A stretch of DNA of 43,588 nucleotides from Nostocoides sp. Soil756 (GTDB taxonomy: Bacteria; Actinomycetota; Actinomycetes; Actinomycetales; Dermatophilaceae): assembly GCF_001428065.1 (NCBI RefSeq), contig NZ_LMSE01000002.1:21623-65210 (forward strand), written 5' to 3'. This document shows positions 1 through 43,588 of this stretch, piece after piece. The position numbers and the translations under genes were made by a program. The notes under the pieces are model-generated. The model had not been told where the DNA came from, searched no databases, and saw only the letters and a program-made list of their open reading frames with translations. How positions within the stretch are numbered: the stretch's first letter is position 1; each line of letters opens with the position of its first letter.

Positions 1-81
1 ACGAAGATCACGCAGCGTTACACCACCACCGGGGACTTGACCTCGGCTGATGCACCCCCCAGTCGGGACAAACGGGACTGA
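1..81 (+). CDS. 3' end of an unidentified gene entering from the left
   Basis: Reading frame 1 is open from the first base to a TGA at 79-81, giving 26 residues ending in PPSRDKRD. The segment KITQRYT resembles the tail around the nucleophilic tyrosine of some tyrosine recombinases (QRYTH type), but no other motif is inside the window, so the gene is not identified. It converges on the integrase and would lie within the integrated element. It could also be chance open frame; I am not sure. Confidence 0.3.
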   Translation, partial: TKITQRYTTTGDLTSADAPPSRDKRD

Positions 82-90
82 GTGGTCCCG
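73..90 (+). terminator. Small hairpin at the stop codon of the left partial gene
   Basis: CGGGAC (73-78) and GTCCCG (85-90) form a perfect 6-bp stem with a 6-nt loop that includes the TGA at 79-81. No T-tract follows. A weak terminator is possible between the convergent frames. Confidence 0.3.
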
Positions 91-159
91 GTCTCCGACA
101 TCACCTGGTCGAGCAGATCGCCTCGCGTGCCCGAAGCTGACGTAGCAACTGCTGCTATG

Positions 160-1326
160 TCAGCGTCGACGACCAGAGCCGGGATCGGCCATTTGACTCA
201 GGGCGGTTGCCAGAGCCTGGTCGCGGGCCTGCGAGGTGTGGAGGTAGAGCGCGCTGACCTTTGGGTCGGCGTGGCCCATCCGGGCCTGGAGAGTCGCCTG
301 GGTAGCGCCTGCGTCGGCGGCCAGGGTGTTCGCCGTGTGCCGCAGGTCGTGCCAGACCATCCCGTCCCTCCCGATGGATCGACTGGCCGTGCGGAAGGCG
401 CTCAGGGTGGTGTGCCGCGAGATCGGCTGGCCGTCCCCGCGGGTCCACACGAAGTCCCTGGGGTTCGTCCCCGGTCTCGTCCCTAGGTACGTCCCCATCG
501 CCTCGGTGACGTGGGCGGGCATGTGGACGATCCGGATACCGCGCTCGGACTTCGGCGGTCCGAGGACCAGTCGTGCCGGGCGGCCGACGTACTGCGCGGT
601 CTGCCGAACGTGGAGCGCGCCGGCCTCGAGGTCGACGTCGCCGATGCGAAGGCCCGCGGCCTCGCCGATGCGAAGCCCGCACCAGCCGGAGACCAGCGTC
701 AGCGCCCGCCAGTGGTCCGGCATGGCGTCGACGAGGGCGGCGAGCTCGACGGGGGAGAGGGCCACCGACTCGCGGACCTTGGCGGCGCTCCCGCCGCCCT
801 TGAGCCGGCACGGGTTGCGCGTGATCAGCTCGTCGTCCTCGGCGGTTTGCAGGATCGCCTTGAGGACGCTGTACGCCTTCGCGCCGGCGGAGTCGTTGCC
901 ACGCACTGCGAACTGGCCACGCCAGTGCCGCACGACCGCGCTGGTGATCTCGTCGAGGGGGAGAGGGCCGAACGCCGGAAGTACGTGCACGTCGAGGGCG
1001 TTGCGGTACCCGGCGACGGTGGACGGGCGTAGCGCCCTCCCGCGTGTGGTGACTCGCCCCTCGAGCCATTGGTCGGCGTAGACCGCGAAGGTCGAGACCC
1101 GGCGTCTCTCGGCTTCCTGGGCGGCCCGCGCTGCCCGAACGGTCGGCGAGGTCCACTGTTGCTGAGAGATCAGGGACCGCTCGACCGAGAGCCACGCCTG
1201 GGCATCGCCCTTCGTGACGAAGGTGGACGGCCCGGTATAGGTCACGAGGTCTGGCCCCGTGTACCGCGCCTGCCACCGTCCCGACGGCAGCTTCCGCAGG
1301 TTTCCGAACGCACTTTTGCTTGCCAT
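160..1326 (-). CDS. Tyrosine-family site-specific recombinase (integrase)
   Basis: 388 aa. It should catalyse integration and excision of a mobile element through a 3'-phosphotyrosine intermediate. An N-terminal arm-binding segment (about 1-60, with GRWQARYTGPD) and a SAM-like core-binding domain (about 85-185) precede the catalytic domain. There I see the first Arg in CGLRIGEA, the HDLRHT box, GHAD, and the expected Tyr in SALYLH near the C-terminus, so all key residues are present. The ATG at 1326 is preceded by CTAGGGG at suitable spacing; an upstream start at 1455 would run through the repeat-rich promoter and is rejected. The gene begins 163 bp from the 3' end of tRNA-Arg and reads away from it, as in elements integrated in a tRNA 3' end. 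The rest of the element would lie left of the window. Confidence 0.93.
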   Translation of the reverse strand: MASKSAFGNLRKLPSGRWQARYTGPDLVTYTGPSTFVTKGDAQAWLSVERSLISQQQWTSPTVRAARAAQEAERRRVSTFAVYADQWLEGRVTTRGRALRPSTVAGYRNALDVHVLPAFGPLPLDEITSAVVRHWRGQFAVRGNDSAGAKAYSVLKAILQTAEDDELITRNPCRLKGGGSAAKVRESVALSPVELAALVDAMPDHWRALTLVSGWCGLRIGEAAGLRIGDVDLEAGALHVRQTAQYVGRPARLVLGPPKSERGIRIVHMPAHVTEAMGTYLGTRPGTNPRDFVWTRGDGQPISRHTTLSAFRTASRSIGRDGMVWHDLRHTANTLAADAGATQATLQARMGHADPKVSALYLHTSQARDQALATALSQMADPGSGRRR

Positions 1327-1372
1327 GACACCCCTAGGCGCCGGACACCTTCTTCGCGGCCACGGCGGATGT

Positions 1373-1414
1373 CGTGCCAGATACGTGCCAGATGGACGCC
1401 GATTCGTGCCATAT
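1373..1414. repeat. Three direct repeats, putative integrase arm-type sites
   Basis: CGTGCCAGAT occurs at 1373-1382 and 1384-1393, and CGTGCCATAT at 1405-1414, so starts are 11 and 21 bp apart, about one and two helical turns. They lie between the integrase start and the tRNA-Arg gene, where arm-binding or excisionase sites are expected. A looser copy, CGTGGCAAGA, is at 1434-1443. The function is inferred from position and periodicity. Confidence 0.6.
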
Positions 1415-1489
1415 CTTGGCCTGTTCTGGCCCTCGTGGCAAGAGGCCGTAGGCAACGGAAACCCGCTGGTCAGAGCGTGTTTCGTGGGG

Positions 1490-1561
1490 TGCCCCCGGCA
1501 GGATTCGAACCTGCGACACCTTCTTTAGGAGAGAAGTGCTCTTCCCCTGAGCTACGAGGGC
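1490..1561 (-). tRNA. tRNA-Arg (anticodon CCT)
   Basis: The minus strand folds as a full cloverleaf. The 7-bp acceptor stem (GCCCTCG with CGGGGGC, one G-T pair) is followed by discriminator A. The anticodon stem CTTCT/AGAAG encloses loop CTCCTAA with anticodon CCT, which reads AGG arginine codons. The T-loop is TTCGAAT. No CCA is encoded. Its 3' end faces the integrase, so it probably supplied attB; the intact tRNA end is on the chromosome side. Confidence 0.96.
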
Positions 1562-1638
1562 GGGAAGACCGCGGATCACACTACGGGACGGGGTCGCCCG
1601 CCACCGGGTGCCCGGGCACTCGCCCCGCGGCCTGCAGG

Positions 1639-1644
1639 CATACT
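1639..1644 (+). promoter_or_regulatory. -10 box of the leaderless MFS gene
   Basis: CATACT ends 6 nt before the GTG at 1651. That spacing puts the transcription start on the start codon. There is no Shine-Dalgarno. Confidence 0.5.
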
Positions 1645-1650
1645 GCTCCG

Positions 1651-2937
1651 GTGACGACGGCCGAGCTCCCCGAGTCGACGGTCGCCGACCGCGCCGACAC
1701 CCAGCGTCGCGTCGTCCGCACCCTCGTCGCCTCGCAGATGCTCGGCGGGGTCGGGCTGTCGTCCGGCATCGCCGTGGGCGCGCTGCTGGCCGAACAGGTC
1801 TCGGGCTCGGCCCGGTACGCCGGCCTCGGTGGCACCTTCCAGGTCCTGGGCGCCGCGCTGGCCGCCATCCCGATGGCCCGCATCATGGCGGCCCGGGGCC
1901 GACGGCCCGGGCTCGCGCTCGGATACGTGTCCGCGGCCATCGGCGCGGTGGGCCTGATCGCCTCCGGGGTGCTGCGCAACTTCCCGTTGTTGCTGCTCTC
2001 GAGCCTGGTCTTCGGCAGCGCCACCGCCTCCAACAGCCAGAGCCGCTACGCCGCCGCCGACCTCGCGCTGCCGCACCGCCGCGCCCGCGACCTCAGCATC
2101 GTCGTCTGGGCCACCACCGTGGGGAGCGTCCTCGGCCCCAACCTGGTCGGCCCCAGCGCGCCCGTGGCCGACGCCCTCGGGCTGCCGCGCCTCGTCGGGC
2201 CGTTCGTCTTCTCCCTCGTCGGTCTCCTGCTGGCCGTCGGGGTCGTGCTGCTGCGCCTGCGCCCGGACCCGCTCGTCGAGGCGCGCCGCCAGCGCCTGGC
2301 CGACGGCGCCGGTGACACCGAGCCCACCCACGGGTCGGTGCTGCGCGGCATCCGGGTCGTGGCCGCCAGCCCCGTGGCGCGACTCGGCCTGGCCACCCTG
2401 GCCCTCGGGCACGGCGTCATGGTGAGCGTGATGGTGATGACGCCCCTGCACATGGCGCACGGCCACGCCGGGCTGACCGTCATCGGGTTCGTCATCAGCA
2501 TGCACGTGCTCGGGATGTACGCGCTGTCGCCGGTGACCGGAGCCGCCACCGACCGTTTCGGCGGGCGGGTCGTCGCGGTGGCCGGCGCCGTCATCCTGGT
2601 CGCCGCGACCCTGCTGGCCGCGGCGGCACCCACCGGGGAGTCGCTGGGCCTGACGGTCGGGCTGTTCCTGCTCGGGCTGGGCTGGTCGTGCACGCTGGTC
2701 GCCGGCTCCACGCTGCTGACCGCCGGCGTCGCCCCGGCCGAGCGGCCCGGTGCCCAGGGGGCAGCCGACGTGCTCATGGGCCTGGCCGCCGGGGGCGGCG
2801 GGGCGGTGGCCGGTGTCATCGTCGACCAGGTCAGCTTCCACGCCCTGGCGCTGACCTCGCTGGGGTTCGCCGTGCTCATCGGGCTGCTGGCGCTCACGGT
2901 CCGTACCCACGCCCGACCGGCCCGCCCGGCCGCCTGA
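1651..2937 (+). CDS. Major facilitator superfamily transporter
   Basis: 428 aa, an integral membrane permease of the drug/sugar exporter type with about 12 hydrophobic helices; the substrate cannot be told. The helix 2-3 loop carries the MFS basic motif AARGRRPG (about residues 78-85), and a related ATDRFGGR lies after the halfway point, consistent with the 6+6 duplicated fold. The GTG at 1651 is chosen because a -10-like CATACT lies 6 nt upstream and the protein then begins with a normal short cytoplasmic tail. The open frame extends much further upstream but would cross tRNA-Arg. It stands alone, with the next gene 185 bp downstream. Confidence 0.9.
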   Translation: MTTAELPESTVADRADTQRRVVRTLVASQMLGGVGLSSGIAVGALLAEQVSGSARYAGLGGTFQVLGAALAAIPMARIMAARGRRPGLALGYVSAAIGAVGLIASGVLRNFPLLLLSSLVFGSATASNSQSRYAAADLALPHRRARDLSIVVWATTVGSVLGPNLVGPSAPVADALGLPRLVGPFVFSLVGLLLAVGVVLLRLRPDPLVEARRQRLADGAGDTEPTHGSVLRGIRVVAASPVARLGLATLALGHGVMVSVMVMTPLHMAHGHAGLTVIGFVISMHVLGMYALSPVTGAATDRFGGRVVAVAGAVILVAATLLAAAAPTGESLGLTVGLFLLGLGWSCTLVAGSTLLTAGVAPAERPGAQGAADVLMGLAAGGGGAVAGVIVDQVSFHALALTSLGFAVLIGLLALTVRTHARPARPAA

Positions 2938-3011
2938 GCCACCCCGAGCGGCGGGAGCGACCCGTCCGGCGGCGCGCGCCCCGCCTCCCCGGGGTCCGGG
3001 CCGGCCGTTGT

Positions 3012-3017
3012 TAGCCT
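3012..3017 (+). promoter_or_regulatory. -10 box upstream of the helicase gene
   Basis: TAGCCT ends 6 nt before an in-frame GTG at 3024. A transcript starting there could be leaderless, or could carry a 99-nt leader to the better GTG at 3123. Confidence 0.45.
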
Positions 3018-3122
3018 GCCGGGGTGAGTGCGAGCGGCCCGGCGCGCGAGGGACGGACCCGGCGTGGGGCCGCCTCGGGGGTCGCTGTGCCGGACGAGCC
3101 GAGACGGGGAGGACACCTGAGC

Positions 3123-6100
3123 GTGGCCCCTACCCCCGATGCCGTGCGCGCCGAGGCGGTCGCCGCCGCCCGGGCGCACTGGACCCGCCAGCTGGTCGAG
3201 CTGGGCGGCCCCAACACCCTGCTCTGGTACCGCGACCTCCCCGTGGGCACCGTCGACCTCACCAACGCCCACCTCGGCGCCCGCAACGCCCTGGTCACCG
3301 GCGAGCGGGCCCGCCTGTCCGAGCTGGTCCGTGACCCGCAGGCCCTCGAGGACGCCGGCCGCCGCGTCGAGCGCGTCCACGACACCGCGGCGCTGCTGGA
3401 GTACGAGCACGGCATCCGCACCTGCTTCCTCGGCATCGGGACCGCCTCCTGGACCGTGGTCCTCAAGGGCGGCAAGGTCGCCCCCCGCGAGCCCGCGGCG
3501 CCGGTGTTCCTGCGCTCCTGCACGCTGCGGCCGGTCGACGCCCGGCGCCTCGACTGGCTGCTCGAGCCCGGCGACGAGCTCGAGACCAACCCCGCCCTGG
3601 TCGACTACCTGGCCTCGGCGCACGGCATCCACCTCGACACCGACCGGCTCGAGGCCCTCGCCACGGCCGCGGGCGGGGTCGACCCCTACCCGGCCTACGC
3701 CGCGCTCGGCGAGGTCTGCGCCGGCGTCCCCGACTTCGCCGTCACCCCCCGCGTCGTCCTCACCACCTTCCCGTACTACAAGGCCCCGCTCGTGGCCGAC
3801 CTCGCCGCGCAGGCCGACACCCTCGAACGCCACGACGTCGTCGCCGCGCTGGCGGGTCATGCCGACGCACTGCCGGCCGTGTCGGTGGGCTCCGACCTCG
3901 AGACGGTGGGGGCGGACGCCGACGCCCTCGTCCTGCCCGCCGACGCCGCCCAGCGCGAGGCCGTGGCCGCGGCGCGCGCCGGGTCACACCTGTTCCTGCG
4001 CACTCCTCCCGGGACCGGTGCCTCGCAGACGGTCGCCAACCTCGTGGCGGCGCTGGCCGGGGACGGGCAACGGGTGCTCCTCGTCTCGCCCAAGCGAGCC
4101 TCGGTCGAGACGGTCCTGGACCGTCTCGCGTCCGTGGGGCTCGGGGACCTCGTCCTCGACCTCCCGGACGGTGGGTACGCCCGCGGCCGGGCCGTCCGGA
4201 CCCTGGTCGAGACCCTCGACCATCGCCTGCGCGAGGCCTCGACCCGCGGCGACGACGCGGGCCCGACCCGCGACGACGAGGTCACCGACGCGCAGCGTCA
4301 GGCCGCGCACGACCTGCTCGAGGCGCACGTGCACGCCCTGCACGGGCGGCGCGAGCCGTGGGCGACGACCGTGCACGAGATCCAGGAGGAGGTCAGCCGG
4401 CACGCGCGGCTCGACACCCCGCCCCGATCCCGGGTACGGGTGGCCGGCACCGCCCTGGCGCGTCTCGACCGCGAGACCCTCGACCACGCCGAGGCCACCC
4501 TCGAGCACCTGGCCGCGGTGGCCGCCTGGGACGGCGACGGCGTGGATGACCCCTGGTTCGGCGCCGCCATCACCACCCAGCAGCAGACCGACGAGGCGCG
4601 CGAGCGCGTCGCCCGGCTGGCTGAGGGTGGGGTGGCCGAGACCCGGACCACGCTGGCCGCGGTCTTCCGCGGCATCCATCTCCCGGCGGCCCCAACCGTG
4701 CTCGACTGGCACCGGGTGCTGGCCACCGTGGGCCGGGTCCGCGACACGCTCGAGCTCTTCCGGCCCGAGGTCTTCGACATCCCGCTCGGGGACCTGGTCG
4801 CCGCCACGGGATCCGCCGTCGACCGCCGGGCACTCGGCAGCGACCTCGGCGCGCTGGACCGCTGGCGGGTACGACGCCAGGCGCGAGGGCTGCTGCGCCC
4901 CGGCCGCCCGCCCGCCGACCTGCACGCGGCCCTGGCCGAGGCCCACGCCCAGCGCGGCGCCTGGCGCGAGCTGGCCGGCTCCGGCGGCCGCCCCGAGATC
5001 CCGGTCGAGCTCGACCGTGCCCAGGTCGCCCACGACTCCCTCGTCGAGGACCTTGCCTGGCTGGATGCCCACCTGCCGCCGCGGGCCGACGGCTCACGAC
5101 TGGTCGACCTCGACCTGGTCGCGCTCGAAGCGCGGGTTGCCACCCTGCACGCGGACGCCGAACGACTCGCCGTGGTCGCCGACGAGCGCCGCGCCCTGGA
5201 CGCCCTCGGTGCCCTGGGGCTCGCAGAGCTGGTCGAGGACCTTCGAGCCCGGCGGGTGCCGGCGGCCCGTGTGGCCACCGAGCTGCGGTGGGTCTGGTGG
5301 TGCTCGCTGGCCGACGAGGTCGGCGCGCACGACCCGCGGATCGCCGGGCACGACGGGCCCGCGCTCGCGGCCGCCGCCGATGTGCTGGCCCGCTCCGAGC
5401 AGGAGGCACGCGCCCGGCGGCCCGACGCCATCCGTCGGGCCCTGGCCGAGCAGCTGTCCGCGGTCCGTCGCGGCCATCCCGAGCAGGAAGCGGAGCTGCG
5501 CGGCCAGGCCGGGCGTGCCCGCCGACCCGGCCCGCTGCCGGCCCTCGTGCGCCGTTGCGGCGAGCTCGTCACGGCGGCGCGACCGTGCTGGGCGATGAGC
5601 CCGCTGTCCGTCCCGTCGGTCCTGCCGCCGGGTGAGCTGTTCGACGTGGTGGTGATCGAGGAGGCCTCGCTCCTGACCCCGGCGGAAGCGGTGGCTGCCG
5701 TCTCGCGCGGGCGCCGCGTGGTGGTCGTCGGCGATGCGCTCCAGCTGCCGCCCTCGCCGTTCGTGGTCTCGGCCGGGGTCGACGCCCCCGAGGACGACGA
5801 CGACCTCTCGGTCGTCGACCTGCTCGACGGCGTGCTGCCCACGCGACGGCTCTCGCGGCACTACCGCGCCCACGACGAGCGCCTGGTGGCGTTCGTCGAC
5901 GACGAGCTCTACGCCGGCGGCCTCGCGACCGTCCCTGGGGCGGACACGGCCCCGGTCGTGCACCACGAGCTGGTCGAGGGCCACGGGGTGGTCGCCGAGG
6001 GCGAGGCCGCTGTCGAGTCCACCGACGCCGAGGTGCAGCGGGTCGTCCAGCTCGTGCTGCGGCACGCGCGCACCCGCCCCGAGCGTTCGCTGGGCGTCAT

Positions 6101-6854
6101 CGTCTTCTCCGCCGGACACCGCCGCCGCGTCACCGAGGCGGTGCACGCGGCCCTCTCCGGCCTCGACGAGCGTGACCTGATGTTCTTCGACCCCCAGCGC
6201 CCCGAGGCCTTCGCGGTCCGCGAGGCCGACCACGTGCAGGGCCAGGCCTGGGACGATGTCATCCTCAGCGTCGGGTTCGGCAAGACGCCCCACGGGCGGG
6301 TGCTGCACCGCTTCGGTCCGCTGGGCACCGACACCGGCCACCGCCGCCTCGGGGTCGCGCTGACCCGGGCCCGGCGCGGGCTGGTCGTGGTGTCCACCAT
6401 CACCGCCGACGAGCTCGACCCCGACCGCCTCCGGACCCCGGGGTCGCGCCTGCTGCGCGCCCTGCTCGAGCACGTCGGGGCCGACGGGGACGACGCGCCG
6501 GTGCACGCCCCCGAGGGAGAGGGCCGCTCGGTGGTCCTCGGCGACCTGGCTCGGCGACTGCGCTCGCACGGCTTGGTGGTCCACGAGGACTACGGCTCGT
6601 CCAGCGCCCCGGTCGAGCTGGCCGTGGAGGACCCCACGGCGCCCGGGACGATGCTCGTGGCGGTCGACTCGGACGGCCCCGACTACGCTGCCACGCCGTC
6701 GGTGGCCGACCGCGACCGGGTGCGGGCCGCGCAGCTCGAGGCCCGTGGCTGGCGCTACGTGCGGGTGTGGTCGACCGGCGCGTTCCGTGACCCCGCGCGC
6801 GACGTCTCCCGCATCCTCGAGGTGGCGGGAGTCCGACGGGCTCCCGGTGGCTGA
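3123..6854 (+). CDS. DUF4011-type SF1 helicase with C-terminal restriction-endonuclease-like domain, Walker A lysine missing
   Basis: 1243 aa. The N-terminal 225 or so residues resemble DUF4011 (EYEHGIRTCFLGIG, then an FLRSCTLRP...NPALVDYL stretch). An SF1 helicase core follows: motif I is PPGTGASQT with Ala at about residue 300 where Lys is required; motif II is IEEAS with Glu at about 846 for Asp; GDALQLPPS, LSRHYRAHDE, HVQGQAWDD and GVALTRARRG are well kept. Residues about 1140-1243 match the REase_MTES_1575/Vsr-like fold (VELAVEDP, VDSDG, RDRVRAAQLEARGW). The same architecture (helicase-DUF4011-Vsr) is known in antiviral Hhe systems. I prefer GTG 3123, with GGGGAGG at 3106-3112; the 33 codons from GTG 3024 include rare AGA/GGA codons. 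It overlaps the next gene. The degenerate ATP site suggests altered or lost ATPase activity, which is inference. Confidence 0.85.
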   Translation: MAPTPDAVRAEAVAAARAHWTRQLVELGGPNTLLWYRDLPVGTVDLTNAHLGARNALVTGERARLSELVRDPQALEDAGRRVERVHDTAALLEYEHGIRTCFLGIGTASWTVVLKGGKVAPREPAAPVFLRSCTLRPVDARRLDWLLEPGDELETNPALVDYLASAHGIHLDTDRLEALATAAGGVDPYPAYAALGEVCAGVPDFAVTPRVVLTTFPYYKAPLVADLAAQADTLERHDVVAALAGHADALPAVSVGSDLETVGADADALVLPADAAQREAVAAARAGSHLFLRTPPGTGASQTVANLVAALAGDGQRVLLVSPKRASVETVLDRLASVGLGDLVLDLPDGGYARGRAVRTLVETLDHRLREASTRGDDAGPTRDDEVTDAQRQAAHDLLEAHVHALHGRREPWATTVHEIQEEVSRHARLDTPPRSRVRVAGTALARLDRETLDHAEATLEHLAAVAAWDGDGVDDPWFGAAITTQQQTDEARERVARLAEGGVAETRTTLAAVFRGIHLPAAPTVLDWHRVLATVGRVRDTLELFRPEVFDIPLGDLVAATGSAVDRRALGSDLGALDRWRVRRQARGLLRPGRPPADLHAALAEAHAQRGAWRELAGSGGRPEIPVELDRAQVAHDSLVEDLAWLDAHLPPRADGSRLVDLDLVALEARVATLHADAERLAVVADERRALDALGALGLAELVEDLRARRVPAARVATELRWVWWCSLADEVGAHDPRIAGHDGPALAAAADVLARSEQEARARRPDAIRRALAEQLSAVRRGHPEQEAELRGQAGRARRPGPLPALVRRCGELVTAARPCWAMSPLSVPSVLPPGELFDVVVIEEASLLTPAEAVAAVSRGRRVVVVGDALQLPPSPFVVSAGVDAPEDDDDLSVVDLLDGVLPTRRLSRHYRAHDERLVAFVDDELYAGGLATVPGADTAPVVHHELVEGHGVVAEGEAAVESTDAEVQRVVQLVLRHARTRPERSLGVIVFSAGHRRRVTEAVHAALSGLDERDLMFFDPQRPEAFAVREADHVQGQAWDDVILSVGFGKTPHGRVLHRFGPLGTDTGHRRLGVALTRARRGLVVVSTITADELDPDRLRTPGSRLLRALLEHVGADGDDAPVHAPEGEGRSVVLGDLARRLRSHGLVVHEDYGSSSAPVELAVEDPTAPGTMLVAVDSDGPDYAATPSVADRDRVRAAQLEARGWRYVRVWSTGAFRDPARDVSRILEVAGVRRAPGG

Positions 6855-7092
6855 CGGCCCGGCGGAGCGGGCCGCCGACCTTCCGGGCGACGCCTCGGCG
6901 GGGGACGAGCCCACCGCGGCAGCGGGCTCGGCGGCCGCGCGTCGGCGTCGCCCGCGCCGGGCCCGGCGTGCCGCCACCAACCCCCGCACCGACGACAGCC
7001 TCGACCTGCCGACTCCCCGAGAGGCACCGCCCGCGGGCGAGGACGCCCGGGCCCGCTGGTTCCGCGAACAGCGCCCGCCGCACTGGGACTGA
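6847..7092 (+). CDS. Small basic hypothetical protein ending in a PPHW motif
   Basis: 81 aa starting at a GTG inside the last codons of the helicase gene (8-nt overlap), so translation is probably coupled. An acidic, Ala-rich start is followed by an Arg-rich block (about 26-40, RRRRPRRARRAA) and the C-terminal motif FREQRPPHWD. From memory, short actinobacterial proteins with a similar EQRPPHW end are common; no function is known to me. The Arg block could bind nucleic acid. There is no signal peptide or membrane segment. A strong hairpin directly after the stop ends the unit. Confidence 0.75.
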   Translation: MADGPAERAADLPGDASAGDEPTAAAGSAAARRRRPRRARRAATNPRTDDSLDLPTPREAPPAGEDARARWFREQRPPHWD

Positions 7093-7096
7093 GACG

Positions 7097-7133
7097 CGAA
7101 CGGGCGGCACCCGCGAGGGGTGCCGCCCGTTCG
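7097..7133. terminator. Bidirectional terminator between convergent genes
   Basis: A perfect 16-bp stem (7097-7112 with 7118-7133) and a 5-nt loop lie between the 81-aa gene and mscL. There is no T-tract, so it is the hairpin-only type common in high-GC actinobacteria. Confidence 0.85.
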
Positions 7134-7151
7134 TCGTGCGGAGGAGGCGGG

Positions 7152-7520
7152 TCAGACGCCGCGCCCGGCCCGCAGCTCGTCGCGGATCTCCTTGAGGAGC
7201 TCGGTGTTGGGGTCGATGGTCTCGGCGTCGGGCTCCTTGGGGAAGAAGCGCTCCTTGGCGCGCTCGTACGGCTTGACCACGAAGAAGTAGATGACGAAGG
7301 CCACGATGAGGAACGAGATGAGCGCGGTGAGGAAGGCCCCCACCGACACCCCGCCGGGCTTGTAGTCGGAGAAGTTGGGGGTCCCGCCGAGCTTGCCCAG
7401 GACGTCCATGAACATCTTGGTGAAGGCCGTGACCACGGTGGCGAAGGCGGCGCCGATGACGAACGCGACGGCGAGCTCGACGAGGTTGCCGCGCATGATG
7501 AAGCTCTTGAATCCCTGCAT
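7152..7520 (-). CDS. mscL: Large-conductance mechanosensitive channel MscL
   Basis: 122 aa. It forms the homopentameric inner-membrane valve that opens under high membrane tension during hypo-osmotic shock. The amphipathic N-terminus MQGFKSFIMRGN, TM1 (about 14-40, VELAVAFVIGAAF), a periplasmic loop, TM2 (about 65-90) and a charged C-terminal helix are all in order. Length is normal for a short actinobacterial MscL. The ATG at 7520 has AAGGA about 8 nt upstream; an upstream start at 7583 lacks both conservation and a ribosome site. Its neighbours SAF and FmdB read in the same direction. Confidence 0.97.
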   Translation of the reverse strand: MQGFKSFIMRGNLVELAVAFVIGAAFATVVTAFTKMFMDVLGKLGGTPNFSDYKPGGVSVGAFLTALISFLIVAFVIYFFVVKPYERAKERFFPKEPDAETIDPNTELLKEIRDELRAGRGV

Positions 7521-7664
7521 GGTGTCGATCCTTCGGACGGAGGGAGCGGGATGACTCACAGAGTAGGGGTGAGTGCGCTCCACGTCATCCGCTGGGCCGA
7601 CGGTGGACGACGCTGTCCGGCCCCGGGCCCGGCGGATGCGGTACCGCCGTGACGGGCGACGATC

Positions 7665-8333
7665 TCAGCCCGACAGCACCAGGGTGACCACGGGTGGACC
7701 GCCCTCGAGGCCGCCGTGCCCCGCGAGGACCCGGTCAGCGGCGTCGGCGGGGAGGGCCAGCACCACCCCCCGGGGCGCGGTCGTGGAGCCCCCGAGGACG
7801 ACGGCGCCGGGGTCGGGCGGGGGGTCGACCGACAGCACGGCGGCCCCACGGGCCAGGGCCGGGGCGCCGGTGGTGGGGTAGACCGCCACCCGCCGGCCCG
7901 CCGACAGCAGGTCTCCGGCGGTGGGATCGGCGAGCAGCACGTGCAGGGCCACCGCCCCCGGGGCGAGCCCGTCGGCCGGCCCGCGCGGCACCAGCCGGGT
8001 GGTCGTGACGGCCTCGCCGGCGGCCAGCGGCGCGGCCAACCGCCGGCCCACCGCCGACCCGGGGGCGAGGACGGCACCGGGCTGGCGCGCCTGGAGCGGC
8101 ACCGGCTCGAGGGTGACGTCGGCCGTGCTCAGCACCGCTCCGGCCGGGACGGCGCGTGCGGCGACCACGACCGCGACCACGGGCGGCGGGGGAGGCCGGA
8201 GCTCGCGCACGCCGAGCACGACGGCCCCGGCCGCGCAGGCGGCGGCCAGCACGCGCCGCAGGACCCCGCGGCGCCAGCGGGCCCGACGGCCCCGCCCGGT
8301 GAGGCCGGGGAGGGGGCGCGACACGGGGACCAT
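7665..8333 (-). CDS. SAF-domain protein with one membrane anchor
   Basis: 222 aa. A basic N-terminus (about 10-24) leads into one hydrophobic helix (about 26-43). A SAF domain follows (about 50-115: ARAVPAGAVLSTADVT, then GRRLAAPLAAGEAV), as in the CpaB/RcpC pilus-assembly and FlgA chaperone families. The rest is a Gly/Pro/Ala-rich region of probable beta structure. No Tad/Flp pilus genes are nearby, so a pilus role is not supported; such orphan SAF proteins are frequent beside mscL and fmdB in actinobacteria (from memory). The ATG at 8333 is taken because a -10-like TAGCGT lies 6 nt upstream. Confidence 0.85.
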   Translation of the reverse strand: MVPVSRPLPGLTGRGRRARWRRGVLRRVLAAACAAGAVVLGVRELRPPPPPVVAVVVAARAVPAGAVLSTADVTLEPVPLQARQPGAVLAPGSAVGRRLAAPLAAGEAVTTTRLVPRGPADGLAPGAVALHVLLADPTAGDLLSAGRRVAVYPTTGAPALARGAAVLSVDPPPDPGAVVLGGSTTAPRGVVLALPADAADRVLAGHGGLEGGPPVVTLVLSG

Positions 8334-8339
8334 GCCCCG

Positions 8340-8345
8340 ACGCTA
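8340..8345 (-). promoter_or_regulatory. -10 box of the leaderless SAF gene
   Basis: On the minus strand TAGCGT ends 6 nt before the ATG at 8333, in the gap after the FmdB gene stop. It indicates a separate leaderless transcript. Confidence 0.55.
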
Positions 8346-8371
8346 GGCAGCCGGCGAGCCCCCGGCGCGGC

Positions 8372-8743
8372 TCAGGACGAGGTTGTGGACGACGATCCCG
8401 ACGAGGCGGCCCCTGTGGACGACGCCGCCGTGGAGCCGTTCGTACCCGACGACGAGCCCGAGGAGCCGCCCGACCCCTTGTCCCCGGCCCCGGTGCCGGA
8501 TGCGGCGCCGTTGGTGCCGGTCGAACCGGCCTCGGACGAGCCCGCCCCGCTGCCCTTTCCCGACCCCGAGCGCGAGTCGGTGCGGTAGAAGCCACCGCCC
8601 TTGAAGACGATGCCGACGGCGTTGAAGACCTTGCGCAGCTTGCACCCGCACACCGGGCAGACGGTGAGCGAGTCGTCGCTGAAGCTCTGGACGACCTCGA
8701 AACGGTGGTCGCACTCGGTGCACGCGTAGGCGTACGTCGGCAC
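8372..8743 (-). CDS. FmdB-family zinc-ribbon protein, Ruc-like
   Basis: 123 aa. An N-terminal zinc ribbon has C8-x2-C11 and C29-x2-C32 (plus C34), in the context PTYAYACTEC...CPVCG and followed by LRKVFNAVGIVFKGGGFYRTD. This is the FmdB/CxxC_CXXC_SSSS family. The remaining 70 residues are almost only Ser, Gly, Thr and Ala and must be disordered. M. tuberculosis Rv0991c (Ruc), a redox-regulated unstructured chaperone, has this architecture and also lies near mscL and the 5-FTHF cyclo-ligase, so a holdase role is a fair inference. The GTG at 8743 has GAGGAGGA close upstream. Older names that call it a formamidase regulator are poorly founded. Confidence 0.9.
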   Translation of the reverse strand: MPTYAYACTECDHRFEVVQSFSDDSLTVCPVCGCKLRKVFNAVGIVFKGGGFYRTDSRSGSGKGSGAGSSEAGSTGTNGAASGTGAGDKGSGGSSGSSSGTNGSTAASSTGAASSGSSSTTSS

Positions 8744-8873
8744 GGTGGTCCTCCTCGGAACGGACGGCGGGGCGCCGCCGGCCCCCTCCCAGGGGAGGGG
8801 ACTCGCGGCGGCGCGGTCGGCCCCCAGGATAAGCGCTGGGGGCCGAGCCGTGTTCCCGGGCGGGCGGGGCGCA

Positions 8874-8902
8874 GTAGCCCCGCCCGCCGCGGGCGGGGCT
8901 AC
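8874..8902 (-). terminator. Terminator at the end of the ABC exporter operon
   Basis: GTAGCCCCGCCCG (8874-8886) pairs perfectly with 8890-8902 over a 3-nt loop. The stem includes the permease stop codon at 8899-8901. Confidence 0.75.
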
Positions 8903-9747
8903 TTCACCTCGGCCCGGGTGATCCACCACATCCCGGCCGCCAGGGGCAGCAGCACCCACAGGCCCACCGACGTCCCCAGCCGGGCCCACTCCTCACCCGA
9001 CAGCGACCCGGTGAACAGCGGCTCCATCGTGCGGTTGAGGTCGAGCCACTCGGCGGCGGTGCGCACCTGCGACACCAGGGAGCCGACGACGCTCCACGCC
9101 GTGGGGAGGACGAAGTAGGCCACCACGGCGGCGGGGGTGTTGCGCAGCAGCATGCCGAAGCCGACGCCCTGGAGCAGCCCCAGCAGCACGTACCCGCCGG
9201 CTCCGAGGAAGGCGGTCCCCGGCATCGTCCAGTCGCCGGTGGCCCCCCGGAACGCGATGGCGGCGGCGTGGGTCGCGGTGGCGAGGACGAACGAGGTGGC
9301 GACGGCCGAAGCGCCCACCAGCAGGGCCGCGACCACCTTGGCGGATGCCACCCGCACCCGGCGCGCCTCGAGGGTGAAGGTCACCAGCGCGGTCCGCTGC
9401 GACCACTCGGAGGTGACGGCCAGGATGCCGACCACCGGCAGCAGGACCGCCATGGGCATCGTCGTGGCCTGGAGGTAGTCCCCGAACGGATGCTCGCCGC
9501 CGTCCTGTACGAACAGGATGGTCAGGGCTCCGGCGATGACGACGCCGATGCCGATGAGCAGCCAACGCCCGGCCCGGGTGTCGAGCATCTTGCGCAGCTC
9601 GACGTGCACCAGGCGGCCGAACGGGATGCCGGTGCGGGGGCGGGGGCCGGCGAGGGACGCGGGCAGCCCCGCATCGTCCTGGGCGGAGGGCGCGGAGCCC
9701 CCCGTGCGCCGGGTGGCGCCGGCGGGCGTCACGGTCGTCGTGCTCAT
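8899..9747 (-). CDS. ABC-2 type transporter permease
   Basis: 282 aa membrane subunit of an ABC exporter. A cytoplasmic Pro/Ala-rich head (about 1-45) leads to VHVELRKMLDTRAGRW, the usual start of ABC-2 permeases, then about six hydrophobic helices with TSEWSQRTALVTF in the first cytoplasmic loop, a typical motif. Its ATG overlaps the stop of the ATPase gene (ATGA), so the two are translationally coupled. The substrate is unknown; it could be a drug, peptide or lipid. A hairpin spans its stop codon. Confidence 0.9.
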   Translation of the reverse strand: MSTTTVTPAGATRRTGGSAPSAQDDAGLPASLAGPRPRTGIPFGRLVHVELRKMLDTRAGRWLLIGIGVVIAGALTILFVQDGGEHPFGDYLQATTMPMAVLLPVVGILAVTSEWSQRTALVTFTLEARRVRVASAKVVAALLVGASAVATSFVLATATHAAAIAFRGATGDWTMPGTAFLGAGGYVLLGLLQGVGFGMLLRNTPAAVVAYFVLPTAWSVVGSLVSQVRTAAEWLDLNRTMEPLFTGSLSGEEWARLGTSVGLWVLLPLAAGMWWITRAEVK

Positions 9748-10643
9748 GCCGCCACCTCCTCGCGGGCCGAGGAGGCCGTGAGGTCGAGGAACATCTCCTC
9801 GAGCCCGCGCTCGTCACCCGACCGCAGCTCGAGCAGCGCGACGCCCGCGGCCAGGGCGCACTGCCCCACCTCGGCCGGCTCGGCCTCGACGAGGAGGGCG
9901 CCGGTGGCGGTGGGCGTCACCGCCACCGACCGGGCGGTGAGCGCGGCGGCCAGCGCGGCGTCGTCGCTGGAGCGGACCACCGTGCCCGAGCCCGACAGCA
10001 GCTCGCCGGTGGTGCCGGACGCCACGATGCGGCCGTGGCCGATGACGATGATGTCGTCGGCCACGCGCTCGATCTCGCCGAGCAGGTGCGAGCTCAGCAG
10101 CACGGTGCCGCCGCGCTCGGCGAAGCCGCGCAACAGCCCCCGCATCCAGCGGATGCCCGCGGGGTCGAGCCCGTTGGCGGGCTCGTCGAGCACCAGGACC
10201 TCGGGGTCGCCCAGCAGGGCGTGCGCGATGCCGAGCCGCTGGCGCATCCCCAAGGAGTAGTTGCGCACGCGGCGCCCCGCCTCCTTCTCGGTGAGCCCCA
10301 CGAGGTCGAGCAGGTGGTCGACCCGGCGGCGGTCGACGCCGGTGAGGATGGCCCCGAGGGTCAGCACCTCGCGCCCGGTGCGGCCGGCGTGCTGGGCCGA
10401 GGCGTCGAGCAGGAGCCCGACGTGGCGGCCCGGGTTGGGGAGGGTGGCGTAGGGGCGGCCGAGGACGGTGGTGCGGCCGGCGGAGACGGGGGTGAGCCCG
10501 GCGACGACGCGCATGGCGGTCGTCTTCCCGGCTCCGTTGGGCCCGAGGAACCCGGTGACCCGCCCGGCGCGTGCCTCGAAGGACACGTCGTCGAGGGCGG
10601 TGAAGGAGCCGTAGCGCTTGGTGAGGTGGTCGACGGTGATCAT
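9744..10643 (-). CDS. ABC transporter ATP-binding protein
   Basis: 299 aa, the nucleotide-binding subunit that powers the adjacent permease. Walker A GPNGAGKT (about 35-42), Q-loop region, signature YSLGMRQR (about 130-137), Walker B VLVLDEPANGLDP (about 151-163) and the switch His in LLSSHLLGEIE are intact. A 70-residue C-terminal extension is typical of DrrA/CcmA-like exporters. The ATG at 10643 is the natural start (MITVDHLTKRYG). Only a weak -10-like CAGGCT lies 7 nt upstream, so its promoter is unclear. No regulator gene adjoins, so the inducing signal cannot be guessed. Confidence 0.93.
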   Translation of the reverse strand: MITVDHLTKRYGSFTALDDVSFEARAGRVTGFLGPNGAGKTTAMRVVAGLTPVSAGRTTVLGRPYATLPNPGRHVGLLLDASAQHAGRTGREVLTLGAILTGVDRRRVDHLLDLVGLTEKEAGRRVRNYSLGMRQRLGIAHALLGDPEVLVLDEPANGLDPAGIRWMRGLLRGFAERGGTVLLSSHLLGEIERVADDIIVIGHGRIVASGTTGELLSGSGTVVRSSDDAALAAALTARSVAVTPTATGALLVEAEPAEVGQCALAAGVALLELRSGDERGLEEMFLDLTASSAREEVAA

Positions 10644-10699
10644 GTCGGCGAGCCTGCCGTCGCGGGGGTGGGCGCGCCATGAGGGTCGGACCTGAGGCG

Positions 10700-10729
10700 A
10701 CCCTGAGCCGCCCCGGGGTCGCTCAGGGT
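10700..10729. terminator. Hairpin between antiporter and ABC exporter genes
   Basis: ACCCTGAGC (10700-10708) pairs with GCTCAGGGT (10721-10729), and CCCCGGGG is in the loop. It lies downstream of the antiporter gene and upstream of the ABC operon, so it could terminate the former. Confidence 0.5.
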
Positions 10730-10751
10730 GGCGGGGGCGACGGCCCCGGGG

Positions 10752-12308
10752 TCAGTCGGTGGTCCACTCCGCGAGGCGGCCGCCGCGGCTCACCTGGTAG
10801 AGCCGGCGCTCGACGGCGGCCCGCACCGCGGATGGCGCCACCACCAGCAGCTGGTCGCCGTGGCGCAGCACGTCGACGTCGCGGGGGACGAACGAGCCGC
10901 CGCCGCGCACGACCAGCGCCACGTTGGCCCCGCGGGGCAGGCGCAGCTCGAAGACCCGCACGCCGGCCAGGCGCGACGCGGCCCCGATGTCGATCTCGAG
11001 CAGCTCGGCTCCGAGCTCGGTCAGCGGGGTGGCCTCGACCGCGAGGTCGACCCGGTGGTGGGCGGCGTCGACCTTGAGCGCCCGGGCCACCCACGGCAGG
11101 GTCGGGGCCTGGATGAGGGTGAAGACGACGACGAGGACGAACACGAGGTCGAACATCCACTCCACCCCCGGCGTCCCGGCCGTGACCGGGACGGTGGCCA
11201 GGACGATCGGCACCGCGCCCCGCAGCCCGGCCCAGGACAGGAACGCCTGGGTGCGCCAGGGGATGCGGAAGGGGGTGCACGAGGCGATGACCGACAGCGG
11301 GCGGCCCAGCAGCACGGCGGCCCCCACCACCAGGGCCGGGACGAGCTGGGCCGCGAACCCCGACGGGGACGCGAGCAGCCCGAGCAGCACGAACAGGCCG
11401 ATCTGCGCGAGCCAGCCGATGGCAGTCGCGAACCCCATCACCGACGGGCGGTGGGGGAGCGAGACGTTGCCCAGCACCAGCGCCGCCAGGTAGCACGCGA
11501 TGAAGCCGGAGGTGTGCACCAGGTCGGCCGCGCCGTAGGCCAGCACGGCCATCGAGAGCACCCCGATGGCGAAGAGGGCCGACGACGTGGTCGCCACCGC
11601 CCGCAGCAGCCGGGCCCCCAGCCAGCCGACGGCCAGCCCGACCAGCGCCCCGCCGGCGAGCTCGAGCCCCGCGAGAGCGCCGACCTGCCACCAGGGCTCA
11701 CCCTCGGCGTCGGGCGCGAGCTGTGAGGCCAGCGCCGTGACGAGCAGGACCGTCGGGGCGTCGTTGAAGCCGGACTCGGCCTCGAGCATCCCCGAGATGC
11801 GGCGCGGCAGCGGTACCCGGCGCAGCACCGAGAACACGGCGGCGGCATCCGTGCTGGCCACGACCGCGCCGATGAGCAGCGACACCTCCCACGACCAGCC
11901 GAGGACGAGGTGCGCGACCACGGCGACCACGACGACGCTGACCGCCACGCCCACCGTGGCCAGCACGGCCGCGGGGGCGACGGAACGCCGGATGCCGGCC
12001 CACTGCGTGCTGATCCCGCCCTCGACGAGGATGAGGACGAGCGCGGCATAGCCCAGGACCTGGGTGAGCTCCTGGGAGTCGTAGCGGATGCCGAGGCCGC
12101 CCTCGCCGAGCGCCAGGCCGATGCCGAGGTAGATCAGCAACGACGGCAGCCCCGAGCGCACGGACAGGCGCACCGCCGCGACGGCCACGACCAGGACCAC
12201 GCTGCCGACGAGCAGGGCCAGGGAGAGGTCGTCGGTGGTGAAGGCTCCGCGCACGTCGCGCACCGTGGCGAAGCCGGTCAGCGCCAACGGGAGTGTCACC
12301 AGCACCAT
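10752..12308 (-). CDS. CPA1-family K+(Na+)/H+ antiporter with RCK_C domain
   Basis: 518 aa. About 12-13 membrane helices (about 15-400) form a Na_H_Exchanger fold. The conserved pieces are YLGIGLALGEGGLGI near the second helix, the transport core around SSTDAAAVFSVLR and SGFNDAPTVLLVTA (the ND pair of CPA1 proteins), and TQAFLSWAGLRGAVPIVLA. A C-terminal RCK_C/TrkA_C ligand domain (about 430-505, LAGVRVFELRLPRGANVALV) points to the NhaP2/CvrA potassium/proton type, where it senses a nucleotide. ATG 12308 sits directly against GAGG; the in-frame GTG at 12299 would give better spacing, so the exact start is uncertain. It is divergent from the penicillin-acylase gene, 37 bp away. Confidence 0.92.
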   Translation of the reverse strand: MVLVTLPLALTGFATVRDVRGAFTTDDLSLALLVGSVVLVVAVAAVRLSVRSGLPSLLIYLGIGLALGEGGLGIRYDSQELTQVLGYAALVLILVEGGISTQWAGIRRSVAPAAVLATVGVAVSVVVVAVVAHLVLGWSWEVSLLIGAVVASTDAAAVFSVLRRVPLPRRISGMLEAESGFNDAPTVLLVTALASQLAPDAEGEPWWQVGALAGLELAGGALVGLAVGWLGARLLRAVATTSSALFAIGVLSMAVLAYGAADLVHTSGFIACYLAALVLGNVSLPHRPSVMGFATAIGWLAQIGLFVLLGLLASPSGFAAQLVPALVVGAAVLLGRPLSVIASCTPFRIPWRTQAFLSWAGLRGAVPIVLATVPVTAGTPGVEWMFDLVFVLVVVFTLIQAPTLPWVARALKVDAAHHRVDLAVEATPLTELGAELLEIDIGAASRLAGVRVFELRLPRGANVALVVRGGGSFVPRDVDVLRHGDQLLVVAPSAVRAAVERRLYQVSRGGRLAEWTTD

Positions 12309-12333
12309 CCTCGTGTCGTCGGGGGTGGTGTCC

Positions 12334-12339
12334 TAGTCT
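12334..12339 (+). promoter_or_regulatory. -10 box of the leaderless penicillin-acylase-family gene
   Basis: TAGTCT ends 6 nt before the GTG at 12346. The overlapping CTAG palindrome at 12333-12336 could also serve the divergent antiporter gene. Confidence 0.55.
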
Positions 12340-12345
12340 CGCAGG

Positions 12346-14994
12346 GTGAGTCGCCTCGTCGTGGTCCGCCGCGTCCTCCTGGCTGCGCTCGCCGTGGTTC
12401 TCGTCGCCGCCCTGGTGGGCGCGGTCATCGTCGTGTCCACCGTGCGCGAGTCGCTGCCCGACCGCTCGGGCCAGGCCACCCTGCCCGGTCTGGGCGCCGA
12501 CGTCACGGTGCTGCGTGACGAGAGCGGCATCCCCCACCTGTACGGCGACAGCCTCACCGACCTCGCCCGGGCCCAGGGCTACGTGCACGCTCAGGAGCGG
12601 TTCTTCGAGATGGACCTGCGCCGCCACATCACCGCCGGGCGGCTCTCCGAGCTGGTCGGCAGCGCGGGCCTCGACACCGACAAGGTCATCCGCACGATGG
12701 GCTGGCGACGCGTCGCCGAGGAGGAGCTGCCCACCCTCGAGCCCCGGACCCGGCAGCTGCTGCAGGCGTACGCCGACGGGGTCAACCGCTACCTGCGCGG
12801 GCGCTCGCCGAGTGAGGTCAGCCTCGAGTACAGCGTGCTCGGGCTGCAGCTGCCGCTGGGGGAGATCGAGGACTGGACTCCGGTCGACAGCCTGGCGTGG
12901 CTCAAGGCGATGGCCTGGGACCTGCGCGGCGACTACACCGACGAGCTGGCTCGGGCCCAGCTGAGCGGCCGGCTCACCCCGGCCCAGATCGCCCAGATCT
13001 ACCCGCCGTACCGGCCCGACCAGCACCCGCCGATCCTCTCGGCCGACGAGTGGCAGCCCGGGCGGGCCGCGGCCGGTTCGGCCGTGCCCTCGGCGCTGGC
13101 CTCCACCCTGGACGCGCCGGCCTCGGCCGGCGTCGTGGCGGGGACCACCACGCCCGGTGCGCGCAGCGCGTACGCCGCGGTCGACGCGGCGCTGCGGATG
13201 GTGCCGCAGCTGGTGGGCCGCGGCGAGGGCATCGGCTCGAACTCGTGGGTCATCGCCGGGTCGCGCACCGCGTCGGGGAAGCCGTTGCTGGCCAACGACC
13301 CGCACCTGGCGGTCGGCCAGCCCGGCATCTGGATCCAGAACAGCCTGCACTGCCGCACCGTCAGTGCGCAGTGCCCCCTCGACGTCTCGGGCTTCTCGTT
13401 CGCCGGGGTCCCCGGCGTCATCATCGGGCACAACGACAAGATCGCCTGGGGCTTCACCAACCTCGGGCCCGACGTCTCGGACTTCTACCTCGAGCGGGTG
13501 GTCGGCGACACCTATCAGCGCGACGGGGCGTGGAAGCCGCTGACGACGCGGGAGGAGACCATCAAGATCGCGGGCGGCGCCGACCAGACCATCACGGTGC
13601 GCTCCACCGTGCACGGCCCGGTGATGTCCGACGTCGTCCAGAACGCCCGGGAGGCCGGGGAGCGCGCGCCCACGACCCTCGAGGGTGACGAGTCGCAGGG
13701 CTACGCCGTGTCGCTGGCGTGGACCGGCCTGCTCCCGGGGCGCACGGCCGACGCCATCCTCCAGCTGGACCTCGCCCAGGACTTCACCGAGTTCCGCGCC
13801 GCCGCACGCTCGTTCGCGGTGCCCGCGCAGAACCTGGTCTACGCCGACACCGCCGGCCACATCGGCTACCAGGCACCCGGGCAGGTGCCGGTGCGCCGCG
13901 CGGCCATCCCCAACAGCCCGCCCGGCTACTGGCCGGCCCCCGGCTGGGACTCGAGCTACGACTGGCAGGGGTTCGTCGACCAGGCCGACCTGCCGTGGAC
14001 GCTCGACCCGAAGGACGGGATGATCGTGACCGCGAACCAGGCGGTGGTGGCCGGGAACACCCCCTTCCTCACCACCGAGTGGGACGCCGGCTGGCGCTCG
14101 ACCCGCATCGGGCAGCGCCTCGAGCAGCTGACCGCGGCGACACCGGCCGACATGGCCTCGGTGCAGATGGACGACACCGACCTGTTCGCACGGTCACTGG
14201 TACCGGCCCTGCTGGGGGTCCCGCTCGAGGCGCCCGAGTCCGAGCCGCAGTCGCAGGACCTGCTCGACTTCACCGAGGGGGCCCGAGGGCTGCTGCGCGG
14301 CTGGGACCGCACGACCCCGGCGGCCGACTCGGAGTCGTCCGCCGCGGCGGCCTACTACAACGCGGTGTGGCGCAACCTGTGCGAGCTGCTCTTCGACGAC
14401 GAGCTGCCGGCCGGGCTCAAGGCCGACGGCGGCGCCCGGTGGCGGGCCGCCGTCCAGGTGCTGCTGGCCGACCCCGAGAGCGCCTGGTGGGACAACAAGC
14501 TCACCCCCAACGTCACCGAGGGCAAGGACGAGATCCTGCGCCAGGCGCTGGTGGCGGCCCGCCTCGAGCTGACCCGCGAGCTGGGGAAGGACCCGCGCGG
14601 CTGGGACTGGGGCAAGCTGCACCGCGTCACCCTCGAGCACAAGGTGCTCGGCGGTGAGGACGTGCCGGCCCCGGTGCGCTGGCTGTTCAACGAGGGCCCG
14701 TACGACATGCCCGGCGGCTCGGCGATCGTGAACGCCAACGGGTGGAACGCGAGCGAGGGCTACGAGGTGACAGCGGGGCCGTCGATGCGGATGGTCGTGG
14801 ACCTCTCGAACCTCGACCGCTCCACGTGGATCAACCAGACCGGGGTCAGCGGGCACGCTGCCGACGACCACTACGCCGACCAGATCCAGGACTGGGTGGA
14901 CGGGACCCAGCGGCCCTGGCCATTCACCCGCGCGGCGGTCGAGGCCACCGACCCGCAAGTGCTGACGCTGAAGCCGGAGTCCGCCACCACCTGA
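12346..14994 (+). CDS. Penicillin acylase family Ntn-hydrolase, membrane-anchored
   Basis: 882 aa. An N-terminal hydrophobic segment (about 5-32) anchors or exports the protein. The family hallmark IPHLYGDSLTDLARAQGYVHAQERFFEMD begins at about residue 61, shown here only to name the region. The autocatalytic cleavage site is G297-S298 in GSNSW; S298 becomes the nucleophilic N-terminus of the beta chain, and ANDPHL follows. The beta-chain oxyanion/Asn segment is present around TANQAVV. Family members hydrolyse amide bonds of beta-lactams, acyl-homoserine lactones or N-acyl amino acids; the substrate here is not predictable. GTG 12346 is chosen from the -10 spacing. The downstream region holds palindromic repeats. 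Confidence 0.9.
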   Translation: MSRLVVVRRVLLAALAVVLVAALVGAVIVVSTVRESLPDRSGQATLPGLGADVTVLRDESGIPHLYGDSLTDLARAQGYVHAQERFFEMDLRRHITAGRLSELVGSAGLDTDKVIRTMGWRRVAEEELPTLEPRTRQLLQAYADGVNRYLRGRSPSEVSLEYSVLGLQLPLGEIEDWTPVDSLAWLKAMAWDLRGDYTDELARAQLSGRLTPAQIAQIYPPYRPDQHPPILSADEWQPGRAAAGSAVPSALASTLDAPASAGVVAGTTTPGARSAYAAVDAALRMVPQLVGRGEGIGSNSWVIAGSRTASGKPLLANDPHLAVGQPGIWIQNSLHCRTVSAQCPLDVSGFSFAGVPGVIIGHNDKIAWGFTNLGPDVSDFYLERVVGDTYQRDGAWKPLTTREETIKIAGGADQTITVRSTVHGPVMSDVVQNAREAGERAPTTLEGDESQGYAVSLAWTGLLPGRTADAILQLDLAQDFTEFRAAARSFAVPAQNLVYADTAGHIGYQAPGQVPVRRAAIPNSPPGYWPAPGWDSSYDWQGFVDQADLPWTLDPKDGMIVTANQAVVAGNTPFLTTEWDAGWRSTRIGQRLEQLTAATPADMASVQMDDTDLFARSLVPALLGVPLEAPESEPQSQDLLDFTEGARGLLRGWDRTTPAADSESSAAAAYYNAVWRNLCELLFDDELPAGLKADGGARWRAAVQVLLADPESAWWDNKLTPNVTEGKDEILRQALVAARLELTRELGKDPRGWDWGKLHRVTLEHKVLGGEDVPAPVRWLFNEGPYDMPGGSAIVNANGWNASEGYEVTAGPSMRMVVDLSNLDRSTWINQTGVSGHAADDHYADQIQDWVDGTQRPWPFTRAAVEATDPQVLTLKPESATT

Positions 14995-15054
14995 GTGCGG
15001 GCGCTCCTGCCCGGCCCGGGCGGTCCGCCCGACAGGGTGGTGGTGTGCGAGGAC

Positions 15055-15203
15055 GGTCCGGATGCTCCGACACCCGAGCCATGCCCCGTGCCGGGGAGCA
15101 CTCATCTGTGTGCTCCGGTATCCGGGCCGCGGCGCGCCGGTGGGAGCACTCGCTGTGTGCTCCGAGAGTCGAGCGGTGGCTCACGATCGGGAGCATCCGG
15201 ACC
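15055..15203. repeat. Regularly spaced palindromic repeat cluster
   Basis: Two palindromes, GGAGCAC-N8-GTGCTCC (15095-15116) and GGAGCAC-N7-GTGCTCC (15143-15163), are flanked by half-copies: TGCTCC ending at 15068 and GGAGCA starting at 15190. All three gaps (15069-15094, 15117-15142, 15164-15189) are exactly 26 bp. The outer halves also form a 14-bp perfect inverted repeat, GGTCCGGATGCTCC (15055-15068) with 15190-15203. The gaps share a loose G-A--CG-GC pattern, so the whole can be read as a 47-48 bp tandem repeat of three units. The 277-bp space 14995-15271 holds nothing else recognisable. Confidence 0.8.
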
Positions 15204-15271
15204 TTATGCGCGCACACCCCTACCTGGGCGCCCCACGACGCCCGGCCCCGGGGTCCCGGAGCTCCCGGCCC

Positions 15272-15838
15272 TCAGGCGGGGTGCGGCCAGTGGATGCCGT
15301 CGGCCGTGACGACGCCGTCGACCGGCACGTCGTGCGGCTCCCGAGGCAGCGCCTCCCCGGGCTCGCGCTCGCCGGGGTGCAGCAGCACCAGCACCGGCAC
15401 CCCGGCCCGGCGCCTCGGCAGCGCCCGGTCGTAGCACCCGCCGCCCTGCCCGAGCCGGGTCCCGCGCCCGTCGACTGCCAGCCCGGGCGCCAGCACCAGG
15501 TCGGCCTCGCCCACGGCCTGCACCCCCAGCCCCCGCACCGTCCCGTCGTCCCGCGTCAGCTCGTGCCAGCCCAGATCGAGGTCGGGCAGCGTGTCGGGCA
15601 CCAGCACGCGGTACCCCTCGCCGAGCAGCCACGCGTTCAGCGCCTCGGTCGGGGGCTCGCCCGCCACCGACTCGTAGGAGAGCACCGTCATCCCCGGGGC
15701 GAGCCCCGTCCGCGCCACCACCGCGCTCACCTGCGCGACCAGGTCGCGGCCGTCGGCGGCGGTGTCGCGGACCGCCGTGATCTCACGCCGCCGCGCCCGC
15801 AGGCGACGCCGGACCTGGGACTTCTCAGAGGTGGCCAC
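15272..15838 (-). CDS. 5-formyltetrahydrofolate cyclo-ligase
   Basis: 188 aa cytosolic enzyme that converts 5-formyl-THF and ATP to 5,10-methenyl-THF, returning stored folate to one-carbon metabolism. The basic N-terminus KSQVRRRLRARRREI matches the family, as do VLSYESVAGEPPT and the nucleotide/substrate loop GQGGGCYDRAL (about 130-140). GTG 15838 lies 6 nt after a -10 TACGAT. It is divergent from the UGPase operon with a shared promoter; M. tuberculosis Rv0992c and galU have the same arrangement. The C-terminus ends HWPHPA, a normal end. Confidence 0.93.
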   Translation of the reverse strand: MATSEKSQVRRRLRARRREITAVRDTAADGRDLVAQVSAVVARTGLAPGMTVLSYESVAGEPPTEALNAWLLGEGYRVLVPDTLPDLDLGWHELTRDDGTVRGLGVQAVGEADLVLAPGLAVDGRGTRLGQGGGCYDRALPRRRAGVPVLVLLHPGEREPGEALPREPHDVPVDGVVTADGIHWPHPA

Positions 15839-15844
15839 GGGGAC

Positions 15845-15850
15845 ATCGTA
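15845..15850 (-). promoter_or_regulatory. -10 box of leaderless 5-FTHF cyclo-ligase gene
   Basis: On the minus strand TACGAT ends 6 nt before the GTG at 15838. Its TA shares bases 15849-15850 with the opposite-strand -10 box. Confidence 0.65.
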
Positions 15851-15854
15851 GGGT
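15849..15854 (+). promoter_or_regulatory. -10 box of the leaderless UGPase-moeA operon
   Basis: TAGGGT ends 7 nt before the ATG at 15862. It overlaps the divergent -10 box by two bases. Confidence 0.65.
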
Positions 15855-15861
15855 GGCCGTC

Positions 15862-17244
15862 ATGACGAGCGATGCCCTGCACGCTGCCACCGACACGATG
15901 CGCGAGGCCGGCGTCGACGAGCTCGCGATCCGCGTCTTCGCCGACTTCCACCGCCAGCTGTCCGAGCACGTGACCGGCACCATCCCCGAGGACACGATCA
16001 ACCCGCTCACCGACGTCCCCGCCCTGGCCGACGCGCACCCCGACGACGGGGCCGTCGCCGCCGCGCTCGCCCGCACGGTCGTGGTCAAGCTCAACGGCGG
16101 GCTGGGCACCGGCATGGGTGTCCAGGGCCCCAAGTCGGCGCTCGAGGTCCGCGACGGCCGCACCTTCCTCGACATCATCGCCGCCCAGGTCCTGGGCCTG
16201 CGCGAGCGCTACGGGGTGGACGTCCCGCTGCTCCTGATGAACTCCTTCCGTACCCGCGAGGCCTCGCTCGAGATCCTCGGGCGCCACCCCGGCCTGGCCG
16301 TCGAGGGGCTGCCGCTGGACTTCCTCCAGAGCAAGGAGCCCAAGCTCCGCGCCGACGACCTCACGCCGGTGGAGTGGCCCGACGACCCCGAACTGGCCTG
16401 GTGCCCCCCCGGCCACGGCGACGTCTACGTGGCGCTGCGCACCACCGGCATCCTCGACACCCTGCGCGAGCGCGGTTACCGCCACGTGTTCCTGTCCAAC
16501 GCCGACAACCTCGGCGCCACCTGCGACGGGGCCATCCCGGCCTGGATGGCGGCCGAGGGCATCCCCTACGTGGCCGAGCTGTGCGAGCGCACCGTCAACG
16601 ACCGCAAGGGCGGGCACCTGGCCGTGCGCCGCTCCGACGGGCGCCTGGTGCTGCGCGACTCGGCGATGGTCGCGCCCGGCGAGGACCACTACTTCCAGGA
16701 CAACGAGCGCCACCCGTACTTCCACACCAACAACCTGTGGGTCGACCTCGAGGCGCTGGCCGCGCGGCTCGACGAGCGCGACGGCGTCCTGGGCCTGCCG
16801 ATCATCGTCAACCGCAAGACCGTCGACCCCACCCGCCCCGACTCCACGCCCGTCATCCAGATCGAGTCGGCGATGGGCACCGCGGTGGAGGTCTTCGACG
16901 GGGCCCGCGCGATCGTGGTCGACCGCAGCCGGTTCCGCCCGGTGAAGACCACCAACGAGCTGCTCCTGCTGCGCAGCGACCTGTACCGCGTCACCGACGC
17001 CGGGATGGTCGAGGCCGTCGCCGACCGCCCCGAGCCGCTGGTCGACCTCGGGGGCGCCTACAAGCTCGTGGGCGACTTCGACGCGCGCTTCCCGCGCGGT
17101 GTCCCGTCGCTGCGCGAGTGCACCAGCCTGCGCGTCGAGGGCGACACCGTCTTCGGCGCCGGCGTCGCCTGCGTCGGCGACGTGCGTGTCACCGAGGGCA
17201 CCCGCGCTGTCCCCGACGGCGCCCGGATCGAAGGGACCCTCTGA
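15862..17244 (+). CDS. UTP--glucose-1-phosphate uridylyltransferase, eukaryotic (UDPGP) type
   Basis: 460 aa. It makes UDP-glucose from UTP and glucose-1-phosphate for polysaccharide and glycolipid synthesis. The nucleotide loop LNGGLGTGMG (about 77-86), GPKSALEV, then PPGHGDVY (sugar pocket) and LFLSNADNLG-type box (VFLSNADNLGAT, about 211-222) are those of the UDPGP family found in eukaryotes and many actinobacteria, not bacterial GalU. A C-terminal left-handed beta-helix (about 385-460) is expected from GDVRVTEGTRAVPDGARIEG. ATG 15862 is favoured by the -10 spacing over GTG 15853. Its TGA overlaps the moeA ATG by one base. Confidence 0.93.
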   Translation: MTSDALHAATDTMREAGVDELAIRVFADFHRQLSEHVTGTIPEDTINPLTDVPALADAHPDDGAVAAALARTVVVKLNGGLGTGMGVQGPKSALEVRDGRTFLDIIAAQVLGLRERYGVDVPLLLMNSFRTREASLEILGRHPGLAVEGLPLDFLQSKEPKLRADDLTPVEWPDDPELAWCPPGHGDVYVALRTTGILDTLRERGYRHVFLSNADNLGATCDGAIPAWMAAEGIPYVAELCERTVNDRKGGHLAVRRSDGRLVLRDSAMVAPGEDHYFQDNERHPYFHTNNLWVDLEALAARLDERDGVLGLPIIVNRKTVDPTRPDSTPVIQIESAMGTAVEVFDGARAIVVDRSRFRPVKTTNELLLLRSDLYRVTDAGMVEAVADRPEPLVDLGGAYKLVGDFDARFPRGVPSLRECTSLRVEGDTVFGAGVACVGDVRVTEGTRAVPDGARIEGTL

Positions 17245-18464
17245 TGCGCACCGTGGCCGAGCACCGGGAGGCCGTCCTGGCCCTGGTCCGCCCCCTGCCC
17301 GCCGACACCGTCGAGGTGGGGGCCGCCCTCGGGCGGGTCCTGGCCGAGGACGTCGTGGCTCGGGTCGACCTGCCCTCCTTCGACAACTCCGCGATGGACG
17401 GCTACGCCGTGCGATCCGCCGACCTCGCGGGCGCGGGGGACGGCCGTCCCGTCACGCTGCCGGTGGACGGCGACGTCGCGGCCGGCGACACCACCTGCCA
17501 TGTCCTGGTCCCCGGTCACGCGATGCGCATCATGACCGGCGCCCCGCTGCCCGAGGGCTGCGACGCCGTCGTCCCCGTCGAGGCCACCGACGGCGGTGCC
17601 GAGCAGGTGGCGGTGCGTCTCGAGCCCGAGGTCGGCCGGCACGTCCGCCGGCGCGGCGAGGACGTCCGCACCGGCGACACCGTCCTGCGTGCCGGTACCC
17701 ACATGGGCCCGGGCCACGTCGCGCTCGCCGCCGCCGCGAACGTGCCGCAGGTCGCGGTGCACCGTCGCCCGAGGGTCACCGTCGTGTCCACCGGCGACGA
17801 GCTGGTGCCGGTGGGCGCTTCGCTCGAGCACGGGCAGATCGTCGACTCCAACCGCCTGATGCTGCGCGCGCTCGTCGAGGCGGCGGGGGCCGAGGTGGCC
17901 GCCGACGTGCACCTGCGTGACGAGGGCGACGCCGTGCGGGCCTTCTTCGCGGCGCCCGACGGCGCGCCCGACCTGGTCATCACGAGCGGTGGGGTCTCGA
18001 TGGGCGTGTACGACACCGTCAAGGAGGTCCTCACCGAGGACGGCGGCGTCGAGTTCGTCAAGGTCGCGATGCGCCCCGGGATGCCGCAGGGCTGCGGGGT
18101 CGTAGGCCCCGGGAGGGTGCCGATCGTCACGCTGCCTGGCAACCCGGTCAGCTCCTTCGCCTCGTTCCACGTCTTCGTCCTGCCGGCCCTGCGGGCGATG
18201 GCCGGCATCGACCCCGCCGACGACGGCGCCTTCGAGGCGGTGGCGGGTGAGTCGTGGTCGACCATCGCGGGGCGCACCGAGCTGACCCGCGTGGTCGTGG
18301 ACGGCGGTGTGGTGCGCCCGTCCGGCGGCCAGGGGTCGCACGTGCTGGGTGCGCTGGCCGAGGCGAGCGCCCTCGCGGTGGTCCCGGCCGACGTCGAGCG
18401 GGTCGAGCAGGGGGCTACCGTCCTCTGCCTGCCCCTGCTGGGGCATCATCGGAGACGTGGCTGA
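17244..18464 (+). CDS. moeA: Molybdopterin molybdenumtransferase MoeA; candidate gephyrin-like Glp
   Basis: 406 aa. MoeA inserts molybdate into adenylylated molybdopterin. Domain order is normal: [11 protein letters not shown] (about 47-57), [44 protein letters not shown] (about 247-258), [11 protein letters not shown] (about 299-309) and a C-terminal domain IV. The order UGPase-MoeA-RimJ-membrane protein equals M. tuberculosis galU-moeA1-rimJ-Rv0996. The corynebacterial member of this locus (Glp) binds FtsZ and the membrane receptor GlpR, so a divisome role is a reasoned inference, while the adjacent moaC and moaB argue that the cofactor role is kept. It overlaps moaC by 8 nt. Confidence 0.93.
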
Positions 18465-18954
18465 CACCGGAGCGTCCCCCAGCGGCCTGACCCACGTCCG
18501 CGCCGACGGGACGGCCCACATGGTCGACGTCTCGGGCAAGGCCGTCACCGCCCGCCGGGCCGAGGCGCGCGGCCGGGTCCTGCTCTCGCCGGCCGCCGTC
18601 GCCGCGCTGCGCGACGGCACGGTGCCCAAGGGGGACGCCCTCGCCGTGGCCCGCATCGCCGGCATCCAGGCAGCCAAGCGCACCCCCGAGCTGGTACCGC
18701 TGGCGCATCCGGTGGCCGTGCACGCCGTCGAGGTCGACCTCACCGTCGCCGACGACGGGGTCGACCTGCGGGCCGAGGTCCGCACGGCCGACCGCACCGG
18801 CATCGAGATGGAGGCGCTCACCGCCGTGAGCGTCGGGGCGCTGGCCCTCATCGACATGGTCAAGGCCGTCGACAAGCACGCGCGCATCACCGACGTGCGG
18901 GTCACCGCCAAGTCCGGCGGCCGCTCCGGCGACTGGGTGGAGGAGTCCCGGTGA
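18457..18954 (+). CDS. moaC: Cyclic pyranopterin monophosphate synthase MoaC
   Basis: 165 aa. With MoaA it converts GTP to cyclic pyranopterin monophosphate, the first step of molybdenum cofactor synthesis; MoaC does the second half of the rearrangement. [17 protein letters not shown] at the start, [17 protein letters not shown] with LVPLAHP (about 50-80), and [23 protein letters not shown] carry the catalytic Lys and Asp residues. GTG 18457 lies within the moeA tail with GGAG only 2 nt upstream; a CATCAT 7 nt upstream could also make a leaderless transcript. It overlaps the next gene by GTGA. No moaA, moaD or moaE is present in the window. Confidence 0.95.
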
Positions 18955-19472
18955 GCGGCGACGACGCCGGGATGCAGGGGGCCGGCGGCCCGCTGGCCGG
19001 GCGGCGCGCCGTCGTGGTCACCTGCTCGACCCGCGCGTCCCAGGGCGTCTACCCGGACCGCGGCGGCGCCCTCATCGTCGAGGCCCTGCGGGGCTGGGGG
19101 GCCCAGGTGGGTGAGCCCGTGGTCGTCCCCGACGGCCCGGCCGTGGTCGAGGCGCTGCGCGCCGCCCTGGCCGACGGCCCCGACCTCGTCCTGACCACCG
19201 GAGGCACCGGGCTGAGCCCCACCGACGGCACCCCGGAGGCGACCCGCCCGCTGCTCGACCGTGAGGTGCCCGGCCTCGCCGAGGCCGTACGGGCCGCCGG
19301 TGTCGCCAAGGGCGTGCCCACCGCGATGCTCTCGCGCGGGCTGGCCGGCCTGGCCGGGCGAACCCTCGTCGTGAACCTGCCCGGCTCCAGTGGCGGGGTC
19401 AAGGACGCGCTCGCGGTGCTGGCCGAGGTCCTCCCGCACGCACTGGACCAGGTCCGCGGCGGTGACCACTGA
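18951..19472 (+). CDS. MoaB/MogA-family molybdopterin adenylyltransferase
   Basis: 173 aa. It adenylates molybdopterin so that MoeA can insert the metal. The MoCF fold shows [16 protein letters not shown] (about 24-39), [20 protein letters not shown] (about 82-101, the MPT-binding glycine loop) and a late NLPGSSGGV (about 142-150). MoaB and MogA cannot be told apart by reading alone. The GTG at 18951 overlaps the moaC stop by 4 nt, and its own TGA overlaps the next ATG by one base, so the operon is tightly coupled. Confidence 0.92.
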
Positions 19473-20221
19473 TGTGGCGCCGGCTGCTCGGTGAGAGTGC
19501 GCGCCACGCGTCGCAGCCGGCGCCGCCCCCGGAGTGGGTCTGGCCGGTGCGCCTGCACGGCCGGACGCCCACCGGGGTCGACCTGACCCTGCGACCGCTG
19601 ACCCACGCCGACGGCTCCGTCTTCCAGGCGGTGCGCCGGGCCAACGCCCAGTGGCTCGAGCCCTGGGACGCCACCGCTCCCGAGCCGGACGCGCCCGCGC
19701 GCACCTACGAGGAGCTGGTCACGCAGTACGACCTCGACGGGGCCGCGGGGCGAGCGCTGCCGCTGGCCGTCGAAGCGGAGGGCCGGGTGGTGGGGCAGGT
19801 CAACGTCGGCACCGTGGTCTATGGCTCGTTCCGCTCGTGCTACATCGGCTACTGGGTGAGCCGGGCGTTGGCCGGCCAGCTCGTGGTGCCCACCGGCGTG
19901 GCCCTGGTCGCCGACCACCTGTTCTGGCGGGTCGGTCTGCACCGGATCGAGATCAACATCCGACCCGAGAACACCGCCAGCCTGGCGGTGGTGCGCAAGC
20001 TGGGGTTCCGGTTCGAAGGGCGCCGCCCGCACTACCTGCACATCGACGGTGCCTGGCGCGAGCACCTGTCCTTCGCGCTCACCACCGAGGACCTCGCCGG
20101 CGAGACCGTGCTCGCCCGGCTGACCCGTCTGACGCTCCGATCACAGTCGTCACACGAGTCACTTGCGCGACACACCGAGCCGGGTGCACGCCCGGGGGAG
20201 GCTCCGCGCCTACCGTCGTAG
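19472..20221 (+). CDS. GNAT-family N-acetyltransferase, RimJ/RimL type
   Basis: 249 aa. It probably acetylates a protein alpha-amino group using acetyl-CoA. GVDLTLRPLTHADGSVF starts the fold (about 30-50); YIGYWVSRALAGQLVVPTGVALV (beta-strand 4 and the CoA loop, about 125-147) and IEINIRPENTASLAVVRKLGFRFEGRRPHYL (about 165-195) are typical of RimJ. A Trp-rich N-terminal extension precedes it. It lies where M. tuberculosis rimJ (Rv0995) lies, between moeA1 and Rv0996. Whether ribosomal S5 is the true substrate is not shown by the sequence. The last codons contain the promoter of the next gene. Confidence 0.9.
   Translation: MWRRLLGESARHASQPAPPPEWVWPVRLHGRTPTGVDLTLRPLTHADGSVFQAVRRANAQWLEPWDATAPEPDAPARTYEELVTQYDLDGAAGRALPLAVEAEGRVVGQVNVGTVVYGSFRSCYIGYWVSRALAGQLVVPTGVALVADHLFWRVGLHRIEINIRPENTASLAVVRKLGFRFEGRRPHYLHIDGAWREHLSFALTTEDLAGETVLARLTRLTLRSQSSHESLARHTEPGARPGEAPRLPS
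20211..20216 (+). promoter_or_regulatory. -10 box of the leaderless GlpR/SepX-like gene
   Basis: TACCGT lies inside the 3' end of the GNAT gene and ends 7 nt before the GTG at 20224. The membrane protein can therefore be transcribed independently of the operon. Confidence 0.55.
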
Positions 20222-20223
20222 CC

Positions 20224-21249
20224 GTGCAGTCGCCGTCGAGCCTGATCTTCCTCGTCCTCATCGGGGTCTGGGCTGCCTACTTCGTGCAGTACTGGATCCG
20301 GCGCCGTGACCACCTGGCCACCGCGCGTTCGGTCGAGCAGTTCAGCGCCGCCATGCGCGTCCTCGAGCGCCGTGCCCCGATCCCGCGCACCGACCTCTCC
20401 GACCCCACCCCGCGCTCGTGGGCGGTGCATCCGGCCCGCGCGGTGCGGCCGCAGGTCGTCGTCAAGCGCGCCGTGTCCGCCGACGCCGGCGTCATGATGG
20501 CCTCCGTGCCCGCGCCTCGCGCCGGGCGCACCTCCGTCCCGGCTGTGCGCATCCCGGCCGCGGCCGGGGGTGCACACCCGTCGCGACGGGTCCGGGCCCT
20601 GACCTTCCTGGCCGTCCTCGTCATGACGCTCGTCGTCACGGTCCTGGCGGTCGCCGGGCTGTTCGCCGGATGGGCCCCGCTCGTCGCCCTGGTCGCCATC
20701 GCCTCCTCCTTCGCCTGGCTGCGCGCCGGTATCCGGGCCGAGCAGGCCGCGCGGGCCGCCCGCCGCCGCCGCGCCCGAGCCGAGACCCTCGAGCGCACCG
20801 TCGCTCCGGCGGCGCCCGCTCGCCCGGCCCGGCAGCGCCGCGCGCCGGCCCACGCGCCCGCGGTCGTCGCCTCCGCCGGCCCGGCCGACCGTGCCGTCTC
20901 GGGCAGCACCGAGGTCGACGAGGCATCTGCCCCGGCCGCGGCCTCCGTGGCGCCCCCGGCCTCCGAGGCGCCCGTGGCCCCCGCCGCACCCGAGCCGGTC
21001 GTCGAGCCGGCACCGGCTCTGGAGCCCGAGCCCGTCATGGAGATCGAGTACGTCCACCTCGTCGACGAGGACGACATCCCGCTCACCTGGGACCCGGTGC
21101 CCGTCCCGCGGCCGACCTACACCATGAAGGCCAAGGCCGAGCGGCCCCAGGTGGCTCCCGCCGCCGTGGCGCCCGAGGCGTCGCCGGTGGCGGCCGAGCT
21201 CCGCTCGCACGACGGAGCCCTCGACGAACGGCGCGTCGCCGGCGCCTGA
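20224..21249 (+). CDS. GlpR/SepX-like membrane protein, putative divisome component
   Basis: 341 aa. A first hydrophobic helix (about 4-21, SLIFLVLIGVWAAYFVQYW) is followed at once by RRRDH; a central cytoplasmic segment contains FSAAMRVLERR. Two close helices (about 125-165) and the basic stretch RAEQAARAARRRRARAE come next, then a long Ala/Pro-rich linker. The C-terminal motif IPLTWDPVPVPRPTYTMKAKA (named by region, about 285-305) is the recognisable tail. This layout and position match M. tuberculosis Rv0996, corynebacterial GlpR and streptomycete SepX, which link the gephyrin-like Glp or FtsZ to the membrane. Assignment rests on synteny and topology, not on alignment. Confidence 0.75.
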   Translation: MQSPSSLIFLVLIGVWAAYFVQYWIRRRDHLATARSVEQFSAAMRVLERRAPIPRTDLSDPTPRSWAVHPARAVRPQVVVKRAVSADAGVMMASVPAPRAGRTSVPAVRIPAAAGGAHPSRRVRALTFLAVLVMTLVVTVLAVAGLFAGWAPLVALVAIASSFAWLRAGIRAEQAARAARRRRARAETLERTVAPAAPARPARQRRAPAHAPAVVASAGPADRAVSGSTEVDEASAPAAASVAPPASEAPVAPAAPEPVVEPAPALEPEPVMEIEYVHLVDEDDIPLTWDPVPVPRPTYTMKAKAERPQVAPAAVAPEASPVAAELRSHDGALDERRVAGA

Positions 21250-21268
21250 GCCGGGCCGACGGCCGCGG

Positions 21269-21296
21269 GTCGTCGGAGGTGCGTCGTCGGAGGTGG
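21269..21296. repeat. 14-bp tandem duplication between convergent genes
   Basis: GTCGTCGGAGGTG plus one base occurs at 21269-21282 and again at 21283-21296, identical but for the last base. It fills most of the 48-bp gap between the GlpR-like gene and the AI-2E transporter gene. Confidence 0.7.
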
Positions 21297-21297
21297 G

Positions 21298-22572
21298 TCA
21301 GGCGGTGCCGTCGGGCGCGTCGCGCCCCACGCGCTCGTCGGGCACCTCCGGCGCAGCGTCCCTGCCGTCGCCGTGCGGCGTGGGGGCGTCCTCGGCCCCC
21401 GGGGTCTCGAGGTCCTCGTCCGTCGGGTCGTCCGGTGCATCGAGCAGGTGGTGGCCGACGGCGTTGAGCACCGCGACGGTGGGGACCGCGATGAGGCCGC
21501 CGATGACACCGGCCAGGATGATGCCGGCGGCGATGGCCAGGATGACGGCCAGGGGGTGCAGGCGCATCGCGCGGCCGATGAGGAACGGCTGGAGCAGGTG
21601 GCTCTCGAGCTGCTGCACCCCGATGACGACAGCCAGCATGATGAGCGCCTGCACCGGCCCGAGGGCGACCAGGGCCAGCAGCACCGCGACGCCACCGGAG
21701 ACGGCCGCGCCGACGATCGGGATGAAGGCGCCGAAGAACACCAGGAGCGCGATGCCCGAGGGGAACGGCACGCCCAGCACCAGGGCGCCCAGACCGATGC
21801 CGGTGGCGTCGACGGCCGCGACCAGGATCGTCGCGCGGGTGAACGCGGCCACCTGGCCCCAGGCGATCACCCCGGAGGAGTGCACCCGGGTGCGGGCGCC
21901 CCGCGGGAACAGGCGCACGATCCACCCCCAGATGGTGGGTCCGTCGTAGAGGAAGAAGAACAGCGAGAAGAGCGCCAGGAAGAAGCCGGTCAGCAGGTGA
22001 CCCACGCCGAGCCCGGCCGCGGTGAGCGAGTTCGTGAGGCCGCCCGAGCTCATCGACTCACGCACCTGGGCGATGTAGTCGGTGAGCTGGGTGTCCGTGA
22101 TCGCGAAGGTGTCCTGGACCCACTGCCGCACCTGGTCGATGCCGTCGGTGACCTTGGTCGAGATGTCGCCGAGCTGGCTGGTCAGCTGCGAGCCCACGAA
22201 CGAGATGAGCCCGATGACCACCGCGATGGTGCCGAGGACGGTGATGCTGGCCGCCGCGCCCTTGGGCATGACCCGGGCCAGCCGGTCGAAGATGGGGTGC
22301 AGCAGGGCTGACAGCAGCAGAGCGACGAGGATCGGGATGACGACCTCGCTGAGCAGGCTCGTCAGGAACAGCACGGCGACCAGGGCCGCCCCGATCACCA
22401 GCCCACGCCAGGCCCACTCACTGGCCGTGCGCACCCCCCGGGGGACCGACCACTCGGCCGGCAGCCGCGGGTCGTCCATCCACGGGCCGCCCGGGTCGAC
22501 CAGGACCCGGCGCGGGGGCCGAGCGCCCGGTGCGGGCTCGGGTCGGGCGCCGCGGGAGAAGGGAAGTCGCAT
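21298..22572 (-). CDS. AI-2E family transporter
   Basis: 424 aa inner-membrane protein of the TqsA/YdiK/PerM group. About seven to eight helices are arranged as in the family: two or three near the N-terminus (about 50-110), a long soluble region with GSQLTSQLGDISTKV, then the C-terminal bundle with LIVFFGAFIPIVGAAVSG-type motif (here LLVFFGAFIPIVGA, about 255-268) and QQLESHLLQPFLIGRAMRLHPLAV (about 312-335). Some members export autoinducer-2, others act as ion antiporters; the role here is open. The tail is acidic and disordered. ATG 22572 follows a -10 TAGAGT by 6 nt. Confidence 0.92.
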   Translation of the reverse strand: MRLPFSRGARPEPAPGARPPRRVLVDPGGPWMDDPRLPAEWSVPRGVRTASEWAWRGLVIGAALVAVLFLTSLLSEVVIPILVALLLSALLHPIFDRLARVMPKGAAASITVLGTIAVVIGLISFVGSQLTSQLGDISTKVTDGIDQVRQWVQDTFAITDTQLTDYIAQVRESMSSGGLTNSLTAAGLGVGHLLTGFFLALFSLFFFLYDGPTIWGWIVRLFPRGARTRVHSSGVIAWGQVAAFTRATILVAAVDATGIGLGALVLGVPFPSGIALLVFFGAFIPIVGAAVSGGVAVLLALVALGPVQALIMLAVVIGVQQLESHLLQPFLIGRAMRLHPLAVILAIAAGIILAGVIGGLIAVPTVAVLNAVGHHLLDAPDDPTDEDLETPGAEDAPTPHGDGRDAAPEVPDERVGRDAPDGTA

Positions 22573-22578
22573 GCCGCG

Positions 22579-22584
22579 ACTCTA
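22579..22584 (-). promoter_or_regulatory. -10 box of the leaderless AI-2E transporter gene
   Basis: On the minus strand TAGAGT ends 6 nt before the ATG at 22572, with no Shine-Dalgarno. The remaining stretch up to the tRNA at 22697 shows nothing else. Confidence 0.55.
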
Positions 22585-22696
22585 GGCGGTGCCGCCGTCG
22601 GCCGACGCGCGCCGACCGGGGGCGAAGCCCGTCCGAGGCGGTGACGGGTGGGTTTCGGGCACCTGCTCGCTCGGTGTTATCGTTTCTTCCGCACTC

Positions 22697-22769
22697 GGGG
22701 CTGTAGCGCAGTTGGTAGCGCGTCTCGTTCGCAATGAGAAGGTCCGGGGTTCGATTCCCCGCAGCTCCA
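22697..22769 (+). tRNA. tRNA-Ala (anticodon CGC)
   Basis: Full cloverleaf: acceptor GGGGCTG with CAGCTCC (one G-T pair), discriminator A at 22769, anticodon loop TTCGCAA with CGC that reads the GCG codon, and T-loop TTCGATT. CCA is not encoded. The flanking 22770-22988 contains no gene, repeat or integrase that I can see, so it appears unoccupied by mobile elements. Confidence 0.96.
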
Positions 22770-22988
22770 CCCGAGACGAACCCCGTCCGAGCAGCGCGGT
22801 AGCGCCGGCCCGGGCGGGGTTCCGTGGTTGTGGGGCCCGGTGTCCGAACGCCGCCACCCGTCCTGGGCCACACCGGGAGGGGCGTCGGGTGGGGAGCGTG
22901 GAGGTGCTTCCCGGTGACCCCGTCCCCGACCGTGTCGACGCCATGGTGACGACCGCGGCGGACGGCCCACGTCCGGCCGCCAGAGGAC

Positions 22989-25112
22989 TCAGACGACCAG
23001 GGCGGCCGCGGTGGCCTCGACCAGGGTCGGTGACGGCATCCGGAACTCGGGGCGCCCGAAGTGGTAGCCCTGGCCCAGGACGATGCCGACGTCGCGCAGG
23101 ACGGCCCACTGCTCGCGGGTCTCGACGCCCTCGGCGCAGACGAGGGCGCCCATGCTGCGGGCCCACTCGGCCAGGGCCCGTAGCGCGTCGGCCCGGCTCC
23201 GGTCGCCGTCCAGGCCCGCCAGCAGGCTGCGGTCGAGCTTGACCACCTCCGGGCGCAGCCGCAGGATGCGCTCGACGTTGGAGTACCCCTTCCCCCAGTC
23301 GTCGAGGGCGATGGTCGCACCGCGACCCCGGAGGGCGGCGACGGTGGCGATGGCGGCGTCCCAGTCGTCGGTGTCGGTCTGCTCGGTGATCTCGATGACG
23401 ACGTCGTGCAGGTCGCCGGGCAGCACCGCCTCGACCTCCGCGGCGCCGAGCGAGCCGATGCTGAGGTTCACCGATACGTAGCCCTGGTCGGGGCGCTCGG
23501 CGAGGGCGGCGCGGATGGCGGCGGCCTCGAGCGCCGGGCCCTGGCCGGCCCGGTGGGCCTGGGCGAAGACGGTCTCGGGGTCTCCGTCCGGGAAGCGGCT
23601 GAGGGCCTCGTGGCCGACGACCGTGCCGTCGCGCAGGTCGACGATCGGCTGGAAGGCGATGCGCAGGGCCGGCAGCCCACGCTCGGGGCAGCCGGCGTTC
23701 GCGACGCGCACGCGGGCGCGGCCGGCGTGCTTGGCCTCGTAGAGCGCACGGTCCGCCATCTCCACGAGGCGTGACGGCTCGGCGCCAGGCTCCCAGGCCG
23801 CGACGCCGGCCGAGAACCGCTGCCCGTACGGGGTGAGCCCTTGCATGGTGTCGAGGAGCTCGCAGGCCTGTTCGGTGGTCGAGCCGGGCAGCAGCACCCC
23901 GAACTCCTCGCCCCCGTACCGCGCCAGCACCTCGTGGGGCGCGAGGAGGCTGCTCCACGCCGCCACCGCCTCGCGCAGCAGGAGGTCGCCCGCCTGGTGC
24001 CCCCGCTCGTCGTTGAAGCGCTTGAAGTGGTCGAGGTCGATCAGCGCCACCGTCAGCGGGGCGTCGGTGTCCTCGGCCTGCTGTACGGCCCGGCCGAGCT
24101 CGTGGTCCCAGGTCCGGCGGTTGGGAGCGCCGGTGAGCCCGTCGCTGCGGGCCAGCGCGGCCAGCTGCACGGCCTGCACCTCGACGGTGCGGACCAGCAC
24201 GCCCATCCGCGCGAGCACCAGCATCGAGAGCGCCACCGACCCGATGGAGACCAGCAGCCACGGGAGCCGATGGCCCAGCAGCCCGTCGGCGAGCAGCGTC
24301 GCGCCGGGCAGCACGAGCGCGCAGCCCAGGGCCACCAGCCGCCGGTTCGCCGACGTGCCCCCGTCGAGGCTCAGCCCGTCCTCGCCGAGCGCGGGGGCTG
24401 AGCGCGTGCAGGCCGCCGCGGCCCCCGCGAGGTAGCCGAGCAGCCACAGCTGGTCGAGCCAGGCCTGTGCTGTGGCCGTGGGGTCGGCGATCGCCATCAC
24501 GTTCCAGGTCAGGTCGGCCACGAGCACCGAGAGCAGGGCGACGACGAGCAGCCGGAACGACGGAGACCGGAGGCTGGCGGTGGCCCACAACCGCACCAGG
24601 ACGGCCAGCAGGAGCACGTCGGCGATCGGGTAGGCCGACGTCACGATCCGCCCGAGCACCGGGACGGTCGAGTCGCTCGCGACCGGGCTGACGACGAAGG
24701 TCCCCACGACGACACCGAAGGTGAGCGCGACGATCGACGCGTCGAGCATCAGGGTGGGGTCGGAGCGCATCCGTCGGCCGCGCGCGAGATGGAGGAGCCC
24801 GGCGGCCAGCACGGCGTACGACGCGAGGTAGGGGACGTCGCTCGGGGCCGGGTAGGCGGCCAGCCGGAGGCCGTACTGCTCGACGGAGTAGACGACGTCG
24901 CCCAGGGCCCACCCCGCGAAACCTGCGGTGACGAGCAGCCAGCCGCGACGCGCGGGGCCGGGGATGCGCCAGGCGCCGTAGAGGCCCAGAGCCACGCACA
25001 GCACACCGAAGACGTCGCCCACCAGCGACCGGGTCGCTCCCGCCGGCACGAGCGGCAGAAGGCACAGGGCCCCGAGGAGCGCGATGAACACCGCGCGGGA
25101 CGTCGACCGCAT
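22989..25112 (-). CDS. Membrane GGDEF-EAL protein (cyclic di-GMP turnover)
   Basis: 707 aa. About eight to nine hydrophobic helices (about 5-325) form a sensory membrane region. A GGDEF domain follows with SDGLTGAPNRRTWD, DLDHFKRFND and the active loop RYGGEEF (about 397-403). The product-inhibition site RxxD is replaced (APHE). An EAL domain follows: HEAL (about 501-504), VNLSIGSL, EITEQTD, LDDWGKGYS (about 600-608), VKLDRS, CAEGVE and QGYHFGRPE; the metal and catalytic residues appear kept, so both synthesis and hydrolysis are possible. ATG 25112 has GGCGGAG 5-6 nt upstream and is preferred over an upstream start at 25205. It lies alone. Confidence 0.93.
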   Translation of the reverse strand: MRSTSRAVFIALLGALCLLPLVPAGATRSLVGDVFGVLCVALGLYGAWRIPGPARRGWLLVTAGFAGWALGDVVYSVEQYGLRLAAYPAPSDVPYLASYAVLAAGLLHLARGRRMRSDPTLMLDASIVALTFGVVVGTFVVSPVASDSTVPVLGRIVTSAYPIADVLLLAVLVRLWATASLRSPSFRLLVVALLSVLVADLTWNVMAIADPTATAQAWLDQLWLLGYLAGAAAACTRSAPALGEDGLSLDGGTSANRRLVALGCALVLPGATLLADGLLGHRLPWLLVSIGSVALSMLVLARMGVLVRTVEVQAVQLAALARSDGLTGAPNRRTWDHELGRAVQQAEDTDAPLTVALIDLDHFKRFNDERGHQAGDLLLREAVAAWSSLLAPHEVLARYGGEEFGVLLPGSTTEQACELLDTMQGLTPYGQRFSAGVAAWEPGAEPSRLVEMADRALYEAKHAGRARVRVANAGCPERGLPALRIAFQPIVDLRDGTVVGHEALSRFPDGDPETVFAQAHRAGQGPALEAAAIRAALAERPDQGYVSVNLSIGSLGAAEVEAVLPGDLHDVVIEITEQTDTDDWDAAIATVAALRGRGATIALDDWGKGYSNVERILRLRPEVVKLDRSLLAGLDGDRSRADALRALAEWARSMGALVCAEGVETREQWAVLRDVGIVLGQGYHFGRPEFRMPSPTLVEATAAALVV

Positions 25113-25266
25113 GAGGACTCCGCCCTGGGAAGACCCCTGCGTGGATCGTGGACCTGACCATGCTCGCACCGCTGCGCCCGTGAACAGGGGGAACGGCGGG
25201 TGCACTGGCCGTTCGACCGATGGATGGGGAGCGGTCGCGCGCCCGGTCAGGGGACGGGGACGGCGA

Positions 25267-25299
25267 ACGGCCCGCGGCGCTGGTCGCGCCGCGGGCCGT
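25267..25299 (-). terminator. Hairpin 2 downstream of the secreted-protein gene
   Basis: ACGGCCCGCGGCGC (25267-25280) pairs perfectly with 25286-25299 across a 5-nt loop. It lies between the secreted-protein gene and the promoter side of the GGDEF-EAL gene. Confidence 0.75.
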
Positions 25300-25318
25300 G
25301 GCCATGCGGTGGTCTGAC

Positions 25319-25351
25319 GTCCCGGCCGGACGGCTCACGGCCGGCCGGGAC
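25319..25351 (-). terminator. Hairpin 1 downstream of the secreted-protein gene
   Basis: GTCCCGGCCGG (25319-25329) pairs with CCGGCCGGGAC (25341-25351) over an 11-nt loop. With the hairpin at 25267-25299 it forms a tandem terminator in the gene-free stretch 25113-25407. Confidence 0.65.
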
Positions 25352-25407
25352 GCGTCCACGTCGGTCGCATCCTCCGACGGGACGTGGTGGGGCCGGAGGG
25401 CCCGGTC

Positions 25408-26040
25408 TCAGTGGTGGCTCGCGCCGTTGCCCTTGCCGTGGCCGGAGCCGCCGGCGTGGCTGTTGCCGTGGCCCGAGCGGTGGCTGAAGGCCTGCGGACG
25501 CTCTGCCTTCGCCGTCCGTCGTGCGGGCTTGGCGGCATCCTGGGCGGTGTCCTCGGCGTCCTTCGCAGCGTCCTCGGGCGTCGTGGGCTCCGCGCCCGGC
25601 TCGGCCGCGGCCACGTCGTCGCAGCCGACGGCCTGCACGTTGCGGAACGCGGGCGAGTCGGCAGCCTTGCCCGGGGCGTCCTTGACGTGCGACCAGGCGG
25701 TGCACAGGCCGTGGTGGGCCGGACCGGCGGCGTCGGGGCCGGTGCCGGTGGCGGATTCGCCCGTGCCGTCCTCGGTGTCCGGTGTCTCGGTAGGGTCGGG
25801 CGCGGAGGACTCGTCGGACGAGGTGGCCGAGCTCTGGTCCTCCCCCTGCTCGTCCTGGCCCGAGGCCTCGGAGGTGGGGGTGTCCGAGGAGGTGGGGGTG
25901 TCCGAGGAGGTGGCGGTGCTGGCCTCATCGCCGCTGACGACGAGGGCGGTGGGGGCGGAGGCGGCGACAGCGGCCACACCACCCCCGAGGACGACGACGG
26001 CGGCGCTCGTGAGAGCGGCACCGAGACGTGAGAGGGACAT
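25408..26040 (-). CDS. Secreted hypothetical protein with Ser/Thr-rich linker and His-rich tail
   Basis: 210 aa. A signal peptide (about 1-28, LGAALTSAAVVVLGGGVAAVAASA) is followed by an acidic Ser/Thr/Asp linker. A short conserved-looking core (about 110-140: GLCTAWSHVKDAPGKAADSPAF, then VQAVGC) has two Cys that could pair; similar CTAW/CRAY...KA..S.AF cores occur in other actinobacterial secreted proteins of unknown function (from memory). The tail has six His among Gly and Ser in its last 24 residues and may bind metal. ATG 26040 has GGAGG 5 nt upstream. Within the linker an 18-bp DNA unit is tandemly repeated. No function is assigned. Confidence 0.8.
   Translation of the reverse strand: MSLSRLGAALTSAAVVVLGGGVAAVAASAPTALVVSGDEASTATSSDTPTSSDTPTSEASGQDEQGEDQSSATSSDESSAPDPTETPDTEDGTGESATGTGPDAAGPAHHGLCTAWSHVKDAPGKAADSPAFRNVQAVGCDDVAAAEPGAEPTTPEDAAKDAEDTAQDAAKPARRTAKAERPQAFSHRSGHGNSHAGGSGHGKGNGASHH
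25871..25924. repeat. 18-bp in-frame tandem repeat in the secreted-protein gene
   Basis: GAGGTGGGGGTGTCCGAG is present twice exactly (25871-25888, 25889-25906), and a third degenerate copy follows to 25924. Each encodes the hexapeptide SDTPTS on the minus strand. Copy number may vary between strains. Confidence 0.85.
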
Positions 26041-26120
26041 GGGGCCTCCGTGCGCAGGGGTGGTGACGAGTGATGCTCGCGCACGAGGGGGGGCCGGTGT
26101 CCGATGATCGGGTGCGAAGT

Positions 26121-26150
26121 GACCGAACGGCCGAGGGCCCCGGCCGGGTC
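26121..26150 (-). terminator. Hairpin at the end of the TM0106-type nuclease gene
   Basis: GGCCG (26129-26133) pairs with CGGCC (26141-26145), and an outer GACC/GGTC pair (26121-26124, 26147-26150) reaches the stop codon. It is weaker than the other hairpins here. Confidence 0.4.
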
Positions 26151-29100
26151 AGGCCTGCGCTCGCTGAGGAGCTGCGATCCGCTCCGTCGACACCGCGTGG
26201 TCGCACAGCCGCAGGAAGGCTCCCAGCGCCAGCAGCTCGGCGGGGGAGCGGGGCGAGAAGTCGGTCAGGACCTGCGATCGCACCACGAACGCGGCGTACT
26301 GGCCGCGGGAGACCGCCACGTTGAGGCGGTGCCGGTCGAGCAGGAAGCCCATCCCGCGGGAGACGTCGGAGTGCGACGACGCGGCCATCGTCAGGATGGC
26401 GACGGCCGCCTCCTGGCCCTGGAACTTGTCGACGGTGCCGACCGCGACGTCGGGATGGCCCGCGTCGTCGAGGGCGCGCCGGACCAGCCCGGCCTGGGCG
26501 TTGTAGGGCGTGATGACGATGACGTCGCTCTCCGCCAGCGGCCGCCCGGCATCCCCGCTCCCCGCCGAGCCGTCGACCCAGGTCCGGCCCAGCAGGCCGC
26601 GCACGAGCGCCACCACCGCGTCGGCCTCCTGCGGCGAGTGGGTGGAGTTGTCACGGTGCTCGACGGCCTGCACGTGCACCCCGGGCTCGATGCCCTCCAG
26701 GTGGCGGGCCCCGGTGACCTCGCCCTGCGCGGCCAGGCGCCCCTCGTAGGCGAGCTCGGAGACCGGCCGGGTGAGGGCGGGGTGCATCCGCCACGTCGTC
26801 GCGAGGAAGTAGCCGAGGGTGGGCGGGAGCACCGGCTCGCCGCGGGCGAGCCACGCGAGCGCCGCCATGTCGATCGGCTCGGCGTGGGTACCGGTGGTGA
26901 CCTGGGGCAGCTGCTGGGGGTCGCCGAGCAGCAACAGCCGCCGGGCCGCCACCGACACGGCCAGGGTCTTGGCCAGCGAGAACTGCCCGGCCTCGTCGAC
27001 GACCAGCAGGTCGAGCTCGCGGCGCCCGACCCGCCCCGGGTTGGTGAAGTCCCAGGCGGTACCGCCGATGACGTAGCCGCGCCCGGCCGCGCGGTGCCCG
27101 GCGGCGAAGGCGGCCAGCTCGTCGGCCTTGCCCAGCGCCGTCCAGGTGGGCCCGGCCGTGGCACGAGGGACCTTGGCCACCTGTGCGCCCGGCACGTCGG
27201 TGGCGGCGACGATCTTGGTCAGCACGTTCTCGACCGCGGCGTGGCTCTGGGCGCAGACACCCACGGCCCAGCCCTGGCCGACGAGCCGGGCCACCACGTG
27301 GGCCCCGACGTGCGTCTTGCCGGTGCCGGGCGGGCCCTGCACGGCCACGTACGAGTCGTCCATCCCGAGCAGGGCCGCGGTGATGGCCTCGGTGTAGCCG
27401 TCAGGACCGTCGGCCACGGCCGGCAGCGGGTCGCCCCCACGCAGCCGGGGCGGGCAGCGCAGCAGTACGTCGGTGCCGGCGCCCACCGGCACCTGCCCGG
27501 TGTCGCGCACGGCCGCGGCGACCTCGGCCAGCGCGCGGTCGATGGGGGCCGAGCTGACGTTGTCGTTGGGCACCAGCGCCACCGGCACGTCGACGTGCGG
27601 TTCGCCGTCCTTGGGCTGGAGCTCCTCGACCAGCAGCACCTGGTGGAGCCGCCCGGTGTCGGCGAGCAGGTCGTGGGCCTCGAGGACGGTGACCCCGGCG
27701 CTGCTGCGGGCGTTGGCGTGCAGGGGCTCGGCGACGACCCCGACCGGCGCGGGTACGCCGTAGACCGCGGAGACGGCGGCGCCCACCCCGATGCCGCCCT
27801 GGCGCATCGGCTCGCCGGACAGGCGCAGGGTGCGACGGGGGCGCTGGCGGGCCGTCGCCTGGTGCCAGTCGCTGACCACCTCGGCCCGCTCGACCAGGAA
27901 GACGCCGTCGGCCGCGTGCCAGTCGCCCACCGGCAGCCGCAGCCGCTCGAAGTGCTCCTGCCACTTGGGCTTGTCCTCGCGCGCGTGGAACAGCACCGCG
28001 GAGCCGACCAGGGCCACGGCGTGGTGCTCGTCGGAGCGGTCGGCCGGCGCCACGTCGTCGACCAGGGCTCGGACCGCGGCCTCCAGCTCGAGCGCGGCCC
28101 GGCGGGCTGCACTGACCTCGACCTCACCGATGGTGTCGGCGACCGGGAGGGCCCAGTCGTCACCGACCTGCTCGGCCCGGCGCTCGAGCAGCCAGTCGCG
28201 CAGCTTGAGAGTGGAGACGCAGTCGTCCTCGTTGTAGTGGGCGATCTCGCCGATCAGCGCGCGGGCCTCGTCGTCGCGGCCCTCGATGTGCGCGGCGGAG
28301 AACTGGTGGTAGGCCACGATGCTCTCGGCCCCGCCCTGCACGTCGCCCTCGCGGGCCTCCATGTAGAGCGGTTCGAGCTTCTTGATCGAGTACGAGCGCT
28401 GCGAGACCCGGATGCCGGCGCGGACCACCGAGTAGAGGTCGACGAAGACGCCGTCGCGCAGCAGCTGGTCGACGTCGTCCTCGCAGACCCCGTGGCGGGC
28501 GGCCATCCGGAGCAGGGCCGCGGGCTCGTAGGGCGCGTAGTGGTAGACGTGCAGGTCGGGCCAGCGTCGCCGGCGGGCGGCCAGGTGCTCGACGAAGTCG
28601 ACCAGCGCCCGGCGCTCCTCGTGGCGGTCGTGGGCCCAGAACGCGCGGAACCGGGCCTCGCCGGAGTCGACCTCGACCATCCCGAAGAGGTACTCCAGCC
28701 CCCAGATGCTCGACCCCGGCTCCTGCCACAGCGGGTCGCCCTCGAAGTCGAAGAAGACGTCGCCCGGGCTGGGGCGCGGCATCCGGCGGAGCGCGTCGGG
28801 GTCGACGACCTCGAAGCGCACCCCGCCCGCGGGGTCGGCCTCCTGGGCCAGCTGCAGCCGGGCCTGTGCGCGTAGCCGGTCGAGCAGGGCCGGGCGGACA
28901 TCGGCGACCGGGCCCTCGTGGGCGGCGAGCCGCTCGACGGTGGAGACCCCGGCCGCGAGCAGCCGGGCCCGGGTGGGCCCGCGCATCCCGGCCACCAGCA
29001 GGAGGTCGCGCGCCCGCTCGACCTCGGCCTCGCACACGGCGCAGCGGCCACAGGCGAGCCATCGCTCGTCCCCCCAGCTCGCCGGCGCCCCGGAGGCGTG

Positions 29101-29709
29101 GTGCTCGGCCAGCAGGGCGTCGAGGCGGGCCCGGCGCGCGCGGTAGACCGGCACGATGTCGCCGAGGGCGTAGTCGTGGTGCTCGCCCGAGCCGACGACC
29201 AGCCGCGCGACCGGAGCGGCCGGTACCCCGGCGGCTGCCAGCTGGTCGGCGTAGGCCGCGATCTGCAGCAGCGCCGGCACGCCGGCGGTCCGGGCGAGCT
29301 TGGTGTCGCTGACCAGCCAGCCGCCAGGCGTGCGCTCGAGGAAGTCGGCGTGCCCCACGAAGGACCCGTCGAAGAAGGTGGCCTGGTAGACGACCTCGAC
29401 CGCGGGGTCGAGCAGGGCGGTGACCGTCTGGGCGTGGGCCCGCTCGAGCGCCTCACGGGTGTAGCCCGGCCGCTCGAACTGCACGACGTGGCCGCGGTGC
29501 TCGGCGGCCAGCCGGCGCAGCTCGACCTGCTCGTGCTCGGTGCCGAGGCGGGCGACCCGGGCGAGCATCGGGTCGTCGGCGACGGGCGCGCGCTCGGCCC
29601 GGCCGAGCGCGACGTCGAGGGCATGCACGAGCGCGAACTCGCAGTCGGCGGCCGTACGCAGGTCGCTGGCGCTGATGACCAGCGCCGCGTCGTCGCCGAG
29701 GAGGAACAT
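26149..29709 (-). CDS. TM0106-family RecB-like nuclease / RNase H-like / SF1 helicase fusion
   Basis: 1186 aa. The N-terminal RecB-type nuclease shows GHADFLE, D135-x-K137 in SDTKLAR and LLQIAAYADQL. C23, C220, C223 and C226 (CGRCAVC) could hold an Fe-S cluster as in Cas4/AddB. An RNase H-like domain (about 320-510) starts at VFFDFEGDP, with HYAPYEPAAL and YNEDDCVSTLKL. The helicase has an intact Walker A GPPGTGKTH (about 791-799), VVDEAGQFS (about 900), GDPQQLPQV, HPALTRPVS, VDKFQGQEA and LNVAVSRG. It should process DNA or RNA-DNA ends in an ATP-driven way; its cellular role is unknown. ATG 29709 lies 6 nt after TAGGTT. It stands alone between genes of ordinary metabolism, so a defence role is not supported by context. 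Confidence 0.9.
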   Translation of the reverse strand: MFLLGDDAALVISASDLRTAADCEFALVHALDVALGRAERAPVADDPMLARVARLGTEHEQVELRRLAAEHRGHVVQFERPGYTREALERAHAQTVTALLDPAVEVVYQATFFDGSFVGHADFLERTPGGWLVSDTKLARTAGVPALLQIAAYADQLAAAGVPAAPVARLVVGSGEHHDYALGDIVPVYRARRARLDALLAEHHASGAPASWGDERWLACGRCAVCEAEVERARDLLLVAGMRGPTRARLLAAGVSTVERLAAHEGPVADVRPALLDRLRAQARLQLAQEADPAGGVRFEVVDPDALRRMPRPSPGDVFFDFEGDPLWQEPGSSIWGLEYLFGMVEVDSGEARFRAFWAHDRHEERRALVDFVEHLAARRRRWPDLHVYHYAPYEPAALLRMAARHGVCEDDVDQLLRDGVFVDLYSVVRAGIRVSQRSYSIKKLEPLYMEAREGDVQGGAESIVAYHQFSAAHIEGRDDEARALIGEIAHYNEDDCVSTLKLRDWLLERRAEQVGDDWALPVADTIGEVEVSAARRAALELEAAVRALVDDVAPADRSDEHHAVALVGSAVLFHAREDKPKWQEHFERLRLPVGDWHAADGVFLVERAEVVSDWHQATARQRPRRTLRLSGEPMRQGGIGVGAAVSAVYGVPAPVGVVAEPLHANARSSAGVTVLEAHDLLADTGRLHQVLLVEELQPKDGEPHVDVPVALVPNDNVSSAPIDRALAEVAAAVRDTGQVPVGAGTDVLLRCPPRLRGGDPLPAVADGPDGYTEAITAALLGMDDSYVAVQGPPGTGKTHVGAHVVARLVGQGWAVGVCAQSHAAVENVLTKIVAATDVPGAQVAKVPRATAGPTWTALGKADELAAFAAGHRAAGRGYVIGGTAWDFTNPGRVGRRELDLLVVDEAGQFSLAKTLAVSVAARRLLLLGDPQQLPQVTTGTHAEPIDMAALAWLARGEPVLPPTLGYFLATTWRMHPALTRPVSELAYEGRLAAQGEVTGARHLEGIEPGVHVQAVEHRDNSTHSPQEADAVVALVRGLLGRTWVDGSAGSGDAGRPLAESDVIVITPYNAQAGLVRRALDDAGHPDVAVGTVDKFQGQEAAVAILTMAASSHSDVSRGMGFLLDRHRLNVAVSRGQYAAFVVRSQVLTDFSPRSPAELLALGAFLRLCDHAVSTERIAAPQRAQA

Positions 29710-29715
29710 GACCCG

Positions 29716-29721
29716 AACCTA
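29716..29721 (-). promoter_or_regulatory. -10 box of the leaderless TM0106-type gene
   Basis: On the minus strand TAGGTT ends 6 nt before the ATG at 29709. Confidence 0.55.
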
Positions 29722-29832
29722 AACCCGCCCACCGACAGCCCCGACGGGGCCCGCGGACGCGCGGCACGGCATCCGGCGTCGTCCCGCCCGGAAACGGGAG
29801 CCGCCGCTCGGGCGTGCCGCCGGGGTTCGGGC

Positions 29833-29885
29833 GGGGACCTTCACCTCGTCACCGGAACGGTTGCCCTGCGACGGTGAAGGTTCCC
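29833..29885 (-). terminator. Hairpin downstream of pmt
   Basis: GGGGACCTTCACC (29833-29845) pairs with GGTGAAGGTTCCC (29873-29885), 13 bp with one G-T pair. The 27-nt loop holds its own small hairpin ACCG-GAA-CGGT (29851-29861). It lies 38 bp after the pmt stop and is the only structure in 29710-29923. Confidence 0.65.
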
Positions 29886-29923
29886 GCACCGGGCGAGAAA
29901 GTGGTGTCGGGCCGGCGGAGCGG

Positions 29924-31483
29924 TCAGATCCAGCTCGGGAACCACATCCGCCAGTGCCAGTGCTCGTAGGGGATGGTGTCGGCCACGTAGATCGGATGGA
30001 AGAAGGCGAACAGCGCCAGGGTGAGCAGCAGGTACCCGCCCACGACCAGCACCCGGAACCGGAAGCGCGCCGGGTCGGGCTCGCGCCGCCCCACCCAGAG
30101 CCCGATGACGAACACCACCGCCAGCACCACCCACGGCTCGAACGCCACGGAGTAGAAGGTGTAGATGGTGCGGTGCTGGTAGGCGAACCAGGGCAGGTAG
30201 CCGCCGATCACCCCGGCCGCGATGGCGCCGGCGCGCCAGTCGCGTCGCACCAGCCACCACCACAGCACCGCCAGCAGGGCGAAGACGCCCAGCCACCAGA
30301 CGGAGATGGTGCCGACGGGGTTGACGGCCTGCGAGCACTGGGCCACCGTGCAGCCGTCGACGCCCCGGGTGGGGCTCTGGTAGTAGAACGACGTCGGGCG
30401 CGTCTGCAGCAGCCAGGACCACGGGTTCGACTGGTACGGATGTGGTTGTGCCAGCGTGGTGTTGAAGTCGTACGCGTCGTGGTGGTACTTGACCCAGTTG
30501 CGCAGGGCGGGCGGCAGCCACTGCACCCCCTCGCCCGGGTGGAAGCGGTCCCAGTGCCGGTGGTAGCCGTTGTCCGACAGGAACCAGCCGGTCCACGACA
30601 CCACGTAGACGACCGCCCCGACCACCACCAGCTGCAGCGCCGCGAACGGGCCGTCCTTCAGCAGCGCCCCGCGCGCCCAGTGCCGCACGCCGGCGGCCCG
30701 GCGCGCGCCGAGGTCCCACCACACCGTCATCAGCCCGAACGCGGCCAGGAAGAACAGCCCCGACCACTTGGTGCCCATGCACAGGCCCAGTGACACCCCG
30801 GCCACCCACCGCCACGGCCGCCAGCCCAGCCACGGCCCCCCGCCCCCCGGCCACTCGCCGCGGCCCAGGGCGCCCACCTTCGCGGCCAGCACCTCACGGC
30901 TGCGGTCCCGGTCGACCAGCAGGGCCGCGAACGCGCACAGCGCGAAGAACATGACGATGATGTCGAGGATGCCGGTGCGCGACATCACGAAGTGCAGTCC
31001 CTCGAAGGCCAGCAGGAACGAGGCGACGCAGCCCAGCGCGGTCGAGCCGAACATCCGCCGCGCCACCCGGCCCACGACCAGGATCGACACGGTGCCGAGC
31101 AGCGCCACCGAGAACCGCCATCCCCAGCCCGAGTCGGCACCCAGCAGCCATTCGCCGGCGCCGATCAACCACTTGCCGACCGGGGGGTGGACGACGTAGT
31201 CCCCCTCGGTGCTCGAGAAGATGTCGGGGTTGCCGCCGACGAACGCCTGGTCGGGCTTCTTCAGGGAGTCCAGGACCCGCATCTCGACGCCGTAGCGGAG
31301 CATCGAGTAGCCCTGCTTGACGTAGTACGTCTCGTCGAAGACCAGCGCGTGCGGCCGGTCGAGGTTCCAGAACCGCAGGATGCCGCCCACGAGGGCGATC
31401 AGCCCCGGGCCCAGCCAGCCCCACAGCCGGTCGGTGGGCCGGAACCCGAGCAGGCGTTCGCGCAGCTCGTCCGTCCGGGTCAC
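29924..31483 (-). CDS. pmt: Dolichyl-phosphate-mannose--protein mannosyltransferase (polyprenyl type)
   Basis: 519 aa membrane enzyme that transfers mannose from polyprenyl-phosphate-mannose to Ser/Thr of exported proteins. The catalytic Asp-Glu pair is in the first extracytoplasmic loop (VFDETYYVKQGYSML, about 48-62), with the second conserved loop DYVVHPPVGKW (about 93-103). About eleven helices follow, as do SNPWSWLLQTRP and the late H-F-HPIYV region typical of PMT_2/PMT_4TMC proteins. GTG 31483 is chosen because TACGAT lies exactly 6 nt upstream; GTG 31489, two codons longer, would abut the -10 box. It is divergent from rsmI, as in M. tuberculosis Rv1002c/Rv1003. The LprG-like lipoprotein and RpfB in this window could be substrates, which is speculation. 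Confidence 0.93.
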   Translation of the reverse strand: MTRTDELRERLLGFRPTDRLWGWLGPGLIALVGGILRFWNLDRPHALVFDETYYVKQGYSMLRYGVEMRVLDSLKKPDQAFVGGNPDIFSSTEGDYVVHPPVGKWLIGAGEWLLGADSGWGWRFSVALLGTVSILVVGRVARRMFGSTALGCVASFLLAFEGLHFVMSRTGILDIIVMFFALCAFAALLVDRDRSREVLAAKVGALGRGEWPGGGGPWLGWRPWRWVAGVSLGLCMGTKWSGLFFLAAFGLMTVWWDLGARRAAGVRHWARGALLKDGPFAALQLVVVGAVVYVVSWTGWFLSDNGYHRHWDRFHPGEGVQWLPPALRNWVKYHHDAYDFNTTLAQPHPYQSNPWSWLLQTRPTSFYYQSPTRGVDGCTVAQCSQAVNPVGTISVWWLGVFALLAVLWWWLVRRDWRAGAIAAGVIGGYLPWFAYQHRTIYTFYSVAFEPWVVLAVVFVIGLWVGRREPDPARFRFRVLVVGGYLLLTLALFAFFHPIYVADTIPYEHWHWRMWFPSWI

Positions 31484-31489
31484 CGGCAC

Positions 31490-31495
31490 ATCGTA
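31490..31495 (-). promoter_or_regulatory. -10 box of the leaderless pmt gene
   Basis: On the minus strand TACGAT ends 6 nt before GTG 31483. The same CATCGTAGG context occurs at 15844-15852 before the 5-FTHF cyclo-ligase gene. Confidence 0.6.
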
Positions 31496-31539
31496 GGTGG
31501 GCGCCCTGCGGCGCCCCGGCCGCGTGCGAGGATCGGCCC

Positions 31540-32373
31540 ATGAGCGGCCTCCTGGTGCTGGCGGCGACCCCCATCGGCGACCCGCGCGACGCCGCTCCCC
31601 GGCTCGCCGCGGAGCTCGCGAGCGCGGACGTCGTGGCCGCCGAGGACACCCGCCGGATGCGACGGCTGTGCGCCGACCTCGGGGTGAGCCCGGCCGGCCG
31701 GGTCGTGTCCTTCCACGAGCACAACGAGTCCGGCCGCGCCGCCGACCTCGTGGCCGAGATGGTCGCCGGCGCCCGGGTGCTCGTCGTCACCGACGCCGGG
31801 ATGCCGTCGGTCTCCGACCCGGGCTACCGGCTGGTGGCCGCCGCCGTCGACGCCGGGGTTCGTGTCACCGCCGTCCCCGGACCGTCGGCCGTGCTCACCG
31901 CCCTGGCCGTCTCGGGCCTGCCGGTCGACCGGTTCTGCTTCGAGGGCTTCCTGCCCCGCAAGGAGGGGGAGCGGGCCCGCGCGCTCGCCGGGCTCGCCGA
32001 CGAGCACCGCACCATGGTGTTCTTCGAGGCGCCGCACCGCCTGGCCCGGATGCTGGCCACGGCGGCCGAGGTGCTCGGACCCGACCGCCCGGCCGCCGTC
32101 TGCCGCGAGCTGACCAAGACCTACGAGGAGGTGCGCCGCGGCGGACTCGCTGAGCTCGCCGACTGGGCGCAGGAGCACGCGCGCGGCGAGATCACCGTCG
32201 TCGTGGCGGGGCGCCGCGGCCCCGTCGGCACCGTCGAGGACGCCGTCCCCGAGGTCCTCGCCCGGGTCGCGGCCGGCGAGCGGCTCAAGGACGTCTGCGC
32301 CGACGTCGCCGGCCGGACCGGGCTGGTCAAGCGGGCACTCTACGACGCCGCCGTGGCCGCCCGCGCCGGCTGA
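31540..32373 (+). CDS. rsmI: 16S rRNA (cytidine1402-2'-O)-methyltransferase RsmI
   Basis: 277 aa SAM-dependent enzyme that 2'-O-methylates C1402 in the decoding centre of 16S rRNA. The tetrapyrrole-methylase fold shows VLAATPIGDPRDA (about 6-18), AAEDTRRMRRL (about 36-46), SFHEHNES, VTDAGMPSVSDPGYRLV (about 85-101), PGPSAVLTALAVSGL and FLPRKEGER (about 134-142). A C-terminal HTH_47-like segment ends with VKRALYDAAVAAR. GAGG with 8-nt spacing precedes the ATG. It is divergent from pmt, 56 bp away. Confidence 0.95.
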   Translation: MSGLLVLAATPIGDPRDAAPRLAAELASADVVAAEDTRRMRRLCADLGVSPAGRVVSFHEHNESGRAADLVAEMVAGARVLVVTDAGMPSVSDPGYRLVAAAVDAGVRVTAVPGPSAVLTALAVSGLPVDRFCFEGFLPRKEGERARALAGLADEHRTMVFFEAPHRLARMLATAAEVLGPDRPAAVCRELTKTYEEVRRGGLAELADWAQEHARGEITVVVAGRRGPVGTVEDAVPEVLARVAAGERLKDVCADVAGRTGLVKRALYDAAVAARAG

Positions 32374-32374
32374 G

Positions 32375-32412
32375 GCCGACCCGCGCCGGTGACGCCGACC
32401 TGCGCTGGTGAC
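32375..32412. repeat. 19-bp tandem duplication after rsmI
   Basis: Two adjoining 19-bp units (32375-32393, 32394-32412), GCCGACCYGCGCYGGTGAC, differ at two positions. Further on, CCCGG-aggtaa-CCGGG (32434-32449) is a small palindrome before the sdh promoter that could act as operator or terminator. Confidence 0.65.
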
Positions 32413-32505
32413 GACCGCGGACCGCGACGGGTACCCGGAGGTAACCGGGCCAATGTCACACCCGGGCAGGGCTCGACAGCCCTCGCCGGTGTCCGGGGCG
32501 GGGAC

Positions 32506-32511
32506 TAGGGT
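32506..32511 (+). promoter_or_regulatory. -10 box of the leaderless sdhCAB operon
   Basis: TAGGGT ends 8 nt before the GTG at 32520. An in-frame TTG at 32511 overlaps the box and is unlikely to be used. Confidence 0.5.
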
Positions 32512-32519
32512 TGTCGTTC

Positions 32520-33224
32520 GTGGCCACAACGACTTCCTCGCGACCCGCGACGGCCCGCCGGACCACGATCGGCCTGAAGCTCCTCATGGCCGTGACCGGT
32601 CTGGTGTTCGTCGCGTTCGTCCTCCTGCACATGTACGGCAACCTCAAGGCGCTGTGGGGCGAGGAGTCCTTCAACACCTACGCCGAGCACCTGCGGACCA
32701 TCGGCGAGCCGATGCTTCCCTACCGGGGTCTGCTCTACGTCACCGAGGCGGTGCTGGTGCTCAGCCTCGTGGGGCACGTGTACGCGGCGTACACGCTGTG
32801 GAGCCGGGCCGGCAACGCCCGCCGCACGAAGTACGAGGCCGTCAAGCGGGCCTCGCGCACCGCGTGGATGCGGTGGGGAGGCACCTTCCTCCTCCTGTTC
32901 CTCGTGTGGCACCTGCTCCAGTTCTCCATCGTGAAGTTCTCGGTGAACTCCGCCAAGCAGGGCCCCGACATCCAGCAGAACCCCTACGCGCTGCTCGTCG
33001 CGAGCTTCCAGGTCCCCTGGAACACCCTCATCTACGTCCTCGCGATGGTCGCCCTCGCGCTCCACCTCTCGCACGGCGTCTTCAGTGCGAGCCAGACCCT
33101 CGGCCTCACCGGGACCGCGGCGGCCTACCGCCGCGCGAAGCTGGTCGGCCACGCCGTCGCCGCGGTCGTGGTCATCGGCTTCCTGCTCCCGCCGCTCGCG
33201 ATCCTCTTCGGCATCATCAAGTAA
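32520..33224 (+). CDS. sdhC: Succinate dehydrogenase cytochrome b subunit
   Basis: 234 aa, the membrane anchor of a single-anchor (type B) complex II that should carry two haems b and reduce menaquinone. About five helices; LKLLMAVTGLVFVAFVLLHMYGNLK (first helix, His near its end, positions about 18-42 given only as a region), EAVLVLSLVGHVYAAYTL, FLVWHLLQFS and LALHLSHGVFSASQTLG provide the haem-ligand His residues. GTG 32520 gives a basic N-terminus of normal length. Twelve bases separate it from sdhA. Confidence 0.92.
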   Translation: MATTTSSRPATARRTTIGLKLLMAVTGLVFVAFVLLHMYGNLKALWGEESFNTYAEHLRTIGEPMLPYRGLLYVTEAVLVLSLVGHVYAAYTLWSRAGNARRTKYEAVKRASRTAWMRWGGTFLLLFLVWHLLQFSIVKFSVNSAKQGPDIQQNPYALLVASFQVPWNTLIYVLAMVALALHLSHGVFSASQTLGLTGTAAAYRRAKLVGHAVAAVVVIGFLLPPLAILFGIIK

Positions 33225-33236
33225 GGCACGGAACCG

Positions 33237-35234
<1,998 letters not shown>

Positions 35235-35286
35235 CCCGGCCCCGCGCCCGCGCCCTTCCCGCTGCCACTACCTCCCGAGGACACCG

Positions 35287-36024
35287 ATGAACCTCACGCT
35301 CAAGATCTGGCGCCAGCCCGGGCCCCGCCACCGGGGCTCGATGCAGACCTACAAGGTCACCGACATCAGCGAGGACATGAGCTTCCTCGAGATGCTCGAC
35401 ATCCTCAACGAGCAGCTGAACGCCAAGGGCGAGGAGCCCATCGCGTTCGACTCCGACTGCCGCGAAGGCATCTGCGGCTCGTGCGGGCTGATGATCTCCG
35501 GCAAGGCCCACGGCCCGGAGCGGACCACCACCTGTCAGCTGCACATGCGCAGCTTCACCGACGGGGAGGTCATCACCATCGAGCCGTGGCGAGCCAACGC
35601 CTTCCCGGTCATCAAGGACCTCGTCGTCGACCGCAGCGCCTTCGACCGCATCATCCAGGCGGGCGGTTACATCTCGGTCAACACCGGCTCGGCTCCCGAG
35701 GCCAACGCGGCTCCCGTGCCCAAGCAGCACGCCGAGCGTGCGTTCATGGCGGCCGAGTGCATCGGGTGCGGCGCCTGCGTCGCCGCCTGCCCCAACGCCT
35801 CGGCCATGCTCTTCATGGGCGCCAAGGTCACCCACCTGTCCGAGCTGCCCCAGGGCCAGCCCGAGCGCGACGCCCGCGTGGTGTCGATGGTCGAGCAGCA
35901 CGACCACGAGGGCTTCGGCGGCTGCACCAACGTGGGCGCCTGCTCGCAGGCCTGCCCCAAGGGCATCCCCCAGGACGTCATCTCGACGCTGAACAAGGAC
36001 CTGCGGACGGCCCTGCGCCGCTGA
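35287..36024 (+). CDS. sdhB: Succinate dehydrogenase iron-sulfur subunit
   Basis: 245 aa electron-transfer subunit. The [2Fe-2S] cluster ligands are [10 protein letters not shown] plus TTTCQLH (about 58-85); the ferredoxin-like domain has [13 protein letters not shown] (about 159-171) and [15 protein letters not shown] (about 214-228) for the [4Fe-4S] and [3Fe-4S] centres. Electrons pass from SdhA FAD to the haems of SdhC. ATG 35287 has CGAGGA about 5 nt upstream, the clearest ribosome site of the operon. A strong hairpin follows. Confidence 0.96.
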
Positions 36025-36033
36025 TCCCCCGAC

Positions 36034-36075
36034 GCCGTGAGGCCCGCCCCAGTCACGGGAGGCGGGCCTCACGGC
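36034..36075. terminator. Terminator of the sdhCAB operon
   Basis: GCCGTGAGGCCCGCC (36034-36048) pairs perfectly with 36061-36075 over a 12-nt loop. It lies between the convergent sdhB and CPBP genes and can serve both. Confidence 0.85.
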
Positions 36076-36107
36076 TTCCCTGTCGGCTGCTTGGGGTCCG
36101 GTCCGGC

Positions 36108-36854
36108 TCAGAGCCAGCCCACGTGCGGCTTGAGCAGCGAGTACCCGACGAAGGCCACGACGTCGAGGAGGGTGTGCGCCACCACCAGCGGCATCACCCG
36201 CTTCGTCCGGGTGTAAAGCCAGCCGAAGACGAGGCCCATCACGACGTTCCCGACGAAGCCGCCGAAGCCCTGGTACAGGTGGTAGGTCCCGCGGATCAGG
36301 GCGGAGGTGACGATGACCCGCCAAGTGCCCCAGCCGGCCTGTCCCCAGCGGCGGAAGAGGTAGCCGACCATGATCGTCTCCTCGAGCACCGCGTTCTGGG
36401 CGGCCGCGAGGACGAGGATCGGGACGGTGAACCAGGCGGCGCCCACGAGGTTCGCGGCGGACACCGTGGTGTTCAGCCCCAGCGCCTTGGCGGTGAGGTA
36501 GAGACCCAGCCCGGGGATGCCGATGACCGCCGCGAGGGCGGCGCCGCGCCACAGGTCCTGGAGCGGGCGGCGCAGGTCGAAGCCCATGGTGTGTGGCTCG
36601 TCGGGGTCGTCGCGCCGCAGCAGGTGCAGCGCCAGCGCGACCGGGACGAGCGCGAGGGCGATCCCGACCAGCTGGAAGGTCACGTCGAGCCACGGGCGGT
36701 CCGGCGTGACCGAGGAGTTCATCGTGGCCGTCTGCTGGGACAGCGCCTGGGGGCGGGTCAGCCGGTCGACGATGCGCAGCAGGGCGTAGATCGCGGACGA
36801 CCCGAGCGAGACGCCGAGGACGAGCCAGGTCTCGGTGAGGTGACGGCGGCGCAT
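36108..36854 (-). CDS. CPBP-family intramembrane glutamic metalloprotease
   Basis: 248 aa with about seven helices. The CPBP (ABI) motifs are VLEETIMVGYLFRR (about 145-158, paired Glu and Arg), TYHLYQG (catalytic His, about 180-186) and VAHTLLDVVAF (HxxxD, about 226-236). Such proteins cleave prenylated or transmembrane substrates or process bacteriocin-like peptides; no peptide gene is beside it, so the substrate is unknown. ATG 36854 follows TAGGGT by 6 nt. It converges on sdhB. Confidence 0.93.
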   Translation of the reverse strand: MRRRHLTETWLVLGVSLGSSAIYALLRIVDRLTRPQALSQQTATMNSSVTPDRPWLDVTFQLVGIALALVPVALALHLLRRDDPDEPHTMGFDLRRPLQDLWRGAALAAVIGIPGLGLYLTAKALGLNTTVSAANLVGAAWFTVPILVLAAAQNAVLEETIMVGYLFRRWGQAGWGTWRVIVTSALIRGTYHLYQGFGGFVGNVVMGLVFGWLYTRTKRVMPLVVAHTLLDVVAFVGYSLLKPHVGWL

Positions 36855-36860
36855 CGACCC

Positions 36861-36866
36861 ACCCTA
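36861..36866 (-). promoter_or_regulatory. -10 box of the leaderless CPBP gene
   Basis: On the minus strand TAGGGT ends 6 nt before the ATG at 36854. Confidence 0.55.
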
Positions 36867-36930
36867 GGCTGGGGCATCCGGGAGGATCCTGGATGCCGGC
36901 TGTGAGCGGGCTGGATGCCGCCGGGCGCGG

Positions 36931-36936
36931 CACAAT
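36931..36936 (+). promoter_or_regulatory. -10 box of the leaderless lipoprotein gene
   Basis: CACAAT ends 7 nt before the ATG at 36944, the start also favoured by signal-peptide length. Confidence 0.5.
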
Positions 36937-36943
36937 GGGCACG

Positions 36944-37756
36944 ATGCCATCGCGTGCCTGCCCCGTCGTCCGGCCCACCCGCGTCCGGCCCACCCGCGGG
37001 CGGCCCGCGTGCCGGCTCGGGGGCCCGGTGGTCCGCGGGTGGGCGGCGGCGGCGCTGGCGCTCGCCGTGTGCGCCGGTGGCTGCTCCGCCGTACCCGGCC
37101 TCCCGGCTCCGGCGACCTTCGGTACCGACCCGAGCACGTCCCCACCGGTGTCGCCGGCCCCGCCCCCCGTCGGCGAGCTCTACGTCGACGCCCGGACCTT
37201 CGCCCTGTCCGCCCAGTCGGCGCACGTCGCCGGGACGGTGATGCGCGGGCGGGTGCGGGTCACCATCGACCTCCAGGGCAACGCGTCGGGCACCCAGCAG
37301 CGGCTGCGGGTGACAGCCCCCGGTGCGGGCACGGCCGAGCTGCTCACGGTGGGCGACCGGACCTGGCTCTCGGGCGACCAGGCGTTCTGGAGCCGCCGCC
37401 TGGGTTCGGCGGCGGCGGCGCGGCCCTATCGCGACAAGTACCTCCTGGTCACGGCGCGGCAGGCGGCCGCGGTCGGGCCCTACACGCTGAGGGGCCTGCT
37501 CACAGCACGGTTCGCGCGCCCCGACGTGGTGGCCCTGCAGAAGCGGACCAGGCCGGCGCTCGTGGAGTCGCTCGACGGGGACGTCGTCTGGCGGCTGGAG
37601 GTGGGCGCCGGGGGGCTGGTCGTCGCCAGCGACGGCAGCGCGGCCCTCCTGCGGTTCACCACGGTGGGCACCGACGCATCCGACCTGAGGTTCGACCGCT
37701 GGGGACAGGTGGGCTCGTTCACCGAGCCCGCGCCGGCCGACGTCATCACGCCCTGA
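36944..37756 (+). CDS. LprG/LppX-like lipoprotein
   Basis: 270 aa. A basic, unusually long n-region (VRPTRVRPTRGRP) and hydrophobic core AAAALALAV lead to CAGGC, with C47 the probable lipidated residue; the -3 Ala is not ideal for a lipobox. A Pro/Ser linker follows, then a single beta-rich domain (about 80-265: ARTFALSAQSAHVAGTV, GDRTWLSGDQAFW, TVGTDASDLRFDRWG) like the LppX_LprAFG family, which carry triacylated lipids to the cell surface in mycobacteria. A transport role here is inference. A 15-bp tandem repeat (36968-36997) makes the VRPTR duplication. Confidence 0.82.
   Translation: MPSRACPVVRPTRVRPTRGRPACRLGGPVVRGWAAAALALAVCAGGCSAVPGLPAPATFGTDPSTSPPVSPAPPPVGELYVDARTFALSAQSAHVAGTVMRGRVRVTIDLQGNASGTQQRLRVTAPGAGTAELLTVGDRTWLSGDQAFWSRRLGSAAAARPYRDKYLLVTARQAAAVGPYTLRGLLTARFARPDVVALQKRTRPALVESLDGDVVWRLEVGAGGLVVASDGSAALLRFTTVGTDASDLRFDRWGQVGSFTEPAPADVITP
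36968..36997. repeat. 15-bp tandem repeat in the lipoprotein signal n-region
   Basis: GTCCGGCCCACCCGC is repeated exactly at 36968-36982 and 36983-36997, encoding VRPTR twice. Confidence 0.9.
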
Positions 37757-37774
37757 CGGCCGGAAGGCGTCGGG

Positions 37775-38434
37775 TCAGCCGGGGGAGTAGGCGCGCTCGC
37801 GGCGCGAGCGGCGCCAGTCGCGGACCCGCAGCCAGAGCCAGACGAGCAACCACGCCAGCAGGGCGAGCGCGACGACGACGAACACCGGCGCCAGGATCGC
37901 CACCAGCGAGAGTCCGATGGATGCTCCGTCCTCGACGGTGGAGACGACCGGCCCGCCGGCGCCGATGGTGACACCGTTGACCACCGGGCGGGCGGCCATC
38001 TTGCCGGTGTGCACCAGCCCCGACACCACCACGCCGAGGACGACCCCGACCCACGGGTGCTGGGTCATCCACGTCGAGTGGTCGAGGTCGGAGGCGGCGC
38101 TGGTGGCCGCGAAGATCAGCCCGCCCATGCTCGGCCGGATGAAGGTCTGGATGGTGTCGTTGACGGTGTCGACTGCAGGGACCTTGTCGAGGACGACCTC
38201 GGCCAGCAGCAGCACCGCCCCGATCCCGATGGCCCAGCCGCTCTCGATCCACGCGTAGCCCGTGGGGAGCGTGATGAGGTCGGTGAACCGCGCGACGAGC
38301 GCGACGACGAGGAAGGGGATGTAGGCGTTCAGGCCCGCCGCGGCGGACAGCCCCATCCCCGTGAGGGCAGCCAGCACGGCGACCTCCTGACCTGTGGCGA
38401 GCGCACGACACGCTCGCACCCGGGAGAGCAACAT
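37775..38434 (-). CDS. DUF4126 membrane protein
   Basis: 219 aa with about five helices. LAALTGMGLSAAAGLNAYIPFLVVALVAR (about 21-49, by region), SGWAIGIGAVLLLAEVVLDKVPAVDTVND and the later FIRPSMGGLIFAAT are the DUF4126 hallmark. The protein ends in a basic RRSRRERAYSPG tail in the cytoplasm. No function is known. ATG 38434 is taken, with GGAG only 2 nt away and a TACCCT 12 nt upstream; an internal start nearer LAALTG is possible. It converges on the lipoprotein gene across 18 bp. Confidence 0.88.
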   Translation of the reverse strand: MLLSRVRACRALATGQEVAVLAALTGMGLSAAAGLNAYIPFLVVALVARFTDLITLPTGYAWIESGWAIGIGAVLLLAEVVLDKVPAVDTVNDTIQTFIRPSMGGLIFAATSAASDLDHSTWMTQHPWVGVVLGVVVSGLVHTGKMAARPVVNGVTIGAGGPVVSTVEDGASIGLSLVAILAPVFVVVALALLAWLLVWLWLRVRDWRRSRRERAYSPG

Positions 38435-38539
38435 CGCTCCGACGTCAGGGTAGTCCCGGCCGGTTCCGTCGTGACCGAACCGTTGCGGGCGCCGCGAAAC
38501 CCGGTGGACGATCGGCGACCGGCCCACCACCATCGGCAC

Positions 38540-39364
38540 GTGCCCTCCGACCCCGCCCCGGCCGTGTCCTCCGCCCTCGCCGACCCCGCCGCCCTGCTGC
38601 GCGTCTACGACGACCAGCTGCGCACCGACGCCGAGACGCCCGGCGCGGTGTCGGTGACCCGGCTGGGCCCGCTGCGGATGGCCGTCTTCCCGGGGGGCCG
38701 GGGCTTCGTCTCGTACCGCGACCTCCAGGGCGCGGATGCGGCGACCGTGCGCGGGTGGGTCGCGGCGGCGCTCGAGTACTTCCGGGGGGAGCCGTCCGTG
38801 GTCGACGTCGAGTGGAAGACCCGCGGGCACGACGTCGCGCCCGGGCTGCTCGAGGCGCTGGTGGAGCACGGCTTCGTCGGGGGCGAGCTCGAGTCGGTGA
38901 TGATGGGCCCGGCCGCCGCCCTCGCCGTGGAGCTGCCGCTGCCGCCGGGCGTGGTGCTGCGCCGGGTCACGGACGAGCCCGACGTGCGGGCCATGAGTGC
39001 GATGGCCGACGAGGCGTTCGGTGACCCGGTCTCGACGCGCCGGGCCGACGACCTGATGTTCCGGCTCTCCCGTGAGGACGGCATGGAGCTCTGGGTCGCC
39101 GAGGCCGACGGGGTGATGGTGAGCTCGGGCCGGCTCGAGCCCGTGCCCGGCACCCAGGTGGCGGGCGTGTGGGGCGGAGCCACCGTGCCGGCGTGGCGCG
39201 GACGTGGCATCTACCGGGCGCTGACGGCCGTGCGGGCACGGTCGGCGCTGCGGCTGGGCAAGACCGTCCTGCACAGCGACTCCACCGAGTACTCGCGCCC
39301 CATCCTCGAACGGGCCGGGCTGGTGCAGGTCACCACCACGACGCCGTACGAGTGGACCCGCTGA
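38540..39364 (+). CDS. GNAT-family N-acetyltransferase
   Basis: 274 aa. An N-terminal half of unassigned type (about 1-125, YDDQLRTDAETPGAV, FVSYRDLQG) precedes a GNAT domain (about 130-274: VVLRRVTDEPDVRAMSAMADEAFGDPV; GGATVPAWRGRGIYRALTAVRARSAL, the acetyl-CoA loop; YSRPILERAGLVQVTTTTPY). The substrate is unknown. The start is uncertain: GTG 38540 and GTG 38564 are both plausible and neither has a Shine-Dalgarno. It is divergent from the DUF4126 gene. A small inverted repeat CGGTTC-N10-GAACCG (38461-38482) lies between and could be an operator. Confidence 0.85.
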   Translation: MPSDPAPAVSSALADPAALLRVYDDQLRTDAETPGAVSVTRLGPLRMAVFPGGRGFVSYRDLQGADAATVRGWVAAALEYFRGEPSVVDVEWKTRGHDVAPGLLEALVEHGFVGGELESVMMGPAAALAVELPLPPGVVLRRVTDEPDVRAMSAMADEAFGDPVSTRRADDLMFRLSREDGMELWVAEADGVMVSSGRLEPVPGTQVAGVWGGATVPAWRGRGIYRALTAVRARSALRLGKTVLHSDSTEYSRPILERAGLVQVTTTTPYEWTR

Positions 39365-39411
39365 GGCCGCTCGCCCTCGGGACACCGGCGGAAGCGGTGG
39401 TGGGTGGCACC

Positions 39412-39417
39412 TAGGAT
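39412..39417 (+). promoter_or_regulatory. -10 box of the leaderless metG gene
   Basis: TAGGAT ends 7 nt before the ATG at 39425. Confidence 0.6.
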
Positions 39418-39424
39418 TCGGGGC

Positions 39425-41224
39425 ATGAAGGTCCTCTCCGCCGTCGCCTGGCCGTACGCCAACGGCCCCCGCCACCTCGGTCACGTCGCCGGGTTCGGGG
39501 TGCCGTCCGACGTGTTCAGCCGGTACATGCGGATGGCGGGCCACGACGTGCTCATGGTCAGCGGCTCCGACGAGCACGGCACGCCCATCCTCGTGCTCGC
39601 CGACCAGGCCGGGGTGACCCCGCGCGAGTTCGTCGACCGCAACCACGCCCTCATCGCCGGCGAGCTGTGCGACCTCGGCTGCACCTACGACCTCTACACG
39701 CGCACCACCACGGCGAACCACTACGCCGTCGCGCAGGAGCTCTTCCGCCAGAACTGGCTCAACGGCTACATGGTCGAGCGTACCCAGCAGGGTGCCATCT
39801 CGCCCTCCACCGGGCGCACGCTGCCCGACCGCTTCATCGAGGGCGAGTGCCCCATCTGCCACTATCCGGACGCCCGGGGCGACCAGTGCGACAACTGCGG
39901 CAACCAGCTCGAGCCCGAGGAGCTCATCGACCCGCGGAGCAAGATCAACGGCGAGACGCCGCAGTTCGTGCAGACCCAGCACTTCTTCCTCGACCTGCCC
40001 GCGCTGGCCGAGGCGCTGGGCGAGTGGCTCACGGGGCGCGAGGCCTCGGGCACCTGGCGGCCCAACGTCATCAAGTTCAGCCGCAACATCCTCGACGAGA
40101 TCAAGCCGCGCGCCATGACCCGCGACATCGACTGGGGCATCCCGGTGCCGCTCGACGGGTGGCGGGACAACCCGGCCAAGCGCCTCTACGTGTGGTTCGA
40201 CGCCGTCATCGGCTACCTGTCGGCCTCCATCGAGTGGGCGCGGCGCCTGGGCGAGCCCGAGCGCTGGCGTGAGTGGTGGAACGACCCCGAGGCACTCACC
40301 TACTACTTCATGGGGAAGGACAACATCACCTTCCACTCCCAGATCTGGCCCGCCGAGCTCCTCGGCTACGCCGGCAAGGGGTCGCGCGGCGGCGAGCCGG
40401 GCGTCTACGGCGAGCTCAACCTGCCGACCGAGGTGGTCTCGAGCGAGTACCTGACCATGGAGGGCCGGCAGTTCTCGACCTCGCGCGGCTACACGGTGCT
40501 GGTGCGCGACGTCCTCGACCGGTACGGCCCCGACGGCATCCGCTACTTCATCTGCGCAGCCGGTCCCGAGAACCAGGACTCCAACTTCACCTGGCGGGAG
40601 TTCGTGCAGCGCAACAACTCCGAGCTGGTGGCCGGCTGGGGCAACCTCGTCTCGCGCACCGCCGCCATGGTGGCCAAGAACTTCGGCGAGATCCCGGCCC
40701 CGGGCCCGCTCGAGCCGGTCGACCAGGAGATCCGCGACACCGTGCTCGCCGGTTTCGACACCGTGGGAGGCCTGCTCGAGCGGCACCGGCAGAAGGCCGC
40801 CATCGCCGAGGCCATGCGGGTGGTCGGCGAGGTCAACGGGTACGTCTCGCGCACCGAGCCGTTCAAGCTCAAGGGCGAGGACCAGCAGGAGCGCCTGGCC
40901 ACCGTGCTGCACACCTTGGTCCAGTGCGTCGCAGACCTGAACACGATGCTGGCGCCTTTCCTCCCCCACGCCGCCAACCGGGTGCACGCGGTGCTGGGCG
41001 GCGAGGGCGAGCTCGTCCCGATGCCGCGCCTCGAGACCGTCACCGGGCTCGACCCCGAGGACGACGGGCGCTCGTGGCCGGTCATCACCGGCGACTACTC
41101 CGGGTTCCCGCGGTGGGGGTCGCGCCCGGTCGTCGTGGGGACGCCCATCAGCAAGCCCGCGCCGGTCTTCACCAAGCTCGACGAGTCGGTCGTCGACGAC
41201 GAGCTGGCCCGGGCGGAGGCCTGA
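39425..41224 (+). CDS. metG: Methionyl-tRNA synthetase
   Basis: 599 aa cytosolic enzyme that charges tRNA-Met. The signature HLGH (HIGH) is at about 17-20 in [12 protein letters not shown] zinc knuckle in the CP domain has CPICHYP and CDNCGN (about 143-162). The KMSKS loop is altered to QFSTSR ([11 protein letters not shown], about 344-354), as in other MetG1/MetG2 variants with relaxed loops. The anticodon-binding helices follow to about 560; there is no C-terminal EMAP/Trbp111 domain. ATG 39425 is set by the -10 spacing. It is followed at 4 bp by tatD, as part of a metG-tatD-rpfB cluster. Confidence 0.96.
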
Positions 41225-41228
41225 GCGG

Positions 41229-42083
41229 ATGACGGCACAGCCGAGTCGGCGGGGCGAGCCCGAGCCGCCCGACCCGCTGCCGATCCCGGTGGTGGACAAC
41301 CACACCCACCTCGACATCAGCCGTGAGGGTGCCGAGATCGCAGCGGGCGACCTCGGCCCGGCGCTGCGGGCCGCGGCCGCGGTGGGGGTCGACCGGGTCG
41401 TGCAGATCGGCTGTGACGAGGCGGGCAACGAGTTCGCGGTCGCGGCCGCGGAGGCGTACCCGTCAGTGCTGGCGGGGGTGGCCGTGCACCCCAACGAGGC
41501 GCCGCTCCTGGCCGCGCGGGGGCGGCTCGACGCCGTCCTCGACCGGGTCGAACAGCTGGCGGCGCATCCGCGGGTGCGGGTCGTCGGCGAGACCGGACTC
41601 GACCACTTCCGCACCGGCCCCGAAGGGCGTCCCGTGCAGGAGGAGTCGTTCCGGCGGCACATCGACATCGCCAAGCGCACCGGGCGGGCCCTCCAGATCC
41701 ACGACCGCGACAGCCACGACGACGTCCTGCGGGTGCTGGCCGAGGAGGGCGCACCGGAGCGCACCGTCATGCACTGCTTCTCCGGCGACCTGGAGATGGC
41801 GCGTGAGTGCGTCCGGCGCGGCTACCACCTCTCGTTCAGCGGCACCGTGACGTTCAAGAGCTCGCGGGGCTTGCGCGACGCGCTCGCGGTCACCCCGCTC
41901 GAGCTCCTGCTGGTCGAGACCGATGCCCCCTACCTGACCCCGCACCCCTGGCGGGGAGCGTCCAACAGCCCTGTGCTGGTGCCGTTGACGGTGCGGGCGA
42001 TGGCGGCCGTGCTGGGGGTGGCGGTGGCCACGTTGTGCCAGGCCCTCTCGGAGAACTCCGAACGGCTCTACGGCCCCTGGTGA
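41229..42083 (+). CDS. tatD: TatD-family hydrolase (metal-dependent DNase)
   Basis: 284 aa amidohydrolase-fold exonuclease. Metal ligands and motifs: DNHTHLDIS (about 23-31), GVAVHPNE (about 78-85), GETGLDHFRTG (about 119-129), IHDRDSHDDVLRVL, VMHCFSGDLEMARECVRRGYHLSFSG (His, about 179-204), and LLVETDAPYLTP (about 231-242). Homologues repair or degrade DNA 3' ends. It lies 4 bp after metG and is presumably co-transcribed. No Shine-Dalgarno is obvious. Confidence 0.94.
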   Translation: MTAQPSRRGEPEPPDPLPIPVVDNHTHLDISREGAEIAAGDLGPALRAAAAVGVDRVVQIGCDEAGNEFAVAAAEAYPSVLAGVAVHPNEAPLLAARGRLDAVLDRVEQLAAHPRVRVVGETGLDHFRTGPEGRPVQEESFRRHIDIAKRTGRALQIHDRDSHDDVLRVLAEEGAPERTVMHCFSGDLEMARECVRRGYHLSFSGTVTFKSSRGLRDALAVTPLELLLVETDAPYLTPHPWRGASNSPVLVPLTVRAMAAVLGVAVATLCQALSENSERLYGPW

Positions 42084-42390
42084 GCCGGGGCGAGCCCCCG
42101 GGTCCCTCAGCAGCGACTCAGGGGCTGCGTGGCTCGTGTGACTGATGCGTCGCGTGTGACTCGTGAGGTCACGTGTTGTTGGGTCCCCCGTTACCCAAAC
42201 TTGACCTTTGCCCCGACCGTCCTGCACGGTGGAGCGAGATGGCCGGGGCCGGAACGCCTCGGACGACGTGCACGAACGCCCGTCCGGCACCGCCGCCGGC
42301 AGGGGCGTTTCGTGCGCTGGGCCCCCCGGCCCGGGCCCGCGGGTCGCCGTCCGACGCCGGTGCCCGGGGAGCCCCACCCCTGGAGTCGTT
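42084..42390 (+). promoter_or_regulatory. Long structured leader of rpfB
   Basis: This 307-bp stretch lacks a credible gene. CGTGTGACT occurs at 42135-42143 and 42153-42161, the second copy inside the palindrome GTGAC-N7-GTCAC (42156-42172). TTGACC at about 42201-42206 is a possible -35 box, but I see no good -10. Farther on, GCACGAACGCCC (42270-42281) pairs with 42303-42315 (one bulged T) around an inner CCGGC/GCCGG stem, a 46-nt two-tier hairpin. An RNA switch has been reported in the rpfB leader of M. tuberculosis; relation to this one is untested. Confidence 0.5.
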
Positions 42391-43518
42391 TTGTTCAACC
42401 GCACCGTTCGTCATGCCGCCCAAGGCGTCGCGGCCCTCGCCGTGGCCGTCGGGTCGGTCGGCGTCGCCCACTTCGACAAGGCCGTGTCCCTGACTGTCGA
42501 CGGCAGCCGGTCCTCGGTCCACGTCCTGGGGTCAACCGTCCGCGACGCCCTCGACAAGCAGGGCATCTCGGTGGGGGAGCACGATGTGGTCGTCCCGAGC
42601 CTCGACAGCCCGATCGCCGACGGTGACCGCATCTCGGTGCGGTACGGACGCAAGCTGGTCGTCACGGTCGACGGGGTCACCCGCGAGTACTGGACGACCG
42701 CCACGACGGTCGACGCGGCGCTCAAGGACATCGGGGTGCGGGCCGACGGCGCGGTCCTGACCGCCTCGCGTTCGCTCCCGCTGGGACGGGAGGGCCTGGC
42801 GATGTCGGTGTCCACCCCCAAGGACGTCACCGTGGTCATCGGCGGCAAGCGACGCTCCGTCTCCACGGCGGCGCCGAAGGTCTCGGGCGTGCTCGGTGAG
42901 CTGAACGTCAGCCGCAACGCGACCGACCTCGTGCGCCCCGGCCTCGACACCCCGGTCACCGACGGCATGACCATCGTCTTCCAGCGGGTGACGACCAAGC
43001 GGGTCACCACCACCGAGGCGATCCCGTTCTCTGTGGTCAAGCGGGAGGACGCCGGCCTCGCGAAGGGCCGGAGCCGGACCGTGACCCCCGGCCGCCAGGG
43101 CAGCCGTGAGGTCGTGCGCAGCCAGCGTTTCGTCGACGGCAAGCTCGCGGGTACCTCGGTGGTGTCGCAGAAGGTCGTCACCAAGCCGGTCAGCCAGGTC
43201 GTCGAGGTCGGCACCAAGCCGGTCGCGACCGCGCCCGCGCCCAGCGCCGGCAACACCTCCGGCGCCGGTCTCAACCTCGCCAACGCGGCGATGTGGGACC
43301 GCATCGCCCAGTGCGAGTCGAGCGGCAACTGGTCGATCAACACCGGCAACGGCTACTACGGCGGCCTCCAGTTCAACATCCCGTCGTGGCTCGCCAACGG
43401 GGGCGACGACTTCGCCTCGCGCCCCGACCTCGCGTCCCGGGCCGAGCAGATCACGGTGGCCAACCGCTACTACGCCAAGGCCGGGCTCTCGCCCTGGGGC
43501 TGCGCGTCCGCTGCCTGA
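42391..43518 (+). CDS. rpfB: Resuscitation-promoting factor RpfB
   Basis: 375 aa secreted muralytic enzyme that cleaves peptidoglycan and wakes dormant cells. A signal or anchor segment (about 8-28, AAQGVAALAVAVGSVGVAHF) is followed by three DUF348 repeats (about 32-73, 89-130, 146-188), a G5 domain (about 200-275) and a C-terminal Rpf lysozyme-like domain (about 300-375) with WDRIAQCESSGNW (catalytic Glu) and GGLQFNIPSW; two Cys should pair. The start is TTG 42391, with GGAG 5 nt upstream; no ATG or GTG fits in the correct place without a long unlikely extension. Synteny with metG-tatD-rpfB suggests ksgA next, beyond the window. Confidence 0.93.
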   Translation: MFNRTVRHAAQGVAALAVAVGSVGVAHFDKAVSLTVDGSRSSVHVLGSTVRDALDKQGISVGEHDVVVPSLDSPIADGDRISVRYGRKLVVTVDGVTREYWTTATTVDAALKDIGVRADGAVLTASRSLPLGREGLAMSVSTPKDVTVVIGGKRRSVSTAAPKVSGVLGELNVSRNATDLVRPGLDTPVTDGMTIVFQRVTTKRVTTTEAIPFSVVKREDAGLAKGRSRTVTPGRQGSREVVRSQRFVDGKLAGTSVVSQKVVTKPVSQVVEVGTKPVATAPAPSAGNTSGAGLNLANAAMWDRIAQCESSGNWSINTGNGYYGGLQFNIPSWLANGGDDFASRPDLASRAEQITVANRYYAKAGLSPWGCASAA

Positions 43519-43534
43519 CCCTCTCGAGCCCGCC

Positions 43535-43572
43535 CCGCGAGCCGCTGCCTCCACCGAGGCGGCGGCTCGCGG
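43535..43572 (+). terminator. Strong terminator after rpfB
   Basis: A 17-bp stem (43535-43551 with 43556-43572, one G-T pair) and a 4-nt loop begin 17 bp after the rpfB stop. It would cut off or attenuate any downstream ksgA. Confidence 0.85.
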
Positions 43573-43588
43573 CATCCTGGCCCGCGCC

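Follow-up and report, generated by a model that had tools for sequence, protein, structure and literature searches.

Gene content of the division locus

The window, a 43,588-nucleotide stretch of the Nostocoides sp. Soil756 genome, carries a run of co-oriented genes beside a divergent gene for 5-formyltetrahydrofolate cyclo-ligase (MTHFS) (Table 1), which also adjoins the division locus in many of the relatives whose loci were examined. Open reading frames, DNA and family matches agreed with the order UGPase–MoeA–MoaC–MoaB/MogA–RimJ–membrane protein given in a preliminary description. The UGPase occupies the position assigned to it; however, the enzyme is of the UDPGP (PF01704) type. The overlaps of 8 nt (moeA/moaC), 4 nt (moaC/mogA) and 1 nt (mogA/GNAT) noted earlier were found on the DNA, together with a further 1 nt between the UDPGP gene and moeA, while the GNAT gene and glpR are separated by a 2-nt gap and do not overlap. 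The best NCBIfam model for the GNAT protein was PRK10809 (ribosomal protein S5-alanine acetyltransferase), at 73 bits and below its cut-off of 190; RimJ is the name of this gene product and family. The gene order is beyond chance because it recurs across the class, and the proposed correspondence to the glp-glpR locus was borne out. The conserved neighbourhood with glpR also hints at some functional link.

Table 1. Genes and sequence features of the division locus, in window coordinates
Feature	Position	Strand	Evidence
MTHFS (5-formyltetrahydrofolate cyclo-ligase), divergent neighbour marking the conserved locus	15272..15838	-	TIGR02727 (E 4.6e-26), PF01812
UTP-glucose-1-phosphate uridylyltransferase, UDPGP type	15862..17244	+	PF01704 (E 7.6e-115)
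moeA, sole MoeA found in the genome, glp position of the division locus	17244..18464	+	Three MoeA domains; NCBIfam Glp and MoeA_actino scores
Part of moeA for the hairpin equivalent to the C. glutamicum Glp FtsZ-binding loop; short, 12 residues	18291..18326	+	Alignment with 8bve
moaC, GTG start	18457..18954	+	PF01967 (E 6.2e-49); PRK09364 above its cut-off
mogA/moaB	18951..19472	+	PF00994 (E 2.3e-26); TIGR00177 above its cut-off
GNAT acetyltransferase, RimJ-like	19472..20221	+	PF13302 (E 9.7e-16); PRK10809 (E 2.6e-20)
GACAC, WhiA-type box inside the GNAT gene, last base 51 nt ahead of the start codon of glpR	20169..20173	+	Sequence
TACCGT, -10-like hexamer, 7 nt before the GTG start	20211..20216	+	Sequence
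glpR/sepX homologue, membrane protein, GTG start	20224..21249	+	SepX_GlpR_2 (E 2.2e-26); alignment A1

By homology, the last gene encodes a membrane protein of the SepX/GlpR type. The SepX_GlpR_2 model matched residues 4-310 at 93 bits (cut-off 150), and the protein scored below every NCBIfam SepX/GlpR cut-off. In alignment A1, it shares 18-47% identity with 24 homologues, including 30% with G072 and 26% with G060, which are presumably Streptomyces-like and mycobacteria-like, respectively. A hydropathy scan from the GTG at 20224 detected three hydrophobic segments, the first N-terminal and the others central (residues about 5-21, 128-144 and 145-161). The protein also contains two disordered-looking regions, a layout like the three transmembrane segments and two cytoplasmic disordered regions of GlpR/SepX, and a PRPTY motif; the corresponding PxPTY motif is present in most of the 25 rows of A1, G060 and G066 being without it. 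A net positive charge was scored for the first disordered region in 30 of 31 relatives, whereas the same region of C. glutamicum GlpR is reported in the Glp study to be acidic, with a pI of 4.05 (PMC10522489). No relative was retrieved among solved structures with phmmer at E-values up to 1. As in the case of GlpR/SepX, the gene lies in the neighbourhood of glp/moeA and a GNAT gene. The earlier assignment to this family thus stands on both the SepX_GlpR_2 match and alignment A1.

MoeA of the window

The PF00994 profile retrieved only moeA and mogA of the window from the genome, and the Glp model gave no second full-length match there. A second MoeA, including one that would group with Glp, was consequently rejected. 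The genome also encodes moaA, moaC, moaE and mogA, and contains four PF00384 matches. The window MoeA keeps 12 of the 13 E. coli active-site residues, the one change being K279 to R, whereas C. glutamicum Glp keeps nine; a catalytically dead Glp was rejected on this basis. The Glp model narrowly tops the NCBIfam list (443.9 bits, against 438.9 for MoeA_actino), yet both scores fall under the curated cut-offs (475 for Glp, NF045515, and 560 for MoeA_actino). With phmmer, the protein scored 228 bits to E. coli MoeA and 174 to Glp (8bve), and it is 47% identical to the non-Glp MoeA of G060 versus 38% to the Glp of the same genome.

In C. glutamicum, deletion of the FtsZ-binding loop is reported to abolish both FtsZ and GlpR binding (PMC10522489). 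The M361/Y369 signature of this loop was absent from the window MoeA in the alignment with 8bve, and the FtsZ-contact positions 338, 343, 360, 361, 369 and 370 read VLLMYL in C. glutamicum versus FGVD-V in the window. Glp has two proline-rich hinges between domains I and III; the window segments there are LVRPLPADT and AVHRRPRV, those of C. glutamicum containing APEP and YPRPR; prolines at the hinge positions are also present in many non-division MoeAs. Set against the open conformation of Glp, an AlphaFold monomer model (pLDDT 92.8) gave Foldseek TM scores, among the 50 matches listed, of 0.64-0.70 for chains of Glp, 0.75-0.86 for those of E. coli MoeA and 0.84-0.89 for Cnx1E; the lowest E-value among these matches belonged to 8bvf_B, a chain of the Glp-FtsZ complex. 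The FtsZ tail encoded by the genome, DLDVPDFLK, agrees with the described Glp contacts, and a target therefore exists. A Tyr occupies the loop in some relatives whose moeA is linked to moaC and whose active-site residues are unchanged (G062, G065, G082 and G108). In the window MoeA itself, the short loop suggests that FtsZ binding is absent.

The best reading of this protein is that of a working molybdotransferase rather than a repurposed Glp. Its designation as the divisome protein Glp could not be maintained: it lacks the M361/Y369 loop, scores below the Glp cut-off, retains the active site and superposes better on enzyme structures, even though Foldseek ranks a Glp chain first by E-value.

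moaC linkage and changes in MoeA across actinomycetes

Within the class sample, 54 genomes contained a Glp-family gene over the cut-off, and moaC was the next match downstream in 46 of them. An insertion of moaC-mogA, as originally proposed, was rejected on this evidence and probably has the direction wrong, since moeA-moaC-mogA beside GNAT and glpR is the common order and probably the ancestral actinomycete one. No second Glp-model match was present in 31 of the 54 genomes, counting matches that spanned at least 300 of the 403 model positions (more distant MoeAs could escape this model), and moaC was the next match in 29 of these 31.

Among 93 division-locus MoeAs, counted after two short fragments (L158 and L096) had been dropped, the seven catalytic residues were all kept in those with moaC (74/74), while 18 of the 19 without moaC had changed at least one, the exception being G085. 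G158, whose moaC was missed by the ORF search, was left out of this count; tblastn found the gene in its stretch (82.6% identity), and its inclusion gives 75/75. R350P was scored as a change but also occurs in 23 of 39 moaC-linked non-division MoeAs, so that alone it need not inactivate the enzyme. T100 is more telling: it is conserved in all moaC-linked division-locus rows (74/74) and in the moaC-linked (39/39) and other (20/20) non-division rows, but in only 4 of the 20 division-locus rows sorted as moaC-less. The changes among moaC-less proteins probably arose in three lineages. The tree shows only three changes of moaC linkage and four of the active site, too few for a sign test on independent pairs to reach 0.05 (median p 0.25). 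GNAT and GlpR were retained in all 18 of the moeA-less loci that were examined. GlpR matches also remained in seven of the eight order-sample genomes in which no MoeA was found, and a MoeA partner is therefore not a universal requirement of GlpR.

The placement of the window MoeA varied among trees. It fell outside the Glp clade in a 76-row tree and inside the division-locus clade (SH-aLRT 98) in a 160-row tree, which includes 47 moaC-linked division-locus rows of its own family and from which 13 divergent non-division MoeAs had been dropped beforehand. In a more careful tree of 80 rows, a subset chosen by hand, its placement had support of 49/11, and holding the clade together was not rejected (p-AU 0.53). 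A single origin of the moaC-less Glps was rejected only marginally (p-AU 0.045).

Probable separate control of glpR

A scan of positions 15700-21500 retrieved no promoter with a sigma-70 consensus. The position of the -10-like hexamer suggests a leaderless glpR transcript. Among the six loci with a start matching a strict pattern, that of the window included, the distance from the end of TANNNT to the start of glpR is 6-7 nt in five and 1 nt in the sixth. The WhiA motif is reported as GACAC (PMC3781837), and sepX of S. venezuelae as a target of WhiA/WhiB (PMC8748795). GACAC precedes glpR in 73 of 149 loci but the GNAT gene in only 13 of 150, and its occurrence upstream of glpR extends to 34 of 44 lineage groups. 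The window genome encodes its own WhiA. On these motifs, namely GACAC enrichment and TANNNT spacing, the receptor promoter proposed earlier within the GNAT gene is likely, and glpR would be controlled separately from the end of that gene.

Interpretation and alternatives

We consider it about three-quarters probable that the window contains a common, probably ancestral division locus (MTHFS in divergent orientation, then UGPase, moeA, moaC, mogA, GNAT and glpR/sepX), with a sole intact MoeA enzyme and a separately promoted GlpR. The overlapping moeA-moaC-mogA genes would act as a molybdenum-cofactor operon, moeA supplying what is predicted to be the cell's only, catalytically intact molybdotransferase, one that would not have gained the FtsZ-binding loop of the corynebacterial Glp. 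At least some of the glpR transcription would start at a separate promoter in the final part of the GNAT gene, with WhiA as the probable regulator. In other lineages, which had a second MoeA or had lost cofactor synthesis, moaC and mogA would have left the locus, and the remaining moeA copy would have lost active-site residues and become Glp.

The sole MoeA might instead be bifunctional in the manner of gephyrin, making the cofactor while using some surface outside the Glp loop to dock at the septum on GlpR and perhaps on FtsZ. The locus is the same conserved one as glp-glpR, with GlpR encoded beside moeA; the FtsZ tail is conserved, the best Foldseek E-value among the matches listed is to Glp, and the Tyr-loop relatives with unchanged active sites make intermediates look possible. 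We nevertheless regard a dual role as unlikely, given that the loop described as required for both FtsZ and GlpR binding in C. glutamicum (PMC10522489) is short here and unlike that of Glp, and that GlpR persists in most MoeA-less genomes of the order sample. It is hardly credible that the window MoeA has already been repurposed as an inactive Glp, with the cofactor depending on another, unseen MoeA: locus position and the narrow lead of the Glp model speak for it, against which stand the retained active-site residues, the presence of the cofactor genes and the failure of the genome searches to find another MoeA. Very improbable, too, is a membrane protein unrelated to GlpR/SepX that merely sits in the same place. 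Its scores below every family cut-off, the lack of a solved relative and a first disordered region that in nearly all relatives scored is opposite in charge to that of C. glutamicum GlpR (PMC10522489) would fit such a coincidence, but not the SepX_GlpR_2 match over residues 4-310, the identity to the A1 homologues or the position, hydrophobic segments and, mostly, PxPTY motif held in common with them.

Under the preferred reading of an ancestral locus with an intact MoeA, the arrangement is old and widespread and the window a typical case, which seems to show the state before the change from MoeA to Glp seen in some relatives. The suggestion that it had not been described cannot be upheld, since this gene neighbourhood is reported to have been analysed in both the Glp and the SepX study (PMC10522489, PMC8748795). 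According to published accounts, bacteria that carry Glp possess two or more copies of moeA (PMC11733289), and so do most actinobacterial genomes (PMC10522489). The genomes with a sole MoeA, encoded by a moaC-linked division-locus gene, contrast with this two-copy view. With 31 of 54 genomes lacking a second match and 29 of these having moaC next, the name Glp may therefore cover many sole, ordinary MoeA enzymes. Laboratory actinomycetes thereby offer a test of whether a sole copy can fill both roles.

More tentatively, and with the odds against it, the bacterial gephyrin may not stem from one duplication. A single catalytic MoeA would ancestrally have stood beside its future receptor, perhaps already moonlighting there. 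Its release from catalysis would have happened at least two times, and probably three, in every lineage that had a second MoeA or had given up making the cofactor, the division-locus copy becoming Glp on each occasion. If true, the window would be a surviving example of the stage preceding or accompanying this release, and the Tyr-loop relatives even more so.

Comparison with known systems

The window membrane gene is homologous by family model to sepX of Streptomyces venezuelae (PMC8748795). G072 and G100, both apparently Streptomyces-like, share the order moeA-moaC-mogA-GNAT-glpR and have GACAC upstream of glpR.

The C. glutamicum Glp-GlpR pair (Cgl0883/Cgl0885; PMC10522489) is encoded by homologous genes in the same neighbourhood; the window GlpR homologue has three hydrophobic segments, and the window FtsZ tail fits the described contacts. 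Unlike C. glutamicum Glp, the MoeA of the window was found as a single copy in its genome, keeps 12 rather than 9 of 13 active-site residues, lacks the M361/Y369 loop, is encoded in an operon with moaC-mogA and superposes, as a model, better on enzyme structures. It resembles E. coli MoeA (1fc5/1g8l) in those 12 residues and in TM scores of 0.75-0.86 to the chains among the matches listed, and differs from it in the R at K279, in an overall identity of 39% and in being encoded in an actinomycete division locus.

The locus and its genes

All genes of the locus in the preliminary description proved real. In the window, an MTHFS gene on the minus strand is followed by genes for a UDPGP-type UGPase, MoeA, MoaC, MogA/MoaB, a RimJ-like GNAT and the membrane protein. 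Neighbouring genes from the UGPase to the GNAT overlap by 1, 8, 4 and 1 nt in turn, and 2 nt separate the GNAT gene from that of the membrane protein. The host genome is 3.47 Mb in size (completeness rating 100%). A UDPGP-type gene occupies the UGPase position in 21 stretches of the set compared, the window counted, and elsewhere the slot therefore seems to be filled by another gene, which we take to be bacterial GalU. G176, G136 and G153, all from the window's family, have the UDPGP-type UGPase and MoeA in a single open frame: no stop separates the two, and the eight junction codons shown include none of ATG, GTG and TTG. These sequences make a fusion likely. Similarly long open frames also occur in several further genomes. 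Outside the locus, the translation of a long open reading frame appears to contain what we take to be GGDEF-like and EAL-like motifs.

Coordinates and sources of the features discussed
Feature	Stretch	Position	Strand	Remark
UGPase	window	15862-17244		UDPGP type (PF01704)
MoeA	window	17244-18464		
GACAC, WhiA-type box	window	20169-20173		motif match
Membrane protein	window	20224-21249		GTG start
Long ORF	window	22989-25205	minus	putative GGDEF- and EAL-like motifs
UGPase-MoeA joint frame	L114	2831-5482		
UGPase-MoeA joint frame	L115	3699-6362		
UGPase-MoeA joint frame	L117	7060-9999	minus	
Tyr-loop moaC-linked MoeA	L164			genome G065
Tyr-loop moaC-linked MoeA	L166			genome G082
Tyr-loop moaC-linked MoeA	L167			genome G062
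Tyr-loop moaC-linked MoeA	L168			genome G108

MoeA of the window

The window MoeA keeps 12 of 13 E. coli active-site residues, against 9 of 13 in Glp of Corynebacterium glutamicum, the MoeA homologue that binds FtsZ. These residues comprise D59, R137, E188 and K279, which are mutated positions in PDB sequences, T100, D142, D228, R350 and S371, which PDB titles name, and D259, K275, P298 and P301, which we assume to belong to the E. coli MoeA active site. At the six Glp positions contacting FtsZ, the window reads FGVD-V versus VLLMYL in Glp. A MoCF domain search of the host genome returned the window MoeA, the mogA product and nothing else, and the Glp model found no second MoeA there, its one further match covering 65 positions at 19 bits. 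The same genome holds MoaA, MoaC, MoaE and four PF00384 matches. With these residues and contact positions, the earlier assignment of this MoeA to the divisome is not supported. By phmmer, it matched E. coli MoeA with 228 bits and Glp with 174 bits; its nearest named matches are from Phycicoccus jejuensis (80%) and P. sonneratiae (78%). An AlphaFold monomer model (mean pLDDT 92.8) gave, among the best 50 of 907 Foldseek matches, TM-scores of 0.64-0.70 for four Glp chains, 0.75-0.86 for E. coli MoeA chains and 0.84-0.89 for Cnx1E entries. Three points weigh on the other side: a Glp-FtsZ complex chain has the lowest Foldseek E-value, the model is of a monomer, and the E. coli chains differ among themselves. 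On sequence and model, the simplest reading is that the window MoeA would be a working molybdotransferase.

All division-locus MoeAs entered in a quick 160-row tree, including that of the window, formed one clade (SH-aLRT 98) containing one other row, G105. An earlier 76-row tree placed the window MoeA outside the Glp clade, and in a careful 80-row tree the division-locus node was poorly supported (49/11), with ten non-division rows inside; enforcing this clade gave a slightly more likely tree (p-AU 0.53). The window MoeA is 47% identical to the non-Glp MoeA of G060 versus 38% to the Glp of that genome. Synteny carries the case for orthology at least as much as the tree does.

Distribution of the arrangement

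In a class sample of 69 genomes, 54 had a match over the NCBI Glp cut-off, and in 46 of these a moaC match lay within ~250 bp downstream on the same strand (partial matches in G069 and G115 included). The remaining eight were five genomes of the mycobacteria-like family f19 (label inferred), G085, and G067 and G118, for which the search retrieved no moaC match anywhere. The order MTHFS'-(UGPase)-moeA-moaC-mogA-GNAT-GlpR repeats across the fetched loci, from the window's family to the presumed Streptomyces-like genomes G072 and G100; among named genera, it is seen in Nocardioides, Frankia, Nonomuraea and Thermobifida. The arrangement is thus not unusual. Given this spread, an insertion of moaC and mogA into a glp-glpR pair, as first proposed, is improbable; it is the corynebacterial version that lacks the two genes. 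We infer that the moaC-linked state is ancestral, since it is widely spread and the other state nests inside it in the tree. The NCBIfam model NF045515 (Glp) scores over cut-off on many MoeAs that are seemingly sole copies adjoining moaC. 'Divisome protein Glp' may be too broad as a product name for what this model covers, and the NCBI exception model MoeA_actino may override it.

In the order sample (59 genomes), 21 genomes carried moeA-moaC in the division locus, and in none of them did any further gene score above 200 bits with the Glp model. Thirteen had a division-locus MoeA without moaC; a second MoeA above 200 bits was encoded elsewhere in 12 of them, and the thirteenth, G032, had neither a moaC nor a moaA match. 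MoeA, moaC and moaA gave zero matches in eight genomes, and in the other 17 the fetched MoeA loci had no GNAT or GlpR nearby. The GlpR locus was examined in 18 of these 25 genomes: all 18 loci had the GNAT-GlpR pair without moeA, and 16 had MTHFS. Among the remaining seven, five lacked a GlpR match (G022, G034, G037, G048 and G051) and two had a very weak one (G006 and G036). Overall, GlpR was matched in 53 of the 59 genomes, including seven of the eight MoeA-less ones (best E 5e-17 to 2.4e-6); in L278, L279, L280, L281, L288, L289 and L290, stretches from genomes without MoeA, moaC and moaA matches, the homologue adjoins the GNAT gene. As GlpR and the GNAT-GlpR pair persist where moeA is absent, GlpR within this order seems not to require MoeA as a partner.

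Active site and moaC linkage

We compared 93 division-locus MoeAs at seven residues (D59, T100, R137, D142, E188, D228 and R350). All seven were unchanged in 74 of 74 moaC-linked proteins, and at least one was changed in 18 of 19 moaC-less ones. In the 80-row tree, moaC-less proteins formed a group of 13 rows (support 100/100), a group of C. glutamicum Glp, G060 and G081 (100/100) and a group of G067, G085 and G118 (99/88). G066, which stood as a single row there, joined the C. glutamicum group in the 160-row tree (support 96), in which all moaC-less rows nested among moaC-linked ones. A tree that forces all 20 moaC-less rows, with C. glutamicum Glp among them, into one clade costs 49.9 log units (p-AU 0.045). 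Two origins are likely and three probable. A pairwise sign test of linkage against active site (p 0.25) was powerless because linkage changed only three times. Four moaC-linked MoeAs with all seven residues unchanged have a Tyr in the counterpart of the FtsZ-binding loop of Glp, and are candidate bifunctional intermediates by sequence. The broader pattern is moderately interesting and can be tested. Among the papers listed, we found none that ties moaC loss from the locus to Glp repurposing or describes a WhiA box for sepX in organisms other than Streptomyces; figures or supplements may show either.

Control of glpR/sepX

In the accessible text of the sources, GACAC is the WhiA motif (PMC3781837) and sepX of S. 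venezuelae a WhiA/WhiB target (PMC8748795). The host genome encodes WhiA, and besides a GACAC box the window has a -10-like TACCGT 7 nt ahead of the glpR start; a TANNNT ending 6-7 nt ahead of the start occurs in five of the six loci retrieved with a strict pattern for the start. Within 120 nt upstream of each gene's match, on the forward strand, GACAC was present at 73 of 149 GlpR loci, versus GNAT 13/150, MoaC 22/159, MogA 5/155, MTHFS 16/147, MoeA 35/221 and UDPGP 4/37 (Fisher p <=1.2e-5 for each, uncorrected for kinship). By lineage group, the counts were 34/44 for GlpR versus GNAT 11/44, MoaC 15/43, MogA 5/40, MTHFS 14/43, MoeA 16/49 and UDPGP 2/5. The box, present for example in L162, L163, L219 and L253, often takes the form CGACACACCG. 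In the window's own family, where predicted starts are uncertain, it was upstream of GlpR in 15 of 47. These counts are consistent with a conserved WhiA site across actinomycete lineages. This evidence suggests that glpR can be regulated independently of the cofactor operon; the earlier idea of one mRNA coupling cofactor synthesis and division is weakened accordingly.

The membrane protein

The window membrane protein matched NCBIfam SepX_GlpR_2 over residues 4-310 (E 2.2e-26), with a score under the curated cut-off, and was 18-47% identical to 24 aligned homologues. An N-terminal segment and two central segments are common to it and these homologues, and a PRPTY-like motif is shared by the window and most aligned rows, being absent from G060 and G066. 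Among 31 relatives with at least two predicted segments, a list outside which the window falls, 30 have a net positive charge in the first loop region, in contrast to C. glutamicum GlpR, for which the available text of PMC10522489 gives a pI of 4.05 in this region.
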